Under the pieces are notes generated by a model. That model saw only the letters and a list, made by a program, of their open reading frames with translations. It ran no database searches and was not told where the DNA came from. From NCBI RefSeq assembly GCF_014696825.1, contig NZ_JACJQU010000005.1, forward strand, positions 248,001 to 312,000: 64,000 nucleotides of DNA, given 5' to 3'. Positions 1 through 64,000 of the stretch are shown here, piece after piece; within the stretch, counting starts at the first letter, position 1, and each line of letters starts with the position of its first letter. A program made the position numbers and the translations under genes. Origin of the DNA: Anabaena sphaerica FACHB-251 (GTDB lineage Bacteria; Cyanobacteriota; Cyanobacteriia; Cyanobacteriales; Nostocaceae).

Positions 1-1747
1 TCACATAAGCAACTTTTACCTGATTATCTAAAGAGTTAGCAGCATTGCGTAAAATCGAAGTTTTACCCATGCGTCTATGACCATAAATTACTACTGACTG
101 GAGTTGAGGACTTCTTAACCAAAGTTCTTCTAATTGTCTAATAATATCTTCTCTGCCAACAAATAAATTACCCATTACAGGATCGCCGATAACATAAGGA
201 TTATTTACAGTTTTATTAATAACAACTTCCCCAACTTCCCCAGCAATTTGTAATAATTGTTTTCGCCAATTCTCGGCAATATCTATAATTAATCCCTGTT
301 CTGCTTTGGGTAAAGTATCGGCTGTATTTAAAATAGTTGTCAGTTCACCTAATGCGCGATTTAAAGCAGAAGAACGAGACACACGAGAGACACTGCGATT
401 GATGATTTTCACATCTTCAATTACTCGCAAAAATCTATCTAATGTTTGCCAAGTGTTAGGACGTAATAAACCTGATGTAGGGAATGTAGGTAATTGTAGG
501 TTAGCAATAGAGTTTAATTCTTTAGCTTCGTTAAATGCTGCTAAAGTTTGGGCAAGGATATACATTTCTTCCCCATAGAGAAGAGAACGCACCACCACAA
601 ACGCTTCTGTTGCCTTAGTAGGTTGTTTTTCATGCAGATACCAAAAACCAGCCGCAGCAGCACGGGGAGGAGTATCAAGACGGGTATCTGTATTCAAACT
701 TTCCTGCAATCTTTTTTTACCAGGGAAACGTAATAAAAAACCTTTTATTGCTTCTGATTTAAGTTTTTCACTGAGAGAAGCAGAGAGAAAATGTATTAAT
801 TCCCAATAATATGTAGTTTCTGCTAACTGAGAAACCGACCAAATTATTTGTTCTGATGGTAGTATATTCAATACCTTATTCACTGTTTGCACTACAGGAA
901 TAAATTGCATGGTATATGCTAAGAGTTGATTAACATTATGTATGCCATTTTCCCAGTCCTGTAATAACCAGGTTTTTAAGCAAACATCTAAATCAGGTAG
1001 AGAAATAATAGTAATTCTTGGTAATAAAAAACTACCATTTATGAGGTAACGCAGGTTAAAAGACAAGCCAAACAACCGATTTTCTAAACGTAAGGTTGCC
1101 ATACCTACCGCCACACCGAATACCACACCTACCGCCACACCTACCGCCACACCTACCGCCACACCGAATACCACACCTAACGCCACGCCTAACGCCACAG
1201 CGAATACCACACCTACCGCCACACCTCCCGCCATACATCTCACCGCACCTCTCGCCACACCGAAAGCCAAGCCGAAAGCCACACCTACCGCCACACCTCT
1301 CATCACACCGGAAGCTACACCTCCCGCCACACCGAAAGCCACATTGAACGCCACACCGGAAGCCACACCGGAAGCCACACCTACCGCCACACCTACCGCC
1401 ACACAGGAAGCCACATTGAACGCCACATCTCCCCAGTTAATACGTAAGCCTAATGCTTCAAAAAATAAACAGGTCAATACTGGTGCAATTATTGTTAAAA
1501 CAACTCCTTGCAATAGCAGTTGACGCTGAATAGAATTTTGACGTAGTATCTTCAGTCCTTTACTCCAATTCATTTCCTTTTCAGGAATATAACCCCCGCC
1601 AAAATTATCCACATACCACCGCAAAGCCTGGGGAAAGTAAAATACCCAATACAGCAACAGTAGATAATCTAAAGGATTCCACAAAGACAGAGGACGGCGT
1701 AATTTTGGGGCTAAATCTAAACGAGGTACAGGAGATTTTGTAGTCAT
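1..1747 (-). CDS. Membrane-embedded P-loop ATPase with Gly-Val-Ala-X repeat domain (partial, C-terminus off left edge)
   Basis: The minus strand reads as one open frame from an ATG at 1747 to the left edge without a stop, so 582 residues are visible. Two hydrophobic stretches lie at about residues 22-42 and 76-96. Residues 108-217 are a near-perfect tetrapeptide repeat (Gly-Val-Ala-X), with glycine at every fourth position, as in membrane glycine zippers. A soluble, mostly helical region follows. Near the cut end come the words NPYVIGDPV and LFVGRED and a Walker A-like GHRRMGKTS (about 555-563), typical of archaeal-type/STAND-like ATPases. The start lies 9 bp after the stop of the upstream ATPase gene on the same strand, so the two are probably one operon. 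I infer a membrane-bound signalling or conflict ATPase; the partner and output are unknown. Confidence 0.8.
   Translation of the reverse strand, partial: MTTKSPVPRLDLAPKLRRPLSLWNPLDYLLLLYWVFYFPQALRWYVDNFGGGYIPEKEMNWSKGLKILRQNSIQRQLLLQGVVLTIIAPVLTCLFFEALGLRINWGDVAFNVASCVAVGVAVGVASGVASGVAFNVAFGVAGGVASGVMRGVAVGVAFGLAFGVARGAVRCMAGGVAVGVVFAVALGVALGVVFGVAVGVAVGVAVGVVFGVAVGMATLRLENRLFGLSFNLRYLINGSFLLPRITIISLPDLDVCLKTWLLQDWENGIHNVNQLLAYTMQFIPVVQTVNKVLNILPSEQIIWSVSQLAETTYYWELIHFLSASLSEKLKSEAIKGFLLRFPGKKRLQESLNTDTRLDTPPRAAAAGFWYLHEKQPTKATEAFVVVRSLLYGEEMYILAQTLAAFNEAKELNSIANLQLPTFPTSGLLRPNTWQTLDRFLRVIEDVKIINRSVSRVSRSSALNRALGELTTILNTADTLPKAEQGLIIDIAENWRKQLLQIAGEVGEVVINKTVNNPYVIGDPVMGNLFVGREDIIRQLEELWLRSPQLQSVVIYGHRRMGKTSILRNAANSLDNQVKVAYV
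1099..1427. repeat. 12-bp minisatellite inside the membrane ATPase gene
   Basis: About 27 imperfect copies of a dodecamer related to ACCGCCACACCT (plus strand) run in register with the minus-strand reading frame and encode Gly-Val-Ala-Val/Phe/Ser units. No stop interrupts the minus-strand frame. Units differ mainly in the fourth codon (GTA, TTC, TCC, GGA), so the array is diverged yet still in frame. Such arrays can change length by slippage in whole tetrapeptide steps. Confidence 0.9.
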
Positions 1748-1756
1748 AATATATTT

Positions 1757-2803
1757 TTAATTATTTGATTCAGAATATTTTTTATACAAGTTATAACAAA
1801 GTTGGGTTAATTTTTGTGGATGTCCACTGCTTTCTTGAATCAGTTCTTGAATATCTGCGTCTATAAAATTAATGTTGGTTGGTTGTAACCGCTTGGCAAT
1901 AAAATCAAGGATAATATTATCATTCCAAGTAAGAATATCTATTTGTTGACAAATATCTTCTAATGGTGATGTGTTACCATTATTTTGACTATCATTAAAT
2001 AATGTTCTTAAAGGTTCATTGGCAGCGACAACTAATTTTAAACAAGCATTTTCACCTTCAGATAAACCCCGTAAATGATCCCTCATATCCCTTGTAAATC
2101 CTGATCCATTGAGTTTACCAACATTATCTAATAATAATAAGACTTTTTTATTTTCCAAATTTCTTGTAAATCTATAACCTTTACTGTCTGGTATACCAAG
2201 TTTTTCACATATAGCAAAATAAAAATCTTCTTGATTATGAATAAGATTCATATCTAGAAAAACTTGTTGTCGTGGTAATTGTAAAAGTTTTTCTGATTGT
2301 TGGTAAACTGCATATAATAAAGATGATTTACCAATTGCTGGTTCACCAATAATGGCAACACTACTAGAGTTATTGATAAGTTCAAATATTTGCTTTACTT
2401 CTTGTTGTCTACCCAAAAACTTTTCTAAGTTCTCTATTCTTCCAGTTGTGGGAACAAAAGGATTTTGATTATTTTGTGGTGGACTGATTTTAATTTGAGT
2501 TGTTTCTCTAGTGGGTATTACAGGAGGTAATGAAATGCTTAAAGAATCTTTGTAATGTTGTATTGGATTTTTTAAATGTTTTTTACTGACTTTTATATTT
2601 AATTCTTGTGTGATTTTGTTCCACAAATCTGCACCTACTTCTCTCACGGTTGTTTCAGCTTTAAAAGTATTTGCAGCAATGGTTTTATAATCTAAACCTT
2701 CCCAACTACCTACCAAAATATCTTGTTCTAACTCATTTAAGACTTGGTTTGTCTTTTCTAACAATACACGATTGATAAAATTTAACGCTTCTTTAGAGTC
2801 CAT
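1757..2803 (-). CDS. vMAP-type N-terminal HTH domain fused to a P-loop ATPase
   Basis: A 348-residue protein. Residues 1-85 match the cyanobacterial vWA-MoxR-associated (vMAP) N-terminal helix-turn-helix module found at the front of many NB-ARC/WD40 proteins: acidic start, ILVGSWEGLDYKTIA, then a KVSKK block. A linker of about 40 residues leads to an ATPase domain with LEKFLGRQQE, Walker A GEPAIGKSS (153-161) and Walker B KVLLLLDN (220-227). There are no C-terminal repeats, so it is short for this family and resembles the sensor/NTPase half of a split system. It is upstream of, and 9 bp from, the membrane ATPase gene. The ATP-binding role is secure; DNA binding or involvement in a conflict system is inferred. 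Confidence 0.8.
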   Translation of the reverse strand: MDSKEALNFINRVLLEKTNQVLNELEQDILVGSWEGLDYKTIAANTFKAETTVREVGADLWNKITQELNIKVSKKHLKNPIQHYKDSLSISLPPVIPTRETTQIKISPPQNNQNPFVPTTGRIENLEKFLGRQQEVKQIFELINNSSSVAIIGEPAIGKSSLLYAVYQQSEKLLQLPRQQVFLDMNLIHNQEDFYFAICEKLGIPDSKGYRFTRNLENKKVLLLLDNVGKLNGSGFTRDMRDHLRGLSEGENACLKLVVAANEPLRTLFNDSQNNGNTSPLEDICQQIDILTWNDNIILDFIAKRLQPTNINFIDADIQELIQESSGHPQKLTQLCYNLYKKYSESNN

Positions 2804-2859
2804 TAGGCATATTTTGAGTGATCAGGTTAAATTAAGCACTTAGCTAATGATTTTAAATT

Positions 2860-2940
2860 CTACCCTACAAACCTACATCTGCCTGCATTTACCTACATAA
2901 ATTTTTCAGAAAAATTACCTACAACACCCAACCTACTCAG
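2860..2940. promoter_or_regulatory. ACCTACA iterons and AT-rich palindrome between divergent genes
   Basis: The 198-bp gap between the divergent ATPase operon and the small membrane gene holds ACCTACA at 2871, 2891 and 2917 and ACCTACT at 2931. A 17-bp palindrome (AATTTTTC-A-GAAAAATT, 2900-2916) sits between the second and third. Spaced direct repeats in a divergent promoter region look like operator sites. The neighbouring vMAP HTH protein is a candidate regulator, by inference only. Confidence 0.45.
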
Positions 2941-3001
2941 CATAGACTCCAGGTGATGATAGAGAAGTAAACAAAAGACAAACATCTGAGGAGTGAAAAC
3001 A

Positions 3002-3277
3002 ATGTCTCAACAACCAACAGACAACACCACCAATATTTTAGTCACTGCGGAGAAGATAGTTGAGAGTATCACTAAATCAGAAACAGTTGAATTAAGTGAA
3101 GTTGCAGCAAAAACAACAGAGAACATTTTCACGGTTTTAGTTACATCTGGAGGTAAACCCGTTGCTGTGATTTTAGCCATTGCTGTGGTAATTATAGCAA
3201 CTGCAATACCTATTGCTGTTTTGAAATTATCTCCAAGTCACATAAATCCAACTGTGAAAACTTCCCAAGTCAAATAA
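3002..3277 (+). CDS. Small single-span membrane protein, unknown function
   Basis: The start is the ATG at 3002, preceded by a good ribosome site (GAGGAG at 2987-2992); a GTG three codons upstream is less likely. The 91-residue protein has a polar, Thr/Glu-rich N-terminal half, one long hydrophobic segment (about residues 55-79, VAVILAIAVVIIATAIPIAV) and a short basic tail. It is transcribed divergently from the two ATPase genes and shares their intergenic region, so it may belong to the same cassette. I do not recognise the family. No signal-peptidase site is evident, and an inner-membrane anchor is the simplest reading. Confidence 0.65.
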   Translation: MSQQPTDNTTNILVTAEKIVESITKSETVELSEVAAKTTENIFTVLVTSGGKPVAVILAIAVVIIATAIPIAVLKLSPSHINPTVKTSQVK

Positions 3278-3424
3278 TGAATTTAGGGTGGGTTATAGCG
3301 TTACTAACTCACCTCATACTTTGGAGGGATAAAACTCACCATTTCTAAATCAGCTTTTGCAGTTATGATCTAAAACAGTGCAAAATGTGCGTAAATTTAC
3401 AAAAACTTAACTGCAAAAAGGCTT

Positions 3425-4147
3425 ATGAGTTTAAATCGTCGTCATTTCTTGGTTTTACTGGGTGCTAGTGCGGGTGCTTTTCTTCTAGATGGTTGTGCTT
3501 CTGCAGAAACCTCTCCCCCAAGAACATCAGCTATTGAACTACCCCCTTTACCCTACGCTTACGATGCACTAGAACCGCATATTGACGCTAGAACAATGCA
3601 GTTCCATCACGATAAACATCATGCGGCCTATGTGAACAACTTAAATAAAGCATTAGACAAATACCCAGAACTGAAAAATAGAACTGTGGAAGAACTGTTG
3701 CAAAATCTTGATAATGTACCCGCAGATATTAGAACTACAGTCAGAAATAATGGTGGTGGTCATGTTAACCACTCAATGTTTTGGAAAATCATGAAACCTA
3801 ATGGTGGTGGTGAACCTACCGGAGAAATAGCAACCGCAATCAAAGATAATTTTGGTAGTTTTGCAGATTTTAAAAAGCAGTTTAATGAAGCTGGTGGTAG
3901 CCGTTTTGGTAGCGGTTGGGTTTGGTTAGTTCGCAATAAAAATGGTAAGTTAGAAATTACAACTACAGCAAATCAAGATAGTCCTTTAATGGAAGGTAAT
4001 TATCCCATTTTTGGTAATGATGTATGGGAACACGCCTATTATCTCAAATATCAAAACCGCCGACCTGATTATTTAGAAGCTTGGTGGAATGTAGTTAACT
4101 GGGATGAAATTAATCAACGTTTTGCAGATGCAAGTAAAATAGGGTAA
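3425..4147 (+). CDS. sodA: Superoxide dismutase [Mn type], exported or membrane-anchored
   Basis: A 240-residue protein of the Fe/Mn SOD family, converting superoxide to H2O2 and O2. The first 33 residues carry a twin-arginine-like NRRHFLVLL followed by a hydrophobic core and a lipobox-like LLDGC, so the enzyme is probably exported by Tat and lipid- or membrane-anchored. Metal ligands are visible in order: His in FHHDKHH, His in HVNHSMFW, Asp and His in [11 protein letters not shown]. The GGG stretch after KPN and the [19 protein letters not shown] signature favour manganese over iron. Heterocystous cyanobacteria are known to carry a membrane-targeted MnSOD. It appears monocistronic; a strong hairpin lies just downstream. 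Confidence 0.92.
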
Positions 4148-4160
4148 TTTATGTGGGGTA

Positions 4161-4225
4161 AGATCCCCGACTTCTATTTGAATTTTATCAATAAGAACTT
4201 CATACTTGTCAGAAGTCGGGGATCT
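4161..4225. repeat. Dispersed hairpin repeat (15-bp perfect inverted repeat), possible terminator of sodA
   Basis: AGATCCCCGACTTCT (4161-4175) and its exact reverse complement (4211-4225) flank a 35-nt loop. Related hairpins occur at 27305, 29119, 29858 and 31177, with matched changes in both arms. It could act as a terminator after sodA, but there is no U-tract. Confidence 0.8.
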
Positions 4226-4292
4226 AAATGCTATGCTGAATCCTGACCATAAACTAACCCTATTTCAATTTTAAAAACTACATTTACAAAAT

Positions 4293-4595
4293 ATGAAACT
4301 TTTTGCCTCTATCTTATTTTTAACCCAAAAGAACTATTTAGCAGTAGTGAAATTGGCTTTGATCTGGAAGTTGAGTTTATTAGTTATAGCTGGTTTTTTA
4401 GGGTTAATAATTGGCGCGATTTTCGCAATCTTTTTAACTGGAATACTAGCATGGCAGCATGATCGCAATTCTCCTCCTCCAGAAGCAGGTTCAATGGGTG
4501 GAGTTGCATGGTTGGGTATGGGGCTGTTTTTGATATGTATAATTAGTCCTTTGATGGTGGCGATCGCTATCTTTCTAACTACCTTATATTTATAG
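4293..4595 (+). CDS. Small two-helix membrane protein, unknown function
   Basis: A 100-residue protein. Two hydrophobic regions (about residues 22-54 and 70-99) are separated by a polar loop with HDRNSPPPEAGS. The first region is long and Gly/Ile-rich (LGLIIGAIFAIFL). No catalytic motif or named family is recognised. The gene stands alone between the sodA hairpin and the NuiA-domain gene. Its codon usage resembles its neighbours, but no clear Shine-Dalgarno site precedes the ATG at 4293, so expression is likely rather than certain. Confidence 0.55.
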   Translation: MKLFASILFLTQKNYLAVVKLALIWKLSLLVIAGFLGLIIGAIFAIFLTGILAWQHDRNSPPPEAGSMGGVAWLGMGLFLICIISPLMVAIAIFLTTLYL

Positions 4596-4752
4596 ATTTA
4601 ATAGATTGAGATTCCATCAGGTTTGGTTGACAATCTATCCAAATGGGGTTCAAGTATAACATTTACATTTATAAAATTTTTTACCTATAGTCGTTGATCT
4701 GTGCAAAAATACTATTACCAAAGTATTGAAACTATTGATTTATTTAAAACTT

Positions 4753-5937
4753 ATGCCTAGTCATGAGATCAGGTTTGATGATGGAAAATACGACTATATC
4801 AGGACGATTACTCTGTCAGGTTGTACAGTCAGCATCACAACAGACGGTGTTGGTTTTAATGCCTACTCTTTTGAAACCCATGAATTGGCTACCGAAACCG
4901 AGGCGCTGGAATTTTATGAAACAACTATCCGCAGGGAAAACCCTAGTTATCAGCCGCCAACAGATTCATCACCTACTGAACTCATAGAGGAAGAGGAAGA
5001 GGAAGAGGAAGAGGAAGAAGAATTAGAACCGCTTTCATTTGATTTCGATTTGCATGAACAAAATTTAGCAACAGATGAATTAGTAAATCGTTTAGCAGTA
5101 GTGCTACCCGGTTTAGAAATTTATGAGAGTGAATCTAGTGACTATCCTTTTAAAACATTTGTTTGGAAAGTAGACAATCAAGGAGAATTTACTATAGACA
5201 AGCTGCTTTTAGCAGAGGGATTTATGCAGTCGATTGCATGGGATGATTTTTTAGCGGCTGTCATCACTAATAGCAGTAATCTCACCAGCGATTTAGCTTT
5301 AGAAGCAAATCTGAATCCTGAAGAAATTGCTCATAAATGTCAAATGTTAGAAACTACATTGCGAATGCAGTGTAAAAACATCTCTGTTTATAAAATCAAG
5401 CACTTTGATCCGATCTTACCTGAACAAAAATTCGATGAATTTCATATTATTGTAGGTGAAAATCATGATGGGAATTGGTTGGGAATTGCTCCCCAAATTG
5501 GCTCTATTGAAGATATTAGAACCGATACTGAGCGCATCCAAATCTCCACAAACTTTACTCCTGTGTCCACCAACCAAACATTAATTAATACCTTACAATC
5601 TATAGTAACTGGCTTGGAGTTTGCGACCACTCCAGGCACTAGTAATAGAGAATTTAACTTAACATCTGCTAATTCTCAAGAGCAAACAATTTATCAGTTG
5701 CTTGATGCAATTGATTTCGTGATTACTTGTTCTTTTGCTCCCTTTGGTTCAGTAGCAGAAGATGAAGATCGTGAATTTTTCCGTTACATCCATCCCTTAG
5801 ATCAACTGTTGCAGTTAAATCTCACAAATTTACGAGAATATGTGATTGGGTCCTATTCCCTTTATCACCTATACGCTATTGGTAATACCCATAGTGGTGA
5901 TTGGGTAGGAGTATCAACTGTTGCTGTTTGGACTTGA
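4753..5937 (+). CDS. WGR-like domain plus tandem NuiA-type nuclease-inhibitor domains
   Basis: I place the start at the ATG at 4753 (MPSHEIRF); an upstream TTG at 4726 is less likely. The 394-residue protein has three parts. Residues 1-70 look like a degenerate WGR module (RFDDGKY, then TEAEALEFY-like spacing). A Glu-rich linker (about 79-92) comes from a hexanucleotide repeat. Two NuiA-like domains follow: about 105-260 with YESESSDYPFKTFVWK and ISVYKI, and about 270-394 ending YLYAIGN-type strand then DWVGVSTVAVWT. NuiA inhibits the sugar-nonspecific nuclease NucA, and its C-terminal Thr reaches the nuclease metal site. This protein also ends in Thr. I infer a nuclease inhibitor or a binding protein derived from one. 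Confidence 0.75.
   Translation: MPSHEIRFDDGKYDYIRTITLSGCTVSITTDGVGFNAYSFETHELATETEALEFYETTIRRENPSYQPPTDSSPTELIEEEEEEEEEEEELEPLSFDFDLHEQNLATDELVNRLAVVLPGLEIYESESSDYPFKTFVWKVDNQGEFTIDKLLLAEGFMQSIAWDDFLAAVITNSSNLTSDLALEANLNPEEIAHKCQMLETTLRMQCKNISVYKIKHFDPILPEQKFDEFHIIVGENHDGNWLGIAPQIGSIEDIRTDTERIQISTNFTPVSTNQTLINTLQSIVTGLEFATTPGTSNREFNLTSANSQEQTIYQLLDAIDFVITCSFAPFGSVAEDEDREFFRYIHPLDQLLQLNLTNLREYVIGSYSLYHLYAIGNTHSGDWVGVSTVAVWT
4987..5021. repeat. GAGGAA-type microsatellite in coding sequence
   Basis: An uninterrupted purine tract of alternating GAG and GAA codons encodes the acidic linker between the WGR-like part and the first NuiA-like domain. Length change here would alter linker length without breaking frame only if whole codons are gained or lost. 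Confidence 0.8.
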
Positions 5938-6031
5938 AAAACCTCTCCCCTACAATGGTAGGGAAAAAAGAGCAGCTTTTATTTCTAGAGAGGTTTTGAA
6001 ATCACCTTTTTTAAATCCCTATTTTCATAAA

Positions 6032-6781
6032 TTACAAAGGCTTTTGCGTCGGTACACCCACAGCACGAGGAAAACTAGCAGGTGTATTTCCTACTTTTCG
6101 CAAAAATAAACAATGCCGAATACTATTACTTAAAGGAGTTGTAAATTCTTCAATTAATTCAACTCTTCCCCCTAACTGCTTAACTGCATTTTCTAAACTT
6201 TGGTTTTCTTCTTTAGTCCAACTTCCCCGATAAATTACAGCTAAACCGCCTTTTTTCACCAAAGGTAAACTATATTCAGCACAAGCAGAAGCTGTACCCA
6301 CAGCACGAATTAAAGCTAAATCATAACTTTGTCTGTATTTATTTTCCTGTCCAATTTCTTCTGCTCTCCCTACAATAGTCTTAGCATTAGTTAGAGAAAG
6401 ACTACTTAATATCGTCTCAATAAAATTAATTTTTTTGCGCGTAGAATCTAACAAACTTACTTGACAACTTGGAAAAATCATAGAAATTGGTACACCAGGA
6501 AAACCTGCACCAGTACCAATATCAATTACAGATGCACCTTGATCAAGAGAATCAATAAAATGCTGTTTTGGTGCAACTCCCCGTAAAGAGTCCCAAAGAT
6601 GTTTTTCCCAAAATTCTTCAGGTTCAGTAATTCGAGTTAAATTAAATTGCCGATTGCCTTCAATAATTAATTCATACAGTTGTTGAAATTGATTTTGTTG
6701 CTGATTTGTAGGTTGCCAATTTAATGTTTTTTGCCAAAATTGCACCATTTCTGGTAAACTAGATACAGATTCTAAACTCAT
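6032..6781 (-). CDS. rsmG: 16S rRNA (guanine527-N7)-methyltransferase RsmG (GidB)
   Basis: A 249-residue class I SAM-dependent methyltransferase that forms m7G527 in 16S rRNA. It shows the RsmG signature: FNLTRITEPEEFWEKHLWDSL near the N-terminus, then the SAM-binding loop VIDIGTGAGFPGVPISMIFP (about residues 88-107), LLDSTRKKINF, and DLALIRAVG. Length matches the family. It is followed at 79 bp by the ABC ATPase gene on the same strand, but a small repeat in the gap and the lack of functional linkage argue against a dedicated operon. Loss of RsmG gives low-level streptomycin resistance in other bacteria. Confidence 0.95.
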   Translation of the reverse strand: MSLESVSSLPEMVQFWQKTLNWQPTNQQQNQFQQLYELIIEGNRQFNLTRITEPEEFWEKHLWDSLRGVAPKQHFIDSLDQGASVIDIGTGAGFPGVPISMIFPSCQVSLLDSTRKKINFIETILSSLSLTNAKTIVGRAEEIGQENKYRQSYDLALIRAVGTASACAEYSLPLVKKGGLAVIYRGSWTKEENQSLENAVKQLGGRVELIEEFTTPLSNSIRHCLFLRKVGNTPASFPRAVGVPTQKPL

Positions 6782-6816
6782 GTTGACTCAATAAATTATT
6801 TTAAACTCTTTACGTT

Positions 6817-6847
6817 CCTTTCTGCGCCTCTGCGCCTCTGCGTGAAA
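6817..6847. repeat. CTCTGCGCCTCTGCGTG-type intergenic repeat
   Basis: The sequence TGCGCCTCTGCGCCTCTGCG contains a 9-bp unit in tandem. It belongs to the short repeat families scattered through filamentous cyanobacterial genomes. It sits between rsmG and the ABC ATPase gene. Confidence 0.5.
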
Positions 6848-6859
6848 CATTTTAACTTT

Positions 6860-7531
6860 TCAATTTACGACTGTTTCCGCAATTTTCTTTTCTAATGTTT
6901 TAGGCTCAACCGCTTCTAAAACACCATGATTTAATGTCCAACAACGGTCTGCTATTGGCAACAAATCCCCAGCGTCATGTGTTACAACTAACAATGTCCA
7001 ATCTTTTTTCAATTTCGCTAATAAATTTACTAGCTGACGGCGCATTGACCAATCTAAACCCGCTGTAGGTTCATCTAATAATAATAAATTCGGTTGACGA
7101 ATTAATTGAACCGCCAAAGCTAAACGCCTTTGTTGTCCACCGCTTAAAGCATGGGGTGGTGTAGATAGGGATAAATGCTCTAATCCAACTTCGCTTAATG
7201 CCTGGTGAACCCGCTCTGTCCCTAATTCGGGATGACCCAAACGCAATTCTTCTAAAATTGTACCACCGCAGAAGTGCCTTTCTGGAAATTGAAACACTAT
7301 CCCCGCCAACTGTTGTAGCTGTTCGGCTATCAGTTCCTGTTCTCTCCAAAAAGCCGCACCAGAGGTAGGTTCAGCCAGTCCTGATAAAATTTCTAATAAA
7401 GTGCTTTTACCGGAACCACTAGGACCAATAATCAGACCTAATTGCTGGGGAGGTAATTCCAGGTTAATGGATTTGAGAATTGCTGACGGGCAAGCGGTGG
7501 GGTGATAAGTTAGATTTCTGAGATAGAGCAT
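6860..7531 (-). CDS. ABC transporter ATP-binding subunit (ECF/CbiO-like)
   Basis: A single 223-residue nucleotide-binding domain: Walker A GPSGSGKST (about residues 36-44), Q-loop FQFPERHF, signature LSGGQQRRLALA, Walker B LLLLDEPTAGLD and switch His in VVTHD. The FPERHF Q-loop and short length resemble the A components of energy-coupling-factor transporters (CbiO/EcfA type). No membrane subunit or substrate-binding protein is adjacent, so the partner must be encoded elsewhere. It powers import of an unidentified small molecule by inference. The start at 7531 gives MLYLRNLTYH, a normal NBD N-terminus. Confidence 0.88.
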   Translation of the reverse strand: MLYLRNLTYHPTACPSAILKSINLELPPQQLGLIIGPSGSGKSTLLEILSGLAEPTSGAAFWREQELIAEQLQQLAGIVFQFPERHFCGGTILEELRLGHPELGTERVHQALSEVGLEHLSLSTPPHALSGGQQRRLALAVQLIRQPNLLLLDEPTAGLDWSMRRQLVNLLAKLKKDWTLLVVTHDAGDLLPIADRCWTLNHGVLEAVEPKTLEKKIAETVVN

Positions 7532-7910
7532 TTGTTAAAATTACCAAAAAGTCAGCAGACAACTGATGGACTAGACGCAAAGTTAAGTAACCACAACCTA
7601 GTCCAGCAGCAAGAATCATTCACTTTTTTTCTATTGTGGCAGACTTACACGAAAAAATCGCTACAACAAGCGAGGAAACCTGAATCAATTACCACAGTCT
7701 ACATAAACAAGACTTACGCAAAACAGAACGAAAGTAGGAGTAATTCATGAATTACCCATACGCAAGAATCAGGTTTTTAGTCCAATCTTGCGTAAGTCCT
7801 AATCAAGTAGATTTTTTGGCAGTATATAGAGGCATTTTTCAGTTAACCATTTTTTTGCATTTTAAGTAACACATACGACAAATTCAACCGTAATTATTCT
7901 GAGGATTTCC
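7532..7910. other. Gene-free stretch with MITE-like element
   Basis: No convincing gene is seen. The stretch holds a MITE-like repeat at 7711-7798 and the upstream region of the TPR lipoprotein gene, where GAGGA lies just before the ATG at 7911. A 72-codon open frame from 7532 lacks coding character and runs into the repeat. Confidence 0.6.
7711..7798. mobile_element. MITE-like repeat with GACTTACGCA/TGCGTAAGTC ends (copy 1)
   Basis: An 88-bp unit begins GACTTACGCA and ends with the exact reverse complement TGCGTAAGTC. The inside is strongly similar to 42675-42762 (AAACAGAACGA, AGTAGG, CGCAAGAATCAGGTTTT, CAATCTTGCG). It carries no transposase, so it is probably a non-autonomous element mobilised in trans. 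Confidence 0.65.
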
Positions 7911-8843
7911 ATGTCTAAACTGTTTTTGATTCCTCAATTAACAATGTTGTTTCGATTTCCTGTAGTTTGCAACGTTGCTTTGGCTACTAGCATTATCCTC
8001 AATTTGTGTGTAAATCCCTCATTAGCTGGTGATCCGTTTCGCCGCAGCGAACCCCATAAAATTGGCGATCGCACGGAAGCAGCGTTTAAGGCGATTTTCC
8101 AACAGGGAAATTATCCAGCAGCAGAGGAGTATCTGCAAAAAGCCATCTCGGATGAAGCAAATGAACCTTTAGCTTATGCGTTGAAGGCATCTTTAGCATA
8201 CAATAATCAAGATTTAGTTAGCTTGGAGAAGTACAGCAAAAAAACTTTAGAAGCTGGACAAAAGCTGATTGCTAGTGACCCTTTGCGTGGTAATTTATAC
8301 ACTGGAGTGGGCAACTTTTTAGAAGGTGCGGTAATTCTTACCCGTAAAGGAAATGTCAATGGTGTCTCACAAGCCTTGAGTCGATTGACAAGAGTCTATG
8401 AATATTTAGACAAAGCAGAAGCTATTGATGCCAATGATCCAGAGTTAAACTTAATTAAGGGCTATATGAATTTAATGTTAGCCGTTAATTTGCCTTTTAT
8501 TAGTCCAGATCAAGCGATTGAAGAACTAGAACAAAATGCTGCACCTGGGTATTTGGTAGATAGGGGTATTGCTTTAGCATACCGGGATTTGAAAAAATAT
8601 CCTCAAGCGTTAGATTATGTCAATCGCGCCTTAAAAACGACTGCGGACAACCCAGAAATTTATTATCTCAAAGCACAAATCCTGCACGAAAAGGGTAAAA
8701 AGGAAAAAAGCCAGAACTTGGTTAAGGATGCGATAGCTAATTTTGACAAAGCCCTGGCTAAAAAATCCCAACTTCCTGCTAGTCTCGTCAAACAAATTGA
8801 ATATGAACGCAACCAGGCTAAACAGCGCCTGAATAATCTATGA
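7911..8843 (+). CDS. TPR-repeat lipoprotein of the Sll0314/Alr1278 type
   Basis: A 310-residue protein. The N-terminus (about residues 1-42) is a long signal sequence with a hydrophobic stretch and a lipobox-like LNLC before NPSLAG. After that come helical pairs typical of tetratricopeptide repeats, clearest at EAAFKAIFQQGNYPAAEEYL (about 57-76), at AEAIDANDPELNLIKGYM and at ALAYRDLKKYPQALDYVNRA. It should be exported and act as a protein-interaction scaffold in the periplasm or at the thylakoid lumen. No enzyme motif is seen. GAGGA lies upstream of the ATG. It matches what I recall of a cyanobacterium-specific family; the function of that family is not known to me. Confidence 0.8.
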   Translation: MSKLFLIPQLTMLFRFPVVCNVALATSIILNLCVNPSLAGDPFRRSEPHKIGDRTEAAFKAIFQQGNYPAAEEYLQKAISDEANEPLAYALKASLAYNNQDLVSLEKYSKKTLEAGQKLIASDPLRGNLYTGVGNFLEGAVILTRKGNVNGVSQALSRLTRVYEYLDKAEAIDANDPELNLIKGYMNLMLAVNLPFISPDQAIEELEQNAAPGYLVDRGIALAYRDLKKYPQALDYVNRALKTTADNPEIYYLKAQILHEKGKKEKSQNLVKDAIANFDKALAKKSQLPASLVKQIEYERNQAKQRLNNL

Positions 8844-8926
8844 TAATTAGTTGTTAGTCATTGGTCATTAGTCATTAGGTTTCTAATTTTGACTTTTGAC
8901 TTCATATATCTCCCCAATCTCCAAAA

Positions 8927-9379
8927 ATGTACATTCAATTCCGCGAAGTTAATCCTTTTGATGTCTGGATTTGGTTGAAGTTCAGCACCCTTCCCTCTGG
9001 ACGTGAAAAACAATATGTAGAAGAAGTTTTCAATTCCTGGTTTTATCTAGGTAAATTAGGTGGATTCAATGCCGAAAATCTGCAAGTGCAAGAAACAGGT
9101 TTAGAACTCAGTTACATGGATTATGATGCAAAAGGTTATGATAAAAGCCTGGTGGCTTTGATGCACAATATGGGTGAGTTTGAATATGAAGGAGAATGGG
9201 GAAGATGCTGGTTTGATTTAGGAACTAGTGATGCGATCGCATTAGATATTCTCATCAACGCCCTCACTCAATTAAGTGAAGAATACGTCACCATTGAAGC
9301 CCTATATATCGGTGGTGAAAACGAAGATTGGCCAGTTGAAGATAGTGAAACTCGTGCCTACTCAATTTACGATACGTAG
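8927..9379 (+). CDS. DUF3531 family protein
   Basis: A 150-residue soluble protein with the DUF3531 hallmarks: FREVNPFDVWIWLKF at the start, YVEEVFNSWFYLGKLGGFNA, LSYMDYD, ALMHNMGEFEYEGEWGRCWF, and an acidic C-terminus with GGENEDWPVED. The family is conserved in cyanobacteria and plastids, and no reaction is known to me. It follows the TPR lipoprotein gene by 83 bp on the same strand, possibly as an operon. There is no signal peptide, so it is cytoplasmic. Confidence 0.85.
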   Translation: MYIQFREVNPFDVWIWLKFSTLPSGREKQYVEEVFNSWFYLGKLGGFNAENLQVQETGLELSYMDYDAKGYDKSLVALMHNMGEFEYEGEWGRCWFDLGTSDAIALDILINALTQLSEEYVTIEALYIGGENEDWPVEDSETRAYSIYDT

Positions 9380-9383
9380 GTCG

Positions 9384-9480
9384 GCATTAAAAATTTTCGT
9401 TATGACAAGGCAAAAGGCAGAAAAGAAGATGTTTGTGGGCAACTTTACTTTTCGTTACATACTTCTGTTTTTTGCACATT
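9384..9480. repeat. Dispersed repeat (copy 1), shared with 27165-27290
   Basis: The stretch has the layout GGCATTAAAAATTTTCGTTATGACAAGG, a variable purine-rich middle, then TTTACTTTTCGTTACATACTTCTGTTTTTT. The same outer blocks occur at 27168-27280 around a different middle. It follows the DUF3531 gene and codes for nothing evident. Confidence 0.6.
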
Positions 9481-9511
9481 TCTACTTAATTAATCACAAC
9501 TAACAGCCAAA

Positions 9512-9943
9512 ATGAATAACCCAGGTGAAATTAGAGTCATAGTCTTAGCATTAATTCGAGATGGGGACAGAATTTTTGTTTCTGAAGGATACGACCCCAC
9601 TAAACAATCAACATTTTACCGCGCTTTAGGTGGTGGTATAGAATTTGGTGAAACCAGTCGGATAGCCTTAGAAAGAGAATTTCAAGAAGAAATTCAAGCC
9701 GATTTAACTAATATTCGTTACTTGAATTGTATAGAAAACCTGTTTAGCTTCGATGGTAAACAAGGACATGAAATTATCCAACTTTATCAATGCGATTTTG
9801 CAGATCCACAATTTTACAAAATCGAAAGTTTAACCTTTTCCGAAACACCAGAAAAGAAACATCGCGCTTTATGGGTAGAAATTGCCAAATTTAAATCAGG
9901 AGAATTAAGATTAGTACCAGAAGTATTTTTTGATTATTTGTAA
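9512..9943 (+). CDS. Nudix hydrolase
   Basis: A 143-residue protein. The Nudix box is intact at about residues 46-68: GGGIEFGE, then REFQEEIQADL, giving the G-x5-E-x7-R-E-x2-E-E pattern needed for Mg-dependent cleavage of a nucleoside diphosphate linked to another moiety. The N-terminus (IRVIVLALIRDGDRIFV) is the usual first strand. The substrate cannot be told from sequence. It follows a repeat-containing gap and is probably expressed alone. Confidence 0.9.
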   Translation: MNNPGEIRVIVLALIRDGDRIFVSEGYDPTKQSTFYRALGGGIEFGETSRIALEREFQEEIQADLTNIRYLNCIENLFSFDGKQGHEIIQLYQCDFADPQFYKIESLTFSETPEKKHRALWVEIAKFKSGELRLVPEVFFDYL

Positions 9944-9951
9944 ACTCAATT

Positions 9952-10123
9952 CCCCGAATTATCCCAATACTGTTCGGTTAAGAATTTTAGTAGGTTGGGT
10001 TGAACAAAGTGAAACCCAACAAACCGTTGTAAATGTTGGGATACGTTCCTCAACCCAACCTACATAATTTCATGGTTCTGAGCTTAACCGACAAGTATTG
10101 CGAATTATCCAATAATTCGGGGA
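9952..10123. repeat. Nested inverted-repeat element (AACCCAACCTAC family)
   Basis: Outer arms TCCCCGAATTAT (near 9951) and ATAATTCGGGGA (near 10112) and inner arms TAGGTTGGGTTGA (from 9991) and TCAACCCAACCTA (ending 10062) fold into one long imperfect hairpin. Between them lie GGTTAAG and CTTAACC. This resembles a MITE or compound palindrome. It fills the gap between the Nudix and Uma2 genes. Confidence 0.65.
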
Positions 10124-10187
10124 ACTATCTCAGAAAATAAAGAGAATTGCTATAATTAACAAATATCATCAACAAAGAGAGTGAATT

Positions 10188-10748
10188 ATGTCTATTCAAT
10201 TAGTAACCAGACGTTTCACAGTTGAACAATATCATCAAATGAATGAAGCTGGTATTTTAACAGAAGATGATAGAGTGGAATTAATCAACGGAGAAATTAT
10301 TGAAATGTCACCAATTGGTAGAAGACACGCAGCTTGTGTAAATCGTTTAAATTTTCTTTTTTCACAGTTACTAGGTAAAAGAGTAATTGTTGCTGTACAA
10401 AATCCCATAATTTTAGATAATCTGTCAGAACCCCAACCAGACATATCATTACTTAAACCCCGTGCAGATTTTTATGAATCTGGACTTCCTCAAGCACAGG
10501 ATACATTTTTATTAATAGAAGTTGCAGATAGCAGCATTGAGTATGATAGAAAAATCAAAATTCCTCTTTATGCTAGTAGCGGTATTTCAGAAGTTTGGTT
10601 AGTCGATATTTATGAACAACTAATTATAGTTTATCGCCAACCTACTGCAAATGGCTATAGTGAAATCAAAACTTTCCATTTGGGCGATATTGTAGATATT
10701 TTAGCATTTCCTGGAATTAATTTAACAGTTGAGAGTATTTTAGGATAA
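10188..10748 (+). CDS. Uma2 family restriction-endonuclease-fold protein (DUF820)
   Basis: A 186-residue PD-(D/E)XK-fold protein of the Uma2 family, which is heavily expanded in filamentous cyanobacteria. Family signatures seen: FTVEQYHQMNEAGILTEDDR, VELINGEIIEMSPIG, the catalytic-region EPQPDISLLKPR, LLIEVADSS and YDRKIKIPLYASSGISEVWL. The Asp, Glu and Lys of the nuclease core are present. The biological role is unclear; many copies are thought to be mobile or selfish. A heptamer repeat begins directly after the stop. Confidence 0.9.
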   Translation: MSIQLVTRRFTVEQYHQMNEAGILTEDDRVELINGEIIEMSPIGRRHAACVNRLNFLFSQLLGKRVIVAVQNPIILDNLSEPQPDISLLKPRADFYESGLPQAQDTFLLIEVADSSIEYDRKIKIPLYASSGISEVWLVDIYEQLIIVYRQPTANGYSEIKTFHLGDIVDILAFPGINLTVESILG

Positions 10749-10751
10749 AAT

Positions 10752-10806
10752 CAATTACCAATTACCAATTACCAATTACCAATTACCAATTACCAATTAC
10801 CAATTA
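10752..10806. repeat. STRR heptamer array, unit CAATTAC
   Basis: About seven head-to-tail copies of CAATTAC fill the convergent gap between Uma2 and the RelE-like pair. The array overlaps the last codons of the downstream RelE-like gene, supplying its stop. Confidence 0.9.
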
Positions 10807-11136
10807 ATCATATCTATCTTTTTTTAATTTAATCACTTGCATCACATTATCGTGATGTTGACCACCGATAATATCTTTCAAGTGAATTTTTCCATCAATA
10901 TACTGTAAATGAATACGCCAACCTGATATTTTATCAATATCAGCACGGTAGATAGCTTGTTTAATACCCGTTACCTTATGTAATCTCGTTTTCGGAAACG
11001 TTCTTGTTCTGTGACATTCATTATCTTCTAATTCAGCTAAAGCTTCCAGAAAATCAGTTTTCAAATCATCGGGCAACATTTTCATTGCTTCATGAATCAC
11101 ACCATATTCATCTAGCAGAGGTTTAATTTGTGCCAT
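10804..11136 (-). CDS. RelE/ParE-like small protein (second gene of coupled pair)
   Basis: Start at the ATG at 11136, which overlaps the upstream stop as TAATG, giving 110 residues. The N-terminal half is helical (LDEYGVIHEAMKMLPDDLK, FLEALAELEDNE). The C-terminal half has strand-like TRLHKVTGIKQAIYRADI, GWRIHLQYIDGKIHLKDII and a final HHDNV, resembling the beta-sheet core of RelE/ParE/HigB toxins, including a conserved Arg followed by an aromatic-rich strand. No antitoxin-like DNA-binding protein is adjacent. I infer a toxin-like or toxin-derived protein; activity is not shown. Confidence 0.6.
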   Translation of the reverse strand: MAQIKPLLDEYGVIHEAMKMLPDDLKTDFLEALAELEDNECHRTRTFPKTRLHKVTGIKQAIYRADIDKISGWRIHLQYIDGKIHLKDIIGGQHHDNVMQVIKLKKDRYD

Positions 11137-11525
11137 TAACAACAATTAACTTGTAAATCTTGATTTTCTTCCACAGTGAAATCTTGATAAATCATCTCTG
11201 CAACAGCATTATAAGCTTTTTGAGCATTTTCATGATTAACTATTCTAAATAAAGTGATTAGTATACAACCAAAAATTGGATCATCATCAATAGTTAAAAT
11301 TATTCTGTGGTCATCATTAATTTTTAGACAATATATAGTAGAATCATAGTCATGATTAAGTTTGATATTTCGCAGTTGTTCGCTATGTTCATAAAAAGAA
11401 TTATTTTCAGATGAGAGAAGTTCAAAATTACGATTCATTTCTTTAATAATTCTAAACTTCTCCGTATCTGTAAATCTTTCTAAATCTTTTTCAAAATCCT
11501 TTGTCGATTCAATGAGTATATCCAT
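11136..11525 (-). CDS. RelE-like small protein (first gene of coupled pair)
   Basis: Start at the ATG at 11525, preceded by AGGAG at a normal distance; 129 residues. The N-terminus (STKDFEKDLERFTDTEKFRI) matches the first helices of RelE-fold proteins. Strands follow with LRNIKLNHDYDSTIYCLKI, DDHRIILTIDDDPIF and ITLFRIVNHENAQKAY, typical of cyanobacterial RelE-superfamily members. The stop overlaps the start of the next gene by one base (TAATG), so translation is coupled. Two RelE-fold proteins in one operon without an obvious AbrB/RHH antitoxin is unusual. Ribosome-dependent RNase activity is only a possibility. Confidence 0.62.
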   Translation of the reverse strand: MDILIESTKDFEKDLERFTDTEKFRIIKEMNRNFELLSSENNSFYEHSEQLRNIKLNHDYDSTIYCLKINDDHRIILTIDDDPIFGCILITLFRIVNHENAQKAYNAVAEMIYQDFTVEENQDLQVNCC

Positions 11526-11684
11526 CAATTTAACTCCTGAGTCGAAAGTCCAAGATTACTCTAAATTTACCTTAATTCCAGAAAATTGAATATAGCATTT
11601 ATGATCATCAGAAATCCACTTTCCAGAACTTGTATCTATAACTGCACATCTTCAACACCATAGCTTTCTGGAAAATTCAGATTT

Positions 11685-13130
11685 ATGCAAATTAGTCAAC
11701 TCAGAAATCAACTCATCAAACCTGTATTCATACTCATATCAGGACTTGCTATTACTCAAACCATTGGATGTACAACATTCAATTCCAATAATAGTGAAAA
11801 TATAGCAGATGCCCAAACACCACCTAAACCAGCACCCCAAGAAATTGTTCAAGGTGGAGAAGTTCGTCCTTTACCTGGTAGCTTAGATAAAATACCCGTT
11901 TTTAACAGCAACAGTCCCGAATGGATTAAAACTGAAGGCGTTTTACTTTCTACTTTTAAACCTGATGGTAAAAAAGTTCCAGCCGCACATCTCAATTTCC
12001 CCTTTCAAGGACGATTTGATTTATTTGCTCACCACTATACCCACACTCCCAAAGATTTGCAAACGCTTTATTTGGGTGTAATGTTCCATAACCCTGGTAA
12101 AAAACCTATTACTGTAGATATTTTACAAGGTGCAAGTTATTTGATGGTAGATGCACCTTTTGTAACTTTAGCACCCTATGTAGAAAATAACGATGGTAAA
12201 GCCTTTGCCGGTCCAGGAAATAGGGCAGTAGCTGATGTGCTGAGGGGAGTACGTCAAAAGGATTTTCCGGCTAAATTGGTAATTCCTGCTGGGGGAAGTC
12301 GGATGTTATTAAATCATCCTATCCCCGTGCGAAATTTAGAAAAACCTGTAAATGGTCGGTCTAGCTTTTTCCGTTTGCGTAGTAGTGGGAAAGTTTATAC
12401 GGCTAGTTTAGCGATGTTTGCTAAGAAAAATACTGATGGTACTGACCGTGCGCCAACTTTAGCCGAATGGCAAGATTTATTAAATAACGGTAATTTTGCA
12501 GGACCCAGGGATAAAATTCCCACACCGCCCGATGCTAAAGGAGGTCAGTTAATTTACGGACGGGTCGCTGGTGTATCTGAGGGTGCGACTTGGAAAGCAA
12601 ACCTGGTGGATAACCCAAAAACCCAAACTTTGATGATTCCCCAACCTGGTAAAGCTATTTCCTATCCCATAGCAACTTTACGGAGTGGTAGGTTAGGAAC
12701 TGAACAAAGCCAAACTGCAAAAATGTTGGTACGTTATCCAGATACGGCTTATGAAGCACATGGCAATTATGGCGTAGAATACAGTCTCAGTTTACCTTTA
12801 AGTAATAATACTAATAAAGAGCAAACTGTGAGTGTGACCTTAGAAACTCCGTTGAAAGAAGATAAATTATCTCAAAACGGTGTACGTTTCCGCAAACCGT
12901 CTTTAGATTTTCCCTTTTTCCGAGGTACTGTACGGCTACGTTATGCGGATGATGATGGTAAGCAACAAACACGCTATGTGCATTTATGGCATCGTACTGG
13001 TCAGGTTTTAGATCCTTTAGTGAAAGTCTTGTTAAAACCGGGGACTAAACGCATGGTCCAGTTAGATGTCATTTATCCGCCTGATTCTACCCCTCCGCAG
13101 GTGGTGACGGTGAGAACTTTGGAAAATTGA
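11685..13130 (+). CDS. DUF3370 family lipoprotein
   Basis: A 481-residue protein. The signal sequence has a hydrophobic core (FILISGLAITQTIGC) and a lipobox Cys at about residue 29, so it should be an exported lipoprotein. The body matches DUF3370: EIVQGGEVRPLPGSLDKIPV, FNSNSPEWIKTEG, HLNFPFQGRFDLFAHH, VDILQGASYL and FAGPGNRAVADVLRG. It is conserved in cyanobacteria and the function is unknown to me. Predicted beta-rich structure and export suggest a cell-surface or periplasmic role. No operon partner: the RelE-like genes upstream are on the other strand. Confidence 0.88.
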   Translation: MQISQLRNQLIKPVFILISGLAITQTIGCTTFNSNNSENIADAQTPPKPAPQEIVQGGEVRPLPGSLDKIPVFNSNSPEWIKTEGVLLSTFKPDGKKVPAAHLNFPFQGRFDLFAHHYTHTPKDLQTLYLGVMFHNPGKKPITVDILQGASYLMVDAPFVTLAPYVENNDGKAFAGPGNRAVADVLRGVRQKDFPAKLVIPAGGSRMLLNHPIPVRNLEKPVNGRSSFFRLRSSGKVYTASLAMFAKKNTDGTDRAPTLAEWQDLLNNGNFAGPRDKIPTPPDAKGGQLIYGRVAGVSEGATWKANLVDNPKTQTLMIPQPGKAISYPIATLRSGRLGTEQSQTAKMLVRYPDTAYEAHGNYGVEYSLSLPLSNNTNKEQTVSVTLETPLKEDKLSQNGVRFRKPSLDFPFFRGTVRLRYADDDGKQQTRYVHLWHRTGQVLDPLVKVLLKPGTKRMVQLDVIYPPDSTPPQVVTVRTLEN

Positions 13131-13212
13131 AGTTATGCATTTACGTAGCGACTATCTTGATGTCAAGCGATCGCTACGATTCTACATTTGTTCGGAGACT
13201 ATAATAAGAAAA

Positions 13213-13518
13213 TTACTTACCGCCGTAGAAAAAGGCAATTTCTTTTTCTTTCAAAGGAGCAAAACCAGCATCAACAAGCTTTTGGTCTAGTTCTGCTTGG
13301 GGGATATGCTTGGCACCGATGCGGACGATGCGAGAACGCATGGTATTAGATACACCACTACGTTGTCTACCTGCTTCTAATCCCATGACTTGGTTATACA
13401 GTTCTAACTTAGCGGAGGGAATAGGAGAACCATCAAAATCAATTCCTTGTGCGATCGCTACATCAATAGCATCAGCACCTGTAGTAGTTTGATTCCCTAC
13501 ATTAGTTTCGGTAGTCAT
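13213..13518 (-). CDS. Conserved small cyanobacterial protein, unknown function
   Basis: A 101-residue soluble protein with a Thr/Asn-rich N-terminus, then DAIDVAIAQGIDFDGSPIPS, KLELYNQVMGLEAGRQRSGV and a basic segment MRSRIVRIGAKHIPQAEL. It ends in KEKEIAFFYGG. The composition and the well-defined blocks look like a conserved single-domain protein rather than a chance frame. I do not recognise a named family. It has its own promoter region, is convergent with the DUF3370 gene, and has no signal or membrane segment. Confidence 0.75.
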   Translation of the reverse strand: MTTETNVGNQTTTGADAIDVAIAQGIDFDGSPIPSAKLELYNQVMGLEAGRQRSGVSNTMRSRIVRIGAKHIPQAELDQKLVDAGFAPLKEKEIAFFYGGK

Positions 13519-13694
13519 GGCAATATATTCTCAGATTTATAGGTATATATTACCAGGTCATTGGACATTGGGTTATTAACTTCCCCCTGCTCCCTGCTCC
13601 CCTGCCTCTTCGCTGCCTTCTGCCTCCTACACTTGTCACTTTTGGAAATTTTGGTTTAATCTCAAACCAGCGGTATAGCAATTTAGGTGATGCT

Positions 13695-14078
13695 ATGTCT
13701 GATGCCCACACTCCTCGTAACAAAGACCGCAGCCTCGAACAAGCTCTAACTAACAAAATTATCGATGATTATTTCGAGAATTCTGAAAGTTGGCTGAGAG
13801 CAATTTTGCGGATGTGTTTTTTCTCCCTCGCTAAAATCAATGGAGAATCCGTTTTTATCGTTGAATGTCCGAATCAAGCCGTAGCAAAGCGCCTGAGTCG
13901 TAAAACTTATCCGTTTCGAGGAATGGTATACTTTTTAACTGATAACTTTGATGATAGCGATCGCACTTTATTTTGCTACAAAGACGAACGCAAAGGAAAT
14001 TGGCGCTGTTTTGATACCAGCACAAATACTTGGCAATCTTTAAATAAGTTGCAATCATCTACTACCCCAAGGGACTAG
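13695..14078 (+). CDS. Conserved cyanobacterial hypothetical protein
   Basis: A 127-residue soluble protein with alpha/beta character. It has a charged N-terminus (NKDRSLEQALTNKIIDDYF), a hydrophobic stretch LRAILRMCFFSLAKI that is probably buried rather than membrane, then ESVFIVECPNQAVAKRLSRK and an aromatic C-terminus NWRCFDTSTNTWQSL. No family name or motif is recognised. A heptamer repeat starts at the stop codon, so the last residues (STTPRD) may derive from repeat-adjacent sequence. Confidence 0.7.
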   Translation: MSDAHTPRNKDRSLEQALTNKIIDDYFENSESWLRAILRMCFFSLAKINGESVFIVECPNQAVAKRLSRKTYPFRGMVYFLTDNFDDSDRTLFCYKDERKGNWRCFDTSTNTWQSLNKLQSSTTPRD

Positions 14079-14151
14079 GGACTGGGGACTGGGGACTGGG
14101 GACTGGGGACTGGGGACTGGGGACTGGGGACTGGGGACTGGGGACTGGGGA
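14079..14151. repeat. STRR heptamer array, unit GGGACTG
   Basis: About ten tandem copies of GGGACTG follow the hypothetical gene directly. The same unit or its complement recurs near 43400 and 56354. Confidence 0.92.
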
Positions 14152-14195
14152 ATCAATTCTATTTTTCCCAATCACCAATCACCAATCACCAATTA

Positions 14196-14447
14196 CTAAT
14201 AATTTTTGCGCGTTATTGACCCACCAACAAACGCCCCTAATGTTGTACCTGTCCACATTCCAGCTATGCTGCCTTGCCAAATTGCTCCAGGTGTTACCAA
14301 AGTATTACACATCATTTTCAAGCCCCAGGCTTGATTTTGACATTTTTGATTATGAAGCATTGAGGTGATTTGTCCACCAATCAAACCACCAAAAAAGCCG
14401 GATGATAGTGCCACAAAAGTACAAATTAGAATCCGTTTCTTAGTCAT
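14196..14447 (-). CDS. Small glycine-rich membrane protein, unknown function
   Basis: I choose the ATG at 14447 (MTKKRILICTF), giving 83 residues. A longer frame to 14540 would be built from the CACCTGT repeat region and is unlikely. Two hydrophobic, glycine-patterned helices are seen, about residues 5-25 with SSGFFGGLIGGQI and 57-78 with GMWTGTTLGAFVGGSI. The loop between them holds two or three cysteines (QKCQNQ, MMCNT). No family is recognised. GxxxG spacing suggests packed membrane helices. Confidence 0.6.
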   Translation of the reverse strand: MTKKRILICTFVALSSGFFGGLIGGQITSMLHNQKCQNQAWGLKMMCNTLVTPGAIWQGSIAGMWTGTTLGAFVGGSITRKNY

Positions 14448-14533
14448 CGTAATTCGGAATACGGGGAGATGGTGAGCAGAGGAGAAATAATAATATCTTC
14501 TATCTTTTATCTTCTCTTCTGCTACACCCCTAT

Positions 14534-14577
14534 CTGTCACCTGTCACCTGTCACCTGTCACCTGTCACCTGTCACCT
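14534..14577. repeat. STRR heptamer array, unit CACCTGT
   Basis: About six head-to-tail CACCTGT copies lie immediately downstream of ppc and upstream of the small membrane gene, both on the minus strand. Confidence 0.9.
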
Positions 14578-14580
14578 TCT

Positions 14581-17500
14581 TCAACCTGTATTCCTCATTC
14601 CTGCTGCAATACCGTTAATAGTTAACAATGCTCCTCTTAGTAACTCCCCTTTGCTGTAACGGGAGTGAATTACCCCTGGTGTGCTACTGTTCTTGTACTG
14701 TCGTAGGCGCTTGAGCAGAGAAACTTGGATAAATCCCAGCGGTACAATTGTGCCATTACGTAACTGTACTGAACGCTGCAAGATGGGATCACCGTCTAAA
14801 AGTCGCTGATGCCCAGTTATTTTTAAGACAAAATCCCTGGTGAGATAGAATTCACTGGCAATTTGCTCAAAAACTTTCTCAAACCTGGGTTTATCTTCTG
14901 GGTTGGACAATTCCTGTACGTAATGACGCGCCATTTCCATGTCTACTTTAGCCAAGGTCATTTCTGCTTTAGAAATTACCATTTTGAAGAAAGGCCACTT
15001 GACATAAAAGTAACGCAGTAATTTCAAGTGTTCTTCTGGTTGTTCGTTTAAAAACTCTTGTAAAGCTGTACCCACACCATACCAGGAAGGCAACAAAAAC
15101 CTAGTTTGTGTCCAACTAAATACCCAAGGAATAGCTCGCAAACTGCTTAAATCTTTCTTACCAGATGGTCGCCGTGCTGGACGAGAGCTAATTTGCAACT
15201 GGCTAATTTCTTCGATGGGGGTGACTTGGTGGAAGAAGTCGATAAAATCGGGTTGTTCGTAAATGAGAGCGCGATAATGCTGACGAGAACGCACTGCTAA
15301 TTCTTCCATAATCTCATTCCAGGGTTCAATATCATCAAACCCAGTCCGCAGCAAACTAGCTTGGACTACTGCACTGGTAATAGTTTCTACGTGGTACAAG
15401 GCCAAGTCCAGCAAAGAATATTTAGAAGCTAAAACTTCCCCTTGTTCAGTAATCTTGATCCGTCCATTAATACTGTGTCCTGGTTGAGCCAAAATCGCCT
15501 CATAAGCAGGTCCACCACCCCGACCGACAGAGCCACCTCGTCCGTGGAAAATTCGCAGGTTTAAGCCGTATTCTTCCGCGATTTTTTGCAGTGATTTTTG
15601 AGCTTTATGAATTTCCCAGTTGCTACTTAAGAAACCAGAGTCTTTGTTGCTGTCAGAATACCCCAGCATCACTTCTTGCAAGTTAGGGTTGAGGATGGGG
15701 GAAGATGGGGAGTTGGGGGATTGGAAAGATGGGGAGGTATTTTCTAGATTAATTGCTTCATAACCACCCGCTAAGAAAGCGCGATAAAGTGGGAGTCCAA
15801 ACAGCTGCCGCATGACGCTTCTAGAGCGTTGTAAGTCTTCTACAGTCTCAAATAGCGGTACAACTCGAATTGAACCTACAGCTATAGCGGGGTCAAATAA
15901 TCGCGCTTCTTTGGCTAAAAGCAAAACTTCCAAAACATCGCTGACTTCGCGGCACATACTGATAATGTAAGTTTGGCAGATGTTGAGGCCAAATTCTTGT
16001 TGCAGCGATCGCACGACGCGGAAGGTTTCAATTACATCATTGGTTTTTTCAGAAAATGGTAATTCTGCGGGAATTAATGGCCGTCTCGTTTGCAGTTCTC
16101 CAGTTAACCAAGCCACCCTTTGAGCTTCTGATAGTTCGTTGTAAGATTGGGGTAAAACTTGCAAGTATTCAAGAATCTCATTGAGCGCATCAGAGTGACG
16201 AGATGATTCTTGACGAATATCTAGCTGAGTCAGGTGAAAGTCAAAAATTTCGACTTGACAAATGAGATTTTCTAACTCTCGACAACTTAAACCTGTTTCT
16301 GTCAAGTTGCGCTGAATTAATCGTAGTTCTGCCAAAAATTCAGCCCCGGAACGATACATGGGGGAATCTTCATTTGTTGGCGTTTCCCGATTATATAAAG
16401 CCAGATTGCGATCGCGTGTATTTTCCAGCCTTCTTAGCACATAAGAAAGTTTAAGTCGATAAGGTTCCTGACGATAACGCAAGGCCAGCGCATCGTATAC
16501 ATCACTCAAAGTAGATTGATCTAACTCTAGCGATTCCAGCAAATCTGGCAGCACATCGCTCCAGTGCATGGACACACTTAATAATTCAATCAGCTGCTTC
16601 ACCGAGTGAATATATCTCTCTAACACCATCTTGCGCTGATAACAAGCAGTTTTCCAAGTTACTTCTGGTGTCACCGATGGATTTCCATCCCTGTCTGAAC
16701 CTACCCAAGAACCAAAAGAGCAAAAATTTGTACTAGGTGGTTCTAACCAAGGAAATGTTTGTGCTAGAGAATATTTGAGGCGTTTATAAAGTTGGGGAAT
16801 ACCATCAAATAAAACTTCCTGGAAGTAGTGTAGCGCATAATCTACTTCATCTAATACAGTTGGTTTAAATTGATGCAGTTCATCAGTACGCCACCAGAGG
16901 CGAATTTCTTCCAATAATCGCTCTTTTACCTCTGCTGCTTCCCAAGGATAACCACCAGAGCGATTTTCCAAACTATCTAGCTGTTGTAAGAGGTTTACTA
17001 CCTGTCGCTGTTTATCGCGGATAGTGTGACGAACAATTTCCGTGGGGTGTGCAGTGAAAACTAGGCGGATATCCAGTTGAGAAATCAGACGTTGAATTTG
17101 CTGAGGTGGTACATTCAGTTTGAATAACAGGGGAAATAAAGCTGCAAATGTACCCTTTTGTTTAACTGGCGTTGTGTCTGTCCAACTTTGTGATAATGAA
17201 TCTGCTCCTAGTTCCTTGGTGACAGGTAAGTCATCTTCCCTTTGGTTAGTCGAATAAATAATATTGGCGAGATGTTCCTGATCTATGATGCCTGAATCAG
17301 AATAGCGGGTTAGCTGCTGCTTTTGTTCGTATTCCTGCTCAATGATATTAATCAGCTGAAAATAAAGAGCAAAAGCACGAGCAGCACGAATAGCCTCGTT
17401 GATATTTAGCTGTTCGATCAATTCGACTGCTGAGGAGGCATGATCATTTGTAGCTTGTCCTTCAGGTGAACACAAATCGCGCAACTGCCGCAATAGATCC

Positions 17501-17637
17501 ACCATTTTTTGTCCGCATTCCTGCCGAAGAACCGACTCCCACAATTCCTCTACTACCTGTAGACGATGACGCAAGAATAATTCAGACATAGGGTAGATAT
17601 TCGCTGCTGGCGATGAAGAGTATAAAAGGGAACCCAT
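14581..17637 (-). CDS. ppc: Phosphoenolpyruvate carboxylase
   Basis: A 1018-residue enzyme that makes oxaloacetate from PEP and bicarbonate, the anaplerotic step feeding nitrogen assimilation. Catalytic signatures are intact: [13 protein letters not shown] with the essential His, [25 protein letters not shown] and the C-terminal [10 protein letters not shown]. The start MGSLLYSSS is kept because cyanobacterial enzymes commonly begin this way; an internal Met 16 codons later is an alternative. Residues about 633-648 are a Ser/Pro-rich insert ([13 protein letters not shown]) encoded by GATGGGGA-type repeat sequence just before the conserved [12 protein letters not shown]. It lies near the active-site motif yet keeps the frame. 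Confidence 0.97.
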
Positions 17638-17737
17638 ATTCTCCGCTCTAGTAAAGCCAATTACTGTTTACAATTTTAGTTTTGTGCTGGTTGGTTTATA
17701 GGATTACCCGAAGCCAATAAATGGTTATATATAACTG

Positions 17738-17974
17738 TCAGCTTTGGTTTAGTTCCTGTTCATCTGGAAAGTTGAGAAGGGGGAGGCGATCGCCTCTAAA
17801 TACTTCTTCACTGGCTGATCCTAAAGCTTCCAGTGCCTGACCAGTTGCTTTATCTGCTACAAGTAGCAGTAGCATAGATGCTGTAGCTATTTGTAGGAGA
17901 CAAGATTGGGGAATACTAAACAAAATCAGATTTAATCCTGGGCTTGGTAAGGGGTTTTGGGTTACAGGTGACAT
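17738..17974 (-). CDS. Small conserved-looking membrane-associated protein
   Basis: A 78-residue protein with one hydrophobic segment (SCLLQIATASMLLLLVADKA, about residues 25-44), followed by an amphipathic part QALEALGSASEEVFRGDRLP and a short acidic tail. The EEVFRGDRLPLLNFP block has the look of a conserved cyanobacterial small protein, and I recall similar short proteins, but no name. It lies just upstream of ppc on the same strand. The Shine-Dalgarno signal is weak, so confidence is moderate. Confidence 0.6.
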   Translation of the reverse strand: MSPVTQNPLPSPGLNLILFSIPQSCLLQIATASMLLLLVADKATGQALEALGSASEEVFRGDRLPLLNFPDEQELNQS

Positions 17975-18294
17975 TGCTAATTCTTAGTGATGGCCAGATG
18001 AGTAAAATAGACGCAAAACTCAATACTGCTTGCTTAAGAGTCTGAAAGTTGTAAATTATTGGTTTGGGTAAAGGGTAAAGGTTTTTTCTTTCCCACGCAC
18101 CGACAAGTATTGACGCAAAACTCAATCTTCTGAGGATATGTAACCTTGATAAGACTATCTTTGCCCATTTTGCAAGCTCCAAAGGTAACAAAATTGTTAA
18201 AAAAAAACTGCAAAATGTGATAAATCTATGGTTCTAGTTTACAAGTACAGGCAAAATCCCCCAACACTCGCTTCCTGTTAAAATTAGCTTCATA
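17975..18294. other. Gene-free stretch upstream of the DUF1574 gene
   Basis: No convincing gene is seen. It contains a direct repeat of GACGCAAAACTCAAT (near 18011 and 18112) and is AT-rich close to the DUF1574 start. A minus-strand frame across it lacks conserved character. Confidence 0.5.
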
Positions 18295-21200
18295 ATGAAA
18301 ACATTATTACTAGATCGCCAGCAAACCTTAGTGCAATGGGTAAGCCAAGCAACAGGAATCAGCACTTTCGGGGTGAAAGTCCGGTTGCTGGGAAATGAAC
18401 TGCATATCCTTTGTGAAGGTACAGACTGCCCACAACGTTGGCAAACTCTTTCTGACTTGCTACAAGCACTTGGGCAAACAGATTTAGATAGCCTCACAAA
18501 TGAGGAACAATCCTCAATATACCAAGTATTGGTCTATGGTCGGAAGAAAGGAGAACACCGTCCTCAATGGTGTCATCGGGTCTACTTAAATCAATTAGAT
18601 CGCCATCTAGAGCAGGTAGAGCAAGCACTGTTAGCAGAAGCCAAAAAATCCAGACTACCTGGAGGGGCGCTGATTGTCTCTAATGAAAGTTTGGCACGTC
18701 AAGGCAACCCCGATGCGATCGCTCGTTATCTGAGTGAAAACCTGAGTAAGTTGGGTGTGGCTGTACAAGTTAAAAGCAAGCCCTACGAGTCTAAAGCCAA
18801 CTCCCAAAAAACAGGTAATCGTCTCTGGATATTCTGCCAATCAACTTATAGCCCTGATGCTACATTACTGGCTGAACCAGTAGCCCAACAGTTGCGACAT
18901 CTCAAGCTGGCTGGCTATGAAGATGCTGTTATTGTATCCCAAGTCCGGGGTGAGAGTGAGCCTGATTGGCGGTTGCGGGTAGATTTAACCCCACCGGAAA
19001 CCATGCTCAAAGAATGGGCGCGGTGGGGGGATGTGCAAGCGATCGCTCGCTTGTTAACTGAGGTATTGTCAGATTTAAAAATTGCTGTTCAAGCTTCTCT
19101 CAAAGAATTTACCCTACATATCTTTTGCACTCCTGCATTTGACCCTCTAAAAACTGCTCCCGCACCAGATAAAGAGGTGTGTTCCCCGGTAATTCTGGCC
19201 CAGTTAGAAAAGATTGCACCCCAAGGTATTCTGGCAGCAGCTGTATACGGACAAAAAACAGATGATAAGCAACCTGTTTGGGTAGATTGGTTGTCTTTAC
19301 CAGCTGCACAGCATCCCGCCTTGGCAACAACCACCCTGGATCTAGGTACTACTGGGGATGAACCAGCTATCATTTTCTTACTGGAGCGCCTGATCAATCA
19401 AGATATGGATTGGCGGTTAAAAACAGGCGGTATCCGCGTATTATTGCTACATAAGGGTGATTTACTGCACGTTATGTGTGATGCACCCAATTGTCCCACA
19501 CGCCAACAAGTAGCCATCAAAGTCATTCAATTTATTCGCCAACTCCACATTGTCGGCGTTACTGGTGTGAGAGTTTATGGTCGTCGTGCTGGAGATCATG
19601 AACCTGTTTGGCATCACGGAGTTGATTTTGGACAACGCCACCGATTAGTACCAGAAGCTACACCAGAATTTGCTGCTACAGCTGAATATGTCAGCGATTT
19701 ACTTAATAACAATGAAGCTAACGAGCCAATTCTGCGCCCTGACTTAACAACCCAGGAAGTTCAAAATTTGGTGACTGAAGTAGCACAAGACTGGGTAGAA
19801 ACTGCTCACAAACAAGTCAGAAAGCTACTTTTAGCAACACAACTGTTTGCAGAAACTAACCAGTCAGCTGACCATAACCATGATGAACAAGGACTATGGG
19901 TAAGTGTAGTCTGGGTAGCCTTGGGATTAATACTCACAATCCAAAGTGATTGGATGTTAGGTTACGTGATTACTCGTACTATACAAAATTCACCCCCAGA
20001 TAATAGTGCTTTATCTTCCTCATCCTCACAGTCCCAGGCATCTTTAACATCAGGAAAAAATCAAGATCAAAAATCAGCCTTTTTTACTAGCACCAATAAC
20101 ACAAAATCTTCTCAATTTGGTAATTCGGCCTTTAATGCTTCTGGCTTTACCCAAAATGATAGCCCATCAGAAAATTTGCCAGCTGCGCCATTGAAACAAA
20201 AAGCTAACGCCACTGCTATTCTGTTAGCCGCACGGTCACAGATGCCCAGTTTTAATGCCAGGCAATTAGATGAACAATTAGCACTTTATAAACAGCGTTT
20301 GGCAACAACTAAAAAACCGCCAGATGTGCTAATTATTGGTTCTTCTCGTGCCTTGAGAGGAGTTGATCCCGTCGCCCTTTCTAAAGCATTGGCAACTCAA
20401 GGTTATCCAAAAATTGACATATTTAACTTTGGTATTAATGGTGCTACAGCCCAAGTTGTGAACTTTATCATTCGTCAAGTTTTAGAACCTTCAGAATTAC
20501 CAAAACTTATTATTTGGGCAGATGGTTCTAGAGCTTTCAATAATGGACGTGAAGATATCACTTTTAATACTATTGCTGCTTCCAAAGGGTATCAAGAAGT
20601 CTTAAAAAAAGCCACAAAACCTGTCGATAACAATAATTTATCCCCGCAAAAATTAAACACAGTAAAAGATGAAAATGATCAAGATAAAACAGTAGATTTT
20701 AATAGCTATCAAGTTGCTAACGAATGGTTAAACCAGGCTTTAGTTGGTATGTCTGCCAGCTACGAGAATCGAGACAAAATTAAAGCATTATTGCAAAAAC
20801 AACTCAAATATTTACCTTTTATTCATAACTATCAGCAAGTTAACTCAAACATTAAATTGACTAGCGACCTAAAAGAATATCAGTCCGCACAAGGGGTTGA
20901 TTTTGATGGCTTCTTGCCCTTATCTATTCGTTTTAATCCTGCTACATACTATCAAAATCATCCCAAAGTATCTGGAAGTTACGACAATGACTATAAATCT
21001 TTTCAACTAGGAGGTGAACAAGATGCAGCTTTACAATCAGTTATAGAGTTTACTAATACTCAAAAAATAGCCCTAGTATTTGTGAATATGCCCCTCACAG
21101 CAGATTACTTAGACACGATGCGGACAAAATATGAGCAAGAATTTCAAAAATATATGTTAGATACTTCTACTACTCATACCAACTTGATCTACCGTGATTT

Positions 21201-21324
21201 AAGTCAAATCTGGCTCAAAGCAAATGACTACTTTTCTGACCCCAGTCACCTCAACCGCTACGGAGCTTATGAAGTCTCTAAAAAGCTGGCTACTGACCCC
21301 ATGATTCCCTGGACTGTTAAATAA
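18295..21324 (+). CDS. DUF1574 membrane protein: four repeated modules plus SGNH-like domain
   Basis: A 1009-residue protein. The N-terminal half (about 15-450) holds four diverged copies of a module of about 80 residues. Each has a strand like VRLLGNELHILCEG or VLLLHKGDLLHVMCD, a helical middle, then VYGRRAGDHEPVW-type ends. A membrane segment lies at about 538-558 (VVWVALGLILTIQSDWMLGY), then a Ser-rich linker. The C-terminal part (about 675-1000) is the DUF1574 SGNH-like domain with VLIIGSSRALRG (candidate nucleophile Ser) and DPSHLNRYG (the D-x-x-H pair). The MBOAT gene follows at 97 bp. I infer a partner in acyl transfer to an exported polymer, by analogy with AlgI/AlgJ/AlgX. Confidence 0.82.
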   Translation: MKTLLLDRQQTLVQWVSQATGISTFGVKVRLLGNELHILCEGTDCPQRWQTLSDLLQALGQTDLDSLTNEEQSSIYQVLVYGRKKGEHRPQWCHRVYLNQLDRHLEQVEQALLAEAKKSRLPGGALIVSNESLARQGNPDAIARYLSENLSKLGVAVQVKSKPYESKANSQKTGNRLWIFCQSTYSPDATLLAEPVAQQLRHLKLAGYEDAVIVSQVRGESEPDWRLRVDLTPPETMLKEWARWGDVQAIARLLTEVLSDLKIAVQASLKEFTLHIFCTPAFDPLKTAPAPDKEVCSPVILAQLEKIAPQGILAAAVYGQKTDDKQPVWVDWLSLPAAQHPALATTTLDLGTTGDEPAIIFLLERLINQDMDWRLKTGGIRVLLLHKGDLLHVMCDAPNCPTRQQVAIKVIQFIRQLHIVGVTGVRVYGRRAGDHEPVWHHGVDFGQRHRLVPEATPEFAATAEYVSDLLNNNEANEPILRPDLTTQEVQNLVTEVAQDWVETAHKQVRKLLLATQLFAETNQSADHNHDEQGLWVSVVWVALGLILTIQSDWMLGYVITRTIQNSPPDNSALSSSSSQSQASLTSGKNQDQKSAFFTSTNNTKSSQFGNSAFNASGFTQNDSPSENLPAAPLKQKANATAILLAARSQMPSFNARQLDEQLALYKQRLATTKKPPDVLIIGSSRALRGVDPVALSKALATQGYPKIDIFNFGINGATAQVVNFIIRQVLEPSELPKLIIWADGSRAFNNGREDITFNTIAASKGYQEVLKKATKPVDNNNLSPQKLNTVKDENDQDKTVDFNSYQVANEWLNQALVGMSASYENRDKIKALLQKQLKYLPFIHNYQQVNSNIKLTSDLKEYQSAQGVDFDGFLPLSIRFNPATYYQNHPKVSGSYDNDYKSFQLGGEQDAALQSVIEFTNTQKIALVFVNMPLTADYLDTMRTKYEQEFQKYMLDTSTTHTNLIYRDLSQIWLKANDYFSDPSHLNRYGAYEVSKKLATDPMIPWTVK

Positions 21325-21421
21325 ATGGGGACTCTGAAGAGGAAGGGGCGCAGGGGAAACAGGAAATAAATTATTATCTTTCTCTTGCCTCTTGCAACTA
21401 ACAACTAACAACTGATAACTG

Positions 21422-22921
21422 ATGAAGTTTATATCAATTTTTTACGGGCTTTTTCTGCTGAGTATTCTGGGAATTTACTGGACTGTAGCCGAACAAAAGT
21501 TACGATTATGGACATTACTTGTAGCTAGTATAGTATTCTACTCATCTTGGCATATTCAATACTTGCCGTTACTTTTGGTACTTACTTTTATTAACTTTCG
21601 TATAGGTCTAGAAATTGGCAAAAATACCTCACCAGGTAAACATTCCCAAGACTGGCAAATTTCTAATGAAGAGTGGCAAATATCCCAATCTGACTGGAAT
21701 CTGAACCGTCTTAAGCTTTTGTGGTTTGGTGTAATCTTAAATGTAGGACTCCTATTAAGTTTTAAGTATCTACCTATTTTATTAAAATGGATTTTTAACA
21801 TACCTTTAAACTCACCAGATGTACCTTTTAAATTAATTACACCCTTGGGAATTTCCTTTTTTACATTTGAGTGTATCGCTTATTTAATAGATGTCTATCG
21901 TGGTGCGCCAGCTACTGAGCAATTTTTGAAATTTGCTACCTACAAATTATTTTTCGCTAAACTAATTTCCGGACCAATTACTCGTTACCATAACTTAGCA
22001 GTTCAATTCAATACAGCACCATTTCCTAATGTTGATAGATGGGCAGAGGCGTTGTGGTTAATTGCTAGAGGTGCTGTTAAAAAAGGTATTCTGGCAGATA
22101 ATCTGGGAATTTTTGTTGATTTATGTTTCGGTAATTTGCAAAGAGCAGGTAGTACAGATTTATGGTTAGCTACCTTTGCTTACGGCTTGCAATTATATTT
22201 AGATTTTAACGGTTATGTAGATATTGCCCGTGGTAGTGCTTTACTTTTTGGTTTAGTTCTGCCTGAAAATTTTGATTTTCCTTACTTCAGCACCAGCATT
22301 GCAGATTTTTGGCGACGTTGGCATATCACCTTGGGTGACTGGTTACGTAATTATCTATACTTTCCTTTGGGCGGTTCCCGTAAGGGTTTGATGCTTACCT
22401 GTATCAATTTATTAATTGTGATGCTAGTTGCTGGCATTTGGCACGGTTCCGCTTGGGGTTTTGTGATTTGGGGCGCGTTGCATGGTATAGCCTTAGCTGT
22501 TCATCGTCTGACAGATGCCATGAGCGATCGCTTTAAAATCCTGAATCTCTTCTGGCAAAACCCACTAGGTATTATTTTCGCTTGGTTGTTAACCCAGTTT
22601 ATGGTTTTCACATCCTGGATTTGGTTCCGTCTTCCCAACCTTCAAGATTCTGCTTTAGTCGTACAGCACCTTTGGGGTCATACTGCTGATGCACAATTTG
22701 CCGAAAAAGTCTATGTTGAAGCGTTGAACAGTAACCAACAGGAACTATGTTTGTTATTGGTAGTTCTAGCTGTATTTATGAGTATAACCTATGCCTTTAA
22801 GCGAGGGATGAAGTTAGAGTTTAGCTGGCCTATCAAACTTGTTTTTGTCCCTTTATGCTTCTACGCCGTATGGTTACTAGCTCCTGAAGGCAGTTTACCT
22901 TATATCTATTTTGATTTTTAG
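21422..22921 (+). CDS. MBOAT family O-acyltransferase (AlgI-like)
   Basis: A 499-residue polytopic membrane protein with about ten hydrophobic segments. Signatures of membrane-bound O-acyltransferases are clear: FWRRWHITLGDWLRNYLYFP, PLGGSRKG and VAGIWHGSAWGFVIWGALHG, with the candidate catalytic His at about residue 341. It would pass acyl groups, usually acetyl, across the membrane to an exported sugar or polymer. The SGNH-like DUF1574 gene directly upstream is the likely partner. The region about residues 78-97 (WQISNEEWQISQSDW) looks like a small internal duplication. Confidence 0.92.
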   Translation: MKFISIFYGLFLLSILGIYWTVAEQKLRLWTLLVASIVFYSSWHIQYLPLLLVLTFINFRIGLEIGKNTSPGKHSQDWQISNEEWQISQSDWNLNRLKLLWFGVILNVGLLLSFKYLPILLKWIFNIPLNSPDVPFKLITPLGISFFTFECIAYLIDVYRGAPATEQFLKFATYKLFFAKLISGPITRYHNLAVQFNTAPFPNVDRWAEALWLIARGAVKKGILADNLGIFVDLCFGNLQRAGSTDLWLATFAYGLQLYLDFNGYVDIARGSALLFGLVLPENFDFPYFSTSIADFWRRWHITLGDWLRNYLYFPLGGSRKGLMLTCINLLIVMLVAGIWHGSAWGFVIWGALHGIALAVHRLTDAMSDRFKILNLFWQNPLGIIFAWLLTQFMVFTSWIWFRLPNLQDSALVVQHLWGHTADAQFAEKVYVEALNSNQQELCLLLVVLAVFMSITYAFKRGMKLEFSWPIKLVFVPLCFYAVWLLAPEGSLPYIYFDF

Positions 22922-23168
22922 TAATATTTACAGCAGCCTTCATTTTAGTGCAAGGCTTTTTGATGACAATTTGTAGCTCATTTACCTGCCATATGCTGTA
23001 TCTATAGCTTTTGGCGATCGCTCCAAGGGATGTGGAGGTGAAGGTGATTTTGATTAGCGTTTTATTTTCTGTAAATCTGAATACATTAGTAAAACATATA
23101 ACTGATATAATAAATACTAATTTTAATTATCTTTACAAAAATCAACTTATATTTTAATGTTAAATACA

Positions 23169-23188
23169 GATAGGCAAAAAAACCTATC
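23169..23188 (+). promoter_or_regulatory. Hairpin in the psbA 5' leader
   Basis: GATAGG (23169-23174) and CCTATC (23183-23188) can pair around an A-rich loop about 30 nt upstream of the psbA start. The AT-rich 297-bp gap from 22922 otherwise holds no gene, and I could not fix the promoter hexamers with confidence. Leader hairpins affect psbA mRNA stability in other cyanobacteria, but this one is untested. Confidence 0.4.
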
Positions 23189-23218
23189 AACATCATAAGA
23201 AAATAAAGCACTCATAAA

Positions 23219-24301
23219 ATGACCACAACCATTCAACAGCGTTCAACCGCTAACGTATGGGATCGCTTTTGCGAGTGGATCACCAGCACCGAAAACCGTA
23301 TCTACATCGGTTGGTTCGGCGTACTGATGATTCCTACCCTGTTAGCTGCTACTACCTGCTTCATAATTGCATTTATCGCTGCGCCTCCCGTTGACATCGA
23401 CGGTATCCGTGAGCCAGTTGCAGGTTCTTTAATATACGGAAACAACATCATCTCTGGTGCAGTTGTTCCTTCTTCTAACGCTATTGGTTTGCACTTCTAC
23501 CCAATCTGGGAAGCAGCTTCCTTAGATGAGTGGTTGTACAACGGCGGTCCTTACCAATTGGTAATTTTCCACTTCTTGATCGGTTGCGCTTGCTACTTAG
23601 GTCGTCAGTGGGAATTGTCTTACCGCTTAGGTATGCGTCCTTGGATCTGTGTAGCTTACTCTGCACCTTTGGCATCTGCTACCGCAGTATTCTTGATCTA
23701 CCCAATCGGTCAAGGTTCATTCTCCGACGGTATGCCTTTGGGTATCTCCGGTACATTCAACTTCATGATCGTGTTCCAAGCTGAACACAACATCTTGATG
23801 CACCCCTTCCATATGTTGGGTGTAGCTGGTGTATTCGGTGGTTCCTTGTTCTCTGCAATGCACGGTTCTTTGGTAACTTCCTCCTTGGTTCGTGAAACAA
23901 CCGAAACCGAATCTCAAAACTACGGTTACAAATTCGGTCAAGAAGAAGAAACCTACAACATCGTTGCTGCTCACGGTTACTTCGGTCGCTTGATTTTCCA
24001 ATACGCTTCATTCAACAACAGCCGTTCCTTACACTTCTTCTTGGCTGCATGGCCAGTAGTTGGTATCTGGTTCACCGCTTTGGGCATCAGCACCATGGCG
24101 TTCAACTTGAACGGTTTCAACTTCAACCAATCCATCATTGATTCTCAAGGTCGTGTAATCGGTACTTGGGCTGATGTAATCAACCGCGCTAACTTGGGTA
24201 TGGAAGTAATGCACGAGCGCAACGCTCACAACTTCCCCTTAGACTTGGCTGCTGGTGAAGTTGCTCCTGTTGCTTTGACTGCTCCTGCAATCAACGGCTA
24301 A
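23219..24301 (+). CDS. psbA: Photosystem II D1 protein, D1:1 (Gln130) form
   Basis: The 360-residue D1 core subunit of photosystem II binds P680, the pheophytin branch, the QB site and most of the Mn4CaO5 cluster. Residue 130 is Gln (in CYLGRQWEL), marking the standard-light D1:1 form rather than the high-light Glu130 form. Ser264 in the QB pocket ([10 protein letters not shown]) is wild type, with no triazine-resistance change. The tail after Ala344 is 16 residues ([16 protein letters not shown]), removed by the CtpA protease. Codons are strongly biased to C-ending Phe, Tyr, Asn and His, unlike neighbours, as expected for very high expression. Confidence 0.99.
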
Positions 24302-24326
24302 TCTGAAAGATTCAGATAATTAAAAG

Positions 24327-24350
24327 ATACCCCCCATAAATGGGGGGTAT
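24327..24350 (+). terminator. Rho-independent terminator of psbA
   Basis: ATACCCCCCAT pairs exactly with ATGGGGGGTAT across a tiny loop 26 nt after the psbA stop. It is followed by TATTGTTTTG, giving a T-rich tail. Confidence 0.88.
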
Positions 24351-24360
24351 TATTGTTTTG

Positions 24361-24952
24361 GGCGAGAAAAACAAACTTAGGTTGGCTTGACGAAACTCAA
24401 CATTATTAAAGCTGCCGTTGGGTTGCAACTGCCCACGCTGTTTATCTTATGTAAAAATTTAGATAGAAATATAGATATAAAACTCTTATTTGATTTTTGT
24501 TCAAAAATCGGTACATCTTAATTTTCTAAAATCCTCTTGCCTGCCTACACAGGTAAGTACCTGAGCAAAATTAATTTAACATTTTTTTTGGAACAAACAA
24601 AAATTTCTGAACCAAGAATCCCCGCACCTTTAGGTCGGGGAGTGTCAAATAGGACATCTTTTGTACATGGAAAATAAACTAGTCGACGGCTCTTCTCATC
24701 ACATAGCAGACATATATATTCAACTATAAAATCAAGGAAATCTGACTTTAGGCCAGTTCATACTAGCAGTTCAATCTGGTTTAATTGTTACTAAGCTTAT
24801 GAAGTAAAAAATAGAAAAATTCTAGCTAAATTTGGCAAATTAATTGTTCCACTTCCCTGTATTCATAAGTGTTTAACTTGTAACCGCACAGTCCATTTAG
24901 TATAAAAAAGCTAGATACAGCTTGCCATACAGTCAATTATCGAGGAAGACAA
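24361..24952. other. 592-bp gene-free stretch between psbA and sucrose-phosphate synthase
   Basis: No reading frame of coding character was found on either strand. A truncated GTTGGGTTG repeat lies near 24417 and an IS200/IS605-like end at 24611-24648. The last 150 bp should hold the promoter of the sucrose-phosphate synthase gene; GAGGAAG lies just before its ATG. Confidence 0.6.
24611..24648. mobile_element. Orphan right-end hairpin resembling IS200/IS605 elements
   Basis: AGAATCCCCGCACCTTTAGG followed by TCGGGGAGTGTCAA forms a CCCCG/CGGGG hairpin (24620-24640) and then AGTGTCAA. This is the form of the right end of many cyanobacterial IS200/IS605 elements and of the 3' end of their TnpB guide RNAs. 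No tnpA or tnpB remnant is adjacent, so it is a relic at best. Confidence 0.4.
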
Positions 24953-27133
24953 ATGTCACACAGCCCTGGACTGTACATTATACTCGTCAGTGTTCACGGT
25001 TTAATTAGAGGTCATAATCTAGAGTTAGGAAGAGATGCCGATACTGGCGGACAAACAAAATATGTGGTCGAACTTGCCAATACATTAGCCAAAAACTCGC
25101 AAGTAGAAAGAGTTGATTTAGTGACTCGGTTGGTCAATGATCCTAAAGTTAGTCCTGACTATGCCCAACCAATAGAAATACTTTCAGACAAAGCCCAAAT
25201 TATTCGCCTTGCTTGCGGACCACGTCGCTATATCCGCAAAGAAGTTCTCTGGCCACATTTAGATACCTTTGCAGATGAATTGCTGCGACACATCCGCAAA
25301 GTGGGAAGAATACCCAATGTAATTCATACACACTACGCCGACGCTGGATATGTTGGCAGTCGGGTTGCTGGTTGGTTAGGAACGCCTCTTGTGCATACTG
25401 GTCATTCCTTGGGAAGAGTCAAACAGCAACGATTATTAGAACAGGGAACTAAGCAGGAAGCTATTGAAGAACATTTTCACATCAGTACCAGAATTGAAGC
25501 AGAAGAAATCACCCTTGGTGGTGCAGCTTTAGTTATAGCCAGTACGAATCAAGAAGTTGAGCAACAGTACAGTGTATATGATCGCTATCAACCAGAAAGA
25601 ATGGTGGTAATTCCTCCTGGTGTGGACTTGGATCGATTTTACTCAGCAGCAGATAATTGGCACAACCCACCCATTCAAAAAGAATTAGATCGCTTCCTCA
25701 AAGATCCGCAAAAGCCGATGATCATGGCTATTTCTCGCCCAGCAATTCGGAAAAACGTCAGTAGTCTGATTAAAGCCTATGGCTCAGATCCTGAGTTGCG
25801 GAAACTGGCTAACTTAGTAATTATACTGGGAAAACGAGATGACATCATGACGATGGAATCAGGTCCGCGTCAGGTATTTATCGAGATATTGCAATTAATA
25901 GACCGCTACGACCTTTATGGTCTTATGGCTTACCCCAAACACCATAATTCTGATGATGTTCCAGATTTATATCGACTGACGGCTAAAACCAAAGGAGTCT
26001 TTATTAATCCAGCACTAACCGAGCCTTTTGGGTTAACTTTAATAGAGGCTAGTGCTTGTGGAGTGCCTATTATTGCTACTGCTGACGGCGGACCAAGGGA
26101 TATCTTGGCAGCTTGCCAGAATGGTTTGCTGATTGATCCTCTGAATATTAAAGAAATACAAGATGCTCTACGCACAACCCTAACGGATACTGAAAAATGG
26201 CAACATTGGTCTAATAATGGCTTGGTGAATGTCCGCAAATATTTTTCCTGGACTAGTCACGTTGAAAAATATCTGGAAAAAATCCGTCTATTTCCTCAAC
26301 GACGAATTCAATCTTTACTCAGTCCTCTACCCGCATCTCCAGCTGCTGATCATCCAGACTGGAATATACCTGATACCAACCGTCTACCAACGGCTGATCG
26401 TTTCCTAGTTTGTGAAATTGATAACACGCTGTTGGGTGATAAAGAAGCCCTAGAAAAATTGATTCATCGCATTCGCAGTGAAGGGCATACAACCGGGGTT
26501 GGGATTGCCACAGGCCGCAGTCTAGAAAGTACCTTGAGTATGTTGGAAGAATGGCGCTTCCCCATGCCAGATTTGTTAATTACATCAGCAGGTAGTGAAA
26601 TCTACTATGGTCCGCAGATTGTCACAGATACAAGTTGGCAAAAACACATTGGCTATCAATGGCAAGCGCAAGCAATTCGGCAAGCAATGAAGAATATACC
26701 TGGTGTGGAATTGCAACCACCAGAATCTCAACGCAAGTTTAAGATCAGCTATTTTGTGGATGAAGCTAAAGCGCCAAACTTCCGAGAAATTATCCGCCAT
26801 TTGCGTCGTCATCAACTTCCTGTTAAAGGGATTTATAGCCACAATATGTATCTTGACTTAGTGCCTATCCGGGCTTCTAAAGGAGATGCGATTCGCTATG
26901 TGGCTTTAAAATGGGGTTTACCTGTGCAACGTTTTTTAGTAGCAGGGGCATCAGGTAATGATGAAACCATGCTTGGTGGTCAAACTTTGGGAGTTGTGGT
27001 GGGGAATTACAGCCAAGAAATTGAAAAACTACGTGGTTATCCGCAGATTTATTTTGCTGAAGGTCATTATGCTTGGGGCATTTTGGAAGCTTTAGATCAC
27101 TATGACTTTTTTGGTAATTTGTCGCCAAAATAG
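24953..27133 (+). CDS. spsA: Sucrose-phosphate synthase with C-terminal HAD-like domain
   Basis: A 726-residue protein. Residues 1-460 are a GT4 glycosyltransferase: VSVHGLIRGHNLELGRDADT, the GGQTKYVVELA nucleotide loop, HTHYADAGYVG, VIPPGVDLDRF and EPFGLTLIEASACGVP with the E-x7-E motif. It makes sucrose-6-phosphate from a sugar nucleotide and fructose-6-phosphate. Residues about 478-720 are a sucrose-phosphatase-like HAD domain. Its first motif reads EIDNTL, with Glu488 where phosphatases have the nucleophilic Asp. As in the two-domain Synechocystis enzyme, the HAD part is probably not catalytic, so a separate phosphatase is needed. It acts in osmotic adjustment and carbon export to heterocysts. 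Confidence 0.93.
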   Translation: MSHSPGLYIILVSVHGLIRGHNLELGRDADTGGQTKYVVELANTLAKNSQVERVDLVTRLVNDPKVSPDYAQPIEILSDKAQIIRLACGPRRYIRKEVLWPHLDTFADELLRHIRKVGRIPNVIHTHYADAGYVGSRVAGWLGTPLVHTGHSLGRVKQQRLLEQGTKQEAIEEHFHISTRIEAEEITLGGAALVIASTNQEVEQQYSVYDRYQPERMVVIPPGVDLDRFYSAADNWHNPPIQKELDRFLKDPQKPMIMAISRPAIRKNVSSLIKAYGSDPELRKLANLVIILGKRDDIMTMESGPRQVFIEILQLIDRYDLYGLMAYPKHHNSDDVPDLYRLTAKTKGVFINPALTEPFGLTLIEASACGVPIIATADGGPRDILAACQNGLLIDPLNIKEIQDALRTTLTDTEKWQHWSNNGLVNVRKYFSWTSHVEKYLEKIRLFPQRRIQSLLSPLPASPAADHPDWNIPDTNRLPTADRFLVCEIDNTLLGDKEALEKLIHRIRSEGHTTGVGIATGRSLESTLSMLEEWRFPMPDLLITSAGSEIYYGPQIVTDTSWQKHIGYQWQAQAIRQAMKNIPGVELQPPESQRKFKISYFVDEAKAPNFREIIRHLRRHQLPVKGIYSHNMYLDLVPIRASKGDAIRYVALKWGLPVQRFLVAGASGNDETMLGGQTLGVVVGNYSQEIEKLRGYPQIYFAEGHYAWGILEALDHYDFFGNLSPK

Positions 27134-27164
27134 CTGGGAATCGTGACTGTTTAGGTAACTAAGT

Positions 27165-27290
27165 AAGTGGGCGTTAAAAATTGTCGTTATGACAAGGGAA
27201 GAGGGAAGAGGGAACGGGGAACGGGGAAGAGGGTTTTGGTGAATTTACTTTTTGTTACATACTTCGGTTTTTTCCCGCCGACTTACTTAT
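27165..27290. repeat. Dispersed repeat (copy 2), shared with 9384-9480
   Basis: GGCGTTAAAAATTGTCGTTATGACAAGG, a purine-rich heptamer-like middle, and TTTACTTTTTGTTACATACTTCGGTTTTTT match the outer blocks at 9384-9480. The middle differs, built here from GGGAAGA/GGGAACG units. Confidence 0.6.
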
Positions 27291-27304
27291 AGCAATATAA
27301 TAAT

Positions 27305-27365
27305 ATCCCCAACTTCTTTTTTATCTCGTAAATAAATTATGAATTGATGTCAGAAGTTGGGGTTC
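27305..27365. repeat. Dispersed hairpin repeat, AT-shifted stem
   Basis: ATCCCCAACTTCT (27305-27317) pairs with AGAAGTTGGGGTT (27352-27364). Compared with 4161-4225, the G in CGACTT has become A and the opposite C has become T, so pairing is kept. Confidence 0.7.
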
Positions 27366-27420
27366 TGGGCTTTGCAAAGTGATGGGATATTTTTTATTTG
27401 GAATTCCCTTAGAGATATCA

Positions 27421-27720
27421 ATGTCAAAGTCTCAATACGTCTTTAATTTACAACGGGGTGGCGATGTTTGGAAGTGGGAGCAGGAGCAGGTTCAATTACA
27501 AAATGGATGGCAGCAACTGTGGGAGAAAGGGGTAAAGTTGTGGCCGTTGATTTAAATACTCGTTTTCTCTCCAGCGTCAAATCATTGAATGTTGAAGTTA
27601 TAGAAGCTTATATCCTAAATATTCCACTGGAACATCACTCTTTTGACTTTGTTCATGCACGTTAAGTTCTCATCCATATTAGAGGTTTATTTGCAGATGA
27701 CCTCAACACATGGGCTATTT
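27421..27720 (+). pseudogene. SAM-dependent methyltransferase remnant
   Basis: The start ATG at 27421 gives MSKSQYVFNLQRGG, then the frame fails. The continuation is in another frame from about 27468: EVGAGAGSITKWMA, VVAVDLNTRFL and HHSFDFVHAR, which are motifs I to IV of a class I methyltransferase, ending in TAA at 27663-27665. After that stop the same frame still reads VLIHIRGLFADDLNTW, as in intact homologues. So there is an internal deletion with a frameshift, a nonsense change and 3' loss. No function is expected. Confidence 0.8.
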
Positions 27721-27841
27721 AATACGCAACTGTAGGAGTTACAGCCCAAAAGCCAGCAGAATAAGATTTTGGATTTTCAAAGACCAAAATTCCCTAAAAA
27801 TGTCATCATAGTAAAGGTAAAAACACACTGGAGACAAGACC

Positions 27842-28438
27842 ACGGTTTACGCACGCCCTTTAGCCCGGTTAATTGAGCAACTGCAACGCCTTCCTGGAGT
27901 AGGACCTAAATCCGCTCAACGTCTAGCATTGCACATTTTGAAGCGTCCAGAAGCAGAAGTAGAAGCCTTAGCACAAGCACTGATTGACGCAAAAAAACAG
28001 ATAGGCTTGTGTCAAGTCTGCTATCACCTCTCATCTGAACCTGTATGTGAAATCTGCCGCAACCCCAACCGAGATAATCAAACTATCTGTGTAGTTGCAG
28101 ATTCTCGTGATGTGATTGCACTGGAAAAAACCCGCGAGTATAAAGGTAAGTATCACGTTTTAGGTGGAGTAATTTCCCCAATGGACGGTATTGGCCCGGA
28201 ACAGTTGACAGTTCAAGCTTTAGTACGCAGAGTCAGTCAACAAAAACCACAAGAAGTAATTATGGCAATTAGTCCCAGTGTAGAAGGGGAAACGACAACA
28301 TTATATATAGGGCAGCTACTGAAACCATTTACTAAAGTCACACGTATCGCCTTTGGATTACCTGTGGGTGGTGATTTAGAGTATGCTGATGAGGTGACAC
28401 TGGCTAGAGCTTTAGAAGGTCGTCGAGAATTAGATTAG
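27842..28438 (+). CDS. recR: Recombination protein RecR (apparent ACG start)
   Basis: RecR works with RecF and RecO to load RecA at gapped DNA. The frame from 27842 gives 198 residues, the normal length: [20 protein letters not shown] with the helix-hairpin-helix, the four-Cys zinc motif ([16 protein letters not shown]) and a Toprim domain ([31 protein letters not shown]). No ATG, GTG or TTG lies between the upstream in-frame stops and the conserved N-terminus. The codon where relatives have ATG (before VYxRP) is ACG, with GGAG at 27830-27833 at proper spacing. The next start, TTG at 27929, would remove the HhH motif. Confidence 0.88.
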
Positions 28439-28451
28439 ATATCTGCAATTA

Positions 28452-29048
28452 CTAAGCCGAGCGTTTCTTTTGTTTTTGATTATACTGTTGTAAATGGTAC
28501 ATATGATTAAACAAATGCCAACAATATTCCTCTGGTAATCCACAGGTAATCGCACCCCGTAGCACAACGTTAAAGTACCAATCGTTAGGTGCAACTTCTT
28601 CTTTTAGCTTGTTCACTACTACATAAGTACGAACGTTTTTGTATATTTGGTTTTGGCAGTGAATGTCTACTATTTCATGACGATAAAGTCCTTGGGAAAC
28701 ACCTTCACGTTTATCTAAGTGTTCACTCAGTCGCCAAGGTAGCTGATAAAGGACACCTTTGACAATGGATTTACTATCATTCACCACATCTAAAACACCA
28801 CATTTACGATTAGGAGAATAAACATAAAATCCTAGTCGATATTCTTTTAATATTCCTGGTCCGATGACGTAAGGGTGGGTGTTTTCACCAAGCGATCGCT
28901 TTAAATCGACTGGACACATACACGAACCATAGGCAAAATAATAAAACGTCGGTTCTGTTGGTAGCGATTGTTGCAGTTGATACTCTACTTTGGCAGGATT
29001 TTGAGGTTGCACCCAACTGTGGTTTGTTTCTCCAGTTTTATTACTCAT
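28452..29048 (-). CDS. Gamma-glutamylcyclotransferase-fold protein
   Basis: A 198-residue protein of the GGCT/BtrG superfamily. The family's substrate loop is seen as FYYFAYGSCMCPVDLKR (about 36-52), followed by GPGILKEYRLGFYVYS, a VKGVLYQL strand, and a region HLDKREGVSQGLYRHEIVDI with the acidic residue expected in the active site. Such enzymes release 5-oxoproline from gamma-glutamyl compounds, but the exact substrate cannot be told. The N-terminal 30 residues are polar and variable. The gene is convergent with recR, with 13 bp between stops. Confidence 0.85.
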   Translation of the reverse strand: MSNKTGETNHSWVQPQNPAKVEYQLQQSLPTEPTFYYFAYGSCMCPVDLKRSLGENTHPYVIGPGILKEYRLGFYVYSPNRKCGVLDVVNDSKSIVKGVLYQLPWRLSEHLDKREGVSQGLYRHEIVDIHCQNQIYKNVRTYVVVNKLKEEVAPNDWYFNVVLRGAITCGLPEEYCWHLFNHMYHLQQYNQKQKKRSA

Positions 29049-29118
29049 CTATCGCTGGCAGTTTTGAATAAAAAATTAAAAATTTATTATACAACCCAAT
29101 ATCAAAATTTATCCTATC

Positions 29119-29151
29119 AGATCCCCAATTTCTTCAATAAATTAGGGATCT
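29119..29151. repeat. Dispersed hairpin repeat
   Basis: AGATCCC(C)AATTT and AAATTAGGGATCT pair around CTTCAAT. It lies between two minus-strand genes and may terminate the upstream one (29179-29781), though it also belongs to the dispersed hairpin family at 4161. Confidence 0.65.
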
Positions 29152-29178
29152 TATTGTTATCCCTCTCAACAAACAAAT

Positions 29179-29781
29179 TTATAATGATTGGGCGTTAGTT
29201 TTAATCTGATTCCAAGCGGAAACTACAGACTGTAATTTCTTTGGCAGTCCATCTTGAGAAATGTCGTTATACTGAAATGTCCCTTCTTGACTGGTGAGAG
29301 TATAGGTAATAAAATCAGCCGCCCCGCTAGGTGCTGGATAACTGAGATTTTTGAATTTAGCAATGTTCTTTTTATTCAACATCTTTTCAAATTGTGTTAC
29401 CTCTTGCAAAGAAACTCTGCGAACGCTACGTTCAGAATCATTAGCATCACCAATACGCACACGCATCAACAGCCCATCATTCATTAAAACTGTTTGATAG
29501 GTTGCCCCAGTAAAACCACCTGTGGAAATTTCCCGGAATACCATACCTTGATCTAAAGGTGGTGGTAATTCGTTTTCAGGAATTGCTACAGGTTGGATTT
29601 TGCTATTTTTAATGTTTCTATTTTGGGCATTGATGGAATTTGCAGAAGCAGCATTATTATTGATGATAGTTAAGCCGCTACTTATAGATAAAATGGCAGT
29701 TAACATCAAATAAGCTGCTATTTTCCTTGGATTGATATTGGTTTTTAAGGTAGAGAAGTTTTTCATATTCACCATAAACAA
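29179..29781 (-). CDS. Exported conserved hypothetical protein
   Basis: 200 residues from 29781; the inner Met at 29766 (MKNFSTLK) is an equally good start. A signal-like hydrophobic segment (AAYLMLTAILSISSGLTII) precedes an Ala/Asn-rich stretch, so the protein should be exported. The mature part contains PPPLDQGMVFREISTGGFTG, LMNDGLLMRVRIGD and VTQFEKMLNKKNIAKF, then ADFITYTLTSQEGTFQYND. It resembles a small beta-rich cyanobacterial periplasmic family; I know no function. It is probably monocistronic. Confidence 0.72.
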   Translation of the reverse strand: MFMVNMKNFSTLKTNINPRKIAAYLMLTAILSISSGLTIINNNAASANSINAQNRNIKNSKIQPVAIPENELPPPLDQGMVFREISTGGFTGATYQTVLMNDGLLMRVRIGDANDSERSVRRVSLQEVTQFEKMLNKKNIAKFKNLSYPAPSGAADFITYTLTSQEGTFQYNDISQDGLPKKLQSVVSAWNQIKTNAQSL

Positions 29782-29857
29782 ATTACTGCTTGAAGGTATG
29801 TTCAGAAATCATTGGTTACTATTGCCATACAACAAATAAATAACCATTACGGAATTG

Positions 29858-29890
29858 AGATACCCGACTTCTTGAAAAAGTAGGGTATCT
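29858..29890. repeat. Dispersed hairpin repeat
   Basis: AGATACCC and GGGTATCT enclose GACTTCTTGAAAAAGTA. The outer stem has T-A pairs where the 4161 copy has C-G, again matched on both sides. It lies in the 231-bp gap between two minus-strand genes. Confidence 0.7.
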
Positions 29891-30012
29891 GGTTGCTTGA
29901 GTATACTCAAGGTAGACGCTAAAGTTTTAGAGATTGTTGCCTGGTTGCCAAAATTTTCCAAAACTCAGCACTACCTAATATCTCAGCTACTCAACTACTT
30001 ATCAAAGCTTAC

Positions 30013-31113
30013 TTACCCCAATTTCTCAATTTGAGTCTTCATCAGCTTCTGCACACTTACCAAAGCTCGATTTAATTCATAATTCCGTATTTGTGAATTC
30101 TGTAAATAAGCCTGTTGTTCTTCTTCAATCATTTTCACATCTTGAATCACCAAACCATCAAGTAATTTCTGCGCTGCACCAAATAAGCTATCTTTGATAA
30201 AACGGCGAAACCATACAGGTAATTTGTGTAATCTCCAAAAGGCATTGAGTGAGGTAAAGTGAATTAAATAGGCTTTTGTTTCTGTCTCATTCACGGGACA
30301 CAATAAACAGTAAATTTTAAAATCATTACCCAAGGTAGATACCCAATGGGGATAAACATAACTTACATCTAAAGGTTCAGGATGTAAGCGTCGCAAAGCC
30401 GGAAAAAATAACTGGGATATAGACCAAATTTTATCTATTTTATAATAACTTTGGGCTGTATAATGGGCATGAACACTATTTTCGTCTTCGTCAATATTTT
30501 GTAGTGAGGCTTCAGCCCAAGCTTGCAGATCTTGATGTAAATGTCCGTGATACATATCCATCAGGTTTTCAATTAAATAAGAATAATGAGCTTGAGTATT
30601 AATGACGGAAACTGTGGCAATATAATTTAAATGTTCCCATTCGGGTAAACCCAATGGTTCTATGTTTGGTTCTACATCTGCGGGAAATAACCAAATAAAA
30701 CCGTCTTGTTCTTTAACTGGATAATGGTGAATTTTACAAGTTGGCAATTTTTGATTAGCTGCTAAATAGGGAACCGCTGCACATTCACCTTCACTATTGA
30801 AGCGCCAACCATGATAAGCACATTCTAATTCATTGTTTATCACTTGCCCATGACTAAGTTTAACTTGACGGTGGGGACAACGATCTTCTAAAGCGTGAAC
30901 TTTTCCGGTACTATCTCTGTAGAGTGCGATCGCTTTTTTCCAAATCGTTACAGACAAAGGCTTATTTATAACCTCGCTAGTCCGTGCAACCACATACCAA
31001 TGATTAGGATTTATTCCCAATCTGCGGACACCAGTTTGTAGAGTAGGAGAGATGGGGGAGGTAGATTCAGGTATGATTTGCTGCATAATATGTGAAGATT
31101 TAGGTATATTCAA
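30013..31113 (-). CDS. Rieske-type non-haem iron oxygenase (PAO/CAO-like)
   Basis: A 366-residue alpha-subunit-like oxygenase. The Rieske [2Fe-2S] ligands are C-x-H in CPHRQVKLSHG and C-x2-H in CAYHGWRF. The mononuclear iron site shows NLMDMYHGHLHQD with two His. C-terminal residues are helical without a membrane anchor. The closest described groups are pheophorbide a oxygenase, Tic55 or vanillate O-demethylase-like enzymes; the substrate is unknown. A reductase is not adjacent. Residues about 16-24 (STSPISPTL) come from GATGGGGGA-type repeat sequence near the N-terminus. Confidence 0.88.
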   Translation of the reverse strand: MNIPKSSHIMQQIIPESTSPISPTLQTGVRRLGINPNHWYVVARTSEVINKPLSVTIWKKAIALYRDSTGKVHALEDRCPHRQVKLSHGQVINNELECAYHGWRFNSEGECAAVPYLAANQKLPTCKIHHYPVKEQDGFIWLFPADVEPNIEPLGLPEWEHLNYIATVSVINTQAHYSYLIENLMDMYHGHLHQDLQAWAEASLQNIDEDENSVHAHYTAQSYYKIDKIWSISQLFFPALRRLHPEPLDVSYVYPHWVSTLGNDFKIYCLLCPVNETETKAYLIHFTSLNAFWRLHKLPVWFRRFIKDSLFGAAQKLLDGLVIQDVKMIEEEQQAYLQNSQIRNYELNRALVSVQKLMKTQIEKLG

Positions 31114-31176
31114 AGATATAATATAAGAATTATTAAAAGTAATGCTTTTTACTTTTATTTAACCTCGAACAACAAT

Positions 31177-31206
31177 ATCCTCGACTTCCCTAAGAAGTCC
31201 GGGTTC
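31177..31206. repeat. Dispersed hairpin repeat, degenerate
   Basis: ATCCTCGACTTC and AGAAGTCCGGGTT pair imperfectly around CCTA. It is the most decayed of the five copies and lies between divergent genes. Confidence 0.5.
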
Positions 31207-31292
31207 TAAGCTTCTGACTCAAGCCAATTTGGGCTACAAACGATAAAGTAGTTGTAGATTAAAGCAGTAACTATATTGAGGAATAAGTCTGT

Positions 31293-31772
31293 ATGACAAG
31301 CTACCAAGAAACCCTAACTCCCAATGAATTGGTTGATGAACTCATTTCCGAAACATCAAGCCCCAACCATATAGAAGTAATTGAAAACGTTATCAGTACG
31401 CTAGAACAAGATAACAGCGCAATGGTTAGCCACACCCCAGGGGGCGCTTATCTGTGGAAGTTTAAATATGGCAGTGTGGAAGTATTCGTACAACTCACAG
31501 GTTCTACTGATGAAGATACTATCACGGTTTGGTCTGTGGTGCTGAAGTTACCCGCCAAAAATGAACCCAAATTAATGCGTCATCTGTTAGAGTTGAACTG
31601 CACCAGTACCTTTGAAGCTCGTTTTGGCATTAGTGAAAATCAGGTTGTTGTCATTTCCTCACGCACTTTAGCAGAGTTGTCACCAGGGGAAATTTCCCGC
31701 ATAATTACCATTGTTGCTACCATCGCTGATGATAATGATGAAGCTTTGGTAGAGGAGTTTGGTGCAGCATAG
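31293..31772 (+). CDS. YbjN-domain protein
   Basis: A 159-residue soluble protein with the YbjN/type III chaperone-like fold: EVIENVISTLEQDNSAMV, WKFKYGSVEVFVQLTG, VVLKLPAKNEPKLMRHLLEL, STFEARFGISENQVVVISSR and a final helix. Its acidic, compact shape fits a small chaperone or regulator; the biochemical role is unknown. The lipoate ligase-like gene follows within about 40 bp on the same strand, joined by a TTTTGGA repeat, so co-transcription is plausible. Confidence 0.82.
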   Translation: MTSYQETLTPNELVDELISETSSPNHIEVIENVISTLEQDNSAMVSHTPGGAYLWKFKYGSVEVFVQLTGSTDEDTITVWSVVLKLPAKNEPKLMRHLLELNCTSTFEARFGISENQVVVISSRTLAELSPGEISRIITIVATIADDNDEALVEEFGAA

Positions 31773-31808
31773 GCAATTTTGGATTTTGGATTTTGGATTT
31801 TAGATTTT

Positions 31809-32531
31809 GTGGTAAAACAGGTTTGGCGACTAATTCCTTGTTTAGCAGCTGCTGGTAATGTCCAAATGGCAGTTGATAGATGGTTGCTGGAACAGCACGA
31901 GTCAGGAAAGCATCCTCCCACCCTGCGGTTTTATACTTGGTCGCCTCCTGCCATTTCTCTGGGTTATCATCAAAAACGATATCCTGAATATTGGCCAAAT
32001 TTAACTTGGCATGATGATAAACTTGATTTGGTACGTCGTCCTAGCGGTGGAAGGGCAGTTTTACATCAAGGTGATTTAACTTATGCTGTCATAACTTCAG
32101 GAATAACGGGAAGTCGTTTACAGGTGTATGCAAAGATTTGTGAGTTTTTGATTCAAGGCTGGCGATCGCTCGGTGTAGACTTAAACTACGGTCAAGCTGG
32201 CCGGGGTTATATCCACAATCCTAACTGTTTTGGCACGGCCACAGGTGCAGATTTAATTTTAGCAGATGGTAGTAAATTAATTGGTAGCGCCCAACTGCGA
32301 AAAGGCGAAGCAATCCTACAACATGGTTCTATGATTTTACACCCAGATGTAGATTTATTTAAACAGGTTTTCGGGAAAGATGCTTTTACTCCCGTCAAAC
32401 TACCAGAAAATTTAAACCAACAAACAATCATCAATGCTTTAGTGGTTGCGGCCTGTGAATGTTTTAATATGCAGGTAGAAGTTAGTCCACTTACAGAAAA
32501 TGAATGGTTAGAAATTTTCAACAACTGCTAA
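31809..32531 (+). CDS. Lipoate/octanoate-protein ligase family (BPL/LplA fold)
   Basis: I place the start at the GTG at 31809 (VVKQVWRLIPC). The upstream TTG-started residues MDFGFWILDF are translation of a TTTTGGA repeat. The 240-residue protein carries the lipoyltransferase core: LAAAGNVQMAVDRWLLEQ, RFYTWSPPAISLGYHQK, the substrate loop LVRRPSGGRAVLHQGDLTYA and the lysine in GSKLIGSAQLRKGEAILQHG. It attaches lipoate or octanoate to E2 or GcvH domains, or acts as an amidotransferase. A SRPBCC gene follows at 24 bp. Confidence 0.88.
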   Translation: MVKQVWRLIPCLAAAGNVQMAVDRWLLEQHESGKHPPTLRFYTWSPPAISLGYHQKRYPEYWPNLTWHDDKLDLVRRPSGGRAVLHQGDLTYAVITSGITGSRLQVYAKICEFLIQGWRSLGVDLNYGQAGRGYIHNPNCFGTATGADLILADGSKLIGSAQLRKGEAILQHGSMILHPDVDLFKQVFGKDAFTPVKLPENLNQQTIINALVVAACECFNMQVEVSPLTENEWLEIFNNC

Positions 32532-32555
32532 CTAGCCATAATTAAATCACTGATT

Positions 32556-33029
32556 ATGCAAATCCAAACTACCGCCCAAATTATCATCAATGGTAAAATA
32601 GAGGATGTATTTGATTCCTCAATTGAGTCTCAAAATTTACCCAAATTTTTCACTGGTTATAAATCTATACCTGCAATTATTCATGCGAAAACTACAGATG
32701 GTTTGCCTCTCCATCAAGGTAGCATGAGAATTGTTAAAAATAGCGATAGTTCAGAAATAGAAGAAATTATTATCAATCTACAACGTCCCACAATTCAAGA
32801 ATACGAATTAATGCGGGGTTTTCAGCCACCCTTTTCTTGGTTAGTCAGTTCCGCTTCGGGAAAGTGGTTATACTCAAACGTAAATTCAGAAACACAAATC
32901 ATCTGGCAGTTTGAATTTAAAATGAAAAATTATTTGGCATATTTATTTTTCAACGTAGCCATAAAGAAGATGTTTCAACAAGCCCAAATGATTTGCTTAG
33001 AAAACCTCAAAGCCTTTGTTGAACAATGA
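32556..33029 (+). CDS. SRPBCC (START/Bet v1-like) family protein
   Basis: A 157-residue protein with the layout of the helix-grip fold: a first strand IQTTAQIIINGKIEDVFD, SIESQNLPKFFTGY, a central set of strands (EIEEIIINLQRPTIQEYEL), and a long C-terminal helix FFNVAIKKMFQQAQMICLEN. Such proteins bind hydrophobic ligands in a deep cavity. The ligand is unknown. It is the last gene of a possible three-gene unit with YbjN and the lipoate ligase-like gene. Confidence 0.72.
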   Translation: MQIQTTAQIIINGKIEDVFDSSIESQNLPKFFTGYKSIPAIIHAKTTDGLPLHQGSMRIVKNSDSSEIEEIIINLQRPTIQEYELMRGFQPPFSWLVSSASGKWLYSNVNSETQIIWQFEFKMKNYLAYLFFNVAIKKMFQQAQMICLENLKAFVEQ

Positions 33030-33055
33030 AATGCGTAATATCGGAAAACCTATGC

Positions 33056-33126
33056 AAGCAAAAAGCGCCTGGGAGTGTTACCGTGTTTCCACCCCAAACG
33101 CTTTTTGAACTTTGCTCCTCACACAC
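33056..33126 (-). ncRNA. Yfr2-like small RNA, copy A
   Basis: Read on the minus strand, a leader GTGTGAGGAGCAA is followed by AAAAAGCG and CGCTTTTT arms that enclose an inner stem (GGGGTG/CACTCCC). The exposed loop is GGAAACACGGTAACA, and the RNA ends in a T-rich tract. GGAAACA in a loop is the hallmark I recall for the cyanobacterial Yfr2 (Cyano-1) RNA family. A sigma70-type promoter lies at 33133-33161. The ends are estimates. A second copy lies at 33211. Confidence 0.72.
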
Positions 33127-33132
33127 AAATAG

Positions 33133-33161
33133 ACTATATCACTGGTTCAATTAAATAGCAA
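33133..33161 (-). promoter_or_regulatory. Promoter of small RNA copy A
   Basis: On the minus strand, TTGCTA (33161-33156), 17 bp, then TATAGT (33138-33133). The same arrangement precedes copy B, with sequence between the hexamers partly conserved (TGAxxxAGTGA). Confidence 0.7.
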
Positions 33162-33210
33162 GTGTTTTCCTTAAATCTTATATTAGTAATTTAAATACGT
33201 CATTTGTTGC

Positions 33211-33286
33211 CAAAATAAAAAGCGCCTGGGAGTGTTACCGTGTTTCCACCCCAAACGCTTCTTATATTCAACATTGCTCCTCACAC
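33211..33286 (-). ncRNA. Yfr2-like small RNA, copy B
   Basis: This is the same core as copy A (GTTTGGGGTGGAAACACGGT, then AACACTCCCAGGCGC), with an unbroken 34-bp identical block. It is preceded by GTGTGAGGAGCAA and followed on the minus strand by CTTTTTATTTT as terminator. The spacer after the leader differs from copy A. Conservation of promoter, leader and core with drift between them supports a functional duplicated RNA rather than a chance repeat. Confidence 0.72.
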
Positions 33287-33292
33287 AAAACA

Positions 33293-33321
33293 ACCATATC
33301 ACTCAAGTTAGAAAATGGCAA
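33293..33321 (-). promoter_or_regulatory. Promoter of small RNA copy B
   Basis: On the minus strand, TTGCCA (33321-33316), 17 bp, then TATGGT (33298-33293), five and four of six matches to the sigma70 consensus respectively. It lies between the purH stop and the RNA. Confidence 0.7.
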
Positions 33322-33389
33322 GTATATTGCATGATAATTTAAGAATGTGTTTTAGAACCCTGAATGATCTAACAAGTGGGGGATATTCT

Positions 33390-34925
33390 TTAATGTAAGA
33401 AATGCCGCACACCAGTTACAACCATTAATAAACCCAGTTCATCAGCGGCTTTGATAGAGTCTTTATCCCGCAGACTTCCCCCTGGTTGGACAATAGCAGT
33501 AATTCCCGCTGCGGCTGCGGTTCTGACGGTATCATCAAAGGGGAAGAAACCATCACTAGCTAAAACTGCACCTTGAGCTTTTTCTCCTGCTTGTTCTACA
33601 GCTATTTTCGTAGAACCAACGCGGTTCATTTGTCCAGCACCGACACCTAAAGTCGTCCTATCTTTGCTGATGACAATAGCATTAGATTTAACGTGTTTAC
33701 AAACTTTCCAAGCAAACAATAATTCTGCTAACTCGCTGGGGGTGGGTTGACGTTCGGTGACAACTTGCCATTTAGCTGTATCTGCAATGATATCATCCGC
33801 AGTTTGCACTAAGAAACCACCAGCGACCGCTCTCACCGTTTCTTTTGGTCCAGTCAGCAAATCTGGTAAAATCAAAACTCTGACATTACCTTTCTTAGTT
33901 AAAATTGCTTGCGCTTCTTCATCACAACCAGGTGCAACCACGCATTCTAAAAAGGTCTTCGTTAATTCTGTCGCTGTGACTGCATCAATAGCCCGGTTTA
34001 AAGCTACAATACCACCGAAAGCCGAGGTAGAATCAGCATTGAAGGCTTTTTGATAAGCGTCGAAAATTGTTTCCGCTTCCGCAGTTCCACAGGGGTTGGT
34101 ATGTTTAATAATTGTCGCTGCGGGAGTTGCGGTAAATTCAGCAATGATACGCCGTGCAGCTTCTAAATCTACCAAATTATTATAGCTGAGTTCCTTACCT
34201 TGCAGTTTTGTTGCTGCTGCCCAACCTGTAGGTTTAGTTCCCGTTTGATACCAAGCTGCGGGTTGATGGGGGTTTTCTCCATAACGCAAAGATTGAATTT
34301 GTGTACCGGAAACAGTGTAGGTTTCTGGTAAACCTTCGCTTTGTGTACCAGCGAGATAAGCTGCAATGGCGTTATCATAACTTGCAGTGTGTAAAAATCC
34401 TTTTAAAGCGCATTTTTGGCGAAACTCCAAAGAAGCTGACCCATTTTGCCGTAATTCTTGCAAATACTCATCATACTGATCAGGATTACATAATACAGTC
34501 AGATGGGCAAAGTTTTTTGATGAAGCGCGTAACATTGCAGGGCCACCAATATCAATTTGTTCTACTGCGTCTGCTAAGGTGACACCGGTTTTAGCAATGG
34601 TTTCCTCAAAAGGATAAAGGTTAACTACGACTAAATCAATAGGACGAATTTGGTTATTTTCCAAATCTGTGACATCTTGGGCAACGTCGCGCCGTGCTAA
34701 AATACCGCCATGTATGCGGGGATGGAGAGTTTTCACCCGACCGCCTAAAATTTCTGGTGAGCCTGTATAATCTGAAACCTTTGTAACAGGGATTCCCGCA
34801 TCTTTCAGGGTTTTGGCTGTTCCCCCACTGCTGATAATATCAAAGCCAAATTCTTCAACCAAGCTGCGGGCTAGGTCAATTATACCAGTTTTGTTAGATA
34901 CACTCAGCAATGCTAGACGCGTCAT
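33390..34925 (-). CDS. purH: Bifunctional AICAR transformylase / IMP cyclohydrolase
   Basis: A 511-residue enzyme performing the last two steps of purine synthesis, AICAR to FAICAR to IMP. The N-terminal IMP cyclohydrolase domain begins LALLSVSNKTGIIDLARSLV with IISSGGTAKTL and GRVKTLHPRIHGGIL. The C-terminal transformylase domain carries SLRYGENPHQPAAWY, ATIIKHTNPCGTA (the Lys-His pair of the active site) and SDGFFPFDD, ending VRHFLH. Length is normal. It appears monocistronic; the two small RNA genes lie just downstream on the same strand but have their own promoters. Confidence 0.98.
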   Translation of the reverse strand: MTRLALLSVSNKTGIIDLARSLVEEFGFDIISSGGTAKTLKDAGIPVTKVSDYTGSPEILGGRVKTLHPRIHGGILARRDVAQDVTDLENNQIRPIDLVVVNLYPFEETIAKTGVTLADAVEQIDIGGPAMLRASSKNFAHLTVLCNPDQYDEYLQELRQNGSASLEFRQKCALKGFLHTASYDNAIAAYLAGTQSEGLPETYTVSGTQIQSLRYGENPHQPAAWYQTGTKPTGWAAATKLQGKELSYNNLVDLEAARRIIAEFTATPAATIIKHTNPCGTAEAETIFDAYQKAFNADSTSAFGGIVALNRAIDAVTATELTKTFLECVVAPGCDEEAQAILTKKGNVRVLILPDLLTGPKETVRAVAGGFLVQTADDIIADTAKWQVVTERQPTPSELAELLFAWKVCKHVKSNAIVISKDRTTLGVGAGQMNRVGSTKIAVEQAGEKAQGAVLASDGFFPFDDTVRTAAAAGITAIVQPGGSLRDKDSIKAADELGLLMVVTGVRHFLH

Positions 34926-35026
34926 AGTTCCCCTGTTGCTTTTCGACTACAAGTTTGCAAATAGATGATTATTTTACATCATGTTGGTTTGTACAGTTAT
35001 CAGTTATAAGTTTAGCAATCTTCAAA

Positions 35027-35076
35027 GCCAGGGAATAAATTCCCTGTCTCAAAGTTAAAGTCGGTTAAAACCGACT
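35027..35076. repeat. Double-hairpin repeat, copy 1 (inverted)
   Basis: CAGGGAATAAATTCCCTG, a linker TCTCAAAGTTA, then AGTCGGTTAAAACCGACT. Its reverse complement has the same order as copies 2 and 3: an 18-bp palindrome, a TTA(G/A)CT linker and a second palindrome. Confidence 0.82.
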
Positions 35077-35182
35077 ATGTTACTTTTATTTTTCTATTCA
35101 GGACTTACGGATAATTCATGAATTACCACTACCTAAGAATAAATTTTGATTTTATTTTGTGATTTTATTTTCAGTTAACGAG

Positions 35183-35231
35183 AGTGCGTTTTAACGCACT
35201 TTAGCTATTAGCCCGGAAATTGATTTCCGGG
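35183..35231. repeat. Double-hairpin repeat, copy 2
   Basis: AGTGCGTTTTAACGCACT, linker TTAGCTATTAG, then CCCGGAAATTGATTTCCGGG. The stem bases differ from copies 1 and 3 in both arms at once, so pairing is preserved. Confidence 0.82.
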
Positions 35232-35270
35232 TGGTTTTAGCAGCTAACAAATCAATTCCTTATCCCTAAA

Positions 35271-35630
35271 TTATTGTTGACTTATTTCAATAATATTTCC
35301 ATCGGGGTCTTTGGTGAAGATAGCAGGACGACCGGAAGCACTTGCTTGAAATGGGTAATTATGACTTTGTAATTCTATTTTTGCTGCTTCTAAGTCCACA
35401 ACAGAAAATGCAATGTGGGGGTTACGTCCCCATTTTTTGTTTTGGTTTTCGGTGGGGACGGATGAGGATACTATTAAGTGTATTTGATAGTTACCGAGTT
35501 GATACCATGCACCGGGATATTTAAGGGTGCGGTCTATTTTTGATAGTCCTAAGATTGTTCCATAAAAGTGTTCTGAGCGTTCTAAGTTGGTGATGAGGAT
35601 GGCGGTGTGGAGACTTTGGGTAATTTGCAT
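35271..35630 (-). CDS. VOC (glyoxalase/dioxygenase) family protein
   Basis: A 119-residue single vicinal-oxygen-chelate domain. Metal-ligand positions are visible: His in SLHTAILITNLERSEHFY, His in QLGNYQIHLIV, His in GRNPHIAFSVVDLEAA and Glu in FTKDPDGNIIEISQ. The compact length fits a homodimer. The reaction is unknown, since VOC proteins include lyases, dioxygenases and resistance proteins. The gene sits between double-hairpin repeats and is divergent from the EACC1-like gene. Confidence 0.87.
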   Translation of the reverse strand: MQITQSLHTAILITNLERSEHFYGTILGLSKIDRTLKYPGAWYQLGNYQIHLIVSSSVPTENQNKKWGRNPHIAFSVVDLEAAKIELQSHNYPFQASASGRPAIFTKDPDGNIIEISQQ

Positions 35631-35782
35631 TTTGGGTGAGAGGGAAGTGAGTATATTGATCTGTGTAGTTTGATTGCAGAATTGTTATTATAATTTTGGT
35701 TTTGTTAGATGTTGATAAACTAATTAAAATTGACATCTTTAGTTATAAAATAAGTCTTTGTAGATAAATTGTAAATGAAATT

Positions 35783-36109
35783 ATGACAGAAATTAAATTT
35801 TCTATTGAGGGTGAAGAGGCGATCACCGCTACAGAGGAATTTTTGGCAATTGAAGGTATAACTGGGAACTATACCATAAATTCAGAAGAAATCAAAAAAG
35901 AACCAGTCATTACTACTGTTGGTACTATAGTTGGTCTTGTGGGTGGGACAATTGCCATAGCAGAACAAATTCGCAAATGGTATCAAGAGTATAAACAAAA
36001 ACAATCTGGTAAAAAAATTGCTAAAGTCCTGATTGTTGGCCGCAATGGTAGACGACTACTGTTAGAAAATGCCACAATTGAGCAAATTCGCCAAATTCTA
36101 GAATCATAA
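35783..36109 (+). CDS. EACC1-like effector-associated constant component
   Basis: A 108-residue protein. A first strand EIKFSIEGEEA and a helix (ATEEFLAIEG) lead to a hydrophobic, glycine-rich segment TVGTIVGLVGGTIAIAEQI (about 50-68). A basic stretch RKWYQEYKQKQSGKK follows, then a final strand-turn-strand-helix VLIVGRNGRRLLLENATIEQ. This order matches EACC1, the small constant adaptor described beside effector-associated domains, proteases and NTPases in predicted bacterial conflict systems. The CHAT/NTPase/TPR gene follows on the same strand after 174 bp. EACC1 is best known from actinobacteria, so a cyanobacterial member is notable. Assignment is from pattern, not a database search. Confidence 0.68.
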   Translation: MTEIKFSIEGEEAITATEEFLAIEGITGNYTINSEEIKKEPVITTVGTIVGLVGGTIAIAEQIRKWYQEYKQKQSGKKIAKVLIVGRNGRRLLLENATIEQIRQILES

Positions 36110-36161
36110 CTAGGTTTTGCTGGAGTGCGTCGCTTCAGCTATAAAAAATTTTCCATAAAGT

Positions 36162-36209
36162 AGTCGGTTTTAACCGACTTTAGCTTTCAGACAGGGAATT
36201 TATTCCCTG
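36162..36209. repeat. Double-hairpin repeat, copy 3
   Basis: AGTCGGTTTTAACCGACT, linker TTAGCTTTCAGA, then CAGGGAATTTATTCCCTG. It separates the EACC1-like gene from the CHAT gene and is oriented opposite to copy 1. It may attenuate or process a shared transcript. Confidence 0.82.
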
Positions 36210-36283
36210 GCTAGATTCCCTGGCTTGATGATACGATACTTGATAATACTTTTATTTTTTACAACCGCTATAGTCAATCTCCT

Positions 36284-39200
36284 ATGATAACTCTTTACCT
36301 TGACCTGAAAGCCGTTGCAGGTAATTACGTAGAGTTACGCTACTTTACCGATAATTACAACAAATACGAAAAACGCACACTCCCCCTGAGCGAAATTACT
36401 GATTTAATCGAGATAGCAGAAAGAGATTATTACGTTTCCTCCTTTGCGGAAGATTACGCAGTTACAGGATCTCGATTGTATAACTGGTTAGATGGGAGTG
36501 ACAGATGGTTACAAAAACTCATCAATCAATATCAGCGTCAAGGAATCATTTTAGCCATTGCAACAGCCGAAAAACTCGCCCATTTACCTTGGGAAGTTCT
36601 GCACGATCACAATAGTTTTCTCGTTCAACGGTCAATTATTCCTATACGGTGGGTATCATCGGACTCTGTAAAAACATTGTCTGTGGAAAAAAACCCAGAA
36701 AACCGCGCTTTGCAAGTCTTATTTATGGCTACTTCCCCCCAAGGAGTAGAACCTGTATTAGATTATGAAGCAGAAGAAGCACGAATTTTAGAAGCGACGG
36801 GAAGACAACCTTTAGCTTTGACAGTGGAAGAAAGCGGTTGTTTATCAGAATTGCGCTATTTAGTGGATTATTACGGTAAAGATTATTTTGATATTTTCCA
36901 TATTACCGGTCATGCCACAATTACCAACGGACAACCGGAATTTATTACCGAAACCGAAACCGGCGCGGCTTATAATGCCAGTGCAGAAGATATCGCTACC
37001 GCACTACAATTCCGATTACCCAAACTGATTTTCCTTTCTGGTTGTCGCACTGGACAAGCTGGTAGTAAAGATGATAATTATGGTTCTGTGCCTTCAATGG
37101 CGGAAGAATTACTCAAAGCAGGTGCAAAAGCCGTTTTGGGATGGGGACAAAAAGTTTTAGAATCTGATGCAACGGAAGCAGCAGCGACATTATATAAAGA
37201 ATTAGCCGCCGGAAAGCAAATCACCGAAGCAGTTGCCAGTACCTATCAAACATTAATCAAAAATAAGGCGCGGGATTGGCATTTGTTGCGATTATATGCA
37301 GCCGATAGTTTACCAGGAGAATTGGTGACACCATTGCGGACTCCGGGAAGGAAACCAGCACCACTGCTTTCTGTGAGTACGGAATTTTTCGATCCTGCAG
37401 GAAGGGTGAAAGTCCCCACCCGTGAGAGTTTTGTTGGTCGTCGTCGTCAGTTACAAAGTTGTTTAAGGACGCTGACACAATCAACGGAAGAGATAGGGGT
37501 ATTAATTTATGGCATGGGTGGTTTAGGTAAAAGTAGTTTAGCAGCTAGACTATGTGACCGACTCCCCCATTTTCAGTGTGTTGTGTTGGTGGGGAGAATT
37601 GATGAACCGAGTTTAGTTAGTGAGTTAGTGAAAAAGTTGGATGATAACGAACAACGCAAACAACTACAAAATCCTGATGAGGAATTGAGATTTAGATTCA
37701 AGCGGGTATTTCAGCAGTTGTCGGACGCTGGGGAAAAGCCGTTTTTGTTGGTGTTGGATGATTTTGAGGATAATTTAGAACCTCGTCAGGATAGCTTTGT
37801 CCTGAAAACAGCAGCCGCAGAGGTTTTAACGGCTTTGGTTTGGGCGATTCGGGAAACTTACACCAATCATCGCTTAATTCTCACCTGTCGTTATGATTTT
37901 GAATTTAGCCAGTTGCGGTATTTCTATAAACAGCCCTTGGAAGGAATGCGGGGGGCAGATTTAAGAAAAAAGTGTAGTCGTCTTGAGGCTTTTGGGGCAA
38001 AATCTCAGGTAGATGAGGCGTTGAAATCTCAAGCACGGAGGTTAGCTGATGGTAATCCCCGGTTGCTGGAATGGTTGGATAAGATTTTGCAAGCACCCCA
38101 CTCACCCCACCCCCTAGCCCCCTCCCCGCAAGCGAGGAGGGGGGATAAGAGTTTTGATGTTGATGTGGTGGTGATTCTCAATCGTTTAGAAGTTGATGCG
38201 GTGGAGTTGCGAGAACAGGTTTTAGCTGAAGCTTTGCTGCAACAAATGGATGAAACGATGGGGGAAATGTTGTCACAGGGTTTGGTGTTTGAGTTACCAG
38301 TCCCCAGGGAAGCATTAACCGCAGTTTGTGAAAATATCCCCAATTTGGAAAATTATATCAATCGCGCAGTGGCCTTGGGATTGTTGGAAGTTAGTCCTGA
38401 TGAGTCGTTACGAGTACCGAGAATTTTGCCGTTGACGTTATCCACTCATGTAGAAACCTTGCATCAACAAGGGGCTGAGGTGTTATGTCGTCTGTGGTGG
38501 AAAGAAGGAGAAACCAGAACAGAAGAAGAAGTGTTAGAAATTCATCGGTTAGCGTTGCTTGCGAAAAAAGGAGAAATTGCCTCAAAAGTTGGATCGGTTT
38601 TGGCAAGTAATTGGAGGAAGAAAAGCCGATTTCGTGAAGCCTTGTATCTTTGCAAATCTACCTTAAATATTGTTGACGATTATCATATTTTGCATCAACT
38701 AGCACGATCTGAACAAGAACTTGGAGAAATTGAACAAGCAGAACAACATTATCAACAAGCACTAAAACTTTGTCCAGTAACAGATGAAAAAACAAAAGCT
38801 GCTATTATTAATAATTTGGCTAATATTTTCGTTCAGCAAGGTCGAGTAAACATAGCTCTTAATCTTTTTTCTCAATCTTTAGAAATCACAAAGCGTATCC
38901 GTGATTTTAATGGTCAAGCTGCGATTCTACACAATATATCTAATATTAATATAGCTAATAAGAACTTTGAAGAAGCAATCCAAAACCTTGATGAAATTAT
39001 TCAAATTGATGAAAGTCAGAATAATTTTTTGGGCAAAGCAAAAACATTTAATAGTAGAGCTAATATTTATTATGAACAAGATCAATTTGAAAAAGCACTC
39101 GAATATTTTCAGAAGTCTTTTGCAATATTTAAAAATCAAAATGACATTCAGGGTCAGATTACAGCTTTACATAACATAGTCAATATCTATCAAAGACAAG

Positions 39201-39694
39201 GAAACCATAAGTATGCAAGAGTTATTCTTTCTCAAGCTCTGCAAAATGCAAAGGATAGTGGTGCTATGTATATCCAGGCTGCAATATTAAATAGTATGGC
39301 ATTTACCTACGATAAACAAGATGGATTTGATGAGAAAATAATTTGCTTTGAGGAGGCTTTTAAAATTGCACAATATATTCAAGATGTGAATGCTCAGGCT
39401 ACCACACTGGGTAATATGGCATCTATTAATGCTAAACAGGGTAACACTGAAGAAGCAATCACTCAATTTAAGCAATTATTAGCATTAGAACTTCATGAAA
39501 ATAATGAGAATTTCACACTAAAGGCAAGAACATTAGCAATGTTGGGTCAGTTGTTAGCATATCAAAAAAGAGATTTTGTTACTGCATTAGAATATTTACA
39601 GCAGTCTTTGGAGATATTACAGCGTATTCAATCTCCCGATGCTGAGACAGTGAGGAGAATTATCAAAAGAGTGCAACAAATGGCAAACGGTTAA
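36284..39694 (+). CDS. CHAT protease - STAND NTPase - TPR protein
   Basis: A 1136-residue protein in three parts. Residues about 75-340 are a CHAT (caspase-like) domain: AHLPWEVLHDH, IFHITGHAT with the candidate catalytic His (206 or 210), and LSGCRTGQAG with Cys254. Residues about 385-620 are a STAND-type NTPase: FVGRRRQLQS, Walker A YGMGGLGKSS (about 409-418), Walker B FLLVLDDFED and LILTCRYDF. After a winged-helix-like section, residues about 790-1130 are TPR repeats (AEQHYQQALKLCP, NLANIFVQQGR, ALEYFQKSFAIF and similar). This is the architecture of sensor-NTPase-protease conflict proteins: TPRs sense, the NTPase oligomerises, CHAT cleaves. Residues about 605-622 are a repeat-derived insert. 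Confidence 0.92.
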   Translation: MITLYLDLKAVAGNYVELRYFTDNYNKYEKRTLPLSEITDLIEIAERDYYVSSFAEDYAVTGSRLYNWLDGSDRWLQKLINQYQRQGIILAIATAEKLAHLPWEVLHDHNSFLVQRSIIPIRWVSSDSVKTLSVEKNPENRALQVLFMATSPQGVEPVLDYEAEEARILEATGRQPLALTVEESGCLSELRYLVDYYGKDYFDIFHITGHATITNGQPEFITETETGAAYNASAEDIATALQFRLPKLIFLSGCRTGQAGSKDDNYGSVPSMAEELLKAGAKAVLGWGQKVLESDATEAAATLYKELAAGKQITEAVASTYQTLIKNKARDWHLLRLYAADSLPGELVTPLRTPGRKPAPLLSVSTEFFDPAGRVKVPTRESFVGRRRQLQSCLRTLTQSTEEIGVLIYGMGGLGKSSLAARLCDRLPHFQCVVLVGRIDEPSLVSELVKKLDDNEQRKQLQNPDEELRFRFKRVFQQLSDAGEKPFLLVLDDFEDNLEPRQDSFVLKTAAAEVLTALVWAIRETYTNHRLILTCRYDFEFSQLRYFYKQPLEGMRGADLRKKCSRLEAFGAKSQVDEALKSQARRLADGNPRLLEWLDKILQAPHSPHPLAPSPQARRGDKSFDVDVVVILNRLEVDAVELREQVLAEALLQQMDETMGEMLSQGLVFELPVPREALTAVCENIPNLENYINRAVALGLLEVSPDESLRVPRILPLTLSTHVETLHQQGAEVLCRLWWKEGETRTEEEVLEIHRLALLAKKGEIASKVGSVLASNWRKKSRFREALYLCKSTLNIVDDYHILHQLARSEQELGEIEQAEQHYQQALKLCPVTDEKTKAAIINNLANIFVQQGRVNIALNLFSQSLEITKRIRDFNGQAAILHNISNINIANKNFEEAIQNLDEIIQIDESQNNFLGKAKTFNSRANIYYEQDQFEKALEYFQKSFAIFKNQNDIQGQITALHNIVNIYQRQGNHKYARVILSQALQNAKDSGAMYIQAAILNSMAFTYDKQDGFDEKIICFEEAFKIAQYIQDVNAQATTLGNMASINAKQGNTEEAITQFKQLLALELHENNENFTLKARTLAMLGQLLAYQKRDFVTALEYLQQSLEILQRIQSPDAETVRRIIKRVQQMANG
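38098..38150. repeat. Palindromic repeat inserted in frame in the CHAT-NTPase gene
   Basis: CCCCCTAGCCCCCTCCCCGC, then AAGCGAGGAGGGGGG, is a C-rich/G-rich palindrome of a type usually found between genes. Here it adds a Pro/Ser/Arg-rich segment (HPLAPSPQARRGDK) within the NTPase-proximal region and keeps the frame. Confidence 0.75.
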
Positions 39695-39724
39695 GGTAAT
39701 TTCTTCAACTTCCAACTTTTGAAA

Positions 39725-39982
39725 ATGCTGCAACAAACATCAAAACAAGAAACTGAATGGGAATTTGCAGAAATCTGGGTAGATACTCTGATATCTCCTC
39801 CTTATATTCTGATGTTAGTCAAAGAACAATCAGGAAAATTCTGTATTCATAACCCTGCACAAAACTATAAAATCATCTTTGCTAGTGACAATTATGAAGC
39901 CGCTAAAATGTGGCTACTAGAAGATGAATATGAAAGATTGAACAGTCGTATTTTACAACAAGATTCTGATGATGAAGATTAA
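39725..39982 (+). CDS. Small acidic protein downstream of the CHAT gene
   Basis: Start at the ATG at 39725, 30 bp after the CHAT gene stop; 85 residues. It is soluble and acidic: TEWEFAEIWVDTLISPPYIL, MLVKEQSGKFCIHNPAQNYK, EAAKMWLLEDEYERL, and a DSDDED tail. No family is recognised. Tight spacing suggests co-transcription with the CHAT gene, so a modulator, inhibitor or substrate role is possible but unproven. A short inverted repeat with AAAAGAGACG/CGCCTCTTTT follows the stop and may terminate the unit. Confidence 0.6.
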   Translation: MLQQTSKQETEWEFAEIWVDTLISPPYILMLVKEQSGKFCIHNPAQNYKIIFASDNYEAAKMWLLEDEYERLNSRILQQDSDDED

Positions 39983-40016
39983 AAGAGACGTTAATCTAAA
40001 ACGCCTCTTTTTTCCA
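39982..40016 (+). terminator. Probable bidirectional terminator
   Basis: AAAAGAGACGTT and AAAACGCCTCTTTT form a stem with A- and T-rich flanks between the convergent small acidic gene and the DUF4351-type gene. The stem has one or two mismatches. Confidence 0.6.
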
Positions 40017-40022
40017 GAACAT

Positions 40023-40928
40023 CTAATCAACTTTAAACCTAGCTAATAATTCCTCACGAGAAAGATTAGATAAATTCAGTAACAACTGCGTTCTCTCTGT
40101 TAAAGTAAGTTCCATCAACTTCGCAACAATAGCAGATAACTCCTCATCTAAATTACCAAAACGCACTGCTAACAAACTCTCTACCATCAAACGCTGTCCG
40201 TCTTGTTGTCCTTCTTCTATTCCCTCTTGTTTCCATTCTTCCCGTTGTTTAAGATATGCTGGTGATAAACTCATAATTAACTCCTTTACTTCTTCATCAT
40301 TGACATCACTATTCAATTCTAAATTTTTCCGCCAAGATGCGAAAATTTCCATTAATCTATCCCATTTATCATTCTCTTTGGACAGTTCAACTACTTCGCT
40401 GATAGCTTCATTTTGAGTTCTACCTTTTCCTAATACCCTTAACCATAGTGTATCCTCTGTCATGGGTAACTGGTTAATAGCCACAATAGCCGCTTTCTGG
40501 TATTTTGGCAGAAAATACACTCCTTTTTCCCATCCCTCCTTTGCTGTCGCTCCAAAGCCTTCAAGGATTTTTTCAGAACAAGTTGGTATTAAAATCCAGA
40601 GAAAGGGTAATTCTTCTTCAGAAATAGAACGTTTTTCTCTTTTCGCTTGTCGTAATAATTCACTCTGCACACTATACAATTTTAACAAACAACTTCTAAT
40701 TTCTATCTCATTAGGTGCATTACGGTAAGGTTCAAATAAACAGCTTGTAACCGCCATTTTTCCTAATAATCCTAATTCAGAATTTACAGATTTTGTTGTG
40801 GGAACAAACCAAACATCAATTTCTTGAACTTCGCTTTTTACATCTTTACTCGTTTTGACCTCTCCTAGAGGTGCTAATAATTCCTCTAGATATTCTTTAG
40901 CTAGTTGGTCATGGGGTTGTCGTGTCAT
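40023..40928 (-). CDS. PD-(D/E)XK-like protein with DUF4351 C-terminus
   Basis: A 301-residue protein of a family abundant in filamentous cyanobacteria and often misnamed flagellar assembly protein H. The N-terminal 120 residues look like a Rpn/PD-(D/E)XK-type nuclease fold (DQLAKEYLEELLAPLGEVKT, EVQEIDVWFVPT). The C-terminus has the WKQEGIEEGQQDGQRLMVES helix and an LLAVRFGNLDEEL repeat-like DUF4351 part. Relatives are linked to recombination-promoting nucleases or mobile DNA. It is convergent with the CHAT cassette, so a functional tie is uncertain. Confidence 0.75.
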   Translation of the reverse strand: MTRQPHDQLAKEYLEELLAPLGEVKTSKDVKSEVQEIDVWFVPTTKSVNSELGLLGKMAVTSCLFEPYRNAPNEIEIRSCLLKLYSVQSELLRQAKREKRSISEEELPFLWILIPTCSEKILEGFGATAKEGWEKGVYFLPKYQKAAIVAINQLPMTEDTLWLRVLGKGRTQNEAISEVVELSKENDKWDRLMEIFASWRKNLELNSDVNDEEVKELIMSLSPAYLKQREEWKQEGIEEGQQDGQRLMVESLLAVRFGNLDEELSAIVAKLMELTLTERTQLLLNLSNLSREELLARFKVD

Positions 40929-41162
40929 ACAATTTTCAAGAAAATATTTGTTAATTTAATAATTAATTTGTTATCTGTTTTAATTGTATAAAAAACTCGG
41001 TTGTTCTGGATAAATTCAAAGTTATTTTAACAGATAAACACAACAGCTTACCCATCACCCATTACCACAAAATTGTAGAGAAGTTGTATTTAACATCTCT
41101 ACAGAATTACAAAGAAATTTAATTTCTTATTTGTGGTTTATTTGTGGTTTATCTTGTTTTTC

Positions 41163-42569
41163 TTAATGTTCAGCACCAGTATGTACAGTTTTTACCCATT
41201 TCAGCCGTTTTGGACGTACCGACATCCGCGCAGTCGCGCTACTCATCACCACCAACCAATGCAACATATAAATACTGCCGCGAATGGTTTGCAGAAGTAA
41301 CACAAAATAGTTAGATGTTTTCTGATCTTGGCGTGTGCGCTGTAACCCAGCAAACATCCCTACAAAAGACATCGTAACCGACAAACCCGTGACAGGGGCT
41401 AATATGGGTGGACGATGGCGAATTATTGACATTAATAAATCGGGTACTGCTGCTGTAGGTAAAATATACATAATCAGCAGAAAAATCAGTAAATCCACAG
41501 TTTTCCGCGTTCCCATGCGGTTTTTGAGGATGAGATCCCAGTAATCTAAATAACGCTGATAACCACCCTCAGCCCAGCGGTTGCGTTGATGCCAAAGTGC
41601 GATCGCATTTGTGACTCCTTCTTCTTGCACTGGGGGATAGAACATACATTCAATATCCCATTTATCCAGATTCAAGCGAATTGTCAAATCTAAATCATCG
41701 GTGATAGTTTCCTCATTCCAGCCACCGCAGCTATCCAAAGCTTGACGACGGACAAATTGACCATTTCCCCGCAGTTCACCCAGTCCACCAATAGCAGTGC
41801 GTTGTTGTTGAAACCAAGTATCAACAGCCATTTCTGCCATTTGTCCCTTAGTCCAAAAATTTTCTTTGGCGTTAGCGATCGCTTTTCGTACCTGTATCGC
41901 TCCCACCTGTTCTTTTTGGAACACAGGCACAACCTGTAACAGTAAATCTGGGTCAACTTGGGCATCAGCATCAAACACAGCAATGATGTCCCCCTTAGTC
42001 ATAGGTAGCACCTGATTCAAAGCCCCTGACTTACCGCCAGTAGCTTCAGCAGAACGCCTGAGTACCTTGAGTTGCTTGTATTCTTGCTTCAGTTGTGCTA
42101 ATAACTGCGGCGTGCTGTCCGTACTATTATCATCAATAATCCAGACCTCATATTCACCATTAGCATATTCCAGACTACAAAGATTCTTGACTAATCTGCC
42201 AATAACTGCTTCCTCATTTTTTGCGGCTACTAACACAGAGACACAAGGCAAATCTCCCTGTATTTCTTTAGCATGATGGCGGGGTCTAGCAAAGATAATC
42301 CTGAAGGCATGAATGCCTAAGATAGTTGTGAGTCCGAGAATGAAAATAGAACCCCAGGAAACTAAATGTAAAGCGATCGTCCCACTCCAGACTATAGTCA
42401 AGACTAGGGCGGCTTTGGGTCTACGTCGTTGAAACCGGGATGAGAGTAAAGACACAGCATTTGCTTCTTCCACTGACTCATCTTCTACCGATAGGTCAGA
42501 CAGAAGGGAGTTAAGGGGATCAGAAGTTCCGTTGTAAGAGTCGTGTTCCGGCCAGGAATTCGCTGGCAT
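41163..42569 (-). CDS. mgdA: Family 2 membrane glycosyltransferase, probable monoglucosyldiacylglycerol synthase
   Basis: A 468-residue protein. A polar N-terminus is followed by two membrane segments (about residues 54-90), a GT-A catalytic domain and three C-terminal membrane segments. Motifs: CVSVLVAAKNEE, EVWIIDDNSTDSTP, VFDADAQVDPDLL (DxD), TITDDLDLTIRL and QRNRWAEGG (the Q-x2-R-W of processive enzymes). The arrangement and the N-terminus fit the cyanobacterial enzyme that makes beta-glucosyldiacylglycerol, precursor of thylakoid galactolipids; a cellulose/hyaluronan synthase-like enzyme is the alternative. No operon partner. Confidence 0.75.
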   Translation of the reverse strand: MPANSWPEHDSYNGTSDPLNSLLSDLSVEDESVEEANAVSLLSSRFQRRRPKAALVLTIVWSGTIALHLVSWGSIFILGLTTILGIHAFRIIFARPRHHAKEIQGDLPCVSVLVAAKNEEAVIGRLVKNLCSLEYANGEYEVWIIDDNSTDSTPQLLAQLKQEYKQLKVLRRSAEATGGKSGALNQVLPMTKGDIIAVFDADAQVDPDLLLQVVPVFQKEQVGAIQVRKAIANAKENFWTKGQMAEMAVDTWFQQQRTAIGGLGELRGNGQFVRRQALDSCGGWNEETITDDLDLTIRLNLDKWDIECMFYPPVQEEGVTNAIALWHQRNRWAEGGYQRYLDYWDLILKNRMGTRKTVDLLIFLLIMYILPTAAVPDLLMSIIRHRPPILAPVTGLSVTMSFVGMFAGLQRTRQDQKTSNYFVLLLQTIRGSIYMLHWLVVMSSATARMSVRPKRLKWVKTVHTGAEH

Positions 42570-42674
42570 AGTTAATTTGAGTGAAGAATCAGTATTTGTT
42601 TAAAGTTTACAGTTTTTGAAGCATAAAGCCCACTAGTAGGGGTTTAGCATTGCTAAACCCTTACTGACTTAATC

Positions 42675-42762
42675 AGGACTTACGCGAAACAGAACGAGAG
42701 TAGGGGTAATGGATTACCCCTACGCAAGAATCAGGTTTTGAGTTCAATCTTGCGTAAGTCCT
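42675..42762. mobile_element. MITE-like repeat with AGGACTTACGC ends (copy 2)
   Basis: An 88-bp unit starts AGGACTTACGCG and ends TGCGTAAGTCCT. It closely matches 7711-7798 through the whole interior (GAAACAGAACGA, AGTAGGGGTAAT, CGCAAGAATCAGGTTTT). It fills part of the gene-free stretch 42570-42946, which otherwise shows nothing. Confidence 0.68.
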
Positions 42763-42946
42763 ATTAATCTGTCAATCAAGAGTCTAATGTCGCAAAATAG
42801 ACTCAATGGGAATCTTTTCCGATTCAACTTTTTGATGAAAATTACAAATATTTTTCCCGCCCTGTGTGAATACACATAGTTGTGGGAATACTATTGATGA
42901 CAAATCAAAATCCCCTAAATTTAGCTAACTTGAGGAATTTTCAACA

Positions 42947-43321
42947 ATGTCTATCGACCAAATTCAGCCTGTGAGTCCACAACAAGCTACTGTCTATCTC
43001 CCTTACATCCAGCAAGGCAAACGGAATTTCTTGCCCTATGCCATCAGTCTTTATCAAAAAGGCTTTGTAGAGGGACATCGCAAAATAGAAGGCAGTGACA
43101 ATATTCCCTTCATCGCTACATGGAATGTTGCTACCCTACCCTCAGACCTCACCCGTTGCCGTATCCAGTTTGATGGCAATGCTGAATTAAGTTATGAAGT
43201 GATGATGGCCAGTTTTGAGTTTATTAATTTCTTAATTGAACTGATGGAAAACCATAAACGCCAAAAAATTAGTGATTTTTCTACTGCTTTTTATCGCAAG
43301 CTACTCCGTGTAGAAGATTGA
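42947..43321 (+). CDS. Conserved cyanobacterial hypothetical protein
   Basis: A 124-residue soluble protein with a good ribosome site (GAGGA) before the ATG. Blocks include SPQQATVYLPYIQQGKRNFL, YAISLYQKGFVEGHRKI, PFIATWNVATLPSDLTRCRI and a helical C-terminus FINFLIELMENHKRQKI. No domain name is recognised. The even spread of hydrophobic residues suggests one alpha/beta domain. STRR heptamers follow directly. Function unknown. Confidence 0.75.
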   Translation: MSIDQIQPVSPQQATVYLPYIQQGKRNFLPYAISLYQKGFVEGHRKIEGSDNIPFIATWNVATLPSDLTRCRIQFDGNAELSYEVMMASFEFINFLIELMENHKRQKISDFSTAFYRKLLRVED

Positions 43322-43330
43322 ATCAGCAGT

Positions 43331-43432
43331 CAGAAGGCAGGAGGCAGGAGGCAGGGAGCAGGGAGCAGGGGGAGTAGGAGAAGAAGAATATTAATGATGC
43401 CCAGTCCCCAGTCCCCAGTCCCCAGTCCCCAA
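43331..43432. repeat. STRR arrays, units GGCAGGA/GGGAGCA and CAGTCCC
   Basis: Two adjoining heptamer arrays lie between the hypothetical gene and the BioD/DRTGG gene: GCAGGAG-type then GCAGGGA-type copies at 43331-43372, and four CAGTCCC copies at 43401-43430. Confidence 0.85.
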
Positions 43433-43514
43433 ATAAGCGATTTCTGCTGCTTCAGCTAAAATTAGGAAACACCTAGCTGGGTTCAACAGACTTTTGAAAT
43501 TAGGAGTGCATGGC

Positions 43515-44609
43515 GTGCCAACATCTGTTAAATATTTGCTGATTGGATCAGTAGAGACTTACAGTGGTAAATCCGCAACTGTTCTAGGTTTGTTTCATCA
43601 GCTAAAGCAAAAAGGACTGGATATAGCTTACGGTAAACCCCTGGGTACTTGCGTGCATACCGCCGATGGAACCGTAGTTGAAGAAGATGTCCAGTTCATT
43701 ACTAATAGCCTGAAACTGCCGGAAAACCGTGTTGCACCGACTTTGTTAGCTTTAGAAGAAGTCAGTGTCCAAAAACGGTTACGTGGTGAAGACAAAACCA
43801 ATTATCAGCAGTCACTAGTACAGCATTATTTACAAATACCACGGGGTGACTTGATGCTATTAGAGGGGCCTGGTGATTTACCAGAAGGTAACTTGTTTGG
43901 CTTGTCTTTAGTGCAAGTTGCTGAAGCCTTAGATGGAGGTGTGCTATTAGTACATCGTTATAAATCGCTGCTTTCTGTGGAAGCATTATTATCTGCCAAG
44001 AAACAGATAGGCGATCGCTTGGTTGGTGTGGTGATCAATGAAGTTCCCGCTGAACAATTAGAAGCAGGTAATAATCTCTTACGTCCATTTTTGGAACAGC
44101 AGGGAATTCCTGTACTAGCAATGCTACCTAAAAGCGACTTGCTCCGTAGCGTCAGCGTGGGAGAACTGGTAAAACAATTAAAGGCCGAAGTTCTCTGTCG
44201 TAGCGATCGCCTGGATTTATTGGTAGAAAGTTTGGCAATTGGGGCGATGAATGTGAATGCGGCTGTCAAATATTTCCGCAAACGCCGAAATAAGGCAGTA
44301 GTCACAGGAGGCGATCGCGTGGAAATTCAGCAAGCGGCTTTAGAAACTTCTACCCAATGCCTGATCCTCACCGGACAATTACCACCTCCTGCCTTTATCC
44401 TCAATCGCGCCGAAGAATTAGAAATCCCGATTTTGTCTGTTGACCTCGACACCTTAACCACAGTAGAAATTGTTGACCGCACTTTCGGTCAAGTCCGTGT
44501 CCACGAACCTCTAAAAGTAGAGTGCATTAGCCAATTAATGTCCGAACATTTTGACATTAAACGTTTGTTGTCTCAATTAGGAGTTAAACCAGCTGCGGCT
44601 TTGTCTTAG
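43515..44609 (+). CDS. BioD-like P-loop plus DRTGG domain protein (phosphotransacetylase N-terminal family)
   Basis: Best start is the GTG at 43515 (VPTSVKYLLIGSVETYSGKS), with AGGAG at 43502-43506; longer starts are possible. The 364-residue protein has a dethiobiotin-synthetase-like P-loop (GSVETYSGKSATVLGLFHQL), LLEGPGDLPEG and VLLVHRYKS. The C-terminal half (about 210-330) matches the DRTGG domain found in the regulatory N-terminus of some phosphate acetyltransferases. No acetyltransferase domain is attached. It may be a ligand-sensing regulator; the function is not established to me. Confidence 0.82.
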   Translation: MPTSVKYLLIGSVETYSGKSATVLGLFHQLKQKGLDIAYGKPLGTCVHTADGTVVEEDVQFITNSLKLPENRVAPTLLALEEVSVQKRLRGEDKTNYQQSLVQHYLQIPRGDLMLLEGPGDLPEGNLFGLSLVQVAEALDGGVLLVHRYKSLLSVEALLSAKKQIGDRLVGVVINEVPAEQLEAGNNLLRPFLEQQGIPVLAMLPKSDLLRSVSVGELVKQLKAEVLCRSDRLDLLVESLAIGAMNVNAAVKYFRKRRNKAVVTGGDRVEIQQAALETSTQCLILTGQLPPPAFILNRAEELEIPILSVDLDTLTTVEIVDRTFGQVRVHEPLKVECISQLMSEHFDIKRLLSQLGVKPAAALS

Positions 44610-44873
44610 TCTGATTATTTACCCAAATTACTGGTTAATCACCAGCGTAAATCCTACCTTGAAGTTATTGATGAGCAACCAACTCACTCTTAATTCCTTA
44701 GCAAAGGTTAAAGGTTTACCCTATGCCTATTTGTTGACACACTGCCATCAACAAAATCTTTGTTCCTGAACAAAACAATCAAGAAAACATAGAAATCTGT
44801 AACTCTAGTTGGCTTCTGGCCTACACGCTGTTTGGTAGAATATCTAGGTTGTTTAATCTGATCACCTCCATCT

Positions 44874-45377
44874 TTGAGCCAGTCAACAGAACTCATCAAA
44901 CTTGATACATTAGCGCAGGAACTGGCGACAATCCAGCAAACAGGTTCTAAACGAATTGCCTTGTTGGGTTCCCGTCATGTGCCAATTACTCATCAAAATC
45001 TCATTGAAATGATGACTTATGCCCTAGTTTTATCGGGCAATCGTGTCATCACTTCTGGTGCTACAGGTACTAATTCAGCTGCCATCCGGGGAGCAACACG
45101 GGCTGACCCGAATTTATTGACGGTAATCCTACCGCAAAGCCTGGAACGTCAGCCATCCGAATCACGCCAGCAACTAGAGCAGGTCATGCATCTAGTCGAA
45201 AATCCCAGTAATGATAATCTGTCTTTAGCCGAGGCCAGCTACCTGTGCAACAAGGAGATTGTCTCCCGTTGTCAGCAACTGATCTGCTTTGCTTTTCACG
45301 ACAGTCGCACCTTGCTACAAACTTGTGGAGAGGCTGAAGAACAAAGAAAAGTGGTGACATTGTTCTACTTTGACTAA
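44874..45377 (+). CDS. DprA-like Rossmann-fold protein
   Basis: A 167-residue protein starting at TTG 44874 (MSQSTELIKLDTLAQEL); no ATG precedes the conserved part. It has the nucleotide-binding Rossmann core of the DprA/LOG superfamily: RIALLGSRHVPITHQNL, VITSGATGTNSAAIRGA and VILPQSLERQ. It lacks the SAM and winged-helix domains of full DprA, so it is probably not the RecA loader itself. Similar short proteins are conserved in cyanobacteria. The 264-bp gap before it holds no gene. Confidence 0.8.
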   Translation: MSQSTELIKLDTLAQELATIQQTGSKRIALLGSRHVPITHQNLIEMMTYALVLSGNRVITSGATGTNSAAIRGATRADPNLLTVILPQSLERQPSESRQQLEQVMHLVENPSNDNLSLAEASYLCNKEIVSRCQQLICFAFHDSRTLLQTCGEAEEQRKVVTLFYFD

Positions 45378-45513
45378 AGTGAAACGCAGTCTCCACAAAG
45401 CTAATGATAGAGATGGGTAATTACCAGTGGGTACTGGGTAATGATTTGTCTAAGTTACTCAGTATTCCTTCACGCTCACTAACCAAGAAATACTACCAAT
45501 ATTTGTTAGCTTA

Positions 45514-45939
45514 ATGTCCCCCTTACAACTGCCTATACCTATACCTGCTATTTATTTGTACTCTATTGCAGCTGCCGCAGTTCTTATTTATGTACCGTAT
45601 TTATTAGTAGCTTACGGTCGTGCGCGGGTTGGGTTTGATTTATCTGCTCCTCGTGCCATGTTCGATAAATTGCCACCTTATGCCCAAAGGGCTACTTGGG
45701 CGCATCAAAACTCCTTTGAGACGTTCATGATTTTTGCTGCCGCAGCATTAATGGCTTATGTTACAGGTGTTAATTCTCCTCTGGCAGCAATGGCAGCGAT
45801 CGCCTTTATCCCGGCTCGGTTGCTATACTCTATTTTTTATATTGCGAATATACCCATTTTGCGTTCTTTCATGTTTGGCATTGGCTCTTTTAGCTCTGCC
45901 ACTCTCTTTTACCTGAGTATCATGGAAATCCAAGGATAG
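45514..45939 (+). CDS. MAPEG family membrane protein
   Basis: A 141-residue protein with four hydrophobic helices, the layout of the MAPEG (eicosanoid/glutathione metabolism) family. Key parts are [60 protein letters not shown] and [20 protein letters not shown], the last being the family's conserved Arg-Tyr-Pro region. Some members are glutathione transferases or peroxidases in the membrane. The substrate is unknown. Confidence 0.88.
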
Positions 45940-46019
45940 GTAACTGGGGACTGGGTAATGAATTTTATTTTTCCCAATTACCAATTCCAACATTAAACAT
46001 TCCACATCTAAAATTTTTT

Positions 46020-46511
46020 ATGGCTTCTACTTTTTCTTTTGATATTGTCAGCGACTTTGACCGCCAAGAATTAGTCAATGCTATTGATCAAGTAGTGCGA
46101 GACGTTAAAAGCCGTTACGATCTCAAAGATACCCAAACTGATGTCGATTTAGGCGAAACCAGCATTACTGTTAACACGGACAGCGATATGACTTTAGAAG
46201 CTGTACACGGGATACTGCGGGAAAAAGCCGCTAAACGGAACCTATCCCAAAAAATCTTTGAGTTTGGCAAAATTGAATCTGCCAGCGGAAATCGTGTGCG
46301 TCAAGAAATCACCCTCAAAAAAGGCATCAGCCAAGAAATTGCCAAACAAATCTCTAAATTGATTCGTGACGAATTCAAAAAAGTGCAAGCCTCAATCCAA
46401 GGTGATGCTGTGCGGGTAACTGCCAAAGCTAAAGATGACTTACAAACCGTGATCCAGCGACTTAAGCAAGAAGACTTTCCTGTGGCTTTGCAATTTACAA
46501 ACTATCGTTAG
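46020..46511 (+). CDS. YajQ family nucleotide/c-di-GMP-binding protein
   Basis: A 163-residue protein made of two ferredoxin-like halves. Signatures: [78 protein letters not shown] and a final [11 protein letters not shown]. YajQ homologues bind RNA or cyclic di-GMP and influence virulence or phage transcription in other bacteria. Role in cyanobacteria unknown. A heptamer array follows the stop. Confidence 0.95.
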
Positions 46512-46559
46512 GTACTGGGGATTGGAGACTGGGGGACTGGGCATTAATTATTCTTCTTC

Positions 46560-46627
46560 CCCTGCTCTCTGCTCCCTGCTCCCTGCTCCCTGCTCCCTGC
46601 TCCCTGCTCCCTGCTCCCTGCTCCCTG
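46560..46627. repeat. STRR heptamer array, unit TGCTCCC
   Basis: About nine tandem CTGCTCC copies fill the convergent gap between yajQ-like and glutathione S-transferase genes. Confidence 0.9.
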
Positions 46628-46630
46628 CCT

Positions 46631-47194
46631 CTAACTGCGTCCTGCACCGATACTGTTTTGAAATGCGGGACGTTGAGAAATTTGCTGAATATATTTCGAT
46701 ACGGCTGGGTAGCCACTCAAATCCAGCTTCAGCATGATGGGAATATAAGCGAGTATAGATCCCACAGCTACATCAGCAACGCTGAATTCATCACCTAATA
46801 TGAAAGGTTGCTGCTCAAAAATTTCATTTAGAGGAGTTAACAAGCGGGGCATTTCCTTTTCCCGGTTTACTTCCACAAAAATTCCTGTAGCCAAGGTGGA
46901 ATTAGCAAATAATACCCACTGGGAAAATATGGCGCGTTCCTCTGGTGAAAGAGGAGTTTTACCATATTTTTCCGCAAGATAGAGCAAAATTGCCCCAGAT
47001 TCCCACAGTTGGAAATCACCATCAACAATTGCTGGCACTTTACCTGTTGGATTAATTGCTAGGTATTCAGGCTGTCGATGTTCACCTGCTTTCATATCCA
47101 AAAGGATAAATTCGTAGGGAACTTGCAGTTCCTCTAAATACCACTTGATAATTGATGCGCGGCTAACAGCGCCACCGTAAAGTTTCAACATCAT
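46631..47194 (-). CDS. Glutathione S-transferase family protein
   Basis: A 187-residue protein. The thioredoxin-like N-terminal domain is MLKLYGGAVSRASIIKWYLE, with Ser in the position of the catalytic residue, and NPTGKVPAIVDGDFQLWESG with the cis-Pro and the Glu-Ser that contact glutathione. The helical C-terminal domain includes LGDEFSVADVAVGSILAYIP with the N-capping motif. The extreme C-terminus (AFQNSIGAGRS) reads into repeat-adjacent sequence. The upstream gene on the same strand ends 6 bp before, indicating an operon. Confidence 0.9.
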   Translation of the reverse strand: MMLKLYGGAVSRASIIKWYLEELQVPYEFILLDMKAGEHRQPEYLAINPTGKVPAIVDGDFQLWESGAILLYLAEKYGKTPLSPEERAIFSQWVLFANSTLATGIFVEVNREKEMPRLLTPLNEIFEQQPFILGDEFSVADVAVGSILAYIPIMLKLDLSGYPAVSKYIQQISQRPAFQNSIGAGRS

Positions 47195-47200
47195 TACCTA

Positions 47201-47665
47201 TCAAAGAACTTTGTGAGTATGAGAATGTTGTTTAACGTTGTCTTCTTTGCTGACAACTCTAGCAGCATTTAGCACTCGCTTGCGCTCTGTAGAATAATTA
47301 AAATCTGTTTTGGTTGTACCTGCGGGGATCAGGGATTGGGCTGATTGACGACGCTTGTAGGTGCGAGCAGCTGAAAATGCCCTCAACACAAATTCATCTC
47401 CGAACTGTGCCGACTCTGGAAATCCTTGAGGTAACAAAAGGTTATCACCTGCCAATAAAGATCCCAGGGTTGTCCCATAGGCGAGCTTATATGACGTAGG
47501 AATGCCTTTTAAGATAGCTTCTAACGCAGCTGAGGGAATAGGCTCTATAACTTCAATTTGATGCACTTCTCCATCTTCTTTGTAGAAGCACGTTGCCAAG
47601 CCGATCACAATGTAATCATCGGCTGTAAGGTCTAAAGCATCTGGATAAGAAATTGCTGTTGTCAT
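47201..47665 (-). CDS. Conserved cyanobacterial hypothetical protein
   Basis: Start at the ATG at 47665 (MTTAISYPDALDLTADDYIV), 154 residues; a TTG five codons upstream is possible. The body includes VIGLATCFYKEDGEVHQIEV, EPIPSAALEAILKGIPTSYK and LLLPQGFPESAQFGDEFVLR, then a basic C-terminus TYKRRQSAQS and ERKRVLNAARVV. No family name is recognised, though the blocks look like a conserved soluble domain. Its stop is 6 bp from the glutathione S-transferase gene, so they are probably co-transcribed. Confidence 0.72.
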   Translation of the reverse strand: MTTAISYPDALDLTADDYIVIGLATCFYKEDGEVHQIEVIEPIPSAALEAILKGIPTSYKLAYGTTLGSLLAGDNLLLPQGFPESAQFGDEFVLRAFSAARTYKRRQSAQSLIPAGTTKTDFNYSTERKRVLNAARVVSKEDNVKQHSHTHKVL

Positions 47666-48012
47666 CGGAAATTTACTCAAAATTTAAATTTAGGGACTGG
47701 GGACTGGGCTGTAGGGGCAGAACCAAGATCAATAATTCATTCCTATACCCTGTAACCTATTTCCTAGCTTGTTGGCATTCTACCAACTTGTCACGGTGAC
47801 TGCCTGACTAGTCTTGAAGATTGATGAAAATTCTTTCTGGAATTAGCCTTGGGAGTGATGTATATATTGTTAGGTTTACGGCTTAATTGTTTAAGTAGTT
47901 CAAACCCAGTCCTTTGAGCTTGGACTCCTGAGCAAGTGAAACAGTGACCAAACCACTAGCAAGAAAAAACTATAATTTGATTTCACAGAGCAAGTAGCTC
48001 AAGTAGGAATAT
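47666..48012. other. 347-bp gene-free stretch between divergent genes
   Basis: It contains a short GGGACTG repeat near 47695 and AT-rich sequence that should hold promoters for both divergent genes. No conserved frame, tRNA or hairpin of note is seen. Confidence 0.5.
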
Positions 48013-48738
48013 ATGGATCATTACTCCTTTTTAGGTTTTGGTAGTCAGCAAAATCAACGCTACAGAGAGGATCACAAAAATACTCTATATACACAAAAAA
48101 CTGGGGTGAAAGGTAACAGCAAATCTTCAGTAGAGGACAGCTACCTGCGGTCTTGTGCCTTAAAGTTAGCTCATCAAGGAGATTACACAGAAGCAATCGC
48201 TTTGTTAAACCAACTTATTGATAGTCATCCTCAAAATGCAGTAGATTATAACAACCGGGGGCTGATTTATTTTCAAAGTGGTGAATGCCAAAAAGCTCTG
48301 CGTGACTACAATACAGCGATGCAGCTAAATCCTAAGTTAGCTAGTGTTTATAATAACAGAGCTAATTGCTATGCTGCTTGTGGGGAGTTAGTCGCAGCAC
48401 TGGCTGACTATGATCAGGCGTTGGATTTAAATCCGCGTTATGTTCGTGCTTGGATTAACCGAGGTATTACGTTGCGTGATTTGGGGCATTTTCAGGAAGC
48501 GATTGATAATTTTGAGATTGCACTGTTGTTTGGTCAGCTACAGGCTCACATTTGGGCTGAACGAGGTAGGACTTATCATCTTTGGGGTGACTGGAATTGT
48601 GCGATCGCAGATTATTACCGCGCCCTCACATATATAACCTCTCTGGAAACCAATGAGGATGTTTCTGGTTATCGGCTGCGGTTACAACTAGAAAATTGGT
48701 TAGATGAGTTGCTCTTTCCCCAAAAAACTGATTGGTAA
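48013..48738 (+). CDS. TPR-repeat protein
   Basis: A 241-residue soluble protein. After about 50 polar residues, four TPR units are clear: ALKLAHQGDYTEAIALLNQL, NNRGLIYFQSGECQKALRDY, NNRANCYAACGELVAALADY and NRGITLRDLGHFQEAIDNFE, followed by a partial fifth. There is no signal peptide and no enzymatic domain. It should act as a protein-binding scaffold; the partner is unknown. The start at the ATG at 48013 follows a weak GTAGGAA ribosome site. Confidence 0.88.
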   Translation: MDHYSFLGFGSQQNQRYREDHKNTLYTQKTGVKGNSKSSVEDSYLRSCALKLAHQGDYTEAIALLNQLIDSHPQNAVDYNNRGLIYFQSGECQKALRDYNTAMQLNPKLASVYNNRANCYAACGELVAALADYDQALDLNPRYVRAWINRGITLRDLGHFQEAIDNFEIALLFGQLQAHIWAERGRTYHLWGDWNCAIADYYRALTYITSLETNEDVSGYRLRLQLENWLDELLFPQKTDW

Positions 48739-48967
48739 ATTTTTAACAATAAATTCCAAATTTCAAATTCAAAACAATTGATTTTTCAAATTTTTCAAAT
48801 TTGAATTTTTTGGCAACGCCTCTGTATACCTGATTTGCCAATAGATGATAACTATAAAACTCTTCACTAATTAGCTATTAACTATTAGCTATTGGTAGCA
48901 ATAAAAATTGATTTCCTGCTTATACATAGCTAGAATCACAAATCATATCAATTCTGTTCAAATAACC

Positions 48968-49042
48968 GTCATTGCGACCATAAGGAAGCAATTCCAAAAA
49001 CCTTTAGATTGCGTCGTTTCACTTCGTTCAACTCGCAATGAC
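48968..49042. repeat. GTCATTGCGA palindromic repeat
   Basis: GTCATTGCGA (48968-48977) and TCGCAATGAC (49033-49042) bound a 75-bp unit with AAGGAAGCAATTCC and TTTAGATTGCG inside. This is the widespread CGTCATTGCGA intergenic palindrome. The rest of the gap 48739-49086 holds only AT-rich sequence with CAAATTT-type short repeats. Confidence 0.75.
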
Positions 49043-49086
49043 ATATTAAAGGTGATTTACCGGACATGATAACCGCTCAATTTTTC

Positions 49087-49497
49087 TCAGGGTGTGGATT
49101 CTGATTGTTCAGCACCTTTGGAATCTGGATTAATCAACACTACCTGCCGCTGACTGGGATCAAAGCGGTATGATTGTTCTTGCCTAATACTATTAGCTTG
49201 GCTGGGATCAAAGTTGCGGCTAAATTCAGCCCTTAAAGTATTAACACGTCCTTCCATCAGCTTGACTTCTGTACTGATTTCTCGCAACTTATCTTGCTGT
49301 AACCAGTGATAAGGCAAAAGCTGTGTTAGGGCTGATACTGCTGCTGTGACAATGACCAAGTTAACGGTGATCTTGGCCGATGTTTCCAGTGCCATGATCT
49401 GGTAAGAACGTTGGCGAAGATGTTTTTTCGGTCGAGGTACAGATCGACGTTGTTTTACAGGTTGTAGCGGTGGTCTGGATGGTTGAAAGGCGTTCAT
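49087..49497 (-). CDS. Slr1601-type putative cell division protein
   Basis: A 136-residue protein with a basic, Pro-rich cytoplasmic N-terminus (about 1-40), one membrane helix (TVNLVIVTAAVSALTQLLPY, about 44-64), then a coiled-coil segment LREISTEVKLMEGRVNTLRA and a polar tail. The topology resembles FtsB/FtsL-like bitopic division proteins, and I recall this cyanobacterial family being annotated as Slr1601-type. The ends contain FDPSQ twice. Function is by analogy. Confidence 0.72.
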   Translation of the reverse strand: MNAFQPSRPPLQPVKQRRSVPRPKKHLRQRSYQIMALETSAKITVNLVIVTAAVSALTQLLPYHWLQQDKLREISTEVKLMEGRVNTLRAEFSRNFDPSQANSIRQEQSYRFDPSQRQVVLINPDSKGAEQSESTP

Positions 49498-49749
49498 GAT
49501 GCTAAAAATAGCCTCGCTGATTGAAGGGAAGCACCGTTAAAAGCAAACAGGCGCTAATTGCGACTTGATTAGCTGCCATATTACTTCATTTTTTGTAATT
49601 TACTATAAGTATTAGCTCACTAAAAATAATACCCGGCATACGCAGGTACATTTTCTCTAGACACTTTTGGTTCAAAGTCCCAAGATTCTGGAGATTGTAC
49701 CGCGTATAGCCAGGTTTATTCAGTCTTCTTTTCGTGTCACATCTGGGAG

Positions 49750-49845
49750 TTACTTGTAAAGTTCAGTAGCCAAACGCCAAGCTAGAATACCTGGAATTAG
49801 AGCCACAGCTAGTGCGATGTACACTTGAGTATCTGATATAGACAT
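49750..49845 (-). CDS. psaM: Photosystem I subunit XII (PsaM)
   Basis: A 31-codon gene on the minus strand: ATG at 49845-49843, stop at 49752-49750. The translation starts MSISDTQVYIALAVALIPG and ends LAWRLATELYK, the PsaM pattern (SDTQ, one membrane helix, FRLxTELYK-like end). A strong ribosome site AGGAGG lies 9 nt upstream. PsaM is a one-helix subunit at the photosystem I trimer interface. It is easily missed because of its size. The start is secure from the ribosome site and the family N-terminus. Confidence 0.95.
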   Translation of the reverse strand: MSISDTQVYIALAVALIPGILAWRLATELYK

Positions 49846-50007
49846 TGTGGAAACCCTCCTAACGTCAAACTAGATGATTAACACTTCGTTTACTACTTTT
49901 CCTTGTTTTGCCAAGATTGGGGAATATCTTGTTACAAGATGCAACAAAAACATGAGTTGGGGATTGGTGATTGGTGATTAGTGATTAGTGATTGGGAAAG
50001 AATTTTC

Positions 50008-50051
50008 TCCCCTGCTCCCCTGCTCCCCTGCTCCCCTGCTCCCCTACTCCC
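50008..50051. repeat. STRR heptamer array, unit CCTGCTC
   Basis: Five CCCCTGCTCC-overlapping copies lie directly before the FGGY kinase start. An in-frame extension of the kinase through this array would add a Pro/Leu-rich peptide and is not likely real. Confidence 0.88.
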
Positions 50052-50065
50052 CATTCCCTAAACCT

Positions 50066-51316
50066 ATGACTTTATATTTGGGTATTGATTTTGGTACATC
50101 TGGCGCACGGGCGGTAGTCATTGACGATGAAGCTAGGATTCTCTCTCAAATGCGTCATCCTTGGGCAAATGTTACAGATTGGGTAATTTGCTGGAAGGAG
50201 GCTTTATGGAGTCTCCTAGAGGGAATTTCCCTGGAATTGCGGCGCGAAATTGGGGCGATCGCTATTAATGGTACTTCTTCCACAATCTTGCTCACCGATG
50301 CGGCAGGACAGCCGGTAGATGCTCCTCTATTGTACAACGATCAACGGGGATCAAGATTCATCAAGGATTTGAGCAGGATTGCACCACCCAATCACACCGT
50401 ATTGAGTGCTACATCTAGCCTTGCCAAGCTGTTGTGGATGCAACAATTACCTACTTTTAGTCAAGCTAGATATTTATTACATCAAGCCGATTGGTTGGCA
50501 TTTCTGCTGCATGGCAAGTTAGGTATTAGTGATTATCACAACGCTTTAAAATTAGGTTATGACGTGGAAAAGCTGCAATATCCAGAATGGCTGGAAAAAC
50601 TGCACATTCCTATCCTTTTACCCCACGTTTTAGCACCAGGTACTCCCATTGGTGAATTAAGTCCAGAAATTGTGGCTAAATTTGGTTTTAGAGATGATTG
50701 CTTGGTGTGTGCAGGGACTACAGATAGCATTGCGGCTTTTTTGGCTAGTGGGGCAAAATTACCGGGGGAAGCGGTAACTTCTTTAGGTTCAACCTTGGTA
50801 CTTAAACTTTTGAGTCGTACCCGTGTAGAAGATGCACGATATGGAATTTACAGCCACCGCTTAGGTGATTTATGGTTAACTGGGGGAGCTTCTAATACAG
50901 GGGGTGCTGTCTTAAAAAAATTTTTTACTGATGAAGAGTTATTAAGCTTGAGTCGAGAGATTGATGTATCAAAACCGAGTGAGTTAGATTATTATCCCTT
51001 ATTGAAAGAGGGCGATCGCTTTCCCATTAATGATCCCCACCTACCCCCAAAACTAGAACCCCGTCCAGAACATCCCAGAGACTTTTTACATGGCTTGTTA
51101 GAAAGTATGGCGCGGATAGAAGCACGAGGATATCAATTATTACAACACCTTGGAGCAGATCAATTAACCTATGTTTATACTGCTGGTGGTGGTGCGGCTA
51201 ATTACAATTGGACGGCTATGAGAAACAAGTATTTAAAAGTGCCTGTAGTTTCCTCTGAGAACACGGAAGCAGCTTTTGGAACTGCACTTTTAGCAATGCA
51301 GGAGTTAGGGGCATGA
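50066..51316 (+). CDS. FGGY-family carbohydrate kinase
   Basis: Start at the ATG at 50066 (MTLYLGIDFGTSGARAVVID), 416 residues; an upstream frame is repeat-derived. It has the ASKHA ATPase fold: phosphate-1 loop GIDFGTSGARAV, INGTSSTILLTDAAGQPVDA, LVCAGTTDSIAAFLASGAKL and a C-terminal YTAGGGAANYNWTAMR adenosine loop. It is shorter than glycerol or xylulose kinases (about 490), like a group of cyanobacterial/plant D-ribulose or xylulose kinase-like proteins. The sugar is not certain. The DUF167 gene follows at 67 bp. Confidence 0.88.
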   Translation: MTLYLGIDFGTSGARAVVIDDEARILSQMRHPWANVTDWVICWKEALWSLLEGISLELRREIGAIAINGTSSTILLTDAAGQPVDAPLLYNDQRGSRFIKDLSRIAPPNHTVLSATSSLAKLLWMQQLPTFSQARYLLHQADWLAFLLHGKLGISDYHNALKLGYDVEKLQYPEWLEKLHIPILLPHVLAPGTPIGELSPEIVAKFGFRDDCLVCAGTTDSIAAFLASGAKLPGEAVTSLGSTLVLKLLSRTRVEDARYGIYSHRLGDLWLTGGASNTGGAVLKKFFTDEELLSLSREIDVSKPSELDYYPLLKEGDRFPINDPHLPPKLEPRPEHPRDFLHGLLESMARIEARGYQLLQHLGADQLTYVYTAGGGAANYNWTAMRNKYLKVPVVSSENTEAAFGTALLAMQELGA

Positions 51317-51383
51317 ACTAAATAAATAACCCAATTACCTATGATCCTGTTTATGTTTAATTCTGGTAACGAATCTGAATATT

Positions 51384-51608
51384 ATGCAAAAAAAAGTCAA
51401 AGTTAAACCAAATTCCAAACAACAGAAAATCGCAGAACAGGAAGATGGTAGTTTAACTGTAAATTTAAAATCGCCACCAGTAGATGGTAAAGCTAACGAA
51501 GAGTTAATTAAGCTGTTGGCAGAAAAATTTAATGTACCTAAGTCATCTATAAGAATTAAATCTGGTTTATCATCTCGGCAAAAGCTGATCGAAATTGATG
51601 ATGTTTAA
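51384..51608 (+). CDS. DUF167 (YggU) family protein
   Basis: A 74-residue protein with the entire DUF167 domain: [60 protein letters not shown] and RQKLIEIDD. The PVDGKANE motif is the family signature. It is a small alpha/beta protein of unknown function, widespread in bacteria and archaea. It may be co-transcribed with the kinase gene upstream. Confidence 0.93.
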
Positions 51609-51637
51609 AACTTGCCGATGTAACCACAAAAAGAGAA

Positions 51638-53143
51638 TTAATGGACTCCTACTTTTTGTTTATTACTAACTTCTAAAGGTAAAAAAATCGTCAACACTTC
51701 CCCATATTGAGGACTTTGACGCACAATCAACTTACCACCAATCGCCTGAAATAGATGCTTAGTTGCGGCGATATTTAAACTAATAGTTCCTGTTTCTGGT
51801 TGGAACATTAATAATTGACCTAGAGATTTCCGAATTGGTAGTGTTACAGTTCTAGTTGTATCGTGGCAATCTAAGTGAGGTGATAACTGTAACTTGAGTT
51901 GATCACCTGCGGGAATAACCTGAACTTGAATAGAACTGCCAGGAGGTAAACTGCGGGTAAAATTCTCCATTAAACCTGTGAGTACCCGATCTAGCATAGC
52001 GGGATTACTGACCACCGTTGGTAGTTGCTGGGGTAAAGCCACATCTAACGTTAGATTACGTCGATTTGCTGCTTGTTGCCAACGAGGGATACTTTGCTGC
52101 AAAACTTGATCCAAAGACATCGGCGTTAATTGTGTACCAGCAGATTTTGCCGCTGTACAAGTTTCTAATTCTGCGGCTTTAAATAGCAACTCCATCCGAT
52201 CAATTTGCTCAGTACATTCGTGATCAATAACTTCTAAGCGATTAATTACAGTAGTAGGTAAATCCCGGCGCTTCAGTAGCAGACGAGTCAAAGTGCGAAT
52301 AGTTGCTAGTGGGGTGCGGACTTCATGAGCAAAAGCTTGTAGTAATTCCACATCTGAACGGGAAGATGGTTTTGCTGATGGGGAGACATGAAGATGGAGA
52401 GGTGGAGAGATGGGACAAGTATGTGTTAGTTTATCCGTTTCTGGTTCCGCTAATTCCTGAAGCAAAAACTGGCTAAATTGAATTATAGTTTGATAGTTTG
52501 GAGCAGCTGGAGGATATTTTTGGACTAAAGCATCCAAATCAGCAAATAATTCTGGATTAGTCAAGATTACCCTAGCTCCTAATGCTTGCCAGGCTTGCTG
52601 CACTACCTCTGGTTCAAAGGAAAATAAAAATTCTTTTTTACCGCTGCTGTGTGCTGACAAAACCAGAACTAATCTAAATTTTTCTGTAAACACTAAGCAA
52701 AACTGCTCTGCTCCTAGAGGATCAGCAGGTAGTAAAGGTAGAATAGATTCTTCAGGAGTGACTTGATTGTCTCCGTGACAGTAGTCTGTGATTTTGGTAG
52801 CGTCTACCAGAGCAGATATGGCTTCTTTCCCCGCACTTTGCCCCATTGTTTGTGAGAAATGAAACGGCATCAAAGCCAAAGGGTTAAAGGGTTTGGCGCT
52901 AAAAGTAACTGTCTGTAAACTTTGAGTTAATTTTGGCTGACTAAATAACGGTGCTGGTGCAGTTAGAACTAAACCTTGGGTGATGTCAGGTGTTGTCGTG
53001 GCTAAAGTGTTGAGCAGTAGATGTTCTGTAGCTGCTAGACTGATACGCCATTGCTGCTCTGCTTTGGCAGATGAACACTCAGCCATACTTGATTGGCTTT
53101 CAATTAAAACTTCCCTTAGACTTGGCAAAATCCATTCGTACAC
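51638..53143 (-). CDS. Sensor histidine kinase with degenerate ATP-binding domain
   Basis: 501 residues from a GTG at 53143. The N-terminal 240 residues are a soluble, GAF-like or unassigned sensor region without membrane segments. The dimerisation/phosphoacceptor helix is clear: AFAHEVRTPLATIRTLTRLL, His273. The ATPase part has an N-box-like LTGLMENFTRS. The D-x-G-x-G box is missing, and the second glycine box is altered to ETGTISLNIAATKHLF before AIGGKLIVRQ. It may be inactive as an autokinase or act as a phosphatase/scaffold. Residues about 243-262 (CPISPPLHLHVSPS) stem from GATGGGGA/GGAGAGATG repeat sequence. Confidence 0.85.
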   Translation of the reverse strand: MYEWILPSLREVLIESQSSMAECSSAKAEQQWRISLAATEHLLLNTLATTTPDITQGLVLTAPAPLFSQPKLTQSLQTVTFSAKPFNPLALMPFHFSQTMGQSAGKEAISALVDATKITDYCHGDNQVTPEESILPLLPADPLGAEQFCLVFTEKFRLVLVLSAHSSGKKEFLFSFEPEVVQQAWQALGARVILTNPELFADLDALVQKYPPAAPNYQTIIQFSQFLLQELAEPETDKLTHTCPISPPLHLHVSPSAKPSSRSDVELLQAFAHEVRTPLATIRTLTRLLLKRRDLPTTVINRLEVIDHECTEQIDRMELLFKAAELETCTAAKSAGTQLTPMSLDQVLQQSIPRWQQAANRRNLTLDVALPQQLPTVVSNPAMLDRVLTGLMENFTRSLPPGSSIQVQVIPAGDQLKLQLSPHLDCHDTTRTVTLPIRKSLGQLLMFQPETGTISLNIAATKHLFQAIGGKLIVRQSPQYGEVLTIFLPLEVSNKQKVGVH

Positions 53144-53748
53144 AGGTTTTCACCCCTTGATTGACGAGCGTCTAACAGCAGCTAAAGTAGACATTGCACT
53201 ATATACTTATGAGGTTATAGTCTTTTCTGCACTAGTGACAGTGGTAGAACCGAACAATTCAGGCGCAATTTCCCCTGTGATCATAATTTTAAAGCCCATA
53301 ATTCATAATTCATAATTCAAAAAATCCCGCATAGCTGCCTATTTCCAGTCCCCAGTCTCGGCTCTTTGCAAATATTAATAAAATTGTCATTAAGGATGCG
53401 TCAAACTGCTCCAAATCTGATAACATCAAATGACCCATCTGGGGGTTAATCAACAGCAGCTTCATCTACCCTTAAAAAGCTGCTATGACTCTGCATCAGT
53501 CAATAGAGAGTCATGTACTATATACGAATCCCCTCCAGTCTGTAGCCATCACGAAAATTGAATTGGCGCTTTAGGCAGTATAAACTTGTAGGTTTGAGCC
53601 TCTATAAGTTGTCCAATGTTCAATTTTCAGCAAACTGGCTTCTTGGTTAAGCACTGGTGTTTTTGGGTGTTTAATTTGTTTTTTAATTGCTCCTGGTTAT
53701 CACACACGCCTCAATTCATCGCTTCAAGTATTCAATTGGAAGATAAAC
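53144..53748. other. 605-bp gene-free stretch
   Basis: No frame with coding character, tRNA or clear terminator is seen. It contains two copies of ATAATTCATAATTC-type sequence (near 53298) and a CAGTCCCCAGTC fragment. The last 60 bp precede the BON gene, with GGAAG before its ATG. A small RNA cannot be excluded. Confidence 0.5.
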
Positions 53749-54162
53749 ATGAACAAGCTAATTCCCTTTGTTGTTAGTGGCATTTTAGTAGCTGGTGTTT
53801 TTGGTTGCCAAGAAGCTCCTAAAACTGGTTCGGCAAATCCTGGTACAACCGATGAAGCTACTTCCGTACCAGTAAAACCCGCGTCTTCGACTACACAAAC
53901 TACATCAGAAAAACCCACCACAAAAATTACTCCTGAATCTACCAAGGCTACAAGCGACTTGAAAACCGAAGTTAGCAAAAAGTTAAAGGAAGCGTTACCT
54001 AGCAATAAGCTGGAAGTAGAGAACAAGGAAGGTGAGATTATCCTCAAAGGTGCAGCGGCTTCTGAGGAAGAACTCAAAAAAGCTGAAGCTTTGGTTAAGC
54101 AAGTTAAAGGTGTCAAAAGCGTCAAGGTAGAAGCAAAAGTCGCACCTGAGAAAAAGATATAG
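53749..54162 (+). CDS. BON-domain lipoprotein
   Basis: A 137-residue protein. The N-terminus is a lipoprotein signal (IPFVVSGILVAGVFGC, Cys at about residue 20). A Thr/Pro/Ser-rich linker (about 25-65) joins to a single BON domain: DLKTEVSKKLKEALPSNKLE, KEGEIILKGAAASEEELKKA, ALVKQVKGVKSVKVEAKV. BON domains bind membranes or phospholipids, so this may be an envelope-stability protein. It is probably monocistronic. Confidence 0.88.
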   Translation: MNKLIPFVVSGILVAGVFGCQEAPKTGSANPGTTDEATSVPVKPASSTTQTTSEKPTTKITPESTKATSDLKTEVSKKLKEALPSNKLEVENKEGEIILKGAAASEEELKKAEALVKQVKGVKSVKVEAKVAPEKKI

Positions 54163-54355
54163 CAGGGAATAGATAATAGGTAATAGGTAATTAGCAGGGG
54201 AGGAAAGGGACAAAAGGGAGAAAAGGGAAGATTTCCTCCCGTCTCCCCCGTCTCTCTGTCTCCCCCAGCCCTCTGCCTCTTATTTGGGGAGATGCGGAAA
54301 TGGCAACATATTGTTACAATACTTAACAGCGTTCATCTCACTGGTGGCTTTCTTG

Positions 54356-56347
54356 ATGATGGTTAAGAGTCTTCCCCCTAGTTCTCGATCTACTGCGGAG
54401 GACAGTCGCGGAAGCGAATTGTCCTTAATTGAAGTACTACCAGAAAATGGTACAGGAGCCTTGGTGATCAATTCACCGGAACTCTCAGAAAAGCATAAAC
54501 AGACAGTATTAGTTAAAGCTGAACCGGAGACACTGGGTTACGATCCTGAAGAGATCAAGGCACATTACCAAAGCAAACCTTTACAGGTTTTGCGGCGGAT
54601 TTTAGCAGTTTTACAACCAACTTTATCCTATGTTTTCGGGATATGGTGGGATAGGCAACGGGGAATAGTTGTCAAAAATGACCGTCGTCGAGCAGTTCAG
54701 CTACGAGAATTACTGACGAGATTGGGTCCTGCTTATATTAAAATCGGTCAGGCTTTGTCTACCAGACCTGATTTGGTTCCGCCACTATATCTGGAAGAAT
54801 TAACTAAATTACAAGACCAATTACCACCGTTTCCTAATGAGATAGCTTACCAGTTTATCGAAGAAGAACTAGGAAGCCGTCCAGAGGAGATTTACGCTGA
54901 ACTTTCGCCCGAACCGATTGCAGCGGCTTCTTTGGGGCAAGTTTATAAAGGTAAGCTCAAAACTGGGGAAGAGGTTGCTATTAAAGTCCAGCGTCCAGAT
55001 TTGCGAGAACGAATCACAATAGATTTGTACATTTTGCGCTACTTGGCTGGGTGGGTGCAAAGAAAGGTAAAACGGGTACGGAGTGATTTAGTCGGGATTT
55101 TGGATGAGTTGGGCGATCGCATTTTTGAAGAAATGGATTACATCCACGAAGGCGAAAATGCTGAACGCTTTTTTGAATTATACGGGCATATCAAAGATAT
55201 TTATGTACCAAAAATTTACTGGGAATACACCAACCGTCGTGTTTTAACGATGGAGTGGATTAACGGAATTAAATTAACTCAAACCCAAGAAATTAAGGAA
55301 CTAGGAATAGATGCACGCTATTTAATTGAAGTAGGTGTCCAGTGTTCTCTGCGTCAATTATTAGAACATGGATTTTTCCACGCTGATCCCCACCCCGGCA
55401 ATTTGTTAGCTACCTTTGATGGTAAATTGGCTTATCTTGACTTTGGGATGATGAGCGAGATTAAGCCACCGCAACGTTATGGTTTAATTGAAGCTATTGT
55501 TCACGTTGTTAACCGTGACTTTGACTCCTTAGCACAAGATTACGTAAAGTTAGAATTTCTTTCCCCAGAAACCGATTTAACACCAATTATTCCTGCCTTT
55601 GGGAAAGTTTTTGCTAATGCTCAAGGTGCAAGTGTAGCGGAATTAAACATTAAAAGCATCACCGATGATTTATCGGAATTAATGTATGAGTATCCTTTCC
55701 GCGTTCCTCCCTATTACGCTTTAATTATTCGTTCTTTGGTGACTTTGGAAGGGATTGCTATTTATATAGATCCTAACTTCAAAGTTCTCAGTGAAGCTTA
55801 TCCTTATGTTTCTAAACGGTTGTTAACTGATCCAGCGGATGAATTAAGAACATCACTGCGAGATTTATTATTTAAAGATGGTAAATTCCGGTGGAACCGC
55901 TTGGAAAACTTGTTAAAAAATGCCCGGAATAGTCAAGATTATGACTTGGACTTAGTCATGAATCAGAGCGTAGATTTTCTGTCTTCTGAACGGGGTGCAT
56001 TTATTCGTGACAGGTTAGTAGATGAGTTTGTGAATGGACTGGATGCTGTAGGTAAAAACGTCTTGCATAATTTTACTTATGTACTGCGAGAAAGGGTAGG
56101 TTTAACAGCAGTTAATGAAATGCCTGGTGCAACAGTTGAACAACAACAAACCTTAGAACATATCAAGCGAATTTTTGGTATTCTTCGGGAAACTAGAGGC
56201 TTTGATCCTGCTAAACTGGCTCCCCAATTAACACAGGTACTAGTTAATCCGAGAGTGCATCATTTAGGTCAACAAATTGCTAATCGCTTTACACAAAAAG
56301 CTGTAGCTAGGTTAATTCGGCAATTATTAGCAGCAGAAGAAATCTAG
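54356..56347 (+). CDS. ABC1/AarF/UbiB-family atypical kinase
   Basis: The start is uncertain: ATGs at 54356 or 54359 (MVKSLPPSSRS) give about 663 residues, and a TTG at 54284 would add 24. Motifs of the ABC1 kinase-like family are intact: AYIKIGQALSTRPDLVP (KxGQ), AAASLGQVYKG (Ala-rich loop), VAIKVQRPDL, EEMDYIHEGENAERFFEL, GFFHADPHPGNLLA and LAYLDFGMMSE. Such proteins support quinone or prenyl-lipid metabolism in cyanobacteria and plastids (ABC1K). The substrate of this paralogue is unknown. Confidence 0.93.
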   Translation: MMVKSLPPSSRSTAEDSRGSELSLIEVLPENGTGALVINSPELSEKHKQTVLVKAEPETLGYDPEEIKAHYQSKPLQVLRRILAVLQPTLSYVFGIWWDRQRGIVVKNDRRRAVQLRELLTRLGPAYIKIGQALSTRPDLVPPLYLEELTKLQDQLPPFPNEIAYQFIEEELGSRPEEIYAELSPEPIAAASLGQVYKGKLKTGEEVAIKVQRPDLRERITIDLYILRYLAGWVQRKVKRVRSDLVGILDELGDRIFEEMDYIHEGENAERFFELYGHIKDIYVPKIYWEYTNRRVLTMEWINGIKLTQTQEIKELGIDARYLIEVGVQCSLRQLLEHGFFHADPHPGNLLATFDGKLAYLDFGMMSEIKPPQRYGLIEAIVHVVNRDFDSLAQDYVKLEFLSPETDLTPIIPAFGKVFANAQGASVAELNIKSITDDLSELMYEYPFRVPPYYALIIRSLVTLEGIAIYIDPNFKVLSEAYPYVSKRLLTDPADELRTSLRDLLFKDGKFRWNRLENLLKNARNSQDYDLDLVMNQSVDFLSSERGAFIRDRLVDEFVNGLDAVGKNVLHNFTYVLRERVGLTAVNEMPGATVEQQQTLEHIKRIFGILRETRGFDPAKLAPQLTQVLVNPRVHHLGQQIANRFTQKAVARLIRQLLAAEEI

Positions 56348-56353
56348 GTAGTT

Positions 56354-56411
56354 GGGGACTGGGGACTGGGGACTGGGGACTGGGGACTGGGGACTGGGGA
56401 CTGGGGACTGG
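56354..56411. repeat. STRR heptamer array, unit GGGACTG
   Basis: Eight tandem GGGACTG copies fill the convergent gap after the ABC1 kinase gene, the same unit as at 14079-14151. Confidence 0.92.
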
Positions 56412-56466
56412 GAAGAGTTTTTCCTAATTACGAATTACGTATCCCTTACGGGAGCCGGAGACATTA

Positions 56467-56901
56467 TTAAGAATTATCCTGTTGACCATAATTTAGATCA
56501 GGTTTGAGACTTTCTTCGAGGGATTGAATTTGTTCCCGACGGGCTTCTAATTCCAAAGTACGACGTGCTAAATCTTGGTTTTGCAAGGTTAAAGATTGTC
56601 TCCACTGTTCTGCCTGTTCTGCTTCCTGTTGTAAAAATTCTGGAGTAATACCAGTTTTGAGGTAAGTTTGCACCAAAGAAAGTACCCAAGTGGTAGCATC
56701 TTCAATTTTTTCTATTTCACCGGTAGGAGAAAGTTTTACCAACACCAGCATTTTTTCGCTCAAGGTGTTTACTTTTCCCAGGAGAATAAATGTCTCTTCG
56801 GAAATGATTGACCATAAATACTCAGTTTCCTGACGTGCTAATAGGCGCAATTGATACTGCTCTAAAAAATCGTTTTTACATACTTGGGCTAGGTATAGCA
56901 T
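56467..56901 (-). CDS. Conserved cyanobacterial coiled-coil protein
   Basis: A 144-residue soluble protein. The N-terminal half is alpha/beta (LYLAQVCKNDFLEQYQLRLL, EYLWSIISEETFILLGKV, MLVLVKLSPTGEIEKIEDAT). The C-terminal half from about residue 100 is a heptad-patterned coiled coil (QQEAEQAEQWRQSLTLQNQD, RTLELEARREQIQSLEESL). No family name is known to me. It lies upstream of the region shared with valS on the minus strand but about 120 bp and an STRR array separate them. Confidence 0.75.
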   Translation of the reverse strand: MLYLAQVCKNDFLEQYQLRLLARQETEYLWSIISEETFILLGKVNTLSEKMLVLVKLSPTGEIEKIEDATTWVLSLVQTYLKTGITPEFLQQEAEQAEQWRQSLTLQNQDLARRTLELEARREQIQSLEESLKPDLNYGQQDNS

Positions 56902-56920
56902 AGTAATTCAAAATTGAGGA

Positions 56921-56967
56921 ACAGGGAACAGGGAACAGGGAACAGGGAACAGAGAACAGGGAACAGG
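56921..56967. repeat. STRR heptamer array, unit GGGAACA
   Basis: Five or six GGGAACA copies, one changed to AGAACA, lie between valS and the coiled-coil gene. Confidence 0.88.
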
Positions 56968-57021
56968 GGGCGGAAATTTTTTACTATCACCAGTCCCCAG
57001 TTCCTAGTTACCTATCACCTG

Positions 57022-60000
57022 TTATAAAGAACTGAGCCTATCGCGTAAAATTTCTGCTTGTTTTTCAGCTTCTGCTAAAGCATCTCTTGTAGTTTGTACC
57101 ACATCTGCGGGAGCTTTATCTACAAAGTTAGAATTACTCAATCTTCCACTTAAAGATTTAACTTCTGCTTCAATTTTACTCAAGCTTTTCTCTAGTTTGG
57201 CACGCAACACATCAATATCAACTACCCCGGTTAAGGGAATAATAACCTGAACTGTACCCACAACACCTGCAATAGAATTTTCTTTTTCTGGGTTTGGTTC
57301 TAGCTGTATTTGGGTTGGTTCTTCGCTGGGTGGGAGGTATTTAGCAAATAATTCTTGTCTCGCTTTACCATTCAGCAAATAGCGGACAATAAACCAACCT
57401 GCATAAAGCAAACCCACAGTTTCAAAGAAAGTGCCAAAAATGGGTAGACGTAGAGATGTATTTCCGACAAATATCGCCACTCTTAGAGAAATTAAGGCAA
57501 CAATAATTAACCCAAGCGTTGTGAAAGTGCGCCAATATTTGCTAGTAAAAACAGGGTTGGTTTTTGCTTGAGATGCCGCATTAGAAATAGTTAAAGTTTC
57601 TACCTTTGCCAAATCTTGGATATAAGACTGGCCAGCATTGAGAATAAAACGCTCATTTTCATTCTCACTTTGCAAATTAGCAGTGACTTTTACCCCTGGT
57701 TTAATATCAGCTTCTGCCCGTAAATTGCGAATTGTGCGAATAGTATTAATTAACAATTCAAACTGTGCTTCTAAAGCTTGATCAATTAATTTATCATCCG
57801 CTTCTGGATAATTTTGTAAAGCTAAAATCTGGGGATTTTCTGCCGGTTGCTGAGTGAGCGTTTGCCAAATTTCTTCAGTGATATGAGGCATTAAGGGATG
57901 AAGTAGTTTTAAAATCCCTTCCAATATATAAGCAAGAATTTGTTGGGCTACTTGGCGAGATGCGGGGTCTGCATCTTTCTGTAATCTGGATTTTACTAAT
58001 TCAATATACCAGTCACAGAAATCACCCCAAATAAACTCATAAAGTCCTTTTGCTGCTTCGCCTAAACCATAATTATCGATGTAATTAGTGGTTTGTTTAA
58101 CTACTTGATGATAACGGGAAAGAATCCATTTATCACTGAGTTCTGTAGGTTCAGGTTTACCTAATTGGGCTGGAGTTTGCCCATCCAAATTCATCATTAC
58201 AAATCTGGCAGCATTCCATAACTTATTAGCAAAGTTACGAGATGCTTCTACAGATGTGGATTCATCTTTTTTACGGTCATATTCTAGACGAATATCTTGA
58301 CCAGCGCCTGCTACTTCTTTAATTAAGGTATAGCGGAGGGCATCAGTACCATATTTGTCAATTAGCAATAATGGGTCAATGCCATTATTTGCTGATTTCG
58401 ACATTTTCTTATTATTTTCATCCCTGACCAAGCCGTGAATGTAAACAGTTTTAAACGGCATTTGTCCGGTGAAATGTCCCGCCATCATCGTCATTCTTGC
58501 AACCCAGAAAAAGATGATATCAAAACCTGTAACTAAGGTGGCGTTGGGGTAGTAAGTTGCTAAATCTGGGGTTTGTTCTGGCCAGCCGAGAGTAGAGAAA
58601 GGCCATAAACCAGAAGAAAACCAAGTATCTAAAACATCGGGGTCTTGTTCTAATTGGACATTTTCCCCAAATTGTGATTTGGCTTTTTCCCAAGCTTCCG
58701 TTTCCGTTCGCGCTACAATATGGGGTGTTGAGTCAGTGATTTGTCCGCCGGTTTCGCTGACAGCGTACCAAGCGGGGATTTGATGACCCCACCAAAGTTG
58801 ACGGGAAATACACCAGTCACGCAGATTTACTAACCAATCACGATAAACCTTAGTCCAGCGTTGGGGGACAAACTCAGGGGAATTTTGCTGGTCGAGGAAT
58901 TCGAGAGTTTTGTCAGCAAGAGGGCGAATTTTGACAAACCACTGGGTAGAAAGGAGAGGTTCAACGGGGACTTTTCCGCGATCGCTATAAGGTACTGTAT
59001 GTTTATAATCTTCTATCTTCACCAAAACCCCATCTGCTTCTAGGCGAGAAATCACATTTTTCCTAGCTACAAAGCGGTCTTGTCCTTGAAACTCCCCAGC
59101 ATTTTCGTTCAGAGTGCCGTCTTTATTCATAATATTGATAAACGGCAAATCATGACGTTTACCCATTTCAAAATCATTGGGGTCATGGGCTGGAGTTACT
59201 TTCACGCAACCCGTACCGAAAGCAGGGTCAACCAATTCATCACCAATAATCGGGATTTCTCGGTTCATAATTGGCAAAGTCAGGGTTTTACCAATTAAAT
59301 GTTTATACCGTTCGTCTTCGGGGTTAACCGCAACTGCTGTATCACCCAACATCGTTTCTGGTCGAGTTGTCGCCACTTCTACAAAACCAGAACCGTCACT
59401 CAGAGGATAGCGGAAGTGCCAAAGATTACCATTTACCTCTTTTGGTTCCACTTCCAAATCAGACACCGCAGACCCAGAAGCGGGACACCAGTTAACCAAA
59501 TAATTACCGCGATAAATCAGCCCTTCCTCATACAGGCGGATAAATGCTTCTAAAACAGCTTTCGATAAACCTTCATCTAAAGTGAAGCGTTCCCGCGTCC
59601 AGTCAACCGAAACACCCAAACGGCGCAGCTGATTAACAATTGTACCCCCAGATTCAGCTTTCCATTGCCAAGCCCGTTCTAGGAATTTTTCGCGTCCCAA
59701 ATCATTGCGAGTTTTACCTTCAGCTTTGAGTTGCTTTTCGAGAATGGTTTGTACAGCAATACTGGCGTGGTCAGTTCCGGGTAGCCAGAGGGTATTGCGT
59801 CCTTTCATGCGATGGTAGCGCACGAGGGTATCAATCAAGGCACTTTCAAAGGCGTGACCCATATGCAAACTGCCGGTCACGTTTGGGGGAGGAATAACGA
59901 TACAGTAGGGTTCGCCCTTGTGGTTGGGGTCAGCTTTGTAGACTTGGTTGTCTTCCCAGAATTTTTGCCATTTGGCTTCTGTGGAGAAGGGTTCGTAGAG

Positions 60001-60030
60001 ACTGGGGAGATTGGGAATAGTTGCGGTCAT
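57022..60030 (-). CDS. valS: Valyl-tRNA synthetase with inserted CAAD membrane domain
   Basis: A 1002-residue class Ia synthetase charging tRNA-Val. HIGH motif as GSLHMGHAF (about 53-61), KMSKS as [11 protein letters not shown] (about 540), editing domain with [15 protein letters not shown] and the zinc/[10 protein letters not shown] region. Residues about 815-925 are a CAAD domain with two membrane helices ([20 protein letters not shown] and [18 protein letters not shown]). It is inserted before the usual C-terminal coiled coil ([20 protein letters not shown]). CAAD domains are known to anchor several aminoacyl-tRNA synthetases to thylakoid membranes in Anabaena. Ordinary bacterial ValRS is about 880-950 residues without it. 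Confidence 0.97.
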
Positions 60031-60247
60031 GCTGGGAATAATCAGTTTTTTAGGACTCTGATCAATTTTGCCACAGGGTTGGAGGGGATTTGATGCAAAG
60101 GTGGCATAGAAGGTGATTGTCTGTTTGTGTTGATCATGATTGAATTGTCACAAACTGCAAAGTACGCAAATATTTTTTTGCTTGTTTAACTATAGAAGTT
60201 TTATCACCACGCACGGAAACAATAGATAGACGTGGAAAACTTGTTGA

Positions 60248-60448
60248 TTAGAAAAATTCAACAAGTTTACGGGAGATCAAGTACCTTACCTCAAACTTTA
60301 TTCAACCAGACATACATTTGCTACTTGGGCGATCGCCACCGGGTCAACACCGAATAAAGTTGCTTACTGGTTGGGCGATGATGTTCAAACCGTTCTGATC
60401 TACTACTGTCACCCAGAAATCAGCAAGTCTGATTGTCCAGATTTTTAA
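60248..60448 (+). pseudogene. C-terminal remnant of a tyrosine integrase
   Basis: A 66-codon frame after an in-frame TGA reads LEKFNKFTGDQVPYLKLYST, RHTFATWAIATGSTPNKVAY, WLGDDVQTVLIYYCHPEISK. These are the box II and nucleophile regions of tyrosine recombinases: Arg in TRHTFATW, Leu-Gly-Asp where LGH is usual, and Tyr in IYYCHP. No start or N-terminal part is present. It marks a former phage or genomic-island integration between valS and rbgA, or a decayed integrase copy. Confidence 0.78.
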
Positions 60449-60521
60449 CTACTCACTTTCTACTCACTTTCTACTCAGACTACTCATTTACTACTCAAGA
60501 AAGTCCTGAAACAGCCATATA

Positions 60522-61403
60522 TCAATGAGGTGGAATTTCTAAAGGAATATTTCCTAACAGTCCTTTGCGAAAATCGGTGATGAGAGTTCTAGCAGCGCGT
60601 TCTACATCTCCTTTATAACGATGTTCTGCTAAGACTTGCAAATATGCTTCCCCAGTGTGAATGATAGAATCAACTTCGTAGCGTGAAAGTAATGGGTGCG
60701 GTGGTAACAAATGAGGATGTGTTTCTTGCAGTTCATTTAAGATATCTACAAAAGCTGCGGCTACCAATTGATTGTCATAAGATGCTTCACCAATATCATC
60801 ACAAATCGCTAATTTTACTGCTGCGGCTTGATTTTCTAGTCTAGAGGGAATAACACCAGGCGCATCCAGTAATTGCAACTGTTCAGAAATTCGCACCCAA
60901 CGCAGTTGACGAGTCACACCGGGACGCGCTGCACTTTCAACGACTCGCTTTCCTAGCAAACGGTTAATTAATGCTGATTTTCCCACGTTGGGAAAACCAA
61001 TAACTACAGCACGGACTGCACGGGGTAACATTCCCCGATCTTTTCTGCGTTTATTCAGTTCTATTCCTGCTGCTTGCGCTGCTTTAGCTATGGCTGCAAT
61101 ACCTTGGCCATGTTGAGCATTGGTAAAATAAGGGACTTGTTCTTGGCTTTTAAACCAATTTTCCCACACCGATCGCACTTGAGGCGAAATCATATCTAAG
61201 CGGTTAATTACCAACACCCGCGACTTACTCCCCACCCAATCATTCATCTGCGGATGGTTTGTAGCTAAGGGAATACGTGCATCCCGCACCTCTAACACCA
61301 CATCTACTCGTTTTAGCTGTTCTTGTAGCTTTTTTTCAGCTTTGGCGATGTGGCCGGGATACCATTGAATTAGATTTAATTTGTAGTTTTGAGTTATAGA
61401 CAT
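60522..61403 (-). CDS. ylqF: Ribosome biogenesis GTPase YlqF/RbgA
   Basis: A 293-residue circularly permuted GTPase needed for late 50S subunit assembly. The order of motifs is G4-G5-G1-G2-G3: RVLVINRLDMI (N-x-x-D region), then GFPNVGKSALINRLLG (G1), RPGVTRQLRWVRI (G2/switch) and LLDAPGV (G3). The start gives NLIQWYPGHIAKAEKKLQEQ, the family N-terminus. The G4 reads NRLD rather than NKxD, common in this family. It is probably monocistronic. Confidence 0.93.
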   Translation of the reverse strand: MSITQNYKLNLIQWYPGHIAKAEKKLQEQLKRVDVVLEVRDARIPLATNHPQMNDWVGSKSRVLVINRLDMISPQVRSVWENWFKSQEQVPYFTNAQHGQGIAAIAKAAQAAGIELNKRRKDRGMLPRAVRAVVIGFPNVGKSALINRLLGKRVVESAARPGVTRQLRWVRISEQLQLLDAPGVIPSRLENQAAAVKLAICDDIGEASYDNQLVAAAFVDILNELQETHPHLLPPHPLLSRYEVDSIIHTGEAYLQVLAEHRYKGDVERAARTLITDFRKGLLGNIPLEIPPH

Positions 61404-61500
61404 TGGGGACTGGGGACTGGGTACTGGGGACTCGGTATTGGGAAGAAAGCAGGGGGAGCAGGGGAAGAATATTTATTTATCTTTTGCCTTTTGCCTTTTC
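61404..61500. repeat. Short STRR-type repeats
   Basis: GGGGACTGGGGACTGGGTACTGGGGACT (61405-61431) and later GCAGGGGGAGCAGGGG and TTTTGCCTTTTGCC copies lie between two minus-strand genes. Confidence 0.8.
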
Positions 61501-61507
61501 CCAACGA

Positions 61508-61873
61508 TTAATGACTTTGATGTAAAATTAAGCGGTTGCCGTCGGGGTCGTAAGCGTAAATTTCTCTACCGTGGGAAGCAGTGGAAATGTTGCCTGGTGG
61601 GGGATAGCCTAAAGATTGCAGGTGAGTTATGGCATTTTCTAAATTACTCACTTCTAAACATAAACTTAGCGGACTTTTGGTATTAACTGCAAATTCTGAT
61701 TGATTATTTTTTTTAGGTTGAAAAATACCTAAGCTGAGGCTAGAGATTTGAAACTCAGCATAGACATTGGGTATGAGGTTTTTTGGTTCTTGTTCTAGTA
61801 GCTGAATATAGAAATTTACCAACTTATCAAAATTCACCGTTGCAATGGTGACTAATACATTATTATATTCCAT
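61508..61873 (-). CDS. VOC (glyoxalase-like) family protein
   Basis: A 121-residue vicinal-oxygen-chelate domain: NVLVTIATVNFDKLVNFYIQ, YAEFQISSLSLGIFQPKK, SLCLEVSNLENAITHLQSLG and a final YAYDPDGNRLILHQ. The usual first His ligand is replaced by a Val/Thr context and the last ligand position is Ile rather than Glu, so metal binding may be weakened. Function unknown. Its start MEYNNVLV is a normal one for the fold. Confidence 0.82.
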   Translation of the reverse strand: MEYNNVLVTIATVNFDKLVNFYIQLLEQEPKNLIPNVYAEFQISSLSLGIFQPKKNNQSEFAVNTKSPLSLCLEVSNLENAITHLQSLGYPPPGNISTASHGREIYAYDPDGNRLILHQSH

Positions 61874-62164
61874 CTATTACATATTTCTTACCAAGGTTAA
61901 CCAAATAACAAATTATACTACAAATTATACAATTTTGTGGGGGGCATCCTGCCAGCCCTAAAACACTGATAAATAGGGTTGGTTGAAAAAGTAAAGAAAG
62001 GCAAGGGAAAAATCAATGAATGATTCTAGCTATTATTTAGATATAAGTTAATATGTCTACAAATATGTAAAAATATAGATTTTATTAATGATAAAAGCAA
62101 AAAGAGGAGAAGAAAATATGAGAAAATCATTTTTAGTATCTTGCATCAGATAATTTATAAAACT

Positions 62165-62809
62165 ATGAAATTTAAAAACTTAATTCTCCTATTCCCCATC
62201 ATTACATCATTATTTATTCCCTTAGTTAGCTTAGAATTATTTAATTCAGGAATTGCATTAGGAAAGACCAATAAAAGACCAATTATTAAAGGATATTGCG
62301 GAAAGCAAAAATGTGAAACCTTATTTCAACAATTAACCAAACTCTATCTAGAGTATACCAAAGAATATGAAAAACAATGTCCACCAAATCAAATTATAGG
62401 ATTAGCAATATATAAACATGATCAAAATCAGAAAGTTTATTTTACCTGTTGGAATCCTAAAAAAGAGAAGGATGGTAATCGTTATGGATCATATTTAGGC
62501 AGTTTACCAACTCCAGGAAACGAAAATAAATTTTTAACTCCCTTACCTACTAATTCACCTAATAATCAATATAATCAATATCTACAAAAAAACTATGCCA
62601 ACGAATTGAAAAAAGCGCAATTTAGATGTGCTACTAATGGTGGAAACTTTAACTTATTAACATCAGAAGATCAGAAAAATATTGAATTACAGTGTTATTT
62701 TCAAGCTGGAGTAAGTTTAATAGATGTTAATAATGATTGGGTATCCGATGGAGAAGCAACTAGAGGTGCAGGAGTTGATCAAATTTTAGGAACTTTTCCT
62801 ATCCCATAA
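62165..62809 (+). CDS. Secreted six-cysteine protein of unknown function
   Basis: Start at the ATG at 62165 (MKFKNLILLFPIITSLFIPL), 214 residues. The N-terminus is a clear signal peptide ending near SGIALG. The mature part has six cysteines in YCGKQKCE, KQCPPNQ, FTCWN, FRCATN and LQCYF, fitting three disulphides in an oxidising compartment. Other blocks: LTKLYLEYTKEYEKQC and GATRGAGVDQILGTFPIP-like end. Lys/Asn-rich and low-GC, unlike neighbours, which may signal acquisition. No family recognised. Confidence 0.7.
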   Translation: MKFKNLILLFPIITSLFIPLVSLELFNSGIALGKTNKRPIIKGYCGKQKCETLFQQLTKLYLEYTKEYEKQCPPNQIIGLAIYKHDQNQKVYFTCWNPKKEKDGNRYGSYLGSLPTPGNENKFLTPLPTNSPNNQYNQYLQKNYANELKKAQFRCATNGGNFNLLTSEDQKNIELQCYFQAGVSLIDVNNDWVSDGEATRGAGVDQILGTFPIP

Positions 62810-63043
62810 ATCCCCAACTTTCCAGATATAGCAGGAGTCAGCACTAAAACCCTCTTGGGGTCAGAGTTTGATTATTACATTGATGTCCTAATATAATGTC
62901 CGCCTAATCACTTGCGATATAACTGGTTGTGCAGAAATCCAAAAATTCTTTTCCCCCTGCTCCCCTGCTGTCTTAATGATAAGTATATCTCTGACGAGAC
63001 GCTACGCGAACAACCGGACATGATATAACCACCCTTTCCACTG
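62810..63043. other. Gap with repeat fragments
   Basis: It contains CCCCTGCTCCCCTGCT (STRR fragment) and GACGAGACGCTACGCGAAC, a common cyanobacterial intergenic repeat. No gene is seen. Confidence 0.55.
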
Positions 63044-64000
63044 CTATATCAAAAATTTTTCCACACATCTAACAAATATTTCTACACCCATGACTAAAGC
63101 TGTTTCATCAAAATCAAATCGGGGATGATGATGAGGATAATTTAATTTTTTCTCTGCATTAGCTGAACCTAAAAAGAAATAACAACCTGGAACTTCTTGC
63201 AAGAAAAATGACATATCTTCACTGCCCATAATTTGACATTCTGGAACAATATTTACAGGTGTTTCTACTACTAATTCTGCTACAGATCGCACTAATTCTG
63301 CCATTCCGGCATCATTAATTACTGGAGGATAAAGATTGATATATTCCAAGTCATAATTTGCGCCATGACTTTGGCAGACTCCAGCAATAATTTGTTGAAT
63401 ACGTTGTTTAAAAAAGCCGGCTAAATCAGTATTAAAATATCTGACTGAACCACTCATTCTGGCGGTATCAGCAATTACATTCATTCTAGTACCAGCGTGG
63501 AGTTCACCTATTGTCACCACAGCGGAATCTAAGGGGTTGATGTTACGGGCTACAATTGTTTGCAAGGCGTTAACGATTTGAGCAGCGACTACAACTGAAT
63601 CAACGGTTTGATGGGGCAGTGCGCCGTGTCCACCTTTGCCTAAAATTGTACAGTTAAAGAAGTCTACAGCAGCTAACAAAGCCCCAGGACGAACTCCTAC
63701 TGTCCCCACAGGTAAATCATTCCACAGATGTAAGCCGATCATGGCATCAACATCTGGGTTTTTCAAGACTCCTGCTTCGATCATGGGTTTTGCACCACCT
63801 GGTCCTTCTTCTGCTGGTTGGAAGATAATTTTCACAGTACCGCTGAAATCTTGACGATGCTGTTGAAGGTAGTATGCTGTACCTATTGCGATCGCTGTAT
63901 GTCCGTCATGTCCGCAAGCGTGCATCACTCCATTATGCTGGGAGCAATAGGTCACTTCGTTTTCTTCTTGAACTGGTAAGGCATCCATATCAGCACGGAT
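63044..64000 (-). CDS. M20 family amidohydrolase (partial, N-terminus off right edge)
   Basis: 319 codons visible to the edge, where the frame stays open (IRADMDALPVQEENEV). It is a metallopeptidase-fold amidase of the M20D group (N-acyl-amino-acid or IAA-amino-acid hydrolases such as hippurate hydrolase). Metal-binding and catalytic residues are seen: HACGHDGHTA, QPAEEGPGGAKPMIEAG with the Glu-Glu pair, the dimerisation-domain His in GKGGHGALPHQ, and the C-terminal His in NYPHHHPRFDFDE. Substrate unknown. The C-terminus ends RCVEKFLI at a stop at 63046-63044. Confidence 0.93.
   Translation of the reverse strand: MRADMDALPVQEENEVTYCSQHNGVMHACGHDGHTAIAIGTAYYLQQHRQDFSGTVKIIFQPAEEGPGGAKPMIEAGVLKNPDVDAMIGLHLWNDLPVGTVGVRPGALLAAVDFFNCTILGKGGHGALPHQTVDSVVVAAQIVNALQTIVARNINPLDSAVVTIGELHAGTRMNVIADTARMSGSVRYFNTDLAGFFKQRIQQIIAGVCQSHGANYDLEYINLYPPVINDAGMAELVRSVAELVVETPVNIVPECQIMGSEDMSFFLQEVPGCYFFLGSANAEKKLNYPHHHPRFDFDETALVMGVEIFVRCVEKFLI

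Follow-up and report, generated by a model that had tools for sequence, protein, structure and literature searches.

Tandem Yfr2 genes downstream of purH in Anabaena sphaerica and other Nostocaceae as likely Yfr1-sequestering RNAs

On the minus strand of the 64-kb stretch of Anabaena sphaerica DNA analyzed here (the window), two similar elements lie in tandem between purH and a convergent ORF ending at position 33029. A sequence-only reading had taken them for duplicated Yfr2-like small RNAs, each with its own promoter, had proposed a covariance-model search for Yfr2/Cyano-1, and had suggested that their common leader pairs with anti-Shine-Dalgarno (anti-SD) sites or mimics ribosome sites. What are these elements, and which partner does the leader recognize?

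Both elements score above the gathering threshold of the Rfam family RF01701 (Cyano-1), with 55.0 bits for copy 2 and 50.5 bits for copy 1 against a cut-off of 41, and no other Rfam match in the window passes its cut-off. The upstream gene was identified as purH by its Pfam domains (AICARFT_IMPCHas, 412.5 bits), so that the assignment as two tandem Yfr2-like RNAs downstream of purH was borne out. The positions of all features are given in Table 1. The loop motif of the hairpins occurs exactly twice in the 64 kb, versus 0.10 occurrences expected when up to three mismatches are allowed. The published anatomy of Yfr2 RNAs consists of an unpaired, conserved 5′ end and a long stem that bears a 12-nt loop and, close to it, a bulge (Voss 2009, PMC2662882), and the same arrangement is found here, the hairpin carrying the 12-nt loop GAAACACGGTAA and a bulged T. 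The leader GTGTGAGGAGCAA is present in both copies, as the sequence-only reading had stated; its first nucleotides, at 33286 in copy 1 and 33124 in copy 2, are 162 nt apart. That reading was also right that the copies have an identical core, but the longest identical stretch is 44 bp rather than 34 bp.

Table 1. Coordinates of the yfr2 elements, their parts and purH; positions refer to the window unless a contig is given
Feature	Position	Strand	Remarks
purH	33390..34925	-	Upstream of the yfr2 pair, same strand; PF01808 and PF02142; linkage to the array conserved
yfr2 copy 1 (upstream copy), predicted transcript	33217..33289	-	RF01701, 50.5 bits; Cyano-1 match 33214-33290; 5′ end predicted
Copy 1 promoter-like site, TTGCCA-17-TATGGT, extended -10 TG	33321..33293	-	Scan; positional conservation among copies
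Copy 1 leader GTGTGAGGAG, predicted Yfr1-pairing site	33277..33286	-	Leader invariance; predicted pairing
Copy 1 core, 44 nt, identical to copy 2 core	33217..33260	-	Hairpin, 12-nt loop GAAACACGGTAA, terminal T run; putative intrinsic terminator of its own
yfr2 copy 2 (downstream copy), predicted transcript	33060..33127	-	RF01701, 55.0 bits; Cyano-1 match 33057-33128; 5′ end predicted
Copy 2 promoter-like site, TTGCTA-17-TATAGT, extended -10 TG	33161..33133	-	Scan; positional conservation among copies
Copy 2 leader GTGTGAGGAG, predicted Yfr1-pairing site	33115..33124	-	Leader invariance; predicted pairing
Copy 2 core, 44 nt, identical to copy 1 core	33060..33103	-	Hairpin and T run; copy-to-copy sequence comparison, covariation
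Second-class yfr2	C19:65361-65428	-	About 68 nt; single copy; below the Rfam cut-off

Elsewhere in the genome, contig C19 carries a third copy (39.2 bits), whereas a fourth match, at chance level (18.3 bits), is possibly an mRNA leader bearing the GTGTGAGGAG motif; Rfam Cyano-2 (RF01702) has no match in the A. sphaerica genome. With just one further copy and one stray weak match, the case that the sequence-only reading had named as its refutation, namely a palindrome with many unpromoted copies, is excluded. The unpaired 5′ leader, the bulged long stem with its 12-nt loop and the occurrence of multiple copies per genome are all shared with the Yfr2/RF01701 RNAs described previously (PMC2662882; Lambrecht 2019, PMC6778093), which have their own promoters; the copies examined here have promoter-like sites. 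Several repeats per genome are likewise described for Nostoc sp. PCC 7120, for which four are reported (PMC6974561), compared with three in A. sphaerica, two at purH and one on C19. The tandem direct repeats also recall the NsiR1 array of Nostocales; NsiR1, however, is a different RNA, located upstream of hetF and present as 12 short repeats in Nodularia.

We surveyed 59 genomes of Nostocaceae (54 genera plus five further genomes) for yfr2 copies on the purH strand within 2.5 kb downstream of purH, allowing two substitutions in GTGTGAGGAG, so that any copy departing further from it would escape. Between one and four copies were found directly downstream of purH in 51 of the 59 genomes, and at least two in 40 of them. 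The median distance from purH to the first copy is 98 nt, and 46 of the 56 spacings between copies fall within 142-173 nt. Despite the two substitutions allowed, GTGTGAGGAG is exact in all 108 copies found, and the loop GAAACACGG is present in 100 of them. The stem covaries: 96.6% of the cells are paired, versus 54-65% in four slid controls, and the 80 distinct hairpins contain 87 two-sided compensatory cells. This conservation and covariation support the view that the elements are duplicated functional RNAs. Among the matches listed for 57 genomes of the same order outside Nostocaceae, Yfr2 was directly downstream of purH only in one genome (G128). The locus is thus positionally conserved, with tandem copies whose linkage to purH is kept across Nostocaceae, contrary to the published picture in which yfr2 loci are unconserved (PMC6778093). 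No paper naming Yfr2 together with purH was found in the literature searched, and as far as that literature shows the purH-linked array appears to be new.

One genome (G021, C41:260185-262785) has four Yfr2 copies downstream of purH with an exact 171-nt period and equal Rfam scores, which suggests that its array expanded recently. Concerted evolution of the cores was considered and rejected. Core identity is higher within genomes than between them (0.915 vs 0.859), but the promoters change in the same direction (0.563 vs 0.452), and the nearest neighbour lies in the same genome about equally often for cores (20.7/97) and promoters (25.5/97). Since cores and promoters behave alike, gene conversion is not separable from ordinary duplication.

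The copy on contig C19 belongs to a second class of Yfr2 with the layout GTGTGAGGAGCGAAC...CCGAGACGAAACACGG...AGTCGTCGG, whose stem differs from that of the purH-linked class and whose loop is the same. An exact-pattern search recovered a single member of it in each of 106 Nostocaceae genomes out of 118, and it is present in 64 of the 291 genomes of a phylum sample, including other families of the taxonomic class; the reversed control pattern gave no matches. In 18 of the 20 loci examined, which come from many families, one or both of two neighbours are retained: an upstream ORF and a gene judged by eye to be HAD-type hydrolase-like. The 21 members that were scored reach 36-40 bits, so that this widespread class mostly falls under Rfam's cut-off of 41. 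As far as the literature searched shows, a syntenic, single-copy second class of Yfr2 also appears to be new.

The sequence-only reading had assigned matching TTGCNA-17-TATNGT promoters to the two copies, and a promoter scan recovered both, as TTGCNA-17-TATRGT, each with an extended -10 TG. Taken alone the scan is weak, with three sites versus 1.7 expected by chance; stronger support comes from the 108 copies, including those of other genomes, among which the positions of the hexamers are conserved. In Nodularia spumigena CCY9414, the published yfr2 gene runs on the minus strand from its start at 460195 to 460090, and in the purH-linked copy the leader begins with the G at 460192. Because the published start coincides with this leader, the orthologous locus is transcribed from just upstream of it. 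By analogy, transcription in A. sphaerica would start near 33289 and 33127, 3 nt before the leader in each case. Each copy, having a promoter-like site of its own, is presumably an independent gene that is expressed in this strain.

The conserved motif of the small RNA Yfr1 is CACUCCUCACACC (PMC4734099), and the Yfr2 leader is its perfect complement over 10 nt. Yfr1 itself is encoded in the A. sphaerica genome (RF01116, 62.2 bits, contig C9). In co-folding predictions with RNAcofold, the interaction energies of the two yfr2 copies with Yfr1 are -18.6 and -16.3 kcal/mol, whereas dinucleotide-shuffled Yfr1 sequences give a mean of -7.0 kcal/mol against copy 2 (sd 2.5); the best of the 300 shuffles reaches -17.2 kcal/mol, which the -16.3 kcal/mol of copy 2 does not beat, so that the co-folding energy alone is not decisive. 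Removal of the leader reduces the predicted interaction to about -0.6 and -0.2 kcal/mol, and it is also about zero when the leader is replaced by its complement. In the leader of the second class, 14 out of 15 positions are complementary to Yfr1. The complementarity and the leader-dependence of the predicted pairing together make these elements most likely Yfr1-sequestering RNAs. Published work agrees with this: Yfr2 of Prochlorococcus relieves repression by Yfr1 in an E. coli reporter assay (PMC6778093), and Yfr2 of Nostoc 7120 binds Yfr1 in EMSA and is induced by nitrogen deprivation (PMC6974561).

The loop GAAACACGG is unnecessary for the predicted pairing with Yfr1. Since a near-invariant loop is dispensable in this respect, sequestration of Yfr1 leaves part of the RNA unexplained. 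It is conceivable, though in our judgement unlikely, that Yfr2 acts mainly on mRNA or protein targets of its own through the loop and that Yfr1 binding is secondary. Besides its near-invariance among the purH-linked copies, the loop is common to the second class despite the different stem sequence of the latter, and Yfr2 of Prochlorococcus pulled down 302 mRNAs (PMC6778093), a result indicating that Yfr1 sequestration may not be the sole role of Yfr2. However, the leader is more constant still than the loop and matches Yfr1 exactly, and the direct mechanistic tests in the literature searched concern Yfr1 and Yfr10.

Pairing of the leader with the 16S anti-SD is very improbable, as is a role as a decoy ribosome binding site or as the leader of a short ORF. 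The leader does contain GAGGAG, but when it is considered by itself its predicted pairing with the anti-SD comprises 6 bp with -7.8 kcal/mol, versus 10 contiguous pairs with -18.7 kcal/mol for the Yfr1 motif, and its invariant GTGT portion falls outside any SD. The short-ORF reading was rejected because an ATG follows the leader at 3-12 nt in only one of the 108 copies. The anti-SD pairing suggested earlier thus gives way to pairing with Yfr1. The proposed mimicry of ribosome sites stands in one respect, in that the leader mimics the sites that Yfr1 targets, but it would decoy Yfr1 and not ribosomes: Yfr1 targets ribosome sites, which is why the leader looks like one, and the leader copies the sequence that Yfr1 attacks. 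Least probable of all is that the repeats are not RNA genes but tandem terminators of purH, or bidirectional ones serving both purH and the gene that converges on it; the hairpins do sit between two converging genes and are bordered by runs of A and T, but a terminator has no need of an invariant leader or of promoter hexamers at constant spacing, and the conserved loop sequence and the mapped transcript start of the Nodularia copy also argue against it.

The whole A. sphaerica genome (6.2 Mb) was searched for candidate Yfr1 targets with the exact pattern GTGTGAGGAG-N3-12-ATG, the reversed pattern serving as control. Exactly three sites were found, all at the starts of ORFs, and the control gave none. 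One is in front of an SLH/OprB porin ORF (C34:27972-27994, minus strand), whose ATG follows an exact GTGTGAGGAG at a distance of 10 nt; porins are established targets of Yfr1, and this is likely a Yfr1 target site. The second directly precedes an ATG that lies within a subtilase-family ORF, close to its start (C23:35855-35873, plus strand), and this internal ATG, instead of the upstream one, may be the true start. The third precedes a small ORF (MADYPKSN...LISGQ; C5:224775-224794, minus strand) that lies downstream of, and adjoins, an ABC transporter ORF. Small ORFs nearby carry GG-type leader motifs. The small ORF and the transporter neighbourhood possibly form a peptide export cluster controlled by Yfr1.

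We consider it highly likely that the two elements are independently transcribed Yfr2 (Cyano-1) genes whose leader sequesters Yfr1 from the ribosome binding sites of mRNAs, and that having two tandem copies would raise the dose of this sponge. The mechanism, like the family and its structure, is already published. Each gene would give rise to an RNA of about 70 nt in which a single-stranded leader at the 5′ end, GUGUGAGGAG, is followed by a long hairpin capped by the conserved GAAACACGG loop and then by a U tail, at which transcription would terminate. The leader would pair with the CACUCCUCACACC motif and so prevent Yfr1 from reaching the ribosome binding sites of the mRNAs that it targets, including those of porins and cell-wall genes. 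Tandem copies with separate promoters would increase the sponge dose, probably under nitrogen or light stress. For A. sphaerica itself, expression, the sponge function, the stress response and the dosage role of the two copies are what we infer from these data. More speculatively, Yfr2 might be two-handed, its leader titrating Yfr1 and its GAAACACGG loop binding a second partner, with the purH array of Nostocaceae, through its per-copy promoters, setting the dose separately from the ancient single-copy locus; we regard this extension as doubtful.

The vague guess of a ribosome site is hereby replaced by a specific and testable partner, Yfr1. The conserved purH array and the second class with its syntenic locus add modestly to what is known of Yfr2, and both are relevant to the tuning of a cell-envelope regulator in heterocyst-forming cyanobacteria.
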